Below are positions 1 through 50,532 of a stretch of 50,532 nt of DNA, piece by piece (position 1 is the stretch's first letter; every line of letters begins with the position of its first letter). Position numbers and translations under genes: made by a program. Source of the stretch: an uncultured Microcaldota archaeon (GTDB lineage: Archaea; Micrarchaeota; Micrarchaeia; Burarchaeales; Fermentimicrarchaeaceae); contig CAIXRF010000107.1 in NCBI GenBank assembly GCA_903921825.1, positions 1-50,532 of the forward strand, read 5' to 3'. Under the pieces are notes generated by a model. It did not search any database. It had not been told where the DNA came from and saw nothing but the letters and a program-made list of their open reading frames with translations.

Positions 1-2
1 AC

Positions 3-626
3 TGCCCGAAAGGCTGCGCAAAATACATAGAGGCGCTCGCCTCGCTCGGCAGGTATTCATACAGCATCGTGATTGAGGAGGTGGAGGAGGGAGTCGCCTA
101 CCGCGGGGACGGATTCGCGGTTTCCGCGTTCCCGGTGCGGCACACGGGTAGGAGCCTGGGCTACGTGTTCAAGCAGGAGGACAGGAGGAACTGCGACGAG
201 GCGAAGTGCAAGAAGCTCGGGATAAAGGGGAAGATGTTCGGCGAGCTGGAGAAGAAGGGGGAGATTGTGGTGGGCGGGAAGCGCATAACGTATGAGTCCG
301 TCTCCGCCCCGAAGCCAGGCGTGAAGATAGCCTATGCCGGCGACTGCGTCCCGGATGAGAAGACGGTTGAGGCGGCGAAGGGCGCCGACGTCCTGATACA
401 TGAGGCTACGTATGCGAACGACCACGAGAAGGAAGCCGCAGAAAAGCTCCACTCAACAGCGGCGCAGGCCGCGGGGATAGCAAAAAAGGCAGGGGTGAAG
501 CAGCTCGTGCTCACGCACGTCAGCGGAAGATATAAGGAGGCGGGCGCACTTGAAGAGGAGGCGCGCGCGATTTTCAAGAACGCGCGCGTGGCGGAAGACG
601 GGACTGAGATTCTAATTCCTGACTAG
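3..626 (+). CDS. rnz: Ribonuclease Z-like MBL-fold protein, C-terminal part (5' truncated by window edge)
   Basis: Frame open to the left edge (CPKGCAKYIEALASLGRYSYSIVIEEVEEG...); GYVFKQEDRRNCDEAKCKKLGI, IAYAGDC, ADVLIHEATYANDHEKEAAEKLHSTAAQAAGIAKKAGVKQLVLTHVSGRY are typical of the RNase Z C-terminus. Confidence 0.85.
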   Translation, partial: CPKGCAKYIEALASLGRYSYSIVIEEVEEGVAYRGDGFAVSAFPVRHTGRSLGYVFKQEDRRNCDEAKCKKLGIKGKMFGELEKKGEIVVGGKRITYESVSAPKPGVKIAYAGDCVPDEKTVEAAKGADVLIHEATYANDHEKEAAEKLHSTAAQAAGIAKKAGVKQLVLTHVSGRYKEAGALEEEARAIFKNARVAEDGTEILIPD

Positions 627-2372
627 CGCAGTGAATAGGCCGCCGGAAAGCAGCGCAATCCCCAGCGGGCAGGTTGAAGGCTGCGGTGCGGGCGTTGGCG
701 ACGGGCTCGCGGTTGGCAACGGCGTCGCAGTCGGAACTGGGGTGGGCGTTTCCGTTGCAGTGGACGTGGGAGTTGGTGCTGGCGTTGGAGTCGCGGAGGG
801 AATGGAAGTCACAGAGGTTTCCGGCGTGGGAGTCACAGAGGCGCCTGGAGTTGGAGTCACCGCCCCGCAGTCGCTTATCGTGGCATATTTTACTGCAAGT
901 GGATAGCCTAACTTCTCAATGGAAATTTTGTAATAGCCGGAAACGGGCGGAGTGAATGAGGCTGAGCCGTTAAAATCAGTAGTCTCCTGCTCGACTTCGG
1001 ACCATTCGAAGCCTGCGGAGTAGAGGGAGACAGTGGTGGGAGTGTTCGCGATGGGGTTGCCGGATTCATCAGTCGCCCTGATTGCGAGCGGCTGGCCTAT
1101 GCATCCCTCGGCAGCGACTGCAAGCCTCAGTTGCCTCTCTTCACTCCTTCCGAATCCCTGGTCCAGGGCGTAGTAAACTTTTCCTCCCGCAGCGAACAGG
1201 GTATGGAGGCGGTTCATGCCGTCAATTGCGGCGCTGTAGTCAATCGGCGAAGCCGAGGTTGAGATGTTCTCGCCGCCGACCCATGCGCTTCCGTTCCAGC
1301 CGGCATGCATGAGGGCATGGCCTGAGGGAGTAGTTGCTTCCCACAGGATGTGTGGTCTCCCTTCGCCGTCCGCAGCAATGAACGGCGCCTCGGGCGAGTC
1401 CGCGGTCCACTGGACAGGCAGCGGGCTGGACCAGCCTGCGCCCCCATCCGAGGATTTCGAGTAGAAAAGCGAGAGCGTGCCGGTTGCATTGTCTGCCCAG
1501 ATTGCGTGAATATTATCGTGCTGATCCGCTGAAATCACGGGCGCATATGAGGCGGAACCCGGTGTGTTCGATATGTCCTTCTTCTCCTTTATTCCGCTGC
1601 ATGTGCAGCTGAACTGCGCATACCACACATCCCACTGCCCGGGAAGTGAGCCGCTTGTGTCGTTCGCGTCACGCCATGCGATGTGTGCGGTCCCGGAGGT
1701 GTCGAACGCAATATCCGGCGCCTCGGAATTCCCCACAGTGTTGGAAACGTCGTATTCGCGGCCTGAGGGGGTGTCCATGAACTGTATCTCCCCGCTCGAG
1801 CCGTTCGTCCAGACTATTCCGTAGCCGCCCTTCGGGTTCGCGGCAATTCTGGGCTGGCCGGCAGTGCCATAGTCGAGCACGCCGGGGTCCTTCCACGTGC
1901 CTCCGATGAACTTTGAAAGGCTTAAGTTCCCTCCGCTCACCCACACGAGGGCTGCGGTGCCGTTTGCGCCTGCGGCGAAGTCAAAGGGGCCGTCCGCAGC
2001 CTCGGTCCCAGGGATTTGCGCAGCAGGACTCCAGAAGAGGCCGCGGTCGGTTGAGATTGAATAATAGAAAGCAGTCTGCGCCTTCCAGACTATGGCGAGG
2101 TTGCCGCCCGCGTCCGAGGCGATGCGCACCTGCGGTGCGCTTTCGGAAGCGGCGATTTCTATAGGATGCATGTCGCCCCCGCTCGTTGTGTTCGCATACA
2201 TTACCGAGCAGTTTTCTGCGCCGCACTCTGCCCAGGCCGCGTGCGCAATATTGCCCACCACCGCAAGCCAGGGGCTGGATGCGTTGGCGCCGGGAGCGGA
2301 AACTTCCGCAGGTGCCCCGAAAGCGGAAGCAATCCCGGCTAGGCAGAGGAAAAAGACTGCGTGGTTTAGCAC
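612..2372 (-). CDS. Secreted surface protein: Asp-box/BNR-like beta-propeller, Ig/CarboxypepD_reg-like domain, Thr-Pro linker, C-terminal CP-hydrophobic-basic tail
   Basis: GTG start at 2372 followed by signal peptide (LNHAVFFLCLAGIASAFG); repeated IAxDxxGxxHIxW motifs; TPTP linker; tail CPLGIALLSGGLFTALVRN. Confidence 0.75.
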   Translation of the reverse strand: MLNHAVFFLCLAGIASAFGAPAEVSAPGANASSPWLAVVGNIAHAAWAECGAENCSVMYANTTSGGDMHPIEIAASESAPQVRIASDAGGNLAIVWKAQTAFYYSISTDRGLFWSPAAQIPGTEAADGPFDFAAGANGTAALVWVSGGNLSLSKFIGGTWKDPGVLDYGTAGQPRIAANPKGGYGIVWTNGSSGEIQFMDTPSGREYDVSNTVGNSEAPDIAFDTSGTAHIAWRDANDTSGSLPGQWDVWYAQFSCTCSGIKEKKDISNTPGSASYAPVISADQHDNIHAIWADNATGTLSLFYSKSSDGGAGWSSPLPVQWTADSPEAPFIAADGEGRPHILWEATTPSGHALMHAGWNGSAWVGGENISTSASPIDYSAAIDGMNRLHTLFAAGGKVYYALDQGFGRSEERQLRLAVAAEGCIGQPLAIRATDESGNPIANTPTTVSLYSAGFEWSEVEQETTDFNGSASFTPPVSGYYKISIEKLGYPLAVKYATISDCGAVTPTPGASVTPTPETSVTSIPSATPTPAPTPTSTATETPTPVPTATPLPTASPSPTPAPQPSTCPLGIALLSGGLFTALVRN

Positions 2373-2383
2373 GGGCTGCAAGA

Positions 2384-2821
2384 TTATGCCGCCCTCTCCC
2401 CTTTGGGAGCGCCCGCTGCCGGCGGCTTCACGCCGAAGTTCGGAATGCCGAGCATCACCGGAACGTTCAGGCCGAGCGGGACGGAGAAGAAAATGCTGTT
2501 TGCAGCGCACACGCTGTTCGCGGCGTTGAGCAGCAGCATGGAGAAATCCTCCGGGAGCTTCTGCTTCTTCGACTCCCTCCACTCCTTCTGCACTTCCTTC
2601 GCCTTCTTCGCGTCCTCGCGCAGGGTGAAGATGCCGGTCAGCTTCAGCCGCCCCACCTGCTCGTGGTAGTCGAGGGAGAAAGTGTACTGGACGGTCATCT
2701 CATCCTTGTTCACATCAATGTCATCGATGTGAAAGTGGGCCGTCACCCCCTGGACCTGCTCGTTGAGCTTGTCGCGCTTGACCTCGGCGGCGACTATCCT
2801 CCCGGATGTTATTACTGCCAT
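2384..2821 (-). CDS. Conserved hypothetical protein, possibly SecB-like fold
   Basis: 145-aa ORF, ATG start, no overlap with neighbours; fold suggestion is weak. Confidence 0.6.
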   Translation of the reverse strand: MAVITSGRIVAAEVKRDKLNEQVQGVTAHFHIDDIDVNKDEMTVQYTFSLDYHEQVGRLKLTGIFTLREDAKKAKEVQKEWRESKKQKLPEDFSMLLLNAANSVCAANSIFFSVPLGLNVPVMLGIPNFGVKPPAAGAPKGERAA

Positions 2822-2841
2822 AAAATCCCTCCTGCTAGCAT

Positions 2842-3510
2842 TCAGAGCTGTACCTGTTCGCCAAACTTCATGACAACTGCCTTTACCTTGCTCCCTTCCA
2901 GAGAGCGCGCAAACTCCCGCGTGTCCGCGGCTATCCTGTCAAAAGTCGCATAGTGGATGGGGACGACGTATTTGCACTTTATTTCCCTCGCGGCCTTCTC
3001 CGCGGAGATTATGTCCATCGTGTATGTGCCACCAACGGGCAGGAGCGCCCAGTCGCACTTTATGTCCATCATCCCGGAAAACTCGTAGGTGTCGCCTGCC
3101 GCGTAGACGCGTATGCCGTCCTTTTCGATTATGTAGCCAACGGGGTGTGCGGACTGCGGGTGGATTGCCTGCACCACCTCTAGCTCAACCCCTTTCGCCT
3201 GGAACTTGTCCCCGGCCTTCACTTCCATCTTCTGCCTCTCCGGGAGGCGGAGCTCGCGCAGCACAGCCTTCGGCGCCACGACCGTCGCCCACGTCCTCTC
3301 CGCTATCTCCACTACGGTCTCGGGCTCGAAGTGGTCGAAATGCTCGTGCGTTATCAGGATGAGGTCGCACTTCTTTATGTCATGGGCGTCCTTCCTCGCG
3401 CTCGGGTACTTCCTGCCGCCTTCGCCGGAGAAGTAGGGGTCTAGGTAGATTATCGTGTCCCCAAAGACCAGCTCGAAGCTCGAATGCCCGAAATAGCGCA
3501 GGGTTGCCAT
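2842..3510 (-). CDS. MBL-fold metal-dependent hydrolase, UPF0173/UlaG-like
   Basis: MATLRYFGHSSFELVFGDTIIYLDPYF, LITHEHFDHF, AAGDTYEFSGM, VPIHYATFD. Confidence 0.85.
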   Translation of the reverse strand: MATLRYFGHSSFELVFGDTIIYLDPYFSGEGGRKYPSARKDAHDIKKCDLILITHEHFDHFEPETVVEIAERTWATVVAPKAVLRELRLPERQKMEVKAGDKFQAKGVELEVVQAIHPQSAHPVGYIIEKDGIRVYAAGDTYEFSGMMDIKCDWALLPVGGTYTMDIISAEKAAREIKCKYVVPIHYATFDRIAADTREFARSLEGSKVKAVVMKFGEQVQL

Positions 3511-3566
3511 TTTCCTCGTTGGATAATTCGCAACACTAATATAAATACTCTTACTAAATCAGCACG

Positions 3567-4370
3567 ATGAAACTTGCCGCGGTCCTGGCCCTGTTGTTGC
3601 TTTCCGCAGCTGCGCTTGCTGCAAACGTGACCGGGTTCGAGGACGCTGGATTCGCCGTTACGGTGACAGTGAATAAGGATGGGAGCGCGCACGTCGAGGA
3701 GCAGGTGCAGATGATAGTCTCGCCTGCGATGGTGGACCTCTACAAGGAGAGCCTGCGCTCGACGAGGCTGACCATCGATGACTGGCGGCGCACCACGGGC
3801 TCGCTCAACCTGCGCTACCACGTCCTCGGCGGGAACGTGACGCCCCTGAACACCTACATCTTCCCCCGGCCGCTGCAGCGCTTCACGTACGTGGAAACGT
3901 CGCTTGCGACCATCACCGTGGAGTACGACACCTCCGGCCCCATTTTCACGACGCGCGAGCTTGGGCCCAGGCTCACCGCCTATTCGCTCATCCCCGACAC
4001 GCTTTCGTTCGAGAACGCGCCCGAGGGGCAGATACTCCCCGAGAACGCGGTCCTCACCATAATCATCCCGCCCAGCTCCACGGTGGACCTGTCGCGCACT
4101 TTCCCGCGCCCAACGTCTCCTGCGGGCTCGGCAGTGAGCACCGCTTCCGCTTACACATGGAATGCGACGGGCGGGGCGATTCCGCTCACGCCCCTTGAAT
4201 TCACCTTCAATACCGAGCAGTCTCTCGACAGCGAGGTAAGCACGTTCTTCAGCGGAGTGCAGATGAAGGCGACGGAACTCCTGCTCTCCAACTACGGCCT
4301 GCTCGCGGGCGTGATAGTCATAATACTCGCACTTCTCTTCTTCGTGCTGAAACAGTCGAAAACGATATGA
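3567..4370 (+). CDS. Secreted protein with C-terminal TM anchor, unknown function
   Basis: Signal peptide MKLAAVLALLLLSAAALAA; C-terminal TM LLAGVIVIILALLFFVLKQSK; TATA-like atataaata about 25 bp upstream. Confidence 0.75.
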   Translation: MKLAAVLALLLLSAAALAANVTGFEDAGFAVTVTVNKDGSAHVEEQVQMIVSPAMVDLYKESLRSTRLTIDDWRRTTGSLNLRYHVLGGNVTPLNTYIFPRPLQRFTYVETSLATITVEYDTSGPIFTTRELGPRLTAYSLIPDTLSFENAPEGQILPENAVLTIIIPPSSTVDLSRTFPRPTSPAGSAVSTASAYTWNATGGAIPLTPLEFTFNTEQSLDSEVSTFFSGVQMKATELLLSNYGLLAGVIVIILALLFFVLKQSKTI

Positions 4371-4377
4371 GGTGGGG

Positions 4378-6495
4378 ATGGAAATGGGAAAAGCACAGTC
4401 GGCCATGCGAGTTGAATCGCCTTCGGCGCTAGCTCGCAACTCGCCTCTGCGAGTTCCGATTGCCCCTGGCGGGCAACAGCCTCAAGTCGCCTGCGGCGAC
4501 AACTGCGCAACTCGCGTTGCGCATCGCGCCTGCCGCGGGCAGAGCGCGATGGAGTTTCTGATGACCTACGGCTGGGCAATTCTCGTCCTCATAGTCGTTG
4601 TCGCAGTCCTTTTCTACATCGGCGTGCTGAACCCGAAGAACACGCAGACTAACACGTTCTTTTTCACCCCTGGGTTCAGCGCCTACTCCTTCATCGTCGG
4701 CAATGGCACAGGAGCATTGGCACTCGACTTCGGCCAGGCTCTTGGGAGGTCCATCGTAGTCATTGGCATCTCCTGTTCACAGAATTCCTCCGCGGCAATG
4801 CGCGACCTCGACAACCCGATAGACATCTCTACTGGGGAGCACAGATGGGTTACGGGTGGCAACTCCAACAACACAGTCTTCTGCACTGGGGAGGACGGCC
4901 AGCCGCTCTCCTCAGAGAATGCACAGCTTGGAGAAAGATACAGAGGGAAGGTTTGCATGCACTACATGGAAACGGACACTTCCATGAACAGGACGGTGTG
5001 CGGAGACATAAGTGCGAGGTTTGAGGTTGCGCCTACGCCAGGCCCCACTGCGACGCCAGGGGGCTCGCCCACGCCCGGAGGCACCGAAACGCCTACCCCC
5101 ACGCCTACGCCCAGCCCGACTCCTCCACCTGTAGTGATAGTGGGCGGCAACCCGCCAACCCAGAGGCAGCATTATGAAACAGGGGCGCCTACGGACTACA
5201 CGTTCATCGACACCAACAATCCGTTCAACGGAACCGGAACGCTTGCAACCTGCCAGGCATATGCAGGAGCGTCGTGCAACATCAAGATGAAGGTCTTCAG
5301 GGACGGCGGAGACAACTGGGTATTCGTTGGCGAGTCGGGAACCCAGAGCCTCGCCCCTGGCCTGAACACGTTCTCGTGCAGCATGGCGGTTCAGGCAGGG
5401 GATTACATTGGTGTATGGGAGAGCGCGTCACAGTGCGTCTACTATGACCAGGGCGGGACGGCGCTCTACATGCGTCCTGGAGATGTCACCAGTACGACTG
5501 GAAAGGGCGAATGGGCCTCGCCGCCGGTGGGGATAACGTTCTCCATCTATGCGACCAGTGCGGGAGGGGCGCCTACGCCGACGCCAACTCCAATCCCCAC
5601 GCCGACGCCCACGCCGACCCCCGGGCCGGTAATACTCGCGAGCGGGCAGAACCACCCGCAGTTTGTAGCCGTTGACGGCACCAATGTCTATTGGGATGAA
5701 AACGTCGGCGGGAACGTGAAAAAGATCCATCTTGACGGCAGCGGCGAAATCGCGACGCTTGCGAGCGGGCTGAGCACCCCGAACGCCCTAGTGATAGACG
5801 GCAGCTATGTTTATTGGGCGGAGTCACAAGGCGGCACCGTGAAGAGGGTCCCCATCGGAGGGGGGACGCCTCCTGATACACTTGCAAGCGGGCAGAACGG
5901 GCCTGCCGGCATTGCAGTTGATGGCAGCTACATCTACTGGAGTGAGTTCAGCGGCGGCACTGTGAAAAAGGCTTCGAAAGTCGATGGGAGCGGCCAGACT
6001 ACTCTCGCGAGCGGGCTGAACGCGCCTACCGGTGTTACAGTTGATGGCAGCTACGTTTACTGGGGCGAATTCAGCGGCGGCACCGTGAAGAGGGCCTCGA
6101 AAGCTGATGGGAGCGGCCAAATCACTCTCGCGAGCGGGCTGAACGGAGTGAACATGGTCATAGTTGATAGCACTTATGTTTACTGGGACGAGGCGATGGG
6201 CACGGGTGTGGTAAAGAAGGCCTCGAAAGCTGATGGAAGCGGCCTTACTATCCTCGCTAGTGGGCTGAGCGGGCCTGCAGGCCTTGCGATTGACGGCAGC
6301 TATGCCTACTGGGCTGAGCAGAGCGGCAACATTATCAGGAAGGCCCCGCTTGATGGCGGCGGACCCACTACGACGCTGGCGAGCGGACGGGATGCTCCTG
6401 GAGGCGTTGCGATTGACGGCAGCTACGTCTACTGGGCCGAGTGGGGAAGCGGCCACACCCCGACTAGCGGCAACGTAGTGAAGGTTGCGAAGTAA
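4378..6495 (+). CDS. Pilin-like (class III signal peptide) surface protein with two Thr-Pro linkers, a jelly-roll-like domain and a 7-repeat YWxE beta-propeller
   Basis: GQSAMEFLMTYGWAILVLIVVVAVLFYIG; TPTPTPT linkers; repeats LASGxxxPxxxxVDGSYVYWxExxGGxVKxA. Start at 4378 or 4384. Confidence 0.8.
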   Translation: MEMGKAQSAMRVESPSALARNSPLRVPIAPGGQQPQVACGDNCATRVAHRACRGQSAMEFLMTYGWAILVLIVVVAVLFYIGVLNPKNTQTNTFFFTPGFSAYSFIVGNGTGALALDFGQALGRSIVVIGISCSQNSSAAMRDLDNPIDISTGEHRWVTGGNSNNTVFCTGEDGQPLSSENAQLGERYRGKVCMHYMETDTSMNRTVCGDISARFEVAPTPGPTATPGGSPTPGGTETPTPTPTPSPTPPPVVIVGGNPPTQRQHYETGAPTDYTFIDTNNPFNGTGTLATCQAYAGASCNIKMKVFRDGGDNWVFVGESGTQSLAPGLNTFSCSMAVQAGDYIGVWESASQCVYYDQGGTALYMRPGDVTSTTGKGEWASPPVGITFSIYATSAGGAPTPTPTPIPTPTPTPTPGPVILASGQNHPQFVAVDGTNVYWDENVGGNVKKIHLDGSGEIATLASGLSTPNALVIDGSYVYWAESQGGTVKRVPIGGGTPPDTLASGQNGPAGIAVDGSYIYWSEFSGGTVKKASKVDGSGQTTLASGLNAPTGVTVDGSYVYWGEFSGGTVKRASKADGSGQITLASGLNGVNMVIVDSTYVYWDEAMGTGVVKKASKADGSGLTILASGLSGPAGLAIDGSYAYWAEQSGNIIRKAPLDGGGPTTTLASGRDAPGGVAIDGSYVYWAEWGSGHTPTSGNVVKVAK
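4407..4550 (+). repeat. String of short perfect hairpins inside the leader-coding region of the 4378 gene
   Basis: gcgagttg(4407-4414)/caactcgc(4437-4444); ttgccc(4460-4465)/gggcaa(4471-4476); gtcgcc(4486-4491)/ggcgac(4495-4500); tgcgcaac(4504-4511)/gttgcgca(4516-4523); atcgcgc-ctgcc/ggcag-a-gcgcgat (4523-4550). Confidence 0.8.
5628..6490 (+). repeat. About seven tandem propeller-blade repeats (about 42 aa each) at protein and partly DNA level
   Basis: Recurring 'ggcagctacgtttactgggg' and 'gcgagcgggctgaac' segments encoding DGSYVYW and ASGLN. Confidence 0.75.
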
Positions 6496-6564
6496 GGCGC
6501 CGGGCAGGCATCGCAGCCCGACTGTCGCAGGCTTTTTAACATAGCACCAGCAAATTCCCAGTTG

Positions 6565-8052
6565 ATGCTCCACCAGCACGAGAAGGCAGTCCTTAGGGCG
6601 ATTGACGAGGGCGCAACGACTCCCGGCGAGCTGTGCAAGGCCACGAAGCTCCCGCTGGACGCGGCGGGGCGCGCGCTCCTCCTCCTGAAGGAGAAGAAGG
6701 CCGTCGAGCTGCGCGAGGAGAGGCGGGTGGAATACCGCATCGAGAAGGAGGGAAAGAAGTTCTGCGATGGCGGCTTCCCCGAGAGGAGGCTGCTCGAGAG
6801 GCTACGCAGCGGGGATGCGGAGTTCTCCGCGCTTGACGCGGAGGAGAAGTCCGTGGGCGTGCCCTGGGCGAAGCGGCTCGGATGGGTGGAGATTGCGGAG
6901 AAGGATGGGAAGCGCGTCCTCAGGATGAGCGCGGCAGGGAAGGACGTCGCTGAAAAGGGGTACGAGCTGGAGAAGGCTTGCAGGAAGGTCGCGATGGAGG
7001 CGGCGCTGGAGGAGGCGGAGGCGCAGAAATTCGGGCAGGCTCTGATGGACAGGGGGCTCGTGTGCAAGCACGAGAAGACGGAGATAACGCACGTGAAGCT
7101 CACGAAAGTCGGAGAATCGCTGCTCGCGGACGAGGTGTTCGTGCAGCAGAAGCCCGAAGTCAACATCCTCACGAAGGAGATGATTTCAGCTGGCAAGTGG
7201 AAGGACGTAAGCCTGCGGCCCTACGACACGGACGCGGCAGTTGAGCGGGCATTCCCGGGGAAGACGCACCCGCTCAGGCGCGTGATGGGGAGGATAAGGC
7301 GCATATTCCTTGAGATGGGCTTTGAGGAGATGGAAGGCAGGATGATTGAGTCGTCCTTCTGGAATTTCGACGCGCTCTTCCAGCCGCAGGACCATCCTGC
7401 GCGGGATTTGGCGGACACGTTCTACCTCCTGCAGCCGGACAGGATTGAGATTCCTGACGAGGAGCTTGGGAAGAAGGTGGCGAAGGCGCACCAGAAGGGC
7501 TGGAAATATTCGTGGAGCAGGGAGGTAGCCCAGCAGCCCGTGCTCAGGACGCACACGACCGCGCTCTCCGCGAGGTATGTCGCGGAAACGGGGATGGAGA
7601 AGCGGAAGGCGCCTGCAAAATACTTCTCAATCGGCAGGGTGTACAGGAATGAAGCGACTGATTACAAGCATCTCGCCGAGTTCCACCAGGTGGAAGGGAT
7701 AGTGGTGGACGAGGACGCGACCTTCCGCGACCTGCTCGGAATTTTGAAGGAGTTCTACGGGAAGCTCGGGTTCGAGAAGATAAGGTTCAGGCCCTCGTTC
7801 TTCCCCTACACCGAGCCTTCGCTCGAGGTGGAGGTATTCTACGAGCCGAAGGGAGTTTGGATGGAGCTCGGCGGCGCCGGGATTTTCAGGCCCGAAGTCT
7901 GCCTGCCGCTCTGGGGGAAATATCCCGTTCTCGCTTGGGGGCTTTCGCTCGAGAGGCCGCTGATGCTGATGAGGGGGATTGAGGACATCCGCACCTTCTA
8001 TAAGAACGACCTCGCGTGGCTGCGGGAGCCAATGGATGGAAAGGGGCTTTGA
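6565..8052 (+). CDS. pheS: Phenylalanine--tRNA ligase subunit alpha
   Basis: N-terminal wHTH region, HPLRRVMGRIRRIFLEMGFEEMEG, FNFD/FWNFDALFQPQDHPARDLADTFYL, SIGRVYRNEATDYKHLAEFHQVEG, GIEDIRTFYKNDLAWLRE. Confidence 0.97.
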   Translation: MLHQHEKAVLRAIDEGATTPGELCKATKLPLDAAGRALLLLKEKKAVELREERRVEYRIEKEGKKFCDGGFPERRLLERLRSGDAEFSALDAEEKSVGVPWAKRLGWVEIAEKDGKRVLRMSAAGKDVAEKGYELEKACRKVAMEAALEEAEAQKFGQALMDRGLVCKHEKTEITHVKLTKVGESLLADEVFVQQKPEVNILTKEMISAGKWKDVSLRPYDTDAAVERAFPGKTHPLRRVMGRIRRIFLEMGFEEMEGRMIESSFWNFDALFQPQDHPARDLADTFYLLQPDRIEIPDEELGKKVAKAHQKGWKYSWSREVAQQPVLRTHTTALSARYVAETGMEKRKAPAKYFSIGRVYRNEATDYKHLAEFHQVEGIVVDEDATFRDLLGILKEFYGKLGFEKIRFRPSFFPYTEPSLEVEVFYEPKGVWMELGGAGIFRPEVCLPLWGKYPVLAWGLSLERPLMLMRGIEDIRTFYKNDLAWLREPMDGKGL

Positions 8053-8053
8053 A

Positions 8054-9691
8054 GTGGCTGTAATCACCGTTGGGAAAAAGGACCTCTTGAAGCTTGCGGC
8101 AGTGGAACTCAGCGACGAGGAGCTGGAGAATGCAGTTTCGTCGCTTGGAATGGTTGTGGAGAAAGCGGAAGGCGGCGACCTGTCGATTGACATCACGCCG
8201 AACAGGCCGGACATGCTTTCGGCAGAAGGGCTGGGCCGTGCCATCTCCGCTTTCGTTGAGGAGAAGACCGGGCTTCGCACATACAAAGTGAAGGAGTCCG
8301 GAATCGAAGTTTATGTTGACAAGTCGGTGAAGAGGGTGAGGCCCTTCATCGCTGCTGCGGTTGCGCGGAACGTGAAGCTGGATGATGCGCTCGTGAAGTC
8401 GCTCGCCGGGCTGCAGGAGAAGCTCCATGACACGGTGGGGAGGAAGAGGAGGAAGGTCGCAATCGGCTTCACGGATTTGGAGAAGCTGAAGCCGCCATTC
8501 ACCTACAAGGCTGTCGGGCCATCGGAATCGCCCTTCGTCCCGCTTGAGCAGAAGGAAGCATGGACGCCTGAGAGGATTTTGAAGGAGCTGCCCAAGGGGA
8601 AGGCGTATGGCTACATACTTGAGGGGCGTAAGAGATATCCGCTCATAACTGACAGCGCGGGCAACGTGGTTGCTCTCCCGCCAATAATCACCGCGGAGAC
8701 GGCGAAGATTGGGCCGGAAACGAAGAGTGTATTCATAGATGTTACTGGCACCTCGCAGCGCGCAATCTGGGAATGCCTGAGCATAATCTGCTGCGCGCTT
8801 GCGGACAGGGGCGCGGAAATCCAGTCGGTCTGGGTGAATGACGGGAAGAGATACGCTACTCCCGACCTTTCTCCGGAAGAGTCCGCAGTCCCACTGCGCA
8901 GGATAGACGGGCTGCTTGGAAGGCGCTTCGATGCCGAGGAGGCAAAAGAGCTGCTGGAGAGGATGGGCTACGGCGTTGAGATGGATGAGAAGAAGGCGAA
9001 GCTGCACGTGAAGATTCCGCCGTATCGCACGGACGTGATGCACGAAGTGGATTTAATTGAGGATGTTGCGGTTGCCTTCGGCTACATGAATTTCGCGCCC
9101 ACACTGCCGGACTTCCCGAGCACCGGAGTTCCGAGCGCCAGCGAAGAGAGGGACAACGCGGTGCGGGAGATATTGGTGGGCTTCGGCTTCAACGAGGTGC
9201 TTGCACGGTATATTACGAACAGGCGGGACAATTTCACCAAGCCAGGGATTGGCGAGCATCCCGCAATCCACATAAAGAATCCGCTCACGGAGAACGCAAC
9301 GATGTTCCGCTCGTGGTGCCTCCCATCCCTGCTGGAGATTCTCGGCCTGAACAAGGACCAGAAGATGCCGCAGAGGATTTTCGAGGTCGGTGATGTTGCG
9401 CTGCTTGAAGGCGGGAAGGCCGTTGAGAAGAAGAAGCTCGCCGCTGCAATCTGCGACGCGAAGGCGAGCTTCAGCGAGATGAAGTCGCTCGTTGGGGCAG
9501 TTCTTGCGGAGATGGGAATGAAGTGCGAGTTCGCTGAATTGGACTCGCACCCGACGTTCATTCCGGGAAGGGCGGTCGAGATTCTTAGGGATGGAAAGCC
9601 CGTGGGCGTCTTCGGCGAGGTGCATCCGCAGGCGCTCGCGAATTTCGGGATAGAGCAGCCGGTTGCTGCGCTTGAGATGGAGCTGCCCTAG
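8054..9691 (+). CDS. pheT: Phenylalanine--tRNA ligase subunit beta (archaeal type)
   Basis: Immediately after pheS; DLSIDITPNRPDMLSAEGLGRAI, IPPYRTDVMHEVDLIEDVAVAFGYMNF, GVFGEVHPQALANFGIEQPVAALEM. Confidence 0.96.
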   Translation: MAVITVGKKDLLKLAAVELSDEELENAVSSLGMVVEKAEGGDLSIDITPNRPDMLSAEGLGRAISAFVEEKTGLRTYKVKESGIEVYVDKSVKRVRPFIAAAVARNVKLDDALVKSLAGLQEKLHDTVGRKRRKVAIGFTDLEKLKPPFTYKAVGPSESPFVPLEQKEAWTPERILKELPKGKAYGYILEGRKRYPLITDSAGNVVALPPIITAETAKIGPETKSVFIDVTGTSQRAIWECLSIICCALADRGAEIQSVWVNDGKRYATPDLSPEESAVPLRRIDGLLGRRFDAEEAKELLERMGYGVEMDEKKAKLHVKIPPYRTDVMHEVDLIEDVAVAFGYMNFAPTLPDFPSTGVPSASEERDNAVREILVGFGFNEVLARYITNRRDNFTKPGIGEHPAIHIKNPLTENATMFRSWCLPSLLEILGLNKDQKMPQRIFEVGDVALLEGGKAVEKKKLAAAICDAKASFSEMKSLVGAVLAEMGMKCEFAELDSHPTFIPGRAVEILRDGKPVGVFGEVHPQALANFGIEQPVAALEMELP

Positions 9692-10350
9692 TAGGAATCG
9701 ACCGCAGTGGCGATGCCGCTCAGCGCCTCCGCAACAGCGCGCATCATCTCCATGCTTACCCAAGAGGTTTCCTTCTGCAGATACATGGCGCCGGCATCTA
9801 TGCTTACGCTGCTGTATCCAAGCATGCTTATCGCCTGGTCAATGCCTGTGCGGACCTCGGGCGAGAGCACGCGCTTCGCCCTGAGCGCATCGTTCGTGCT
9901 GATTAGGTATTTTTGGTCGAACTCCGGGACGTCTATCGTAATCTCGTGCGTGAGCCCGACGCCCTTTCCGAGCCAGCTCATCAGCCCTTCGCGCGACACG
10001 CTGAGCGAGAACTGCGGCGCGGTGTTCGTCATCAGCCGCACGTAGAAGTAGGTATGCGTGTGCCTGCTCCTCCCGCCCCCCTCGCTCCTCTGGAAATAAC
10101 CCATCTCCATCGGGTGCCCCTTGTAGTTGCCACGCAGCGAAGGCATGGAGAACCACCCGCCGGGCGTTAACTGCAGCCCGTTCTCCGAGGCGAAGCTGCC
10201 CATTGCCTCGTTGCGCTGCGCGCCCTGGCGGTATGAGAGGAATACGCCGGCGGCTATTATGCCGAAGAAGAGCAGGAAGAACAGCCCGAAGGGGCCCACA
10301 CAGATGAACGGCCCGCAGAGCGCGCCGACTATGTCGCTTCCGTCAGACAT
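9688..10350 (-). CDS. Membrane protein of unknown function
   Basis: 220-aa ORF with N-terminal TM segments; divergent from 10398 gene. Confidence 0.6.
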   Translation of the reverse strand: MSDGSDIVGALCGPFICVGPFGLFFLLFFGIIAAGVFLSYRQGAQRNEAMGSFASENGLQLTPGGWFSMPSLRGNYKGHPMEMGYFQRSEGGGRSRHTHTYFYVRLMTNTAPQFSLSVSREGLMSWLGKGVGLTHEITIDVPEFDQKYLISTNDALRAKRVLSPEVRTGIDQAISMLGYSSVSIDAGAMYLQKETSWVSMEMMRAVAEALSGIATAVDSY

Positions 10351-10397
10351 GCTGCGTTTTTGGGCAGCTTAAAATAAATAGGTGCTGAAATAGCGTC

Positions 10398-11204
10398 ATG
10401 GCGGGTGAGGACATTTGCATGGGCGTAGTCGGGCTCGTCTTTATGTTCCTATTCATGATCATCCCCATGCTCTTCACGTTTGTTCCTTTCGTTGTCTTCT
10501 TCCTAATCGTGGCCACAGTCATCTACGGGTTCTTCCGAATGGTGCGGCCGACCAGCGGCCCCGGCGGAATATTCCTCGGAGGCGCAAGGGCGGACCTGGA
10601 CTCAGTGGAGGCTGGAGTCGTCCTGGGCATGAACCCCCTGCGCATCATCGGGATGATAGTGATGTCGCTAGTGCGCAAGGGGCAACTGCGTGTGAAATCC
10701 ACGAACCCCCTCAGGGTGGAGGCGGTGCCAGCGGACGAGCGCGACGCGGAGCTGTGCAGGTCATGCGGTGCGCCTCTCGGGAAGGGCGCGGAAAAATGCG
10801 ACTACTGCGGCGTGGGCGTGGCGGAAACCGAGGAGCTGGCGTATTACGAGAGCGCCTTCCTGGAGAATGCCATCAGCATTGATGGCACGTTGGACGAGGG
10901 CGGGGCGAACGGCGTGATAAGGATGCTCGAGTCGCAGGTGGAGTCGAAAATGGCCGGTTGCTCCGGCGATGCGACAAGGGAGTTTTACATGAAGAAGCTT
11001 GACGGACTCTGGCGCGAGCTCGGGTCCGCGCCCGACGACGCGAAGGCATACAGCTTCGGCAGGAATGCGGGCTGGCTTGCGCTGGACACTGAATTCAGCG
11101 AGAAGACGATGCGCTTCGCGGATGACAAGCGAGTTTCGCGCCTCGTTGGCGCGCTCAGGGAAACGGTTGAAGACTCGGGGATTGACGAGAAGAACCTTGG
11201 CTGA
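10398..11204 (+). CDS. Membrane-associated zinc-ribbon protein
   Basis: N-terminal TM segments; CRSCGAPLGKGAEKCDYCG zinc ribbon. Confidence 0.65.
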   Translation: MAGEDICMGVVGLVFMFLFMIIPMLFTFVPFVVFFLIVATVIYGFFRMVRPTSGPGGIFLGGARADLDSVEAGVVLGMNPLRIIGMIVMSLVRKGQLRVKSTNPLRVEAVPADERDAELCRSCGAPLGKGAEKCDYCGVGVAETEELAYYESAFLENAISIDGTLDEGGANGVIRMLESQVESKMAGCSGDATREFYMKKLDGLWRELGSAPDDAKAYSFGRNAGWLALDTEFSEKTMRFADDKRVSRLVGALRETVEDSGIDEKNLG

Positions 11205-11213
11205 GGTGATGAA

Positions 11214-11405
11214 ATGGTGAAGAAAAAGGGGATGAGCAGGCTCGAGGAACCGAAGCAGGTTGACCTTTACAAGGAGGAGCTTGCGGAAACGCTCGTGGAG
11301 GCCGGGACTGCGAGCTCCGGGTGGACGGAAGAGCGCGATGCGGACAGGCGTGCCGAAGCGCTGGACGGGGACAAAGCAGCGAAGAAGAAAAAGGGGAAGA
11401 AGTAG
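11214..11405 (+). CDS. Small charged hypothetical protein
   Basis: 63-aa ORF with GGTG-type RBS, tightly packed between 10398 gene and RNR. Confidence 0.5.
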   Translation: MVKKKGMSRLEEPKQVDLYKEELAETLVEAGTASSGWTEERDADRRAEALDGDKAAKKKKGKK

Positions 11406-13514
11406 GTGGGAAAGTTGGTGGGTATGCCGGAAGTGCAGAAGCGCGATGGAAGAATCGTCCCTTTTGACCAGTCGAAGATAGGGAACGCGGTCCTGAAGGC
11501 CATGGCTTCCGTGGGCAGGAAGGATGATGGGGCTGCGGCGAGGATTGCCAGTGAGGTCGCGGAGGCGGCTGGGAAAAGATTTGCACATCGGATTCCGCAC
11601 GTCGAGGAGATTCAAGATTTGGTTGAGGAGGCACTAGTCAGGAACCGGCTCGCTGGCGTGGCAAAATCGTATATTCTCTACAGGAAGATGAGGAGCGAGG
11701 AGCGCGAAATCAAGACGTTCTTCGGCGTGAAGGACGACCTGAAGCTCGGGATAAACGCAGTGAAGGTGCTCCAGAAGCGCTACCTCCTGAAGGACGGGAA
11801 GGGGAACGTGATGGAGACGCCGAGCGGGCTCTTCAGACGGGTAGCGAAGGCGGTTGCGAAAGCGGAAAAGGCGGCGGCAAGGAAGAAGCTTGCGGACGAT
11901 TTCTACTCCGCGATGGCCGGGAGGGAGTTCATGCCCAACTCGCCCACGCTCATGAACGCGGGGACGGAGCTGGGGCAGCTGAGCGCGTGCTTCGTTCTCC
12001 CGGTTGAGGACTCGCTGCACGGAATCTTCGGCTCGATTGAGAACATGGCGATAATACAGCAGAGTGGGGGAGGAACGGGCTTCTCCTTCTCTAGGCTCAG
12101 GCCCAGGGGTGATCTGGTGAAGTCCACGATGGGCGTGGCGAGCGGGCCGGTTTCGTTCATGGGCGTGTTCAACGCAGCGACCGATGTGATAAAGCAGGGT
12201 GGAAGGAGGAGGGGCGCGAACATGGGCGTGCTGCGCTGTGACCACCCGGATATACTTGACTTCATCGCATGCAAGGAAAAGCCGGGCGCGTTCGCAAACT
12301 TCAACATCTCAGTGGCTGCAACGGACGCATTCATGCACGCGGTAAAGGCCGACCGCGAGTATGCGCTCATAAGCCCGCGGAGCGGGAAGGTAGTGCGCAG
12401 GCTGAGCGCAAGGGCGGTTTTCAACTTCATATGCACTATGGCGTGGGAAACGGGCGACCCGGGGCTCATTTTCATAGACGAGGTGAACCGGAGGCATCCT
12501 CTCAGGAAGGCCGGGAAAATAGAGGCTACGAACCCGTGCGGCGAGCAGCCGCTCCTTCCATACGAGTCTTGCAACCTTGGGAGCATAAACCTGGAGAAGG
12601 TGGCGACGGAGAAAGGGGAAATTGACTGGGAGAAGCTCGGCGGGCTCGTGTCGCTGGGGGTAAGGTTCCTCGACGATGTCGTGGAAATGAACCGCTACCC
12701 TGTCCCGGAGATAGAGAAGGTCACGAGGGCGAACAGGAAGATAGGCCTCGGCGTTATGGGCTTCGCTGACATGCTCACCAAGATGCGCATCGCCTACGAC
12801 TCGAAGGAGGGGGTGCGCAACGGGGAGAAGGTGATTAAGTTCGTATTCGGTGAGGCGAGGAAGGCCGATGAGGAGCTCGCGAAGGAGAGGGGTGCGTTCC
12901 CGAACTTCAGGAAGAGCATGTGGAAGACAAGGATGAGGAATGCCACGGTGTGCACGGTCGCGCCCACGGGAACGATAAGCATAATCGCGGGCTGCTCGTC
13001 GGGGATAGAGCCGCTCTTCGCCATCTCCTTCGTGCGCGACGTTATGGAGGGCACGAGGCTCCTGGAAACGAACGCGCAGTTCGAGAGGATTGCGAGGGAG
13101 CGCGGGTTCTACTCGCGCGACCTGATGATGAAGATAGCAAGGAAGGGGAGCATCGCCGGAATCGGCGAGGTGCCGAAGGACGTGCGCGAGGTCTTCGTGA
13201 CCGCGCTGGACATCGCGCCCGAATGGCACGTGAAGATGCAGGCTGCGTTCCAGAGGCACTGCGACAATGCGGTGAGCAAGACAATCAACCTTCCGCGCGA
13301 CGCCTCGCCCGAGGACGTGAAGAAGGCCTACATGCTGGCATACGAGTTGAAATGCAAGGGGATAACCATCTACAGGTATGGGAGCAAGCCCGAGCAGGTC
13401 CTATACATCGGCGGGCCGGAAGAGGGGAAGACGTTTGAGAAAGGGTTCGTGAGCGCGGACAGCGAATTCTCGGGCGGCTGCCCCGCGCCCGTCTGCCCGC
13501 CGGCCATGGTCTAG
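11406..13514 (+). CDS. nrdJ: Ribonucleoside-diphosphate reductase, adenosylcobalamin-dependent type (class II) with ATP-cone
   Basis: ATP-cone KRDGRIVPFDQSKIGNAVLKA; FMPNSPTLMNAGTELGQLSACFVLPVEDSL; QQSGGGTGFSFSRLRP; NPCGEQPLLPYESCNLGSINL; C-terminal CPAPVC. Confidence 0.93.
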   Translation: MGKLVGMPEVQKRDGRIVPFDQSKIGNAVLKAMASVGRKDDGAAARIASEVAEAAGKRFAHRIPHVEEIQDLVEEALVRNRLAGVAKSYILYRKMRSEEREIKTFFGVKDDLKLGINAVKVLQKRYLLKDGKGNVMETPSGLFRRVAKAVAKAEKAAARKKLADDFYSAMAGREFMPNSPTLMNAGTELGQLSACFVLPVEDSLHGIFGSIENMAIIQQSGGGTGFSFSRLRPRGDLVKSTMGVASGPVSFMGVFNAATDVIKQGGRRRGANMGVLRCDHPDILDFIACKEKPGAFANFNISVAATDAFMHAVKADREYALISPRSGKVVRRLSARAVFNFICTMAWETGDPGLIFIDEVNRRHPLRKAGKIEATNPCGEQPLLPYESCNLGSINLEKVATEKGEIDWEKLGGLVSLGVRFLDDVVEMNRYPVPEIEKVTRANRKIGLGVMGFADMLTKMRIAYDSKEGVRNGEKVIKFVFGEARKADEELAKERGAFPNFRKSMWKTRMRNATVCTVAPTGTISIIAGCSSGIEPLFAISFVRDVMEGTRLLETNAQFERIARERGFYSRDLMMKIARKGSIAGIGEVPKDVREVFVTALDIAPEWHVKMQAAFQRHCDNAVSKTINLPRDASPEDVKKAYMLAYELKCKGITIYRYGSKPEQVLYIGGPEEGKTFEKGFVSADSEFSGGCPAPVCPPAMV

Positions 13515-15607
13515 TCCGCGAGGCGGAGCGCCGGGATTGTGATGTGCGCCAGCGTAGGAGAATACGACTCCCGTATCATCCTCCATTCGGAGTTGGATGT
13601 TGTGATGAGAAGAGCATTCGGCACCGAAAGGCCGACCCTGTCCTGCAGGTGCTCGCTGCGCGCAATGAGCGAAATGAGATAGAGATCGGCCGAGCGCGTC
13701 CTCATGTAATGCAGCTCCGGGAAATTCTCCTTCGGGTAGCCCAGCGCCATGGCGACGTGCGAGGAGAGCTTGTCTGCCGAGTGAATGACCTTCTCTCTTA
13801 CTTTCTCCGCCTCGGGATCCAGCCCTGCCTTCCAGACGATTTCCTCGGGGCCTTCCGGAAACTGGCCGTAGCCTGCTGAGGCGGGCATGAACTGCTCACG
13901 CAGGTTGCTCATCCGCTCCATCCTGAAGCCATGCTTCTGCGCAGTTTCGGAGATGGACGCGAAGTATTGCCGCGATTCCTCAAACTTGTCAATAGGTAGG
14001 GCGGTGTCGCAGAAGATTATTGTGACGTGGGCCTTAACCCCCAAGCCGTTCAGCGCATGCACCATCTTTTGCAACTTTGCGAGTGTTGCTTGGTCGCTGG
14101 TTGCAGTTGCACGCAGCTGCCTCAGCGGCTTCCACGCCACCAGGATGCTGATTTGATGGTCATATGCTGTATTGTGGGAGAGTTCCTCCAGCGCCGCGCG
14201 GAGCGGCGGCTCCTTGCAGAACCGCGGCGCCCTAAGGATACTTGCGATGGCGCTTGCGCGCTTCGCAACCGGGTCGTGCTCGGACAGAATCATTGAGAGG
14301 GAGGGGTGCGTGATATGGGGGCTGGTTTCTGCCCAATTCATCAGCCCTGCTTCGGCTGAAGACTTGAACCAAGGCAGGTCGCTTTTCCTGCTTCCGGCAT
14401 AGGGGTAGATGTAGACAACGGGTATCGGTTCAGCATAAAGATGCTTCTCCCTCTCCCTGTTGCTGGCGAAGCTGAGGAATATTGCATTCGGGCACCATCT
14501 CTGGAAAAGCCTTGACTCGAACCGCCTCCTTCCCAAGTACTCCTCCGCCACAATCTCCTTCGTCTTTGCCTCCTTCCGCACGAAGAAGGAATGCTTGCCA
14601 GCTGCCCGCTCGAGCAGGGACGCATACTCCGGCTCTTCTTCAAGTATCCTATGCGCCTTCTCATGCTCCTCGGCCCAGATTTCCGTGCGCTTGTTCTGCC
14701 ATCCCACACCCACATGGCGCTCGTATATCTCGGATAGCAGCGTCACCTTTAGCCCATGCTTTTTCGCGAGGCCATAAAGCGTCATTTCTCCTGCATTGGA
14801 CTCCTTGTTTCCTATGTAGCGGTAGACATCCTCAAGCCGCTTGCCCGCGAAGTCGGCTGCATGGACGTCTGCGACTATTATCTCAATCGACGTCTTGGGG
14901 TAGACTGTGCGGATGCGCCTTTGCAAAATCTCGAGGTTTTCCATCGCCTTCTCGTCCCAGATGTTTGCAGTTCCGTCGTCGACCGATTTTGCCGCGCCCC
15001 AGATAATGAACAGCCTAAGTTCCTTATCTTTGGACACACACCCCTGGATGCGGTTCTTCAGCCCGCGCTCATTCAGCACGTCCCCCTTTGCTTCCGGACC
15101 CTGGGACAGTGTAAACATTATGAAGTCGCGTTGCGCCGAGTTGTCGGCATTGGCAAATGCGCGTATAACCCGCTCTGCAAGCTGCGCTTCGTACCCGCCT
15201 ATCTTAAGATGGGTTAGGAGGTGCCTGGTAATCTTGCCGAAGTCGGGGCTGGTGACCCTTTGCCTTAGCGCCTCGGCGAGCGCCAGGCACTCTGACTTCT
15301 TTTTTTCCTCGCGTGTGGGGGGCACCCACCGCTTGGCGTCCTCGGACTGCGACGTGGCATCTGCTTTAACCTGCTCTGCACGCCCTTTTGCCTCGGTGAA
15401 GCGGTACCAGGTGATGGTGAAAAGGAGCTTGTCGCGGCTATACAGGTTGAGCAGCCATTTCGCCGCACCATAGAACGCTGAGGGCACGCGTAGCTCGTCT
15501 ACCCGTTTTGCAAAGAGCGGGAAAATTTCGTTTGCCCTGCTCTCCAAATCGCTGACGCTCGTGGTTTTGCCCTTCTCCTGCGGCGGAAACGACACTACTT
15601 TGGGCAT
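13511..15607 (-). CDS. Hypothetical protein, internally duplicated (two related alpha/beta halves)
   Basis: 698-aa ORF; halves align around LRLFIIWGAAKS/HQISILVAWKPL and HSFFVRKEAKTKEIVAEEYLGRRR/SHVAMALGYPKENFPELHYMRTR; TATA-like ttttatac upstream. Confidence 0.7.
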   Translation of the reverse strand: MPKVVSFPPQEKGKTTSVSDLESRANEIFPLFAKRVDELRVPSAFYGAAKWLLNLYSRDKLLFTITWYRFTEAKGRAEQVKADATSQSEDAKRWVPPTREEKKKSECLALAEALRQRVTSPDFGKITRHLLTHLKIGGYEAQLAERVIRAFANADNSAQRDFIMFTLSQGPEAKGDVLNERGLKNRIQGCVSKDKELRLFIIWGAAKSVDDGTANIWDEKAMENLEILQRRIRTVYPKTSIEIIVADVHAADFAGKRLEDVYRYIGNKESNAGEMTLYGLAKKHGLKVTLLSEIYERHVGVGWQNKRTEIWAEEHEKAHRILEEEPEYASLLERAAGKHSFFVRKEAKTKEIVAEEYLGRRRFESRLFQRWCPNAIFLSFASNREREKHLYAEPIPVVYIYPYAGSRKSDLPWFKSSAEAGLMNWAETSPHITHPSLSMILSEHDPVAKRASAIASILRAPRFCKEPPLRAALEELSHNTAYDHQISILVAWKPLRQLRATATSDQATLAKLQKMVHALNGLGVKAHVTIIFCDTALPIDKFEESRQYFASISETAQKHGFRMERMSNLREQFMPASAGYGQFPEGPEEIVWKAGLDPEAEKVREKVIHSADKLSSHVAMALGYPKENFPELHYMRTRSADLYLISLIARSEHLQDRVGLSVPNALLITTSNSEWRMIRESYSPTLAHITIPALRLAD

Positions 15608-15656
15608 ACATGGAATTTGGAAAAAGAAGTATAAAAGGCGCGAGGATTACGCTGCT

Positions 15657-16598
15657 CTACGCCTGTAATCCGGCCCGCTGCTTATACGATTCGCCTTCAT
15701 CATACACTTTCAGCTCGGCTGGCCTTGCGTTCGTTATCACGACGTGTAGGAGGAAGGCGCCTTTGCCATCGCGTTCCCCGCTCATCTTGCTGTCCAGCAC
15801 GCCTCTGTCTTTGTAGTACTTCTTCAATACCCCGAACTCATGGTCTGAAGGCGTCCGTATCACGAAGTCCTGGTCGCACTTCGGAAATGACTCGGCCTTT
15901 GCACCTTCCGGCGTCTGGCGGAAGGCTTTGACGAAAACATTGTGCAACACATCAATGGCTTCGTCTGAGGAGTAGCGCTGCTTCAATTTCTTGAAATAGT
16001 CATCAAGCTTCGCCTCGTAATGTGCCTGCCCCCTCTCCTGCTCGTACATGTCGAGTACTGCGAGAAGGCTGCGGCCCATGCCTTTTATGGTGCCTGTGCC
16101 TTTGATGTCATGGTAAGAGAGGTCGGGGTTTGACCAGAAGCCGTTGTCGGATATTTGGCCCTCTTCATCATAGCGCGTCTTGTCCATGTCAACTATTTGC
16201 GGATCGCCATTGTCCATGTCAGCTGTGGCGTATATCATCGTGCCGTGCACAGTCCCGTCGGAATGGTACTTCAGGACGCGGTCCATGCGGCAGCCCTTCA
16301 CGCCGTCAATCCACATGTTCGCGCTCACATACTCTACCCGGTCGATGCCAAGCTCTTCCTTGGTTTCGTCCGGAGGCCGTTCGAGCCTGCGTATCTTTAT
16401 CAGGCATACCCTGTCCGACTCCTCAAACTGCTCGCCCTTCTCCTTGCGCCTCATCAGCATGAACTTCGCGCCTTCCTTGGAGCAGGCGGCCTCGAAGTCC
16501 GCTGGGAACCTGAACTCCGTTATGGGTTTGGGTCGCTCCATCTCACCAAGAGGTGGTGGGAATGTCTGCTTTGCAGTTTCCCGGTGCATGTTGCCCAT
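15657..16598 (-). CDS. Hypothetical protein
   Basis: 329-aa ORF; TATA (tttatata on minus strand, about 16619-16627) about 25 nt upstream of the ATG at 16598 suggests leaderless start there. Confidence 0.6.
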   Translation of the reverse strand: MGNMHRETAKQTFPPPLGEMERPKPITEFRFPADFEAACSKEGAKFMLMRRKEKGEQFEESDRVCLIKIRRLERPPDETKEELGIDRVEYVSANMWIDGVKGCRMDRVLKYHSDGTVHGTMIYATADMDNGDPQIVDMDKTRYDEEGQISDNGFWSNPDLSYHDIKGTGTIKGMGRSLLAVLDMYEQERGQAHYEAKLDDYFKKLKQRYSSDEAIDVLHNVFVKAFRQTPEGAKAESFPKCDQDFVIRTPSDHEFGVLKKYYKDRGVLDSKMSGERDGKGAFLLHVVITNARPAELKVYDEGESYKQRAGLQA

Positions 16599-16692
16599 CA
16601 CACTAAAAGTGCGCATTTTCGGTATATAAACGCCGTGCCATAGCACTTTTTATACTTTGACTGCGGATATAGGGAAAAAGTTATGTGATTCC

Positions 16693-17793
16693 ATGGCTGG
16701 CGCAGACAACCTCACTCCGACCGAGGCGAAAGTCCTCGTGGAGCTTATTGCACACCAGAACGACAGCGACAAAAGTATAGCCGAGGGGCTCGGGATGGCG
16801 CCGAGCAATTTCGCTGTCGCAAAGCGGCGGCTCGCGGAGAAGGGAATCCTGAACGAGCAGATACGCATAAACGTGCATAAAGTACGTGAAGCTCAGGTCG
16901 CTGGCTTTGTCTGGCTCGAATACAACCGCCCCATCAGGGCGAAGTTCAAAGCGGAACTGGATAAGATAAGGAGTAACTTTGCCGTCGCATACACGTTCGG
17001 GGGGCCTGACTGGTCCCTTAACGTGGACTATTTCAAAACGTTTGACGACGCCGAGGATGTGCGGCTCAGGCTTGCGGAATACCTCCAGAGGAAGCTTTCC
17101 AACTACCTCAGCGGCTATATCTGGAAGGTGGTGCCCATGTCGCACCTGACGAGCTGCACGTTCCAGAGCAGGCTTCTCGAATATTCCATCACGCACAAGG
17201 CAAGAGAGCCGGACCTGAACAGGCCAGGCTCGGGCGACTGCTGCACAATGCCGCAGCCGAAGGAGACCATGCCTACCCTCAACGCGACGGAAAAAAGGGC
17301 TTTGGTTGCGATGAGGCGCTTCCCGCACCTGAAGAAGGGCGAGATTGCCGCGAAGGTGGGGATACAGCAGAGCTCGCTTTCGGAGGTTTTCAGGCAGTTG
17401 CAGAAGAAGGGGGTCATCAACTACGTGCGCTCGGTGGACCCTGCAAGGGTCCCGGGAAGGGAAATGGCTACCTTCGCGTGGATAGACCTGAAGCAGCCGA
17501 TGCCTGCCAGCCAGGAAAAGGAGATTATTGGCAAGCTTGCTGAGGCTACTCCGCAGCTCTACAAGCTCCACTACACGAGAACGTTCGTGCTCGCGAATTC
17601 GTTCTTCAAGTCGCTGGACAAGGTGGAAACCTCGCGCCTCAGCATGCTCGAGCTGTTCGGAGACAACGTCAAGAGCTTCAACTTCAAGGTCGTTCCGTGT
17701 GCGCACCTCACGCTGGATCACACGCCCTACTTCATGGAGTATATTTACGGCGTGCACTTCGCGCCGCCCGGTACGCCTTTCCACCTGAAATAG
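16693..17793 (+). CDS. Two-domain winged-HTH transcriptional regulator (Lrp/AsnC- or MarR-like), paralogue of the 18348 gene
   Basis: Two HTH units: TEAKVLVELIAHQNDSDKSIAEGLGMAPSNFAVAKRRLAEKGI and KKGEIAAKVGIQQSSLSEVFRQLQKKGVI. Confidence 0.75.
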   Translation: MAGADNLTPTEAKVLVELIAHQNDSDKSIAEGLGMAPSNFAVAKRRLAEKGILNEQIRINVHKVREAQVAGFVWLEYNRPIRAKFKAELDKIRSNFAVAYTFGGPDWSLNVDYFKTFDDAEDVRLRLAEYLQRKLSNYLSGYIWKVVPMSHLTSCTFQSRLLEYSITHKAREPDLNRPGSGDCCTMPQPKETMPTLNATEKRALVAMRRFPHLKKGEIAAKVGIQQSSLSEVFRQLQKKGVINYVRSVDPARVPGREMATFAWIDLKQPMPASQEKEIIGKLAEATPQLYKLHYTRTFVLANSFFKSLDKVETSRLSMLELFGDNVKSFNFKVVPCAHLTLDHTPYFMEYIYGVHFAPPGTPFHLK

Positions 17794-17794
17794 G

Positions 17795-18271
17795 CTAGCC
17801 CAGCCTGAGGTGGAGCAGCGACTTCTCGGCCTGCAGCCGCACCAACTCCGACTTGTCGGATTCAGCGGCCTTCGCGAGTGCGGAGATGACTTCGGGGGAG
17901 CCAAAGTTCGCGAGCGCCTCCGCGCACTCCTCCCGCACTTTGGCGACCTTGTCCTTTTTCAGCGCCGAGAGGAGCGGCTTCACTGCCTTTGCATCGCGTA
18001 GCCTGCCGAGCGCGAGCGCGGCCTCGTGCCTCTCCTCCGGGGATTTTGCAGAAATGAGCATCACGGCAAGCCTGCCGACCGTCTTCTTGTCACCTATCCT
18101 GCCAAGCGCCCAGCAGGCGAGCACGCTTATCTCCCCGTCGCCAAGCGCCTCAAGCAGGGCGGGAACGGCCTTCCTCGGCCTGAGCCTTCCGAGCTCGAGC
18201 GCCGCCTCCATCCTCTCGCCAATGTCGGGGCTTTTCAGCATCCCCATGAGCTTCGCGATGTTGGCAGCCAC
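17795..18271 (-). CDS. HEAT-repeat (PBS lyase HEAT-like) protein
   Basis: Repeats such as RMEAALELGRLRPRKAVPALLEALGDGEISVLACWALGRIGDKKTVGRL. Confidence 0.85.
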   Translation of the reverse strand: MAANIAKLMGMLKSPDIGERMEAALELGRLRPRKAVPALLEALGDGEISVLACWALGRIGDKKTVGRLAVMLISAKSPEERHEAALALGRLRDAKAVKPLLSALKKDKVAKVREECAEALANFGSPEVISALAKAAESDKSELVRLQAEKSLLHLRLG

Positions 18272-18347
18272 GGTTTCTCTTTCCGATGTGCGATTTAAAT
18301 ACTTTCATGGGCATTACCCCCTTGCGAAAAAAGTTATGCGTGATGGC

Positions 18348-19410
18348 ATGGGAGACGGAAATTTTACACCGGCTGAGGCGAAGGTGCTCGTCGAGCTGAT
18401 GGCGCACCAGCACGAGGCCGATAGGGTGATTGCGGAGCGCCTCGGGATGGCGCCCTCCAACTTCGCAGTAGTCAAGAAGAGGCTGGTAGGGAAGGGCGTG
18501 CTTGAGGAACGCATTGGCCTGGACATCGGCCACCTGCCCGAGGCCCACGTCGCCGCCTTCGTGTGGGGGGGAGTACAACCGGCCGATACGCCACCGCTAT
18601 GAGGGCGTCTTTGCAGCAAAGCTCAGGCCGCAGTTCCCAATCTCGGAAACGATGGGCGGGAAGGATTGGGTCCTCAACATCCACTACTTCCGCTCGTTCG
18701 AGGAGGCGGAAACTGCAAGGCTCAAGTTCTCCGAACTCCTGGAGGGCGCAATCAAGCCTCAGGTCGCGCGCTACACGTGGAGGTCCGTGCCGCTGAGCCA
18801 CCTTTCGGCCTACTCTTTCCCGGGCAGGCTTACCCGGTATGCCTTCACGCACGAGCTGGAGGCCGTGACTAGCCTCAAGAAGGCCGGCATCGTGGAGCAC
18901 GCCTCGTCGGAGCGGCAGGCGAAGCTTAACGAGACCGAGAAGAAGGTCCTGCTCGCCCTGCGGAAGTACCCGGGCATGAAAAGGAGCGAGATTGCGCGGA
19001 AGGTCGGGATAAGGCAGAGCTCCCTCTCCGAGGTTTCGAAGAGGCTCGGGCAGAAGGAAGTGATTGCGGCGACGAGGATGCCAGACCCGAGGAAGCTGCC
19101 CGGAAGGGACATCGCAGCATTCACGTGGATAGACCTCGCGCAGCCAATGCCCAAGGAAGAATACGATGAGTGCATCATGGAGATGATAAACTCGACGCCG
19201 CAGCTCTACTCCATCTACTTCTCACGGACGTTCATACTCATGATTTCGATGTTCCATTCTCTCGACAAGGCGGAGAACTCGAACGTGTCCACGATGGAGC
19301 GCTTCGGGGGCAACCTGAAGACCCTAAACTTCAAGATAGTCCCCTGCGAGCACCTGCAGATGATACACCACCCGCAGTTTCTCGAGAAGCTCCTTGGCGT
19401 CTCGCTCTAG
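18348..19410 (+). pseudogene. Second two-domain winged-HTH regulator, reading frame broken by an extra G in a G7 run (18565-18571); frameshifted gene or sequencing error
   Basis: Upstream frame MGDGNFTPAEAKVLVELMAHQHEADRV...AAFVWG continues as EYNRPIRHRYEG... in another frame; colinear with intact paralogue FVWLEYNRPIRAKF. Confidence 0.75.
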
Positions 19411-19467
19411 CAAGGCGGGCGGCGCTGGCGACAGCACATCCGCAGCCGGGGCAGCGGGCGTCTCGTT

Positions 19468-20892
19468 CTAGTAGGGGTAGATGACGTCTGCGACAGTGTA
19501 GTCGTAATTTATGGTCAGCGTCTGGCCCTTGGCTATCGCCGGCTTCCACTCGAGGATGTTGCCCGGCTCCTGCACAACCGGGATGCTGGAGGAAACGAGC
19601 CTCACGGTGTCGCCATAGCTCATCTGGTCGTTTATGCGCAGCTCAACGTCCTCGTTCATCCCGTTCGTGATTGTGAGCCTGAGCTTGTAGTCCGTCACGC
19701 GCATGTTGCCCTCGGTGTAGGTTGTGTGGTTCAGCTCCTCCCTCATGGTGTGGATGTCGGGCAGGTCTGCAACAGTCACGCGCATCTCCTGGTTGCGCGG
19801 CGTATAGCCTATCGAGTCCTCACCGAGAAGCTCGCCATTAAGGTATACCGAGGCGATGCCCGCGGCCCTCGGAGTGGTGCTTGTGTTGTTCAGGATGAAG
19901 GTTTTCACTGGCGGACCGTAGCTGGTGTTCCAGAAGTACTCGCGCTTGTATTCCTGCCCCTGCCGCTCGAAGAGTGGCAGCTCCCTTGTCTCACCGTTCT
20001 TGATTGTCGCAGGCGATGAGAGGGTATAGATTACGTATGCGCTGAATGGCGAGTAAGTGAAGCCCGGTGCAACGTTCGCTGTTGGCATGTAGATGCCCTC
20101 CGCTGCGCCGGCTGAAGTCTGCCGCATGTCATAGTAATTACTATACCTTGCAATGTGCGGGTAGCCGACGACGAGCGTGAGGTTTATTCCGTTCCAGTCC
20201 TCGCCCGCGTTGTTCTGCACCTCGGCCCACCCATGCAGCGTGCCGCTGCCGGAGGCTGCCTCGCCCGTGAGGTAAAATTTGTAGTTCGGCGTCCACGAGG
20301 CGCCCGAAACGAGGTAGTTCAGCCTGAGCTTGTGCTCGCCCGCGCTTGCATTTGCCTCCCTGACTGCGAGGCCGTATTCCGTCTTCGTTTCGTTCTCCTC
20401 CTTCGCCTCGCTGAACTGCGCGACAGGCGAGTCGAGCTTCGTGATTGAGGAGATTGGGTATATGGAGAAGGCGCCTCCTGCGAGCACGCCTATCCTCTCG
20501 CCGTCGAACCAGACGAGCTTCGCCTTGTTCGCCGTGGTTCCGACCGTGAAGTTGATGTCGGAGTTCAGGCTCCTGTTCAGGATTTGTGCGAAAGTGAGGA
20601 GCTCTGTGGTGTTTTTCGTCTCGTTCCATTCCATCCGGTAGTCATAGAGCTCTGAGATTGCGGCCCCGGAATCGCCTGCCGAAACAGACGACGCGAACGC
20701 GCTGGGTGTGAAGTTTATCACGTGAAGCGTGAGGTCGCCGCCCAGAAGCTGCATCGCCCCGAAGCGCGTCATGTAGCTGAAGCCGTTTGAATAGACGACC
20801 GCGCTGGTGACTGGCGCGGAAACGGTCTGGTTCGCCGCGAGCGCTAGCGCCGAAAGCAGCGCGAATGCGAGCATGAATGCATATCCGTTCAT
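19468..20892 (-). CDS. DUF4139-like exported protein
   Basis: Signal peptide; TSAVVYSNGFSYMTRFGAMQL, LNYLVSGASWTPNYKFYL, VEVQNNAGEDWNGINLTLVVGYP-like pattern of DUF4139 proteins. Confidence 0.75.
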   Translation of the reverse strand: MNGYAFMLAFALLSALALAANQTVSAPVTSAVVYSNGFSYMTRFGAMQLLGGDLTLHVINFTPSAFASSVSAGDSGAAISELYDYRMEWNETKNTTELLTFAQILNRSLNSDINFTVGTTANKAKLVWFDGERIGVLAGGAFSIYPISSITKLDSPVAQFSEAKEENETKTEYGLAVREANASAGEHKLRLNYLVSGASWTPNYKFYLTGEAASGSGTLHGWAEVQNNAGEDWNGINLTLVVGYPHIARYSNYYDMRQTSAGAAEGIYMPTANVAPGFTYSPFSAYVIYTLSSPATIKNGETRELPLFERQGQEYKREYFWNTSYGPPVKTFILNNTSTTPRAAGIASVYLNGELLGEDSIGYTPRNQEMRVTVADLPDIHTMREELNHTTYTEGNMRVTDYKLRLTITNGMNEDVELRINDQMSYGDTVRLVSSSIPVVQEPGNILEWKPAIAKGQTLTINYDYTVADVIYPY

Positions 20893-20990
20893 ATGACCAC
20901 CTGGGGGAATTGGCCCGCGGCTGGTTTTAAAAGTGTGGGTTTTGTTCGGCCTGCGAACCCTAGTTAAATCTTGGCGTGCAAAACCAATTC

Positions 20991-22256
20991 ATGAAGACGA
21001 GCGAGTTCTCCGGCTTCTACAAGCTTTCGGTCGAGCAGAGGGCGAGGGAGGTCGCGGAGTTTGCGGGCCTCAGCCCGGAAGAGGAGCGGCTTCTCCGCGC
21101 GTTCTCCTCGCTGGACAGCGGGACCGCGGACAGGATGATTGAGAACGTCGTGGGCACGATGCCTATCCCTATGGGGATTGCAGTAAATTTCAAAATCAAC
21201 GGCAGGGACTATTTGGTGCCGATGGCGATTGAGGAGCCGAGCGTCGTCGCGGCTGCGAGCAATTCCGCGAAGATGGCTAGGGAGAGGGGTGGTTTCACAG
21301 CGCGCGCTGCACCGCCACTGATGATTGGGCAGATTCAGGTTGTTGGGATTGCGGACGCGGAAAAGGCGAAGGCGAAAGTTCTTGCCGAGAAAGGGCGGCT
21401 AATCACTCTCGCGAATTCGTGCGACCCCGTGCTCGTGAAGTTCGGGGGAGGGGCCAGAGAGCTGGAGGCGCACGTCATCAATACGGACGCAGGGAAAATG
21501 CTCATCGTCCACCTCATTGTTGACGTGCGCGACGCGATGGGCGCGAATGCAGTGAACACGATGTGCGAGGCGCTCGCAAAGCCCGTTGAGGAGCTCACTG
21601 AAGGAAGAGTTCTTTTGAAAATAATCTCCAACCTTGCGAACAGGAGGACCGTGAAGGCGAGCGCGACGTGGACGAAGGAGGCGCTGGGTGGGGAGGAAGT
21701 GGTGGATAGGATAGTGCTTGCCTACCAGTTCGCCGCGAATGACATCTTCCGCGCGACGACGCACAACAAGGGGATAATGAATGGCGTGGACGCGGTTGCG
21801 GTTGCGACCGGGAACGACTGGAGGGCGCTGGAGGCTGGCGCACATGCCTTCGCCTCGATAACGGGAAGGTACAAACCGCTCACGACATTCCGGAAGAACG
21901 CACATGGCGATCTTGAAGGCGAACTGGAGATGCCGGTGGCAGTCGGCCTTGTGGGCGGCGCGACCAAAACCCATCCGACTGCGCGGGTGGCGGTGAAGAT
22001 TCTTGGTGTGAAGAGCGCGGGCGAGCTTGCGGAGGTTATCGCTTCCGTCGGGCTTGCGCAAAACCTTGCCGCACTGCGCGCTCTCGCAGCGGAAGGAATC
22101 CAGCGCGGGCACATGGGCCTCCACGCAAGGAACATCGCTGTGATGGCTGGCGCAACGGGCGGGATGATTGATAAGGTTGCAGCGAAAATGGTCGAGGAGA
22201 GGAAGGTAAGGGTAGACAGGGCGAAGGAAATCCTCGACGAGCTTTCCAGTGGCTGA
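20991..22256 (+). CDS. mvaA: Hydroxymethylglutaryl-CoA reductase, class II (degradative-type)
   Basis: ENVVGTMPIPMGIAVNFKINGRDYLVPMAIEEPSVVAAASNSAKMARERGGF; DAMGANAVNTMCEAL; GLVGGATKTHPTARVAVKILGV; GHMGLHARNIAVMAGA. Confidence 0.95.
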   Translation: MKTSEFSGFYKLSVEQRAREVAEFAGLSPEEERLLRAFSSLDSGTADRMIENVVGTMPIPMGIAVNFKINGRDYLVPMAIEEPSVVAAASNSAKMARERGGFTARAAPPLMIGQIQVVGIADAEKAKAKVLAEKGRLITLANSCDPVLVKFGGGARELEAHVINTDAGKMLIVHLIVDVRDAMGANAVNTMCEALAKPVEELTEGRVLLKIISNLANRRTVKASATWTKEALGGEEVVDRIVLAYQFAANDIFRATTHNKGIMNGVDAVAVATGNDWRALEAGAHAFASITGRYKPLTTFRKNAHGDLEGELEMPVAVGLVGGATKTHPTARVAVKILGVKSAGELAEVIASVGLAQNLAALRALAAEGIQRGHMGLHARNIAVMAGATGGMIDKVAAKMVEERKVRVDRAKEILDELSSG

Positions 22257-23228
22257 TTACCAGTTGCTCAGGTAGATTACGAGCCTGCAGTTGCTGTTTA
22301 TGGCCTCGGCACCGGTTACCACTCCGTTGTTGCAATCAGTCGGGGCTGCGCCTCCGCAGTCAGCTGCGAAAGTGCCCTGCCATGTCTGTGAAGTGGCCTG
22401 GCCGTTCGCGACAACCACTTTGAGCGCGGGCCCGGACATTGAGCTTGAGCCTCCGGAAGTGCTATAGACCACGTTGTAGGAGGTGCCGTTGAGCGAGGCG
22501 GCTGCGGTCACGCTGGTTGGCAGCATCGACTTCATGTAGTGGTACTGGCTTAGCTCAACTGCATTTGGCTGCCTGCCCTTACGCGAGTTGAACATCGACT
22601 TGAACTGGTCCTCGGTGCATTGCTGGTTCAGCGTGTAGAGCGATGAGTACCTGCCCATCAGCTGGCCTTCCGTGGTCGCGTTGGCCGCCGCTATCGCCTG
22701 CTCCGGAGTGCCGCCAGCGGGCGTTGCCGTTGGCGCGGGTGTGGGCGTCGCAGTATGCTGGGGTGTCGGGGTCGGCGTCGCGCCTGCTGGAGTGGGCGTC
22801 ACGCTGCCCTGTGGAGTTGGCGTTGCGCCTGCCGGAGTGGGCGTCGGGGTTGCCGCACCTCCACCAGAATATGCGGAGAGTGCTATGAACGCAGTGTCGC
22901 CGGTAGTGTTGATAAGCCGGAGAGTGATGTCGGGATGCCCATCTTTGTTGAGGTCCACGTCCTTGCTTTGCCCCTCGGTGAGCGACACGGGGGTGTTGCC
23001 CGGGTTTATCACGAAGAGCGCGCTAACCTGCAGCACGTCCTGTGCGTAGAGCGAATATTCGGGCGTAGAGCCGTTTGCGACTATCCTGAAATAGAGTGTT
23101 CCGCTCTGCTGCACGGGGAACTGCACGGCCTCGGTTATGAGCGGGGACTCGTGCGGCAACTGAATGCCGCAGCAGCCGAAGAGCAGCAGTGCTGCCGCAA
23201 GTGTGAAGAATCCAATCCGGGTCGCCAT
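22257..23228 (-). CDS. Secreted (lipo)protein with Thr-Pro linker
   Basis: Signal peptide with CC near cleavage (LFGCCGIQ); TPTPTPAGATPTPQGSVTPTP linker. Confidence 0.7.
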   Translation of the reverse strand: MATRIGFFTLAAALLLFGCCGIQLPHESPLITEAVQFPVQQSGTLYFRIVANGSTPEYSLYAQDVLQVSALFVINPGNTPVSLTEGQSKDVDLNKDGHPDITLRLINTTGDTAFIALSAYSGGGAATPTPTPAGATPTPQGSVTPTPAGATPTPTPQHTATPTPAPTATPAGGTPEQAIAAANATTEGQLMGRYSSLYTLNQQCTEDQFKSMFNSRKGRQPNAVELSQYHYMKSMLPTSVTAAASLNGTSYNVVYSTSGGSSSMSGPALKVVVANGQATSQTWQGTFAADCGGAAPTDCNNGVVTGAEAINSNCRLVIYLSNW

Positions 23229-23283
23229 GGTAGGGAATCTCGCGGAGTCCTATATAAATGTATCACGCAGTGCGGCGCGCGCC

Positions 23284-23817
23284 TCAGATGCTTACCCGTT
23301 CCTTGCCCCAGCGCACGAGCATGCCGAAGCCGACGGCGACGACCGCTACGCTCAGGTAGAGGAACGCCCACTGGAACCATTCGTACCTGAACCAGCCGAA
23401 CATACCGAGGGCGAAGAAAATGAAGAAGAAGAGCGCAGTCGCCCAGTTGACCAGCACTACTATGGGGATGGTGCGGCGGAAGACCTTCTGCCCCCACAGC
23501 TTCATCTCCCGCATCCTCGCGAGTTCCCGCTCGGCCCTGAATGCGGACCACATCTCATTAGACTTGAAGATTTCGGGCAGGCCGATGTAGCCGCATTCGG
23601 CGCATGCGATGGTCTTGGAAGTCACGAAGGTCATGAGAGTGCTGCCGCACCTTGGGCAGGCAACTATTTCTTCTGCAGGTGCTTCACGGGCGGGCGCAGG
23701 CATCGGGCTTGGCACTGGCTTGGCTGCAGGTGCAGGCTTCAGGCTGGGTGCCGGCTTGGCTGCATGCGCAGGCTTCGGGCTGCGCACAGGCCTAGCTGCG
23801 GGTTTTTTTCTCGCCAT
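23284..23817 (-). CDS. Zinc-ribbon membrane protein with Ala-Pro-Lys-rich N-terminal tail
   Basis: KPAPAAKPVPSPMPAPA low-complexity tail; CPRCGSTLMTFVTSKTIACAECG; two TM helices. Confidence 0.7.
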   Translation of the reverse strand: MARKKPAARPVRSPKPAHAAKPAPSLKPAPAAKPVPSPMPAPAREAPAEEIVACPRCGSTLMTFVTSKTIACAECGYIGLPEIFKSNEMWSAFRAERELARMREMKLWGQKVFRRTIPIVVLVNWATALFFFIFFALGMFGWFRYEWFQWAFLYLSVAVVAVGFGMLVRWGKERVSI

Positions 23818-23839
23818 GGGTTGCTTTTCACCGCCATTA

Positions 23840-26355
23840 TTAAAGTATCTCTATATCGCCGGTCTTCTTCTCCTGCGCCGGTGGCGCCTTTGGAATCTGG
23901 GCGTCCTTGTGCTCCTGCGGCATTTCGCCCGCTACGCGTGCGACAGCGGCAATCCTCTCTCCGGGGGCGAGCTTCATCAGCCGCACGCCCTGCGTATTCC
24001 TTCCAATCACGGAGATGCCATTCACGTGTATGCGGATGATGACCCCGCTGGAGTTGACTATCATCAGCTCATCGCTGTCCTTCACGGCGCGGATGGCGAC
24101 GACCTTGCCGTTGCGCTCCGTTGCCTGGATGTTTATCACGCCGTAGCCTCCTCTGGCCTGGTGGCGGTATTCGTCGATGGGCGTGCGCTTCCCATGGCCG
24201 TTCTCGCAGATTGTTAGGAGCGTGTCGCCGGGCTCCACGGTGGCCATCCCCACCACCTCGTCGCCCTCGCGCAGCCTTATCCCTATCACACCCATGCCCG
24301 TCCGCCCTATTGGGCGCGCGTCGCGCTCGTTGAACCGGATGGCCACTCCTTCGCGCGTCGCGAGTATGACGTCCTGGTTCCCAGCAGTCCTGCGCACATC
24401 TATGAGGCCGTCGCCCTCGCGCGTGGTGATTGCGATTATCCCCCCTCTCCTCGGGTTCGCATACTCGGAGAGGGAGCTCCTTTTCACTATCCCGTCCTTC
24501 GTTGAGATTATGAGATATTCGCTATCCCCGAATCCGCTGACCGGGATGAACGCGCGCACCTTCTCATCCTTCAGCTCAAGCAGGTTCACTATCGCCCTGC
24601 CCGCGGCATATCTTCCCGCTTCCGGGATGCGGTATACCTTGAGCCAGTGGACGCGGCCCTTGTCCGTGAAGAAGAGGAGGTAGTCGTGGGTGTTCGCTAT
24701 CATCATGTCCGTTGCGAAATCCTGCTCCTTCGCCTCGACGCCTATCACTCCTTTCCCGCCCCTGCGCTGCGTCTCGTATTCGGCAAGCGGCATCCTCTTT
24801 ATGTAGCCGCTGTTCGTGATTGTGACGACGACCTTCTCGCGCGGAATAAGCTCCTCGACAGTTATCCCGCCAACCTCCTCGGTTATCTGCGTGCGCCGCG
24901 CATCGCCGTAGCGCTTCTTCAGCTCGGCGAGCTCGCCTTTTACGAGAGCATGGATGAACTTCACTTCCGAGAGCAGTTTCTTCAGGCGCGCGATGTCCAC
25001 GAGCAGCTCCCTGTGCTCCTCGTCAATCTTCCCGCGCTCGAGCGCGGTGAGGCGCTGCAGCTTCATGTCCAGTATCGCCTGCGCCTGCTTCTCGCTCAGG
25101 CTGAAACCGGCTATGAGCGCGGACTTCGCAGCCTGCGGGCTCTCCGACTTTTTCACGGTCTGCACGATGGCATCTATCTGTGAGAGCGCGATGCGCAGGC
25201 CTTCGAGGATGTGCGCCCTCTCCTCGGCCTGCGAGAGCTCGAACTTGCTCCGCTTTATGAGCACGAGCGTCCTGTATTCCACGAAATGCTCGACGAGGTC
25301 GCGGAGCGTGAGCACCTTGGGCTGCCCGTCCACGAGCGCCAGGTTTATCACCCCGAAGGTGGTCTGCATTGGCGTGTGCTCATAGAGCTGGTTAAGCACG
25401 ACGTCAGCGTTCGCGTCCCGCTTGAGCTCTATGACTATGCGCATCCCTTCCCTGTCGGATTCATCGCGCAGGTCGGAGATTCCCTCCACCTTCTTCGCAT
25501 TCACGAGCTCTGCCATTTGCTCGATGAGCTTTGCCTTGTTCACCATGTAGGGAAGCTCATTCACTATTATCCGCCTGTGCTCCTTCTCCTCCTTAATCTC
25601 CGTCTTTGCGCGCACAATGAGACTCCCCTTCCCTGTAGAGTATGCGGCGTATATGCCGCTCCTTCCGCATATCTGCGCGCCCGTTGGGAAGTCCGGCCCT
25701 TGCACGAAGCCCATCAGCTCCTGCAGGCTGCAATCGGGGTGGTCTATGTAGTGCGTCAGTGCGTCGCACACCTCGCACAGGTTGTGGGGAGGCATGTTCG
25801 TGGCCATGCCGACCGCAATGCCGCTCGAGCCGTTGATGAGGAGGTTCGGCAGCTTTGCCGGAAGGATGGCGGGCTCCTGGAGCGAGCCGTCGAAATTCGG
25901 CACGAACTTAACGGTCTGCTTCTCTATGTCGGCGAGCATCTCCTCCGCCGGCTTCGCGAGCCGCACCTCCGTGTACCTCATCGCTGCGGCGGAATCCCCG
26001 TCGACGCTACCAAAATTTCCCTGCCCGTCAACCAGCGGGTAGCGCAGCGAGAAATCCTGTGCCATCCGGACGATGGTGTCGTAGACCGCGATGTCGCCGT
26101 GGGGGTGGTATTTGCCCAGGCAGTCTCCGACAACGCGCGCGCTCTTCTTGTATGGCTTGTCGCTCGCGTTCCCCAAATCATACATCGTGAAGAGAACCCT
26201 GCGGTGGGCGGGCTTGAGCCCGTCCCTCACGTCCGGAAGGGCCCTCCCGGTAATCACGCTCATAGCGTAGTCAAGGTAGGACTCCCGCATCTCGTCGCGG
26301 ATTTCCCTATCCGCGATGCCCGCGCTGCCTTCTTTTGCGTCTGCCATAGCAACCA

Positions 26356-26356
<1 letters not shown>
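23840..26356 (-). CDS. gyrA: DNA gyrase subunit A
   Basis: [98 protein letters not shown]-terminal QRRGGKGV GyrA-box. ATG at 26356 overlaps gyrB stop (or 26347). Confidence 0.97.
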
Positions 26357-28323
<1,967 letters not shown>

Positions 28324-28332
28324 AGGTATCGA

Positions 28333-28363
28333 ACGCGCGCGCGTGCGCGCGCGTGCGCGCGTA
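28333..28363. repeat. 31-bp alternating purine-pyrimidine (CG/TG) tract, Z-DNA prone
   Basis: acgcgcgcgcgtgcgcgcgcgtgcgcgcgta. Confidence 0.9.
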
Positions 28364-28414
28364 GGGAAAAATCTGTGCTGCGCTAGCGCCCGTTGGTGTG
28401 CGTGGGGAAACCAG

Positions 28415-28933
28415 CTATTCCTCGGGGCCTGGGAGTATCGGTTTTTCGCCCTTCGCCTCAAGGTAGACATCGTAAACCACTACAAAGCCGAGTAGGACGG
28501 GCACCAGGAGTGCCAAGAAGAAAAATGGCATGCAGCAGAAGGCGCCGAAACCAAATGTGGCGAGGGTGACGCCGAACATGCCAAAAAGGAGCACCGCAAC
28601 GAGGATGGCGGTTATGACCCAGTTGAGGATCAGATAGATGAGTCCCTTCTTTATCTTCCCGAGGTAGAAGTAGCCTATCGCGGCTGCGCCTCCGAGCGCG
28701 AGCAGCCCTACCACCGCGATAAGCGCGGCAATCCCGGGGTCCTTGTCGCCTGACGCACCCCTGAGCGGGAAGCCGCACTCCGGGCAGATGACCGCTCCCT
28801 TGCTCTTCAGCTTCTCCCCGCAGCCGGGACAATAAGCCACGGCAATGCGCGGGTCCGCTCCGCACTTCACGCACATCTTCGCGCTCTTGCTTGCAAGAGG
28901 GGCGCCGCATGCGCCGCAGTAGCTAACGTCCAT
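28415..28933 (-). CDS. Double zinc-ribbon TM protein (paralogue 1)
   Basis: MDVSYCGACGAPLASKSAKMCVKCGADPR...CPGCGEKLKSKGAVICPECGFPL plus TM helices. Confidence 0.75.
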   Translation of the reverse strand: MDVSYCGACGAPLASKSAKMCVKCGADPRIAVAYCPGCGEKLKSKGAVICPECGFPLRGASGDKDPGIAALIAVVGLLALGGAAAIGYFYLGKIKKGLIYLILNWVITAILVAVLLFGMFGVTLATFGFGAFCCMPFFFLALLVPVLLGFVVVYDVYLEAKGEKPILPGPEE

Positions 28934-28934
28934 G

Positions 28935-29498
28935 TCAGTCTCCCGAGAATGGCAATAGCGGCTTGTCACCCTTCGCTTCTAGGTAGACGTCGTAGACTAT
29001 TACGAGCTCGAAGAGGAGGGGTATCACAAATATGACAAGGCATACGAGTGTCCCTGCCGCCCCTGCAAGTGCGAGCAGCGCTCCCAGCAGCGGGCCGCAG
29101 ACGGGCAAGATCCCTACGAGCATGCCCGCGAACATCGTGCCTCCGGTGGCGACCACATACAGCACGACTGTCCCTATAAGCACTGCCCAAGACGCAATCA
29201 GATAGATGAGCCCCTTCTTGACCTTCCCCAGGTAGAAGTAGCCTGCTGCGGGCGCACCAAGGAAGAGCATGCAGACTACGCTTATGAGCGCCGCGATGCC
29301 CGGGTCCTTGTCGCCTGACGCACCCCTGAGCGGGAAGCCGCACTCCGGGCAGATGACCGCTCCCTTGCTCTTCAGCTTCTCCCCGCAGCCGGGACAATAA
29401 GCCACGGCAACGCGCGGGTTAGAGCCGCACTTCACGCATATCTTCGCGCTCTTGCTTGCAAGAGGGGCGCCGCATGCGCCGCAGTAGCTTACATCCAT
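28935..29498 (-). CDS. Double zinc-ribbon TM protein (paralogue 2)
   Basis: N-terminus almost identical to the 28415 gene; TM region divergent. Confidence 0.75.
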   Translation of the reverse strand: MDVSYCGACGAPLASKSAKICVKCGSNPRVAVAYCPGCGEKLKSKGAVICPECGFPLRGASGDKDPGIAALISVVCMLFLGAPAAGYFYLGKVKKGLIYLIASWAVLIGTVVLYVVATGGTMFAGMLVGILPVCGPLLGALLALAGAAGTLVCLVIFVIPLLFELVIVYDVYLEAKGDKPLLPFSGD

Positions 29499-29548
29499 GG
29501 TTTCACCCGCACCCTTAATTGAGTTTGAAACTGACTTTGCTCAGCAGT

Positions 29549-29558
29549 ATTTAAATAT
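29549..29558. promoter_or_regulatory. Putative bidirectional TATA element
   Basis: Palindromic tatttaaata between divergent genes 28935(-) and 29592(+). Confidence 0.5.
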
Positions 29559-29591
29559 TGGCGGGCAAATCCACGGCAGGAGGGATATTTT

Positions 29592-29984
29592 ATGGCTCAG
29601 AACAATATTATGGCAGTTGTCGCATACATCGGGATGATAGTTTCCCTCGGCTGGCTGACCGGCCTGATAGTCTATCTCATCTCGAAGGATGATAGGGTCA
29701 CGAGGTTCCATGGGATGCAGGCGATACTTTTCAGCATCGTCTACTCCATACTGTTCGCCATCGTCGCAACGGTGGTGATCGGCGGCATGTTCGTCCTGAC
29801 CATGATAGCCGCAACGCAAGTCGGCGGGTTTGCTACAATCCTTATGCTGCTTGCCGGGGCGCTTGTCGGAATCATTGGCCTGGTCGTATTCGCGCTCTGG
29901 GTCTGGGTGATGTGGCAGGCGTTCAACAACAAAATATACAGACTGCCGCTCGTAGGCGGGCTCGCTGAGAACTGGAGCGCATAG
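29592..29984 (+). CDS. DUF4870-like membrane protein
   Basis: NNIMAVVAYIGMIVSLGWLTGLIVYLISKDDRVTRFHGMQAILFSIVYSI. Confidence 0.75.
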   Translation: MAQNNIMAVVAYIGMIVSLGWLTGLIVYLISKDDRVTRFHGMQAILFSIVYSILFAIVATVVIGGMFVLTMIAATQVGGFATILMLLAGALVGIIGLVVFALWVWVMWQAFNNKIYRLPLVGGLAENWSA

Positions 29985-30011
29985 GCACGGTTCTTTTCCT
30001 TATTTTCATTT

Positions 30012-31952
30012 TCATGAGCCCCACTCGCAGTCAGAGGCAATCTTCACCACTACTACGTCCCCCTCGTTGAGCTGCTGCGCCAGCCGTATCTGTTGCCACT
30101 TCTGCGTCTGCGCGTCCCAGAGGTAGGCACTGCTTGGCGTGCATGTGCCTGAAATCTGCTGCAGTGTGCTGCCGTCCTGGCCGGGCAGGATGGTTATGAA
30201 GTTCCAGCCTGCGCCCGCGTGCTCGCGCTGCGGCTCGGAGTCGGTTTCATAGGTCACGCTGCACGCCCTTGTCGTGAATGCCCACATGCCGCCGAAAGCG
30301 GCCGAGTCCTTCGGGGAGGCGAGTGTGCCATAGAGCTCCTGGTAATGCAACTCGTCCTGTGCTGAGCGGATGAGCAGCGTTGAGGGGTCGGCGCGCAGGA
30401 AGCGCCTTTCTGCCGGAGAATAGACCCATGCCACTTTCATGTAGGGGCAGTTTGCACGCGGCGTGACTCCCGACAGGTAAGGGAGTATGTTCCAGCCGCG
30501 CTTCAGCGCCACGTTGATTGTATTAACGGAAGGCGGGAGCGGCGGCGTTTCCGCTGGTGTCGGCGTCGGGTATGGCGTCACTGTTGGCACGGGGGTTTGT
30601 GTAGGGTATGGAGTTGGCGTCGATGAGGGGCCTGGAGTCGGCGTAGGTGTTGGGCTTCCGCCAGGCGTTGGGGTCGGAGACGGGGTTGGTGTGGGCGTCG
30701 GAGCGGGCGTTGGAGTAGGAGTAGGCGTCCGTGTCGGAGAGGGTGTGGGCGTCACTGTTGGCGTAGGGGTGGGGGTAGGTGTTGGTGAGGGCGCGTTCTC
30801 AAGCTCTATAAGGATCCACGCGTCCACCCACGACTGCGAGCCGTGCATGTTCGCAGTGAATGCATGCTGACCGGCAGTAAGTTTCGGGAGCCAATTTACT
30901 ACTTTGCTCCCATCCCACGTATCTGTATTTGCAACTTGGAGGCTGCCCAAATTCAGTCCGAATATGGCTTGGGTTGCAATAACCTTGCGGTCATGATCAG
31001 AGATGCTGTATGAGTTTTCCCCGCGCAACTGCCCGGGGCTTACTGCATAGGCATTCGGGTAAGCGAGGGTGTCCGGCTCGTCTATGGATACCCCTATGCT
31101 TGTGGGGCTGTACTGGTACATGCCGGCCGCTTGCCCTGCGAGCGCAAGATAGGCGTTCCTTGCCCTCTTGCCAGTTGGGATGGAAAAGACGACTGAGTAG
31201 GAGTGGGAATTAACATCGTCGCCGTTCAATTCTGCGCGTTTGAAGAGATGATAGATGGCAAAATCGCTACCTGAAGACTCGAACACGGGATTTTGTGAAG
31301 GTTGGAGCCCTTCTACCACTGAAACGGGAGAGTCGGATATCTCAACTTCTGCGCTCGGCTTCCAGCTCACTGGATCGCCCGTTGGATCGTTTAGTTGCAC
31401 TACGGTCAGGTACGCGCCCCCGAAATAATCCCAGCCGAATTCGTGCACTACCTTGTCTCCGATGATTCCCGCTACTTCAAGTGTATAGACTACTGTGGAA
31501 CCGTTCGTTCCTGCTTCTTTGAAGCGCACGAACACATTCGGTCCTTCGGGCGTTGTTTGGAGACTCCCGCCTTGCCCGGACTCGAACACGGAACTATAGG
31601 TTTGCTGGGTCCCTTCGCGGTCGCTGTAAATGCGGACCTCGACTGCCCCCGGATCCCCTAGATTTGATGCGTTGTACACTCTTATGCTGAATGTGGAAAT
31701 GGGCAACTGTATGAGTTCCCCGTCGCTGGCATTCACTTCGGTTAGGGGGTCGACGGAAAGCACGTCCATCCACCTCGCCGGAGCATAGTACCCTGGATTT
31801 ATCCTCACGAATACCAGGCGCTGTTCGGAGCCACCCATGTTCACAGTGACCGACTGCCCCTCTGTGATGTCATAGTGCGCACTGAGCGCGACCTGCGCGA
31901 TCACGAGGACCGCAATTGCAACTGTTACGGGCATCATCCTTGCCATGTTCAT
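30012..31952 (-). CDS. Surface protein with Thr-Pro linker and C-terminal GWN domain
   Basis: Signal peptide; [17 protein letters not shown] linker; C-terminal [13 protein letters not shown]...CEWGS. Confidence 0.75.
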
Positions 31953-32148
31953 CCACCTCTTTTTTGGAACATCATTTTCTTGCCTGTTTCTGCGCGCTCA
32001 TTTCCAGGCAGATTTGCTGCCTGGTCGCGCGCATCCTGGCTATGTTTGCGCCTTAACCTGCTATTATATTTTGAGTGGGAAATTTGGGGGTGAAAACGTT
32101 TCAGAATGCCCGTTTCTGGCTGAAATGGCTAAAAATCGTCCCATTTGC

Positions 32149-33189
32149 CTATTTGGACAAGAACCACTTCTTTAACCTGATTTCGGGGAAGATTTTGCCT
32201 TCTTCGCTCTCCACTATATTCTTGCCTTCAAGCGAGGCGATGATGCGGAAGAAGGATGTCTTCGGTATCGCAAGGGCGTGGCGGATTTTTGATGCACGCA
32301 TCTTCCCGCCGCTCACTAGGAGGAGCTTCACTATGTCGTATTCGCGCGTGGGGAGCGTCTGCATCACATCAAGCTGCCCAGAGGTCGGCTTGAATTCCCC
32401 TGGGGCTGCGCGGGTTGGGGCGGCCTGTTGTGGGCGGGGCTCCGGAATTTCCGCGGCCTCCTCGGGTTCTGTGGCCCTCCCGCGCAGCAGAAGGTGGCGC
32501 ACCACGAACAGCAGGATGACGCCCATCAGGAGGAGCACGATTCCGAGGAAGATTATGCCAGCGACGACTGCCAGAATCATCCAGAGCCCTTCCCCGGATG
32601 GCGTGGGGGTTGGTTGCGGCTGGGCCGGAGCGAGGTCTGCTGATGCCACCTGCCCCTGCGAAATGTGCACGCTGCGCGAGGCTGCGGAGAATGAAACGGT
32701 GCAATCACCGGCTGGGGCGAATTCGAACTCGAACCTTCCCGATGCGTCCGTTGAGGTGGTGCGTGAAAATCCGGTGCAGGAAAGGGAGACCGCCTCGTTT
32801 GGAAGCGGGGCGCCCGATGAATCCTGGATGCTGCCTGAGACGCTTCCTGCCGGAGCAAAATTGATGCGTTCGTTAGGCGTGCCTGGGACGCGCACACTCG
32901 TGATGATATAATCATAGCCCGGAGTCGAGTCCAGGTCCGCACCGATATCGACACTCGAAGTTCCCTGCGGGAGCATAAGCGAAAAGTCGCCGTCGGCATC
33001 CGTCACGGAATATGTGCTGCCCGACTGGAACGTTACCAGGAGCGTGGCGTCCGGGATGGGGGCCCCGTGCGCGGCGTCGTATGCAATCATCTCCGCCTGC
33101 ACCGTCTCGTCGGGCGAGCCCGGTGGAAGGACGTCCGCAAACGCTGCGCATGCGAGGAACAGGAGCACGGTGACTGGGACAAGCCTCAT
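32149..33189 (-). CDS. Membrane-anchored regulator: extracytoplasmic CarboxypepD_reg-like domains, TM, cytoplasmic winged HTH
   Basis: Signal peptide MRLVPVTVLLFLACAAFA; TM MILAVVAGIIFLGIVLLLMGVILLFVV; C-terminal REYDIVKLLLVSGGKMRASKIRHALAIPKTSFFRIIASLEGKNIVESEEG. Confidence 0.75.
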   Translation of the reverse strand: MRLVPVTVLLFLACAAFADVLPPGSPDETVQAEMIAYDAAHGAPIPDATLLVTFQSGSTYSVTDADGDFSLMLPQGTSSVDIGADLDSTPGYDYIITSVRVPGTPNERINFAPAGSVSGSIQDSSGAPLPNEAVSLSCTGFSRTTSTDASGRFEFEFAPAGDCTVSFSAASRSVHISQGQVASADLAPAQPQPTPTPSGEGLWMILAVVAGIIFLGIVLLLMGVILLFVVRHLLLRGRATEPEEAAEIPEPRPQQAAPTRAAPGEFKPTSGQLDVMQTLPTREYDIVKLLLVSGGKMRASKIRHALAIPKTSFFRIIASLEGKNIVESEEGKIFPEIRLKKWFLSK

Positions 33190-33980
33190 TTTTTCACCGC
33201 TAGCAGCGCGAGCAGGAAAACGAGGCCCACACTGGAGGGGCAAACGCCTGGGGTCGCTTCAACGGGAGTGCATACGCCGTTCACGCACGTATCGCGTGGA
33301 GGGCAGTCCGAATCGTGCGAGCATAGCGGCGACTGGCTTGTGGGCGAGGGAGTCGGCGCAATTGTTGGCGAAGTGGTTGGCGTTGCTGTGGGCTGAGGCG
33401 TTGGTGAAGGAGTTGAGGTGGGCGTAAGCACAGGCGTCGGGACGGGTGTTGAAGTGGGGGTAGGTGTTGGCGTAGAAACCGGCGCGCAGTCGCTGTGGTT
33501 GGACAGGCATTGCCCGGAAGGGCATTGCCTCGACTCATCCGTGCATGATTGCATCGACTCAATGTACCTCCCGTTGTAATGGAGGATGCCCTCGTAGCAT
33601 TGCTGGGGGCAGCGCGGGTCCGTGGTGTTCGTGCTCGGGGCGCACGCTGTCCCATTGAGGTTGCAACCATTGGGGCAGCCGTAGCTGGTTGGGCAGTTGC
33701 AGAATCCATGCTGTGCGTCCCAATAGCAGCCGGAATAGTAATTGACTCCCTCGCAATAGGACGGCGGGCAGTCCTGGCCCGGGCTTGTGGCGCACGCGGT
33801 GGCATCCTGGTTGCACCCATACTCGCAAGGCTGCTGGTTGCTGCATTCGCAGCCCATCGCTATGGAGTAGTAGCAGTCGGAGTAGTAGACCCCCTCGTGG
33901 CAGTAAGAGGTCTCACAGGTCTGCGCTGCGGAGATGATAGGCAGGAGCACGAGCAGCAAGGTGATGGTGAAGGGTCTCAT
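33186..33980 (-). CDS. Secreted Cys-rich repeat protein with Thr-Pro linker and C-terminal hydrophobic tail
   Basis: Signal peptide MRPFTITLLLVLLPIISAAQ; repeats CxxxYCxxxVYYSxCYxxxxGCxC; TPTPTPTST linker; tail GVCPSSVGLVFLLALLAVKK. Confidence 0.75.
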   Translation of the reverse strand: MRPFTITLLLVLLPIISAAQTCETSYCHEGVYYSDCYYSIAMGCECSNQQPCEYGCNQDATACATSPGQDCPPSYCEGVNYYSGCYWDAQHGFCNCPTSYGCPNGCNLNGTACAPSTNTTDPRCPQQCYEGILHYNGRYIESMQSCTDESRQCPSGQCLSNHSDCAPVSTPTPTPTSTPVPTPVLTPTSTPSPTPQPTATPTTSPTIAPTPSPTSQSPLCSHDSDCPPRDTCVNGVCTPVEATPGVCPSSVGLVFLLALLAVKK

Positions 33981-34026
33981 GCAGGGATTTAAACTTCTGC
34001 TAGTATTAAAACTGCCGGGTGATTGG

Positions 34027-35334
34027 ATGGCGAGGAGAAAGCTCATTATAATCGGCGCCGCAGGAAGGGACTTCCACAACTTCAACGTGCTTTACCGCGA
34101 AGATGGCGAATACGAGGTTGCCGCATTCACCGCTGCGCAGATTCCTGGGATTGCGGGCAGGAAATACCCGAAGGAGCTCGCGGGTAAGCTGTATCCTGAG
34201 GGGATTCCAATCTACGAAGAGGCCGAGCTGCCGGCTCTCATCAGGAAGCTGGGGGCCGATGCGTGCGTCATGGCCTATTCCGACCTTGCATACGCAGAGG
34301 TGATGCACAAGGCAAGTATTTGCAACGCCGCTGGCGCGGACTTCTGGCTCATTGGCGCGGATAGGACCATGATTAGGTCGAAGAAGCCCGTTGTCTCCAT
34401 CTGCGCAGTGAGGACAGGCAGCGGCAAGAGCCAGACCACGCGGAAGGTGGTCGAGATTTTGAAGAAGAAGGGGCGGAAGCCCGTTGTCATCAGGCACCCT
34501 ATGCCCTATGGCGACTTGCGGGAGCAGGCCGTGGAGCGGTTCGCAACCATGAAGGACATGGAGAAATACAAGTGCACGATTGAGGAGCGGGAAGAATACG
34601 AGCTCCACATCGCTGCGGGGACGGTCCTTTATGCGGGGGTGGATTACGGCGCAATCCTCAGGGAGGCGGAGAAGGAAGCCGATGTGATAGTGTGGGATGG
34701 CGGGAACAACGACACTTCCTTCTACAAGCCAGACCTCCAGATTGTCGTCGCTGACCCGCACAGGCCGGGGGACGAGCTGGGTTATTACCCGGGGGAGACG
34801 AACCTGCGGATGGCAGACGCAGTGGTGATAAACAAAGTGGATTCCGCGGAGCCGAAGAACGTCGAGATAGTCAGGCGGAACACCGCAATGGTGAACCCTA
34901 GGGCGAAGATAATTCTTGCCGACTCGGTGATAAGCGCGGACAACCCGAATCTCATAAAGGGGAAGAGGGTGTTGGTAGTGGAGGACGGGCCGACGCTCAC
35001 GCACGGCGGGATGAGATATGGCGCGGGAAGCGTGGCCGCGCAGAGGTTTGGGGCCGCGGAGATTGTGGATGCAAAAAAATGGGCCGTAGGCTCCATCAAG
35101 GAGACGTACGCGAAATACCCGCACCTTGAGCGGATTCTGCCTGCCATGGGATACAGCGCGAAGCAGATGAGGGAGCTTGAGGCCACGATAAATGCCGCTG
35201 ATTGCGACTCGGTGGTCATTGGGACGCCGATAAACCTGGGGAGGCTGCTCAGGATAGACAAACCCGCGGTGCGCATAAGCTACGAACTGAAGGAGAAGGG
35301 TGCTGGGATAGAAGAGCTGCTCAGGAAGTTCTAG
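34027..35334 (+). CDS. Cyclic 2,3-diphosphoglycerate synthetase-like P-loop GTPase
   Basis: RRKLIIIGAAGRDFHNFN; VRTGSGKSQTTRKV; WDGGNNDTSFYKPDL; VVADPHRPGDELGYYPGETNLRMADAVVINKVDSA. Confidence 0.85.
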   Translation: MARRKLIIIGAAGRDFHNFNVLYREDGEYEVAAFTAAQIPGIAGRKYPKELAGKLYPEGIPIYEEAELPALIRKLGADACVMAYSDLAYAEVMHKASICNAAGADFWLIGADRTMIRSKKPVVSICAVRTGSGKSQTTRKVVEILKKKGRKPVVIRHPMPYGDLREQAVERFATMKDMEKYKCTIEEREEYELHIAAGTVLYAGVDYGAILREAEKEADVIVWDGGNNDTSFYKPDLQIVVADPHRPGDELGYYPGETNLRMADAVVINKVDSAEPKNVEIVRRNTAMVNPRAKIILADSVISADNPNLIKGKRVLVVEDGPTLTHGGMRYGAGSVAAQRFGAAEIVDAKKWAVGSIKETYAKYPHLERILPAMGYSAKQMRELEATINAADCDSVVIGTPINLGRLLRIDKPAVRISYELKEKGAGIEELLRKF

Positions 35335-38300
35335 CCCAGATGGCAGGGCGTGCCGCTCCGCACGGCTATTACGCTTCCAACCATCTCAGGAGTTATCGCT
35401 CCGTTGAACTCTACCCATTTCTGGCCTGAGGCATCCCACACAGAAACGCGCTTTGGCTCGCACGTCCCCAGGACGTTTGGTATTGTGTTCTCCGACATCC
35501 AAGGAAGAACTGTGAGCATCGCACCGCCAGCGGGAACATCGAGCCCGGCCTCGCTGCTGCGCAGGGGGAGGGGCGTGGAGGCAAGTGCATAGGTTATGGT
35601 GCATCCGCTGTCCGCGTAATACCACGCGCCCCCGAATGCCAGCGCCGTGCGCGGCGATGCCGCTGTGCCGTGGGCAATCGTGAAGTCCGACGCCTCGGTC
35701 TCGGAAACGAAGTGGAGCATCTGGGGGTCGAGCTGCGCATAGTCGCCTTCGCCAAGGCGGAGCAGCGCCTCGCCCGAGCAGTCCGTCGAAATGGGGACGC
35801 CATATAGGAAAGGCACGGCATTCCAGCCCGGCGCAAGGCTCACTGAGAGCGACTCGGAGGGCTGCGCTGAAACGGTGACGCCCGTGACGGCGAATGCGTT
35901 GTTCGACTCATTCGACTCATTTATGTCGTTGGAGGAATCCGCGGTGAAAACCAGTTCGTAGGCCCCGAGTGCCTGCGGCGTGAATACGAATTCCACTGCA
36001 AGGTCCTGCCCGGAGGCATGGGAATACGTGGTGACGATGTCGAGCGGTGTTATTGAGCCGTCACTTCCCCGCATGCTGAGCGTGGACTGGTACTGTGAGT
36101 ATATGCTCGGCCCGGCATTCCTCACCACCAGGGTTGCGAGTGCCGGCTCACCCTGCCTCAGTTCCGCTGGGAAGCGGACTCCTGCAATCAGCAGGTCCGG
36201 CTGCTGCGCCTCTTGGGGCTGCGAAGGCGAAAAGAGCAGCGAGGTGGCGCGCAGCATGCACCCGCTCCTCACCCTCACGAAGCGGTAGGCAGGGATTTGG
36301 GACGAAAGGGTGAAGCTGCCAGAGGCTTCGGGCTGCGCCTGCGCGAGCGGGGTGAATGAAACGGAGTCGTTGCTCCCTTCCAGCTGCACTGGCTGCGTAC
36401 ATGATGGGAGCGCGCTTTCGCCCGCAACGTAGAGCGTCCCAGCGACCGGTGTGCCGAGGTTATATGTCTGGTTCTCGTTCCAGTTCCAGCACGGGTCGTC
36501 CGATGCCGCGAGGTTCGACTGCGACTCTAGTGCGCCTCCGGAGAGGCATGAGAGCGGAAGAGCTGCGCCTTCCGCAAGCCCCGCGGAAACGAAAATCCGC
36601 TTGGCGAACTCCGGTGCATCCGCGAGCGCTGCGGTCATGGGTATCATCCGGACGCCTGGCTGCGCATTCTCCGGGATGGAAATCGTGAGCGCGGTGCTCC
36701 TTGAGCCTCCGCACGGGACGGAGAGGGAATCTTTCTCGAAGCTTGCGTTCCAGCCGGCTGGGGGCTCGGCGGAGAGACTGATGGTTTGCGTGCCGTTGCA
36801 CTCGCTGTTGCCCCTTACTTCAACCAGATAGGATGTCGCGTGGCCAGCGGATGCAAGCTGCGCTGCGGGCGCGGCAGAAACGGATGGAATCCGGTATTGT
36901 CCCTGCGGCGCTGCTATTGTGAGGTTACCGGCGAAGGCGAGCGGCTTGTATCCCTCGGCCTCGCAGGTTATGAGGTAGGGGTAGAGCCCGGGCTGCTTCT
37001 CGGAGATGTCGGCCATGAGTGTGGATGTGCCGTTCTCTTGCCTCATTTCGACGCCCAGCGAGCCCATGAGCTCCGAGCTGATGCGGCACGTGCCTATCGT
37101 GCTGTTGTGAAGGTCATAATACCTTGCGAAGAAGCTTGCGGAGGCTCCTGGCAGCGCAGCGAGCGTGCCATTGCCTTCCACACCCGCGCTCAGCCCCGCG
37201 AAAAGCTTGGGGGACGAAACTGTGTAGTAGGCCTCTGCGAAGGAAGTGAGATCAGCCTCGTGGTCCTCGGCGTTCATCGGAGTCGCGTTGAACCTGAACC
37301 GGTATCTGCCCGGCTGCTCCCCGAACGGAGGGGTGACTGAGAGGAACGTCAGGTTGGAATGGCCGGGCATTGCCGGGACGCGGGTCGAGGATAGGCCATA
37401 CACCCACCCTTCATACCCTTCGCGCTGGACTAGCTCGAACGTGGTCGGGTCGCACTCTGGGCCGTCCCTGTTCGTCACGGTTATTTCGTAGTAGAGGGGC
37501 GTGCCGACCTCTCCAGTCTGCTCACTTGGGGATATCTGCAGTCCTGGGCTCCGGCGCGTGCAAAGCGCCTGGACTGGGATGAGCGTGACGTAGAGCGGCG
37601 TGCTGCTCGCCGCGGTCCAGTTGAGCATGAGGGTTGGGGTGATGATGATGCTCAGGGTGTCGCTCGTTATGCTGTCCTTCCCGAAAGTCCATTCCGCGTA
37701 GGAGGTGCCTGCCTCGAGCCAGGTGTAGCCGTCGTGTGCGCGCCCGTCGCTCGCGAAGCTGTCCGCGGTAAAGCCGTTTACCTTGAGCGTGCCCAGCTTC
37801 ACTCCGACGCTTTCCGGTCCACCCCTCTCCACGCGCACCTTGAGGCGCTGCACAACTCCGAGGGATGCACGCTTGATTGCAAACTCACCCCTTGGGCTGC
37901 CTTCTATTGAGAACACCTGCAGGACCTGGCCCCCTGGGGAACTCATTGGGAGCGGGTATGACAGAAGCAGCGGGGCGTAGCCTGGCTTTGAGCAGCTTGC
38001 GGTGAATTCGTAGACCCCGACCCCGAGGCTGGAGGAGTCCAGCGTGAGCGTGTATGCCGTGTCGTTCTGCACCATCTGCACCGGCTCCGCAATGGCGCCC
38101 TGTGCGGAGATGGTGCAGTTCGCGCCAAGCACGGGCTGCTGTGTGAGGACGTCCATGTAGGCTGCGCGCAGCAGGAGCGTGGGGGTTGCACCGAGCACAG
38201 CACTGGCGGGGCTTGAGGAAAGGGAGCCGGTGGTTGCGCGCTGCTCTGTGGGCGCGGGCCCTATGTAGAGCCCGGTTGAGATCAGGTTGTTCGATGCGTT

Positions 38301-39740
38301 CGCATCTGCCTCCGGGGGCGAAACGCTCACGTTGGCATACACTGTGTGCATGCCCACGGACGGAGGTGCCCATATTACTTCTGCATCCGTGCTTCCGTTC
38401 TCGGCCCACGCTGGGGAATCTGGCCCAAGCCGCACCTCGCCGAGCTTGTGTGCGTCGTCGAACGCGTCCGCATAGAATGAAACGATTACTGCACGCGTGG
38501 TATTCGGGTCGAGGGCGCCCCCGTGGTTTGAGATTTCCGCAACGATTCGCGCTGGAATGCCGTTCTCCGGGGCTGCCGCGCCGTCCGTTGAGTAAATGTG
38601 GATGACGGTGGGCACCAGGTCTGCCTCCTCGCGCAGGACCAGCGTGCTCGACTTCAGCCAGCACTCCCCATTTCTTAGCCTGTAATACCGGTGGCTTCCA
38701 AGCGAGGAAAGCTGCATCGTGAAAGGCTGTGGGGATACGGTCGTGGCCGAACCGATGGAGGCGAAGTTCGCGCCGTCGTCGCTCAGCTCCACTATCGTCC
38801 TGCCGCTGCATCCGTCTATCGAGTCGGTGACCAAGGTTATGGTCGCGTGCTCCAGTGTCGGGACGTGACCGAGCAGGAGCTGGAGGTCATACGTGTGTGT
38901 TATCCCAGTAGTGTTCATCGAGAGCGTTGCGGCGCCCGGAAGCAGCGGAAGCAGCATGAGGGAAAGGAGGACCAGCGCGGGCTTCTTCCCACCGCGCCCT
39001 TTTTTCATGATATAATAGTATGCGAGGAATGCGACTACTGCGGCAACGGCCACTATGCCCATGAAGAGGATGAACACCTTGTTAGGGGAAGCGGACAGCT
39101 CCTCGAGAAGCGGTGGTTTGCGCACGAGCGAAATCGTCGTGTTGGCGGTCTTGCCCTTCTCCACGGAGAACTCCGCGCTTCCGTCCTCGTGCTCTATCGA
39201 AACGGAGGCACTGCACCTGCCAGCGGGAAGGATTGCACCGAATTCTCCGTTCGCGCTGGAATTCGCCTGGCCGGCAGGCAGGGCGCTGTTTTCACAGGAG
39301 AAAATCACGGACGCAGGGACGCCGCTGCCGTTGCTTGCGAGCACGCTGCCTGAAACAAGCCCGACTGGGACCATCTGGATGGATTGGGGTGATTGGGACG
39401 GGTTTGAGAGTGTTGCCCGAGTTGAAAGGTATGCCGGGGTGCCGTCCGGCTCCAGCACTTCAGCGGTTGCAGTCACGGACTGCGTGCCTGGCGGAAGCAT
39501 GAGATAAAGCAGTGCGCTCCCGTTCGCATCCGTGCGCAGGATTGTCTGCAGCGAAGCGTTGCCATACTCCACCGACATCTCCACGCGCGCGTTCGAAATC
39601 GGGAAGCCGGTCTGCACTTCGCTGAATGAAACTGCCATTTGGGAGCTCTCCCACGGGAACGCCGGGGGAAGCGCCGCAAGCGCAGCAGCTGGCAGGATGG
39701 ATAACGCTAGCAGCAAAAGGCTTGCCTTCAATCCGACCAC
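35331..39740 (-). CDS. Very large surface protein (1469 aa), apparently two exported modules joined by a TM hairpin, CARDB-like repeats, C-terminal GWN domain
   Basis: Signal peptide; internal TM KVFILFMGIVAVAAVVAFLAYYYI then MKKGRGGKKPALVLLSLMLLPLLPGAA; CARDB-like segments (DLLIAGVRFPAELRQGEPALATLVVRNAG); C-terminal APGWNAVPFLYG. Confidence 0.75.
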   Translation of the reverse strand: MVGLKASLLLLALSILPAAALAALPPAFPWESSQMAVSFSEVQTGFPISNARVEMSVEYGNASLQTILRTDANGSALLYLMLPPGTQSVTATAEVLEPDGTPAYLSTRATLSNPSQSPQSIQMVPVGLVSGSVLASNGSGVPASVIFSCENSALPAGQANSSANGEFGAILPAGRCSASVSIEHEDGSAEFSVEKGKTANTTISLVRKPPLLEELSASPNKVFILFMGIVAVAAVVAFLAYYYIMKKGRGGKKPALVLLSLMLLPLLPGAATLSMNTTGITHTYDLQLLLGHVPTLEHATITLVTDSIDGCSGRTIVELSDDGANFASIGSATTVSPQPFTMQLSSLGSHRYYRLRNGECWLKSSTLVLREEADLVPTVIHIYSTDGAAAPENGIPARIVAEISNHGGALDPNTTRAVIVSFYADAFDDAHKLGEVRLGPDSPAWAENGSTDAEVIWAPPSVGMHTVYANVSVSPPEADANASNNLISTGLYIGPAPTEQRATTGSLSSSPASAVLGATPTLLLRAAYMDVLTQQPVLGANCTISAQGAIAEPVQMVQNDTAYTLTLDSSSLGVGVYEFTASCSKPGYAPLLLSYPLPMSSPGGQVLQVFSIEGSPRGEFAIKRASLGVVQRLKVRVERGGPESVGVKLGTLKVNGFTADSFASDGRAHDGYTWLEAGTSYAEWTFGKDSITSDTLSIIITPTLMLNWTAASSTPLYVTLIPVQALCTRRSPGLQISPSEQTGEVGTPLYYEITVTNRDGPECDPTTFELVQREGYEGWVYGLSSTRVPAMPGHSNLTFLSVTPPFGEQPGRYRFRFNATPMNAEDHEADLTSFAEAYYTVSSPKLFAGLSAGVEGNGTLAALPGASASFFARYYDLHNSTIGTCRISSELMGSLGVEMRQENGTSTLMADISEKQPGLYPYLITCEAEGYKPLAFAGNLTIAAPQGQYRIPSVSAAPAAQLASAGHATSYLVEVRGNSECNGTQTISLSAEPPAGWNASFEKDSLSVPCGGSRSTALTISIPENAQPGVRMIPMTAALADAPEFAKRIFVSAGLAEGAALPLSCLSGGALESQSNLAASDDPCWNWNENQTYNLGTPVAGTLYVAGESALPSCTQPVQLEGSNDSVSFTPLAQAQPEASGSFTLSSQIPAYRFVRVRSGCMLRATSLLFSPSQPQEAQQPDLLIAGVRFPAELRQGEPALATLVVRNAGPSIYSQYQSTLSMRGSDGSITPLDIVTTYSHASGQDLAVEFVFTPQALGAYELVFTADSSNDINESNESNNAFAVTGVTVSAQPSESLSVSLAPGWNAVPFLYGVPISTDCSGEALLRLGEGDYAQLDPQMLHFVSETEASDFTIAHGTAASPRTALAFGGAWYYADSGCTITYALASTPLPLRSSEAGLDVPAGGAMLTVLPWMSENTIPNVLGTCEPKRVSVWDASGQKWVEFNGAITPEMVGSVIAVRSGTPCHLG

Positions 39741-39786
39741 GGGGAAAATTCTGGGTTTGCGGTATATAAAAGAATCGCCGCAGCGC

Positions 39787-40800
39787 TCACATCTCGCGGT
39801 ATATGAAGAAGTCGGCGAGCTGGAGCAGCCGCCTGCTTGCGGCGTTGTTCGGGAGGACCATCAGTCCCTTCTTCGCGTCATCGACCATCTTCTTCGCCCT
39901 CTCCGCAGCGTAGTCGATGGAGCCAGCATTCTGGCAGATGCTTATCGCCTCGCTCACCTGCTTCGTGTCCTTTGTGCGCGCCGAAAGAATCTCCGCGAGG
40001 CGCTTCCTTTCCTTCGGGGGGGCGTGAGTGAGCGCGTGGATGGTTATTAGCGACCTCTTCCCCTCGCTTATGTCCCCGCCTATCTCCTTCCCGTACTTCT
40101 CCTCCTTGCCCGCCAGGTTGAGGACGTCGTCCTGTATCTGGAATGCGATTCCGACCGCCATGCCAAATTCCTTCAGCGCCTTCAGTTGCTCCGCGGTAGC
40201 GCCGCCCATCAGCGCTCCGACCTCGCAGGATGCGGAGATGAGTGCGCCCGTCTTCCCCTCAACCATCCTGAAATAGTTCTCCTCGCTTATGTCGAACCGT
40301 TTCTCCCTGTACCAGTTCAGCTCAACGGCCTGCCCTTCGAGCACGCGCCTGAATGCGGTGGAGAGAACGCGCTGCGCCGCGAGGAGCTTTTCCGGAGGGA
40401 GTCTCGACTTCAGCAGCGCCTCCCATACCATCATGAAGAGGCCGTCCCCTGCATTGATTGCGAGCGGGGTCCCGTATGCCCTGTGAAGGGTCGGCTTGCC
40501 CCTCCGCATGTCCGAGTCGTCCTCGATGTCGTCGTGGATGAGCGTGAAGTTGTGGAACATCTCTATGGCCGCGCCGATTGGGACGACGAGCGCCGCTTCC
40601 TCCGCCTCCTTCCCGCCGACTGCCTCGTATGAGAGCTTGGCCATCGCGGGCCTGAACCTCTTCCCTCCCCTGTCCAGGAAGTCCCACAGCACGCCATATA
40701 CCTCGAAGGGCTCGCGGTTGCGCGGAACCACCTTCTCTATCTCCCTGTCGAAGACCTGCGCCTGCGAGGCGAGGTATTCCATTATGTCGTTGTGCGGCAT
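39787..40800 (-). CDS. idsA: Polyprenyl (geranylgeranyl) diphosphate synthase
   Basis: GGKRFRPAM; LIHDDIEDDSDMRRGKPTLHRAYG; FQIQDDVLNLAGKEEKYGKEIGGDISEGKRSL. Confidence 0.93.
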   Translation of the reverse strand: MPHNDIMEYLASQAQVFDREIEKVVPRNREPFEVYGVLWDFLDRGGKRFRPAMAKLSYEAVGGKEAEEAALVVPIGAAIEMFHNFTLIHDDIEDDSDMRRGKPTLHRAYGTPLAINAGDGLFMMVWEALLKSRLPPEKLLAAQRVLSTAFRRVLEGQAVELNWYREKRFDISEENYFRMVEGKTGALISASCEVGALMGGATAEQLKALKEFGMAVGIAFQIQDDVLNLAGKEEKYGKEIGGDISEGKRSLITIHALTHAPPKERKRLAEILSARTKDTKQVSEAISICQNAGSIDYAAERAKKMVDDAKKGLMVLPNNAASRRLLQLADFFIYREM

Positions 40801-40871
40801 TCAGCTCACCATCAAACTTGCGCCTGCGAGGCAATGCACTCCATTCTGTCGTTGCAGCATCAGCTCACCAT
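40754..40871. repeat. Degenerate tandem duplication of the lysS 3' end/idsA 5' end (copies 40754-40812 and 40816-40871)
   Basis: acctgcgcctgcgaggcgaggtattccattatgtcgttgtgcggcattcagctcaccat versus acttgcgcctgcgaggcaatgcactccattctgtcgttgcagcatcagctcaccat. Confidence 0.85.
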
Positions 40872-42416
40872 TTCCAGCAGCGTATCCTTAACTGTTTCTA
40901 TTCCCGTCGCTTCAACGAGCTTTCCCATCTTCGGGCCCCTGTCCTTGCTGATGAGTGCGTTGTAGAGCGCCTTGAACAGTGAACCGGGCGGCACTCCCTC
41001 CTGCTTCGCGATATCGAAGACGAGGTTGTGCACATCCACCGCGCTCATTCCCGTTTTCAGGCCGTTCGCGAAGGCAGCCACTGCCTTCCTGTTCTCGGAA
41101 ATCTTCTGCGGCTTGAAGGAGAACATGTATTCGTCGGGCGCGAACTCCTTCGCCACCCATTTCGTGATGTACGGCTTGAGGTAAGCGACGCCTTCGGGGT
41201 CCTTCACGGCCTTCCCAACCTTATCCCAGTCCTTGTAAAGCTGGTGGCAGAGGAGGATGTCGCCAAAGTTCGCCTTCCATTTTCTGGCTCCGCCGCTCGC
41301 GAGCTCCCAGGCAATCGCCTTCTTCCTGTCCGCGCGCGAGACTTCGGGGTCATCCTTCCTGAGCTCCGACGCGCTGCTGAAGTCCTCGTAGAGCTGCATC
41401 AGCTTCACTCCGGTCGGGTCTATGTCCTTGTTCTCCTGCAGGTCGGGCCTGAGGAGCGCGTACTTCATCAGCTCAGGCGGCATCAGCTCAAGAAGGTCCG
41501 CGACGCCCATCCCGATTCCTTTTGACTTTGAGTATTTCTTTCCCTGGAGAAGGACGAAGCCGTATTTGTATCCGATGGGTGGCTCTTTTTTGAAGAATTC
41601 GGCGAAGGTCTTCAGAAGCGTGTCCCAGCTTCCGCCCCGCGTGTGGTGGTCCATGCCAGCCCCTTCCGCGCTGGTTTTCAGGTAGTCCATCCACGTCGGC
41701 CAGTGAAGCCGCCACGTAATCTTGTACTTGTGGTCCGAAATCTTGTTCTTCCCCTTGAACCCGCAGCCTTTCGTGTATTTCACGTCGCGGTCGCATGAAT
41801 ATTCATACCAGTCCCTTCCATGCGCTGTGACGCGCGTTGTCGCTATCTTCCCACATTTCGCGCAGATAGGCATTATCGGCGACCAGTCACCCATCTCCTC
41901 GATTTTCTTAAAGGAGGACTCCGCGACAATCTGCTTTGCCTCATCCGCGCGCTCAAGGAACTCCATTGCATAATTGTCCCATTTCCCGTCCCTGTAGACT
42001 TCGTTCATGCGGACGATTTTTGAATGGACACCGAATTTTTCCATTACCGCTGCTGTCTCAGCAAGGAAATGCTCCCCAAAAGAGGAATGGCAGCCCGCGG
42101 GGTCTGGGACGTCCGTGAGCGGCTTCCCGAGATGCGGCGCCAGTTGCTTCTCGTACTTCGCCATCGCCAGCGGGACTGAATCAAATGCGTCGAAAATGTC
42201 GGCGACGAAATAGAATTCGGCAGCGTGGCCCTTTTCCTTCAGCTCCCCAACTATCGCACTTGGAAAAAGGAACTCGCACAGCGTCCCGAGGTGCGTTGGC
42301 CCGCTCGTCGTGATTCCGCTAGAAATTACGAAAGGGGGCTTCTTCTCGGCAACTACCCGCTCCGCAAGCAGCTCGCTCCAGTGCTTGCCCTTCAGCTCCT
42401 CCGCCTCGTCTGCCAT
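40860..42416 (-). CDS. lysS: Lysine--tRNA ligase, class I
   Basis: FVISSGITTSGPTHLGTLCEFLFPSAI (HIGH-like); KKYSKSKGIGMG (KMSKS-like); CAKCGKIATTRVTAHG. Confidence 0.95.
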   Translation of the reverse strand: MADEAEELKGKHWSELLAERVVAEKKPPFVISSGITTSGPTHLGTLCEFLFPSAIVGELKEKGHAAEFYFVADIFDAFDSVPLAMAKYEKQLAPHLGKPLTDVPDPAGCHSSFGEHFLAETAAVMEKFGVHSKIVRMNEVYRDGKWDNYAMEFLERADEAKQIVAESSFKKIEEMGDWSPIMPICAKCGKIATTRVTAHGRDWYEYSCDRDVKYTKGCGFKGKNKISDHKYKITWRLHWPTWMDYLKTSAEGAGMDHHTRGGSWDTLLKTFAEFFKKEPPIGYKYGFVLLQGKKYSKSKGIGMGVADLLELMPPELMKYALLRPDLQENKDIDPTGVKLMQLYEDFSSASELRKDDPEVSRADRKKAIAWELASGGARKWKANFGDILLCHQLYKDWDKVGKAVKDPEGVAYLKPYITKWVAKEFAPDEYMFSFKPQKISENRKAVAAFANGLKTGMSAVDVHNLVFDIAKQEGVPPGSLFKALYNALISKDRGPKMGKLVEATGIETVKDTLLEMVS

Positions 42417-42478
42417 CGGGGAGTTTTTGCCCGGCAATCCTCTTTAAACCCTGCGCCCCAAATTATATTGGGTATCAG

Positions 42479-42583
42479 ATGAATAGTACAGTTGTGAACG
42501 CGGGCGCGCTCGTGACTGGCGTCGGCGCCATCGGCACAATCGTAACCGCGGGAGCAGCCCTCCCCGGCACGAAAGTGCGCTAG
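42479..42583 (+). CDS. Possible 34-aa hydrophobic Gly/Ala-rich small protein
   Basis: ATG...TAG: MNSTVVNAGALVTGVGAIGTIVTAGAALPGTKVR; not in supplied ORF track; TATA-like aattatatt just upstream. Confidence 0.35.
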   Translation: MNSTVVNAGALVTGVGAIGTIVTAGAALPGTKVR

Positions 42584-42610
42584 CCCGCTTGGGCCTTTTG
42601 AGGTGCGAAC

Positions 42611-44377
42611 ATGGAGAAGGTTGAGAAGTACAAGACTAAGACTGGAGTAGAGCAGGAGGTAATCCGGCTGCGCGCGCCCCGCGGCGCGTGGATGAAGGAT
42701 TACGACAAGACGTATGGGGCGTTCAACTGGGAGGACGTGAAAAAGGAGTTCTCCTGGCACAAGACGAAGAAAGTGAACATGGCCTATGAGTGCATAGACA
42801 GGCACTGCGAAACCGGGAAAAAGAACAAGGTCGCGCTCTTTTATGCAGACGACGTGGGCACTCAGAAGCTCACGTTCAACGAGATAAAATATCTCTCCAA
42901 CAAGTTCGCCAACGTGCTGAAGAAATATGAGGTCAAGAAGGGCGACCGCGTCTTCGTCTTCCTTCCGCGCTGCCCCGAGCTTTACGTGGCTTTCATGGGG
43001 ATTGCGAAGGCTGGCGCAATCGTCGGCCCGCTCTTTGAGGCATTCATGCGGGAAGCCGTGCGGGACAGGATGCAGGACAGCGGGGCAACGGTGCTAATCA
43101 CGACTCCTGAGCTGAAGAAGCGCGTGGACAGGAGCGAGCTCCCCGCGCTGAGGCATGTGATTATCGTGGGGCACAAGGAAGGCGACATGCTTGCGCCGCA
43201 CGAGCACTCCTGGAGTGTGGAGATGGCCGAGGCGCCAGACAAGTTCGACATCGAGTGGATGGACCTCGAGGACCCGCTCATCCTGCATTACACGAGCGGC
43301 TCGACCGGCAAGCCCAAGGGCGCGCTGCACGTGCATGGCGCGATGATAGGCCATTTGGCGACCGCGCGCTATTCGATGGACCTCCGCGACGAGGATATTT
43401 ACTGGTGCACCGCGGACCCTGGCTGGGTTACGGGGACGAGCTATGGAATTTACGCGCCCTGGCTGGACGGCATCACCTCGCTTATTAGAGGAGGGAGATA
43501 CGATGCTGACAAGTGGTACAAGACGATACAGGACCACAAGGTGACCGTCTGGTACAGCGCGCCGACCGCGTTTCGGCTGCTCATGGCCGCAGGCGACGAC
43601 AAGGTGAAGCAGTATGACCTTTCTTCCCTCAGGCACGTCTATTCCGTGGGCGAGCCGCTGAACCCCGAAGTGGTGAAATGGGGGCTGAAGGTCTTCCGCA
43701 AGACGATAATGGAGAACTGGTGGATGACGGAGTGCGGGATGCAGCTCGTTTGCAACTTCCCGTGCCTTGCGCTCAAGCTCGGGTCGATGGGCAAGGCCTT
43801 CCCCGGAACGGAGGCGGCAATCGTGAATGACAGGGGTGAGCGGCTTCCAGCGTATGAGATTGGCAACCTCGCAATCAAGAGGGGCTGGCCATCCATGATG
43901 AGGCAGATATGGGGCAACGAGGCGAAATACCTGTCCTATTTCATAGGGAAGGACGGTGAGTGGTACGTTTCCGGCGACTCCGCCTACATGGATGACGAGG
44001 GCTACGTCTTCTTCCAGGGGAGGATAGACGACGTGATAAAGACGAGCGGAGAGCGCGTCGGCCCATTCGAAGTGGAGAGCGCGCTCGTGGAGCATCCTGC
44101 TGTCGCAGAGGCGGGTGTGATTGGAAAGCCGGATGCGATACGGGGGAACATCATTAAGGCGTTCGTGACGCTCAGGCCGGGCCACACGCCCACGGAGCCA
44201 CTGAAGAAGGAGATAATGGACTTTGTGGGGGCGAGGCTCGCGGCGCACGCAAAGCCTAGGGAGATTGAGTTCATGGAGAAGCTCCCGAAGACGCGCAGCG
44301 GGAAGATTATGAGGCGCGTGCTGAAGGCGAAGGAGCTCGGCCTGCCGATTGGCGACACTTCGACGATGGAAGACTAA
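42611..44377 (+). CDS. acs: AMP-forming acetyl/acyl-CoA synthetase
   Basis: LHYTSGSTGKPKGALHVHG; WCTADPGWVTGTSYGIYAPW; GDSAYMDDEGYVFFQGRIDDVIKTSGERVGPFEVESALVEHPAVAEAGVIG; KTRSGKIMRR. Confidence 0.93.
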   Translation: MEKVEKYKTKTGVEQEVIRLRAPRGAWMKDYDKTYGAFNWEDVKKEFSWHKTKKVNMAYECIDRHCETGKKNKVALFYADDVGTQKLTFNEIKYLSNKFANVLKKYEVKKGDRVFVFLPRCPELYVAFMGIAKAGAIVGPLFEAFMREAVRDRMQDSGATVLITTPELKKRVDRSELPALRHVIIVGHKEGDMLAPHEHSWSVEMAEAPDKFDIEWMDLEDPLILHYTSGSTGKPKGALHVHGAMIGHLATARYSMDLRDEDIYWCTADPGWVTGTSYGIYAPWLDGITSLIRGGRYDADKWYKTIQDHKVTVWYSAPTAFRLLMAAGDDKVKQYDLSSLRHVYSVGEPLNPEVVKWGLKVFRKTIMENWWMTECGMQLVCNFPCLALKLGSMGKAFPGTEAAIVNDRGERLPAYEIGNLAIKRGWPSMMRQIWGNEAKYLSYFIGKDGEWYVSGDSAYMDDEGYVFFQGRIDDVIKTSGERVGPFEVESALVEHPAVAEAGVIGKPDAIRGNIIKAFVTLRPGHTPTEPLKKEIMDFVGARLAAHAKPREIEFMEKLPKTRSGKIMRRVLKAKELGLPIGDTSTMED

Positions 44378-44397
44378 GTTCTGCGGAAAGCATATAA

Positions 44398-47040
44398 GTG
44401 GGGAGAAAGCAAGCTCTAGTAGTGAGACTTGTGGGCGGCACCCGTGCGCAATCCGCGATGCAAGTTGCCTGCGGGCAACAGCCTCGCGCCTGCCGTGGGC
44501 AGAGCGCGATGGAATTCCTCATGACCTACGGCTGGGCGCTTCTCGTCCTCCTAGTCGTGGTGGCAGTCCTATTCTATATTGGTGTCATAAACCCAAAGAA
44601 CGCACAGACTAACACCCTTTTCTTCACCCCTGGCTTCAGCGCCTACTCCTTCAGGGTAGGCAATGGCACCGGCTCCCTGGAGCTTGACTTCGGCCAGGCA
44701 ATAGGCCAGTCAGTCATTGTGACTGCAATCTCATGCTCACAGAATTCAACTGTGGTGATGGACGACCTGAGCAGCCAGCCCCTGAGCAGCCAGATTACCA
44801 TCCCCTCCGGTGAGCACAGATGGGTTACAGGCGGCAACTCCAACAACGGCGCCTTCTGCACAGGGGAGGACGGCGGGCAGCTCTCCTTAGAGAGTGCACA
44901 GTTGGGTGAAAGATACAAGGGAGTGGTGTGCGTCAGGTATATTGAGGCGGACACCTACGTTAACAGGACCGTGTGCGGGGATATTAACGCACAGTTCGAG
45001 TTTGCGTCTGTGCCAAGGCCCACTGCGACCCCTGGAGGGAGCCTGACTCCGACGCCTACCCCTACTCCGACGCCAGAGGCAAGTCCGACGCCTACGCCCA
45101 CTCCAGGCTGCTCCGGCAGTTGCCAGGACGGAGTGTGCAACGGCTGCAATGTGTATCTCTCCAGCGGGAGCTGGGTGCTCGAAGGCGACATAATATGCGA
45201 AAGCTGGTGCAATGGCATAACAATACAGGGAAGCGGTGCAACCATTGACTGCCAGGACCACTCGGTAACCGGCGCAGGCCCGGGCAGCAGCGTCGGCATC
45301 CATGTGGATGGCGCAGATGGAGCTACGGTGAAAAACTGCGTGGTGAGCAATTTCAACCAGGGCATTTACGTCTACGACTCCAACAACTGCCAGCTTTTGG
45401 ACAACACTGCAAATTTGAACGGCTTCACTGGAATTAACATGTATTCTTCCAGCAACAACAATCTCACAGGCAACACCGCGGATTCGAACAGCGAGGGCAT
45501 TTACCTGCAGTCAAACGGCATCATTGGCTCGAGCAACAACAGGCTCACGGAAAACACCGCCACCAATAACAGCGAGACGGGCATCTATGCTGACTTTCTC
45601 TGCACCGACAATGTTTTCTCCAGCAACACCGCCTGCTCGAACACGAACGACGACATCGCCTGCGGAGTAGCCCAGATTGACGGCAGCGGCAACAAGTGCG
45701 TGCCACTCGGGCCAGACACCTCATGCTACAGCAGTATCTCCTGCAACTCTGGTTGCCCCACAGGCCCGCCTGCCTGCGCCCCCGGCTGGGTGGTAGGCTC
45801 CTGCCCGTGCGCACTCATCACGCCCGGTGATTACAGGCTTGAAAGCAACCTCAGCACAAATGGCGCACCAGAGACGTGCATAACCATCCCGATGAAAGGC
45901 AGCGGCGCCACGCTCGACTGCCAGGGGCATAGCATCGTCGGAGGAGGAAATGCGGACGGCATATATTTGTACGAAGCCAGTGGGGTAACTGTGAGGAATT
46001 GCGATGTGACCGACTTCGGAGACGGCATACGCCTGGAATATGCAAGCAACAGCAGCATAACTGGCAATACTGTGGATTCAAACGATGACACGGGTATCAG
46101 CTTGAGCAGCGCAGCGAACAACAGCGTAACTAACAACAACGCCGCCTTAAATCGCGACTACGGCATCCATATTGATGGTGATGGCAACAACCTCACGGAC
46201 AACAACGCCAGCCTGAACGGCCAGGGCATCTTAGTGTACGGCAGCAACAACCGCCTCACCGACAACACCATCTGCTCGAACACAAACAATGACCTTTACT
46301 GCGGCGCGCACCAGGTCGATGGCGACGGCAACGAATGCACTCCACTTGGAACAAACGCCGGGTGCAACATCGCCTGCAATGCGGGCTGCCCGCCCCCGGA
46401 GCCTCCGGCGTGCGCTGAGGGCTGGGTGGTGAGCGAATGCCCGTGCACGCTCAACGCGCCAGGCGATTACAGGCTCGAAAGCGACATCAATGCCACGGGC
46501 TATGCGGACTGCATCAAAATCCCGGCAAAAGGCAGCGGCTCCACACTTGACTGCAACGGTCATAACGTTTCAACTAACAGCCCTGGGGGCGGCACGGGCA
46601 TCACCTTAGATCGCGTGAGCGGGGTGCGTGTGGAGAACTGCAATGTGAGCAACTTCTGGGCTGGCATATACCTGAACGGCGCTACCGGTAGCGCAGTCAT
46701 AAATAGCAACTTAACTTCGAACTCCCTCGGCGTCTATGTGTCGGACTCAAACGGCAACAACATCACGGGCAACTACGCAAGCCTGAGCGGCCAGCGCGGC
46801 CTGTTCCTAGGTTCATCCAGCAACAACAATATCACAGGCAACGTCCTCATCTCAAACAGTGACGGCGTTGGCCTCTCCAGCGCGAGCGACAACAACTTCA
46901 CCACGAACGTGGCAACGGGCAATACAAATGACTTCCGCTGCTTCAGCGGAGACTGGAACTACGACGGAGGCAACACCTGCGGCACTAACTCAGGCTGTGG
47001 TGGTTGGCTCGCCTGCCTCACGCCGACACCAGCACCCTAG
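44398..47040 (+). CDS. Pilin-like (class III signal peptide) surface protein with Thr-Pro linker and NosD-like right-handed beta-helix repeats
   Basis: GQSAMEFLMTYGWALLVLLVVVAVLFYIG; GSGATIDCQDHSVTGAG, NNNLTGNTADSNSEGIYL repeats; N-terminal about 190 aa paralogous to 4378 gene. Exact start uncertain (44398 or 44422). Confidence 0.8.
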   Translation: MGRKQALVVRLVGGTRAQSAMQVACGQQPRACRGQSAMEFLMTYGWALLVLLVVVAVLFYIGVINPKNAQTNTLFFTPGFSAYSFRVGNGTGSLELDFGQAIGQSVIVTAISCSQNSTVVMDDLSSQPLSSQITIPSGEHRWVTGGNSNNGAFCTGEDGGQLSLESAQLGERYKGVVCVRYIEADTYVNRTVCGDINAQFEFASVPRPTATPGGSLTPTPTPTPTPEASPTPTPTPGCSGSCQDGVCNGCNVYLSSGSWVLEGDIICESWCNGITIQGSGATIDCQDHSVTGAGPGSSVGIHVDGADGATVKNCVVSNFNQGIYVYDSNNCQLLDNTANLNGFTGINMYSSSNNNLTGNTADSNSEGIYLQSNGIIGSSNNRLTENTATNNSETGIYADFLCTDNVFSSNTACSNTNDDIACGVAQIDGSGNKCVPLGPDTSCYSSISCNSGCPTGPPACAPGWVVGSCPCALITPGDYRLESNLSTNGAPETCITIPMKGSGATLDCQGHSIVGGGNADGIYLYEASGVTVRNCDVTDFGDGIRLEYASNSSITGNTVDSNDDTGISLSSAANNSVTNNNAALNRDYGIHIDGDGNNLTDNNASLNGQGILVYGSNNRLTDNTICSNTNNDLYCGAHQVDGDGNECTPLGTNAGCNIACNAGCPPPEPPACAEGWVVSECPCTLNAPGDYRLESDINATGYADCIKIPAKGSGSTLDCNGHNVSTNSPGGGTGITLDRVSGVRVENCNVSNFWAGIYLNGATGSAVINSNLTSNSLGVYVSDSNGNNITGNYASLSGQRGLFLGSSSNNNITGNVLISNSDGVGLSSASDNNFTTNVATGNTNDFRCFSGDWNYDGGNTCGTNSGCGGWLACLTPTPAP
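44464..44509 (+). repeat. Two hairpins in the leader-coding region of the 44398 gene, homologous to those at 4486-4550
   Basis: gttgcc/ggcaac (44464-44479) and tcgcgc-ctgcc/ggcag-a-gcgcga (44484-44509). Confidence 0.8.
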
Positions 47041-47062
47041 CAAACCAGCCTTAAAAAAGAGA

Positions 47063-47228
47063 CGGGCCCGAGGGGAAATTCGGCAAGCCGAATGCGCTGT
47101 TCGCGCAAGCGAACTTGCGTTCGGACCCCTGACATACTGGTTTCTTCACCCTTCTTTTCCGTTAACGCTTTTCTTCGGGAAGAAAAGGGTTAAGAGCCAG
47201 TCGCTCTACCAAGCTGAGCTACGGGCCC
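47063..47228 (-). tRNA. tRNA-Lys(CTT), interrupted by two putative introns (anticodon loop 47142-47190; T-loop 47077-47119)
   Basis: Acceptor GGGCCCG/CGGGCCC, D arm GCTCAGCTTGGTAGAGC, anticodon arm ACTGG-CTCTTA|A-CCAGT, variable ATGTC, T stem AGGGG/CCCCT with 50-nt loop; discriminator G; T-run downstream. Confidence 0.85.
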
Positions 47229-47289
47229 ATTCTCCGAAGTGCCCAGCGGGGCTATATTATTGTAGATTACTATTATAAGCGTGAGGGGA

Positions 47290-47850
47290 ATGGCGAACGT
47301 CGTTGTACTGAGATTGGGGCACCGGAAGACCAGGGACAAGAGGGTGAGCACGCACGTTTTCCTCGCGGCGAGGGCGCTAGGCGCAAACGGCGGGGTGCTG
47401 TGCGGCGAGGAGGACGAAACCATCCTGGGAAGCGTCCGGAAGGTTTCCGAGAAGTGGGGAGGAAAATTCCCCATCTCGTTTGCACGGAATTGGAAGAAGG
47501 AGCTCCTCAGGAAGCGGCGGCAGGGCTTCACCGTCGTTCATCTCACAATGTATGGCGAGAAGCTGATGGACAGGATAGGCGCCATCAGGCGGAAGAAAAG
47601 GTTGTTGGTGGTCGTCGGCGCGCAGAAGGTCCCCCCTGAAGCTTACTCGCTTGCTGACTACAACATTTCGGTGACAGGGCAGCCGCACAGCGAGGTTGCC
47701 GCGCTTGCCGTATTTTTGCATGAGCTTTCCAACGGGAAGGAGCTGGACGCGCGCTTCCCGGGTGCTAGGATACGGATAGCGCCTTCGGCAAGGGGAAAGC
47801 GGGTTATGAAGGGCGCGAAGCGGGCATACAAAACACATTTATATAAGTGA
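47290..47850 (+). CDS. trm56: tRNA (cytidine(56)-2'-O)-methyltransferase (aTrm56)
   Basis: VVVLRLGHRKTRDKRVSTHVFLAARALGA; VVHLTMYG; LLVVVGAQKVPPEAYSLADYNISVTGQPHSEVAALAVFL. Confidence 0.9.
   Translation: MANVVVLRLGHRKTRDKRVSTHVFLAARALGANGGVLCGEEDETILGSVRKVSEKWGGKFPISFARNWKKELLRKRRQGFTVVHLTMYGEKLMDRIGAIRRKKRLLVVVGAQKVPPEAYSLADYNISVTGQPHSEVAALAVFLHELSNGKELDARFPGARIRIAPSARGKRVMKGAKRAYKTHLYK
47838..47847 (+). promoter_or_regulatory. TATA box for TFE gene
   Basis: tttatataag about 25 nt upstream of ATG 47867. Confidence 0.6.
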
Positions 47851-47866
47851 AGTGAGAAATTTGACC

Positions 47867-48538
47867 ATGGCGACAAGGAGGAAGAAGGTTTCCAAGCCAA
47901 AACTGAAGAAGGCGGCGAGGAAGGTGGCACGCAAGGCTTCGCGGAAGATTGTGAAGCGTGTTGCTAAGCGCGTTGCAAAGGTTAGGCTGAAGGCTGCCCG
48001 CAGGATTGTGAAGAAGGCAGCCAAGCGGATGGTTTTGAAGACAGCGATGACGGCTGGGCCGAAAGTTAGGCGGAGGGCGGCACCCAAGGTTCTTGAGAAT
48101 ATGCATGTCAGGAACCTGCTCGTGGAGCTCGCTGGGGAGAAGGCGCTCAAGGTCGCAGGGGAGATGGTGGAGCCGCTGAGCGATGAGGACATCGCAAGGC
48201 GCGCTGGCATCAAGATATCCGACATACGCGCGGTGCTGAACAAGCTGCACGCCGCGGGGATTGCTGCTTACGACAGGACGCGGAACGACGAGGGCTGGTA
48301 CACCTACACGTGGCGCATGTCCGTGGATGGCGCGATGAAGGTTTTGGAAACGCGGAAGGCGCAGGAGAAGCAGAACGCGCAGGAGAAACTCTGCCTCGAG
48401 AGCGCCGTGGACTTCTACAAATGCCCAAACTGCTACGCGAGGGTTGGGACCAAGCTGAGCTTCGAGCAGGCTGTTGAGGCTGGGTTCAGATGCCCGGACT
48501 GCTCGGAGATGCTCCGCTATGTGGAGAAGAAGGGCTGA
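47867..48538 (+). CDS. tfe: Transcription factor E (TFIIE-alpha-like) with lysine/arginine/alanine-rich N-terminal extension
   Basis: wHTH LSDEDIARRAGIKISDIRAVLNKLHAAGIAAYDRTRNDEGWYTYTWRM; zinc ribbon YKCPNC...FRCPDC; basic tail KLKKAARKVARKASRKIVKRVAKRVAK. Confidence 0.88.
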   Translation: MATRRKKVSKPKLKKAARKVARKASRKIVKRVAKRVAKVRLKAARRIVKKAAKRMVLKTAMTAGPKVRRRAAPKVLENMHVRNLLVELAGEKALKVAGEMVEPLSDEDIARRAGIKISDIRAVLNKLHAAGIAAYDRTRNDEGWYTYTWRMSVDGAMKVLETRKAQEKQNAQEKLCLESAVDFYKCPNCYARVGTKLSFEQAVEAGFRCPDCSEMLRYVEKKG

Positions 48539-49373
48539 CGCCCTCCTGCTTCTTAAAAAGTTTGGGGTTGAGCGGAGCATAGTTTCGCATTCAGAGACGG
48601 TGGAGGCTATCGCTTTAGCGGTGGCGAGAAGGGCGGTTGCGCATGGGAGGAAAATTGACCTCGGGCTCGTTAGCGCCGGCGCGCTGCTCCATGATGTTGG
48701 AAGGAAGAAAACACATGGGTTGAAGCATGGTGTTGTTGGCGAGAGGATGCTTTTGGCTGCGGGTGTGCCAAAAAATATTGCGCATTTCGCAAGGACGCAC
48801 GTTCTTGCCGGCCTTGACGAAGAAACGGCGCCGAAAAGCATTGAGGAGAAGATTGTCTGCTATGCGGACAAGCTGTCCGATGGCAGGAAGATGGAAAGAA
48901 TTAAGACCAGGTTGGGGCCGAAATGCCCTTTGTGGAAGAGGATTGCTGTGTTGATGAGGGATGTTGAGACTATGGTGGGCGGTAAAATGGAGAGAGTCCA
49001 GGATTTCGACGCGATGGTAGTAGTGGAAAAAGGGCAGAGGTTCCTTGTTTTGAAACGGAAGAAGCCACCCGTCTGGGAGTTCCCCGGCGGCGCAATTGAG
49101 TGGGGAGAGACGCCGGAGGAGTCCGCAAGGCGCGAATGTGAAGAGGAATGTGGATTGAGGGTTAAAGTTGGGAAGATATTGGGGACAACGAGCGCTGTTT
49201 ATGGGAAGGAAGGGTGGTTGAAGCACGCCGTATATTTTGTGTTTAGAGGGAAGGTTGTTGGTGGGAAGCTGAAGTTGAGTAGGGAACACACTGCTGCGAA
49301 GTGGGTGGGGAAGAAGGAGTTGGGGAAGCTGAAGCTTGGGTACAACTCGAAACTCGCATTTGAGCTGCTCTAA
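48519..49373 (+). CDS. HD-domain phosphohydrolase fused to NUDIX hydrolase
   Basis: SHSETVEAIALAVARRA...SAGALLHDVGR (HD); GGAIEWGETPEESARRECEEECGLRV (NUDIX box); start overlaps TFE stop. Confidence 0.85.
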   Translation: MWRRRADALLLLKKFGVERSIVSHSETVEAIALAVARRAVAHGRKIDLGLVSAGALLHDVGRKKTHGLKHGVVGERMLLAAGVPKNIAHFARTHVLAGLDEETAPKSIEEKIVCYADKLSDGRKMERIKTRLGPKCPLWKRIAVLMRDVETMVGGKMERVQDFDAMVVVEKGQRFLVLKRKKPPVWEFPGGAIEWGETPEESARRECEEECGLRVKVGKILGTTSAVYGKEGWLKHAVYFVFRGKVVGGKLKLSREHTAAKWVGKKELGKLKLGYNSKLAFELL

Positions 49374-49410
49374 AAGGTTATATACCTATACGACGACAAG
49401 AATACCCCGC

Positions 49411-49485
49411 AGCGGGGTAGGGTAGCTTGGAGTGCCCGCTGGGCTCATAACCCAGAGATCCGTGGTTCAAATCCACGCCCCGCTA
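49411..49485 (+). tRNA. Initiator tRNA-Met(CAT)
   Basis: AGCGGGG/CCCCGCT acceptor with A1-U72; CTGGG-CTCATAA-CCCAG with three G:C pairs; T arm CGTGG-TTCAAAT-CCACG; upstream ttatata box. Confidence 0.95.
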
Positions 49486-49490
49486 TTCCC

Positions 49491-50330
49491 TTATTTTCTT
49501 GCGATTGATTTGACTGCAAGCGGCAGCTCGGAAATGATGTCGCTCGCTATCAGGCAATAGCCGTGTTTCTTGTACGCGAGGTCGCCTGCTGCGCCGTTCA
49601 GGTATGCTGCCAGCGCGGCTGCAATGACGGGCTCGTGCTTCTGGGCGAGCATGGTTGCGCAAATTCCCGCGAGCGTGTCGCCCGTGCCTCCCGCGGTCAT
49701 GCCGGGATTCCCGGTGTTGCTGAGGTAAGTGGTCTTGCCGTCGGAGATTACATCAGGCCTGCCTTTTAGGAGGATAGTTGCGTTGATTTGTTTAGTGAAG
49801 GAGGAAACCTGCGCTGACCGTTTCCCCACGTCCGCGGAAGGCGGCGAGCCGGAGAGGCGCTGGAATTCCACAGAGTGTGGTGTGTAAATGACTTGTTTGG
49901 ATGCCGGCCTCAGTCCCGGCATTATTGCGTCGGCATCTATTACAATTGGCTTCTGCCAGGTGGAAACAATGCGATGGATGGTTTGGAGAACCGCCGGCTT
50001 CTTCGTGAGGCCGTTGCCTATCACCAGGACATCGGCGCGGCTTTGCAGCTCCTGGAGGACGGGCAGGGCGACGTCTGTGAGATAGTTGCCTTCGTATTCC
50101 CAGATGATGAAGTCGGGGAGGTAGCCCGCTATCGTTGGCGCAACTTTGGACGGCGCGGTGATGTAAACGAGGTCCGCGCCGCTCCTGAGTGCTGCGCCAG
50201 CAACGAGTGCTGGCGAGCCGTAGTATTCCTTGCTGCCGCCGATTATCAGGACGCGGCCGTTTTGGCCTTTGTGGGATTCGGGGCTCCTGGGCCTTAGCAG
50301 TTTCCGGGCGAGCGCTTTCGTCATTTCCAT
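49491..50330 (-). CDS. nnrD: ADP-dependent NAD(P)H-hydrate dehydratase
   Basis: GRVLIIGGSKEYYGSPALVAGAALRSGADLVYI; VIDADAI; TPHSVEFQRL; GNPGMTAGGTGDTLAGI. Confidence 0.9.
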   Translation of the reverse strand: MEMTKALARKLLRPRSPESHKGQNGRVLIIGGSKEYYGSPALVAGAALRSGADLVYITAPSKVAPTIAGYLPDFIIWEYEGNYLTDVALPVLQELQSRADVLVIGNGLTKKPAVLQTIHRIVSTWQKPIVIDADAIMPGLRPASKQVIYTPHSVEFQRLSGSPPSADVGKRSAQVSSFTKQINATILLKGRPDVISDGKTTYLSNTGNPGMTAGGTGDTLAGICATMLAQKHEPVIAAALAAYLNGAAGDLAYKKHGYCLIASDIISELPLAVKSIARK

Positions 50331-50460
50331 AATGAACCTTTTGCTCTTCCTTTAATTAGTTTAGGTGGGGGGACCCCATTATTCCTTTAATCGTGGTTGG
50401 TTGGGTTGGCGTTGTCTTTCGGTTTTGTTGTTTGTTAGTAGTCTGTTTTTGTTTTGTTGT

Positions 50461-50480
50461 TATGTAACTATAGTTACATA
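50461..50480. repeat. 20-bp perfect palindrome
   Basis: tatgtaactatagttacata equals its reverse complement. Confidence 0.97.
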
Positions 50481-50481
50481 C

Positions 50482-50501
50482 TAACTACTACTAACTACTA
50501 C
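50482..50501 (+). repeat. Two tandem 10-bp direct repeats, inverted partner at 50434-50442
   Basis: taactactac x2; gttagtagt upstream is the reverse complement of actactaac. Confidence 0.85.
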
Positions 50502-50532
50502 TCTATAACAAAAATAATAGGGGAAGTACGGG

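Follow-up and report, generated by a model that had tools for sequence, protein, structure and literature searches.

Sugahara in 2008 and Fujishima in 2010 reportedly described non-canonical BHB introns in the tRNAs of Thermoproteales, and Fujishima in 2011 and Hirata in 2012 are said to have described the tRNA introns of ARMAN-1 and ARMAN-2 together with their epsilon2 endonuclease. Published accounts ascribe multiple and non-canonical tRNA introns, as well as intron transposition, to Thermoproteales, T-arm intron sites to archaea in general and tRNAs with several introns to ARMAN (PMC4033280, PMC4090602, PMC8450103, PMC12397907). The epsilon2 enzyme reportedly has a broad specificity and accepts a relaxed BHB (PMC12397907, PMC6379350). 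Relaxed BHB introns, 59/60 junctions and intron transposition are already known from Thermoproteales and ARMAN. A literature search of partial coverage returned no account of T-loop (59/60) introns across Micrarchaeota, an absence that is not proof.

Here we analysed a tRNA-Lys(CTT) gene in a 50,532-nt stretch of DNA from an uncultured archaeon, hereafter the window, which is contig 107 of a 1.25-Mb assembly (G000; 138 contigs, 88.75% complete). The original observation, that this gene has two introns with the second in the T-loop, was confirmed. Compared with the introns of Thermoproteales, which it resembles in kind, the case differs in its DPANN lineage, its epsilon2 enzyme and its recurrent use of 59/60. 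ARMAN-1 and ARMAN-2 (Micrarchaeum) have the same enzyme type, and for ARMAN published accounts report tRNAs with several introns and the cutting of non-canonical ones (PMC4033280, PMC6379350, PMC12397907); this likeness concerns the enzyme and the multiple introns. The 59/60 junction is shared with the permuted tRNAs of Thermofilum and Cyanidioschyzon, in which the gene halves are swapped, whereas here the normal order is kept and a short intron is present (PMC3218864). As in the intron-gain model for the Caldiarchaeum tRNA-Thr, a recent gain is visible as differing copies in close relatives; an integrating element was proposed there, whereas here a Y1 transposase was not associated with the repeat described below as Family B (PMC3293823). 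Less expected were the class-wide scale of the T-loop introns and the finding that a structured repeat in the 37/38 intron also occurs in 23S rRNA and intergenic DNA. The tRNA-Lys(CTT) case is of interest for this scale and for a traceable recent intron copy.

The gene has the acceptor stem GGGCCCG/CGGGCCC and the anticodon stem ACTGG/CCAGT (Table 1). Its anticodon loop is interrupted after A37 by 49 nt and its T-loop after A59 by 43 nt, and 50 nt separate the arms of the T-stem. Cuts at AA^C and TT^T excise 47119..47077 and leave the 7-nt T-loop TCCGAAT. The insertion lies at 59/60, reading TCCGAA^...^T here against an uninterrupted TTCGAAT in the ortholog of the related genome G003. The predicted mature tRNA is 74 nt long without CCA. 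Both ARAGORN and Rfam at its cut-off missed the gene, and the window yielded only a tRNA-Met at 49411. When the 43 nt were excised, the cloverleaf was restored and ARAGORN reported a tRNA-Lys(CTT) with a 49-nt anticodon intron. The first-pass annotation had placed two introns in this gene, with a 59/60 site, these cut positions and a C at position 55 of the predicted mature T-loop; re-reading of the sequence bore out each of these and the intron coordinates, and ARAGORN after removal of the 43 nt agreed on the two introns. Rfam gave no match to group I or group II intron families up to E = 10 across the gene, and a group I identity was rejected on this ground.

Table 1. Features of the tRNA-Lys(CTT) locus in the window.
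Feature	Coordinates	Strand	Evidence
tRNA-Lys(CTT) gene, two introns, 166 nt unspliced	47063..47228	-	Sequence reading; ARAGORN after excision; syntenic orthologs beside Trm56 in G003, C41 and G015
37/38 intron (canonical position), 49 nt, with Family B element	47142..47190	-	Sequence; ARAGORN; R2 match 47155-47192, E 3.5e-9
T-loop intron at 59/60, non-canonical, 43 nt, Family A	47077..47119	-	Sequence; identical copy in tRNA-Arg(TCG) of G000 (C20); R1 match 47063-47130
TCCG, positions 54-57, 5' strand of BHB central helix	47122..47125	-	Sequence; covariation in relatives
CGAA, 3' strand of central helix, within intron	47079..47082	-	Sequence; pairing analysis
T-stem 5' strand, AGGGG	47126..47130	-	Sequence
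T-stem 3' strand, CCCCT	47071..47075	-	Sequence
Anticodon CTT (CUU)	47192..47194	-	Sequence; ARAGORN
aTrm56, tRNA C56 ribose 2'-O-methyltransferase gene, divergent neighbour	47290..47850	+	Pfam PF01994, 152.5 bits; orthologs in G003, C41 and G015

The splice junctions of the T-loop intron can be drawn as AAC / TCCG:CGAA / TTT, with a single interior C55.A mismatch. The two 3-nt bulges and the 4-bp helix at the exon-intron border of an archaeal BHB are present in relaxed form, and the T-loop intron of the window is a relaxed BHB. The minimum-energy fold of the T-arm contains the T-stem, a 7x7 loop and the inner helix and leaves the 4-bp central helix open, because of the C55.A mismatch. The structure had been called a near-perfect BHB; the pairing is possible, but the term is generous for a helix that stays out of the minimum-energy fold. 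A sister T-loop intron in the tRNA-Gly of the related genome G002 has a textbook 3-4-3 BHB as its minimum-energy fold. The complete 166-nt transcript of tRNA-Lys(CTT) folded at z = -4.95 and the T-arm alone at z = -3.09. To these scores covariation at related loci can be added. Central helices of the types TTCG/CGAA, TTCA/TGAA, TCCG/CGGA and TCCA/TGGA occur among the related T-loop introns. T54 and C56 were prescribed in our search pattern together with their partners; position 55 (Y) with its partner (R) and position 57 (R) with its partner (Y) could vary. In 34 parsed introns, a set limited to rows with at least three of the four pairs, position 57 and the intron Y formed A-U 21 times, G-C nine times and A-C four times (Fisher p = 1.4e-5). 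Position 55 and the intron R formed U-A 30 times, C-G twice, U-G once and C-A once, the last being the window (Fisher p = 0.016). Since the sequences are related, both p-values serve as a guide only. When at least three pairs were no longer required, just two tRNAs below that limit came in (Cys). The splice-helix structure paired in 98.6% of cells, compared with at most 64.5% when the partner was slid by 1-3 columns; T-stem pairing was a precondition of the parse. Unspliced, the candidates were not called by ARAGORN, except for tRNA-Leu(CAA); spliced in silico, nearly all of them were called, some with a misread anticodon where further introns remain. Together, the folding scores and the covariation show that the T-loop intron is more than a chance structure.

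Orthologous loci were then compared. The tRNA-Lys(CTT) gene is divergent from the Trm56 gene in the window, in G003, on contig C41 (L165) of the same assembly and in G015. An 880-aa protein with NosD / beta-helix repeats, likely a surface protein, is encoded at 44398-47040 (+), and its gene stops just past the 3' end of the tRNA gene on the opposite strand. Genomes with an uninterrupted T-loop in tRNA-Lys(CTT) are G003 (TTCGAAT), G001, G004, G007 and G011; an interruption is present in the window, C41, G002, G009, G012, G013, G014 and G015 (G002 and G013 by eye). Exons of the window and G003 are identical at 73 of 74 positions, the exception being position 55 (C here, U in G003), compared with ~72% identity in the aligned part of the flanking DNA. 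The first-pass annotation had asked whether an intact second tRNA-Lys(CTT) exists; the sole other one found in the assembly, on C41, also has both introns. Contig C41 is 2.2 kb long, bears a second LysRS gene and a second Trm56 gene, and has 85-90% DNA identity to G003. Because these genes are duplicated and C41 is nearer to G003 than to the window, it most likely holds, judging from its sequence, the same locus from a co-binned relative, and a second in-genome copy is unlikely. The C41 gene shares C55 with the window, and its own, different intron pairs with it perfectly (TCCG/CGGA). In tRNA-Lys(CTT), C55 would abolish the pseudouridine-55 site. A tRNA-Leu(TAA) of G000 (L018:1501-1585, contig 93) also has C55 (TCCGAAC) and carries no T-loop intron; C55 is therefore independent of the intron.

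The host genome encodes a matching enzyme. The endonuclease gene L092 is a 420-codon open frame whose product matches ARMAN-2 4fz2 over its whole length (458 bits). The catalytic residues Y236, H251 and K282 and the substrate-loop lysine K161, as named in PMC6379350, all align to identical residues. A three-unit protein with the catalytic Tyr/His/Lys and the substrate-loop Lys is what defines the epsilon2 type. On account of the full-length match, the conserved triad and the loop lysine, L092 is by alignment an epsilon2-type splicing endonuclease, as the first-pass annotation had guessed. The reading of two introns, including this enzyme, is supported.

We consider it very probable that the insertion is a BHB-type 59/60 intron in the working tRNA-Lys(CTT) of this genome, cut by the epsilon2-type endonuclease. 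In the precursor, exon positions 54-57 (TCCG) would pair with CGAA near the 3' end of the intron, between the T-stem and the intron-internal helix. After endonuclease cuts at AA^C and TT^T, 59 would be ligated to 60, and the T-loop would be the 7-nt UCCGAAU. Excision of the 37/38 intron would proceed in like manner. The single mismatch in the C55-bearing Lys precursor is expected to be tolerable to an enzyme of broad specificity. We infer this cleavage and ligation in the cell from the directly observed anatomy, covariation, empty and differently filled sites and enzyme gene. Counting against it are the central helix left open by the C55.A mismatch, the loss of a pseudouridine-55 site and a fragmented assembly with at least one contig (C41) that looks co-binned. 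It is very unlikely that the gene is a decayed pseudogene or that an assembly artefact put the insert into the T-loop. Standard finders miss the gene, the assembly is fragmented, and C55 and the helix mismatch could be read as damage. However, the exons equal those of G003 except at C55, and C55 recurs in the C41 ortholog with a perfectly pairing intron. Synteny is retained, T-loop introns recur in hundreds of genomes, and the assembly's one other detected Lys(CTT) is built in the same way. It is more improbable still that the mature tRNA keeps the insert in an enlarged T-loop. A stable hairpin on the T-stem is possible, but the covariation is located at the exon-intron splice helix, intron length in relatives ranges from 14 to ~96 nt, the same gene in G003 has a normal T-loop, and a broad-specificity endonuclease is encoded.

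To trace the origin of the 43-nt intron, which is a member of a dispersed family (Family A), we compared it with other introns. The same 43 nt, with 100% identity, are present in a tRNA-Arg(TCG) of G000 (C20:11830-11946), whose exon reads TTCG and whose helix, TTCG/CGAA, is perfect. The nearest relative after this copy was the tRNA-Arg(TCG) intron of G003 (81%), followed by tRNA-Gly introns, and relatedness to the introns of the Lys(CTT) orthologs was undetectable (z <= 2.2). A near-identical intron in a non-orthologous tRNA, with an unrelated intron or none in the orthologs, is the pattern of a transposed intron of the Fujishima type. Because the helix is perfect in Arg and mismatched in Lys, the intron is probably older in Arg, and the Lys intron would be a recent copy from the tRNA-Arg(TCG) of the same genome. 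We infer this direction, and any mechanism of copying, from the sequence identity, which was observed directly. One other origin, compatible with splicing, is that gene conversion from tRNA-Arg(TCG) replaced the 3' half of the Lys gene and the intron was not moved as an intron. This is possible, if somewhat doubtful: the T-stem-3'/acceptor sequence TCCCCTCGGGCCCG is common to both genes and could serve as homology, but position 55 and the 5' T-stem are unconverted and the identity ends at the tRNA 3' end. Moreover, the G003 Lys gene has an identical 3' exon and no intron, so that having this exon in common does not point to conversion; nor can conversion between tRNA genes account for related introns at other positions and in rRNA. 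RNA-mediated reverse splicing and gene conversion may both be routes of copying.

At least nine tRNA genes of G000 have T-arm introns, namely Gly(GCC), Gly(TCC), Leu(CAA), Lys(CTT), Arg(TCG), Arg(TCT), Glu(TTC), Ser(GCT) and Cys(GCA), those of Arg(TCT), Glu and Ser being identified by eye. In the tRNA-Cys(GCA) of G000 and G002 (L051, L127), the 3' end of the T-arm insertion repeats CCC, and the junction is ambiguous, maybe 60-64. A class-wide pattern search was too loose, with ordinary tRNA T-arms fitting its 5' half; an order-level pattern and the covariance model R1 were used instead. At E <= 0.01, R1 matched 234 of the 296 genomes in the class, representing 105 of 127 genera; this genome count was hand-checked in part. 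It matched none of eight bacterial control genomes, no genome among five from a single genus of the family to which the window belongs, and both of two further archaeal genomes, which were chosen for carrying this intron family. Thirty loci were parsed (L169-L198), 23 of which lie outside the seed set or repeat it, and nearly all were tRNAs with 14- to 61-nt T-loop introns. Several tRNAs in the class (at L048, L131, L122, L126, L270 and L236) seemingly have two to three introns, including D-arm and anticodon-stem positions. On these matches, 59/60 T-loop introns are widespread in this Micrarchaeota-type archaeal class. This suggests that T-loop intron invasion is a widespread trait of a DPANN class rather than a speciality of hyperthermophilic Thermoproteales. 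It may explain seemingly incomplete tRNA sets, as ARAGORN and Rfam at its cut-off overlook many such genes. The endonuclease type of the class is structurally known, which makes enzyme and substrates testable together, and close loci with no, an unrelated or a freshly copied T-loop intron make intron gain directly studyable.

The 37/38 intron of the window contains a second element, Family B, with the core NNRC-CC-hairpin-GC-GYNN-R-CGGAAAA. Its outer helix, P1, shows strong covariation, and a third position, a purine, covaries with it (A,U,A 12; G,C,G 12; other 3). In the window, two mutually exclusive inverted repeats of this intron share one arm. P1 was rejected as a general exon-pairing guide, since it is entirely intronic in several copies. 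Rfam holds no family matching the core. The model R2 found it in 42 of 296 genomes, with up to 21 copies each, at tRNA positions 37/38, the D-arm and 59/60, in the 23S rRNA of G009 and G068 (L242, L253) and in intergenic DNA. One copy in G000 (L024:645-714, contig 5) starts precisely where an intact tRNA-Pro(CGG) ends on its 3' side, and no 3' exon follows. In G088, four tandem cores with 50-bp spacing lie outside RNA genes (contig 123, 18644-18835; L294 / L266), flanked by two protein-coding frames. A Y1/RAYT (IS200/IS605) transposase was rejected as the mover: PF01797 was absent from G000, G003, G002, G014 and G015, and its presence in ~10 of the 42 Family B genomes, compared with 111 of 296 overall, gave no association. 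We suggest only tentatively, and think it rather unlikely, that Family B is an undescribed structured RNA/DNA repeat that moved, throughout a DPANN class, among tRNA sites, intergenic DNA and 23S rRNA. If true, it would be a small mobile element surviving within RNA genes via BHB-intron splicing. A further copy in G088 (L291, contig 110) lies in an rRNA spacer, between the apparent 3' end of the 16S rRNA and a tRNA-Ala.
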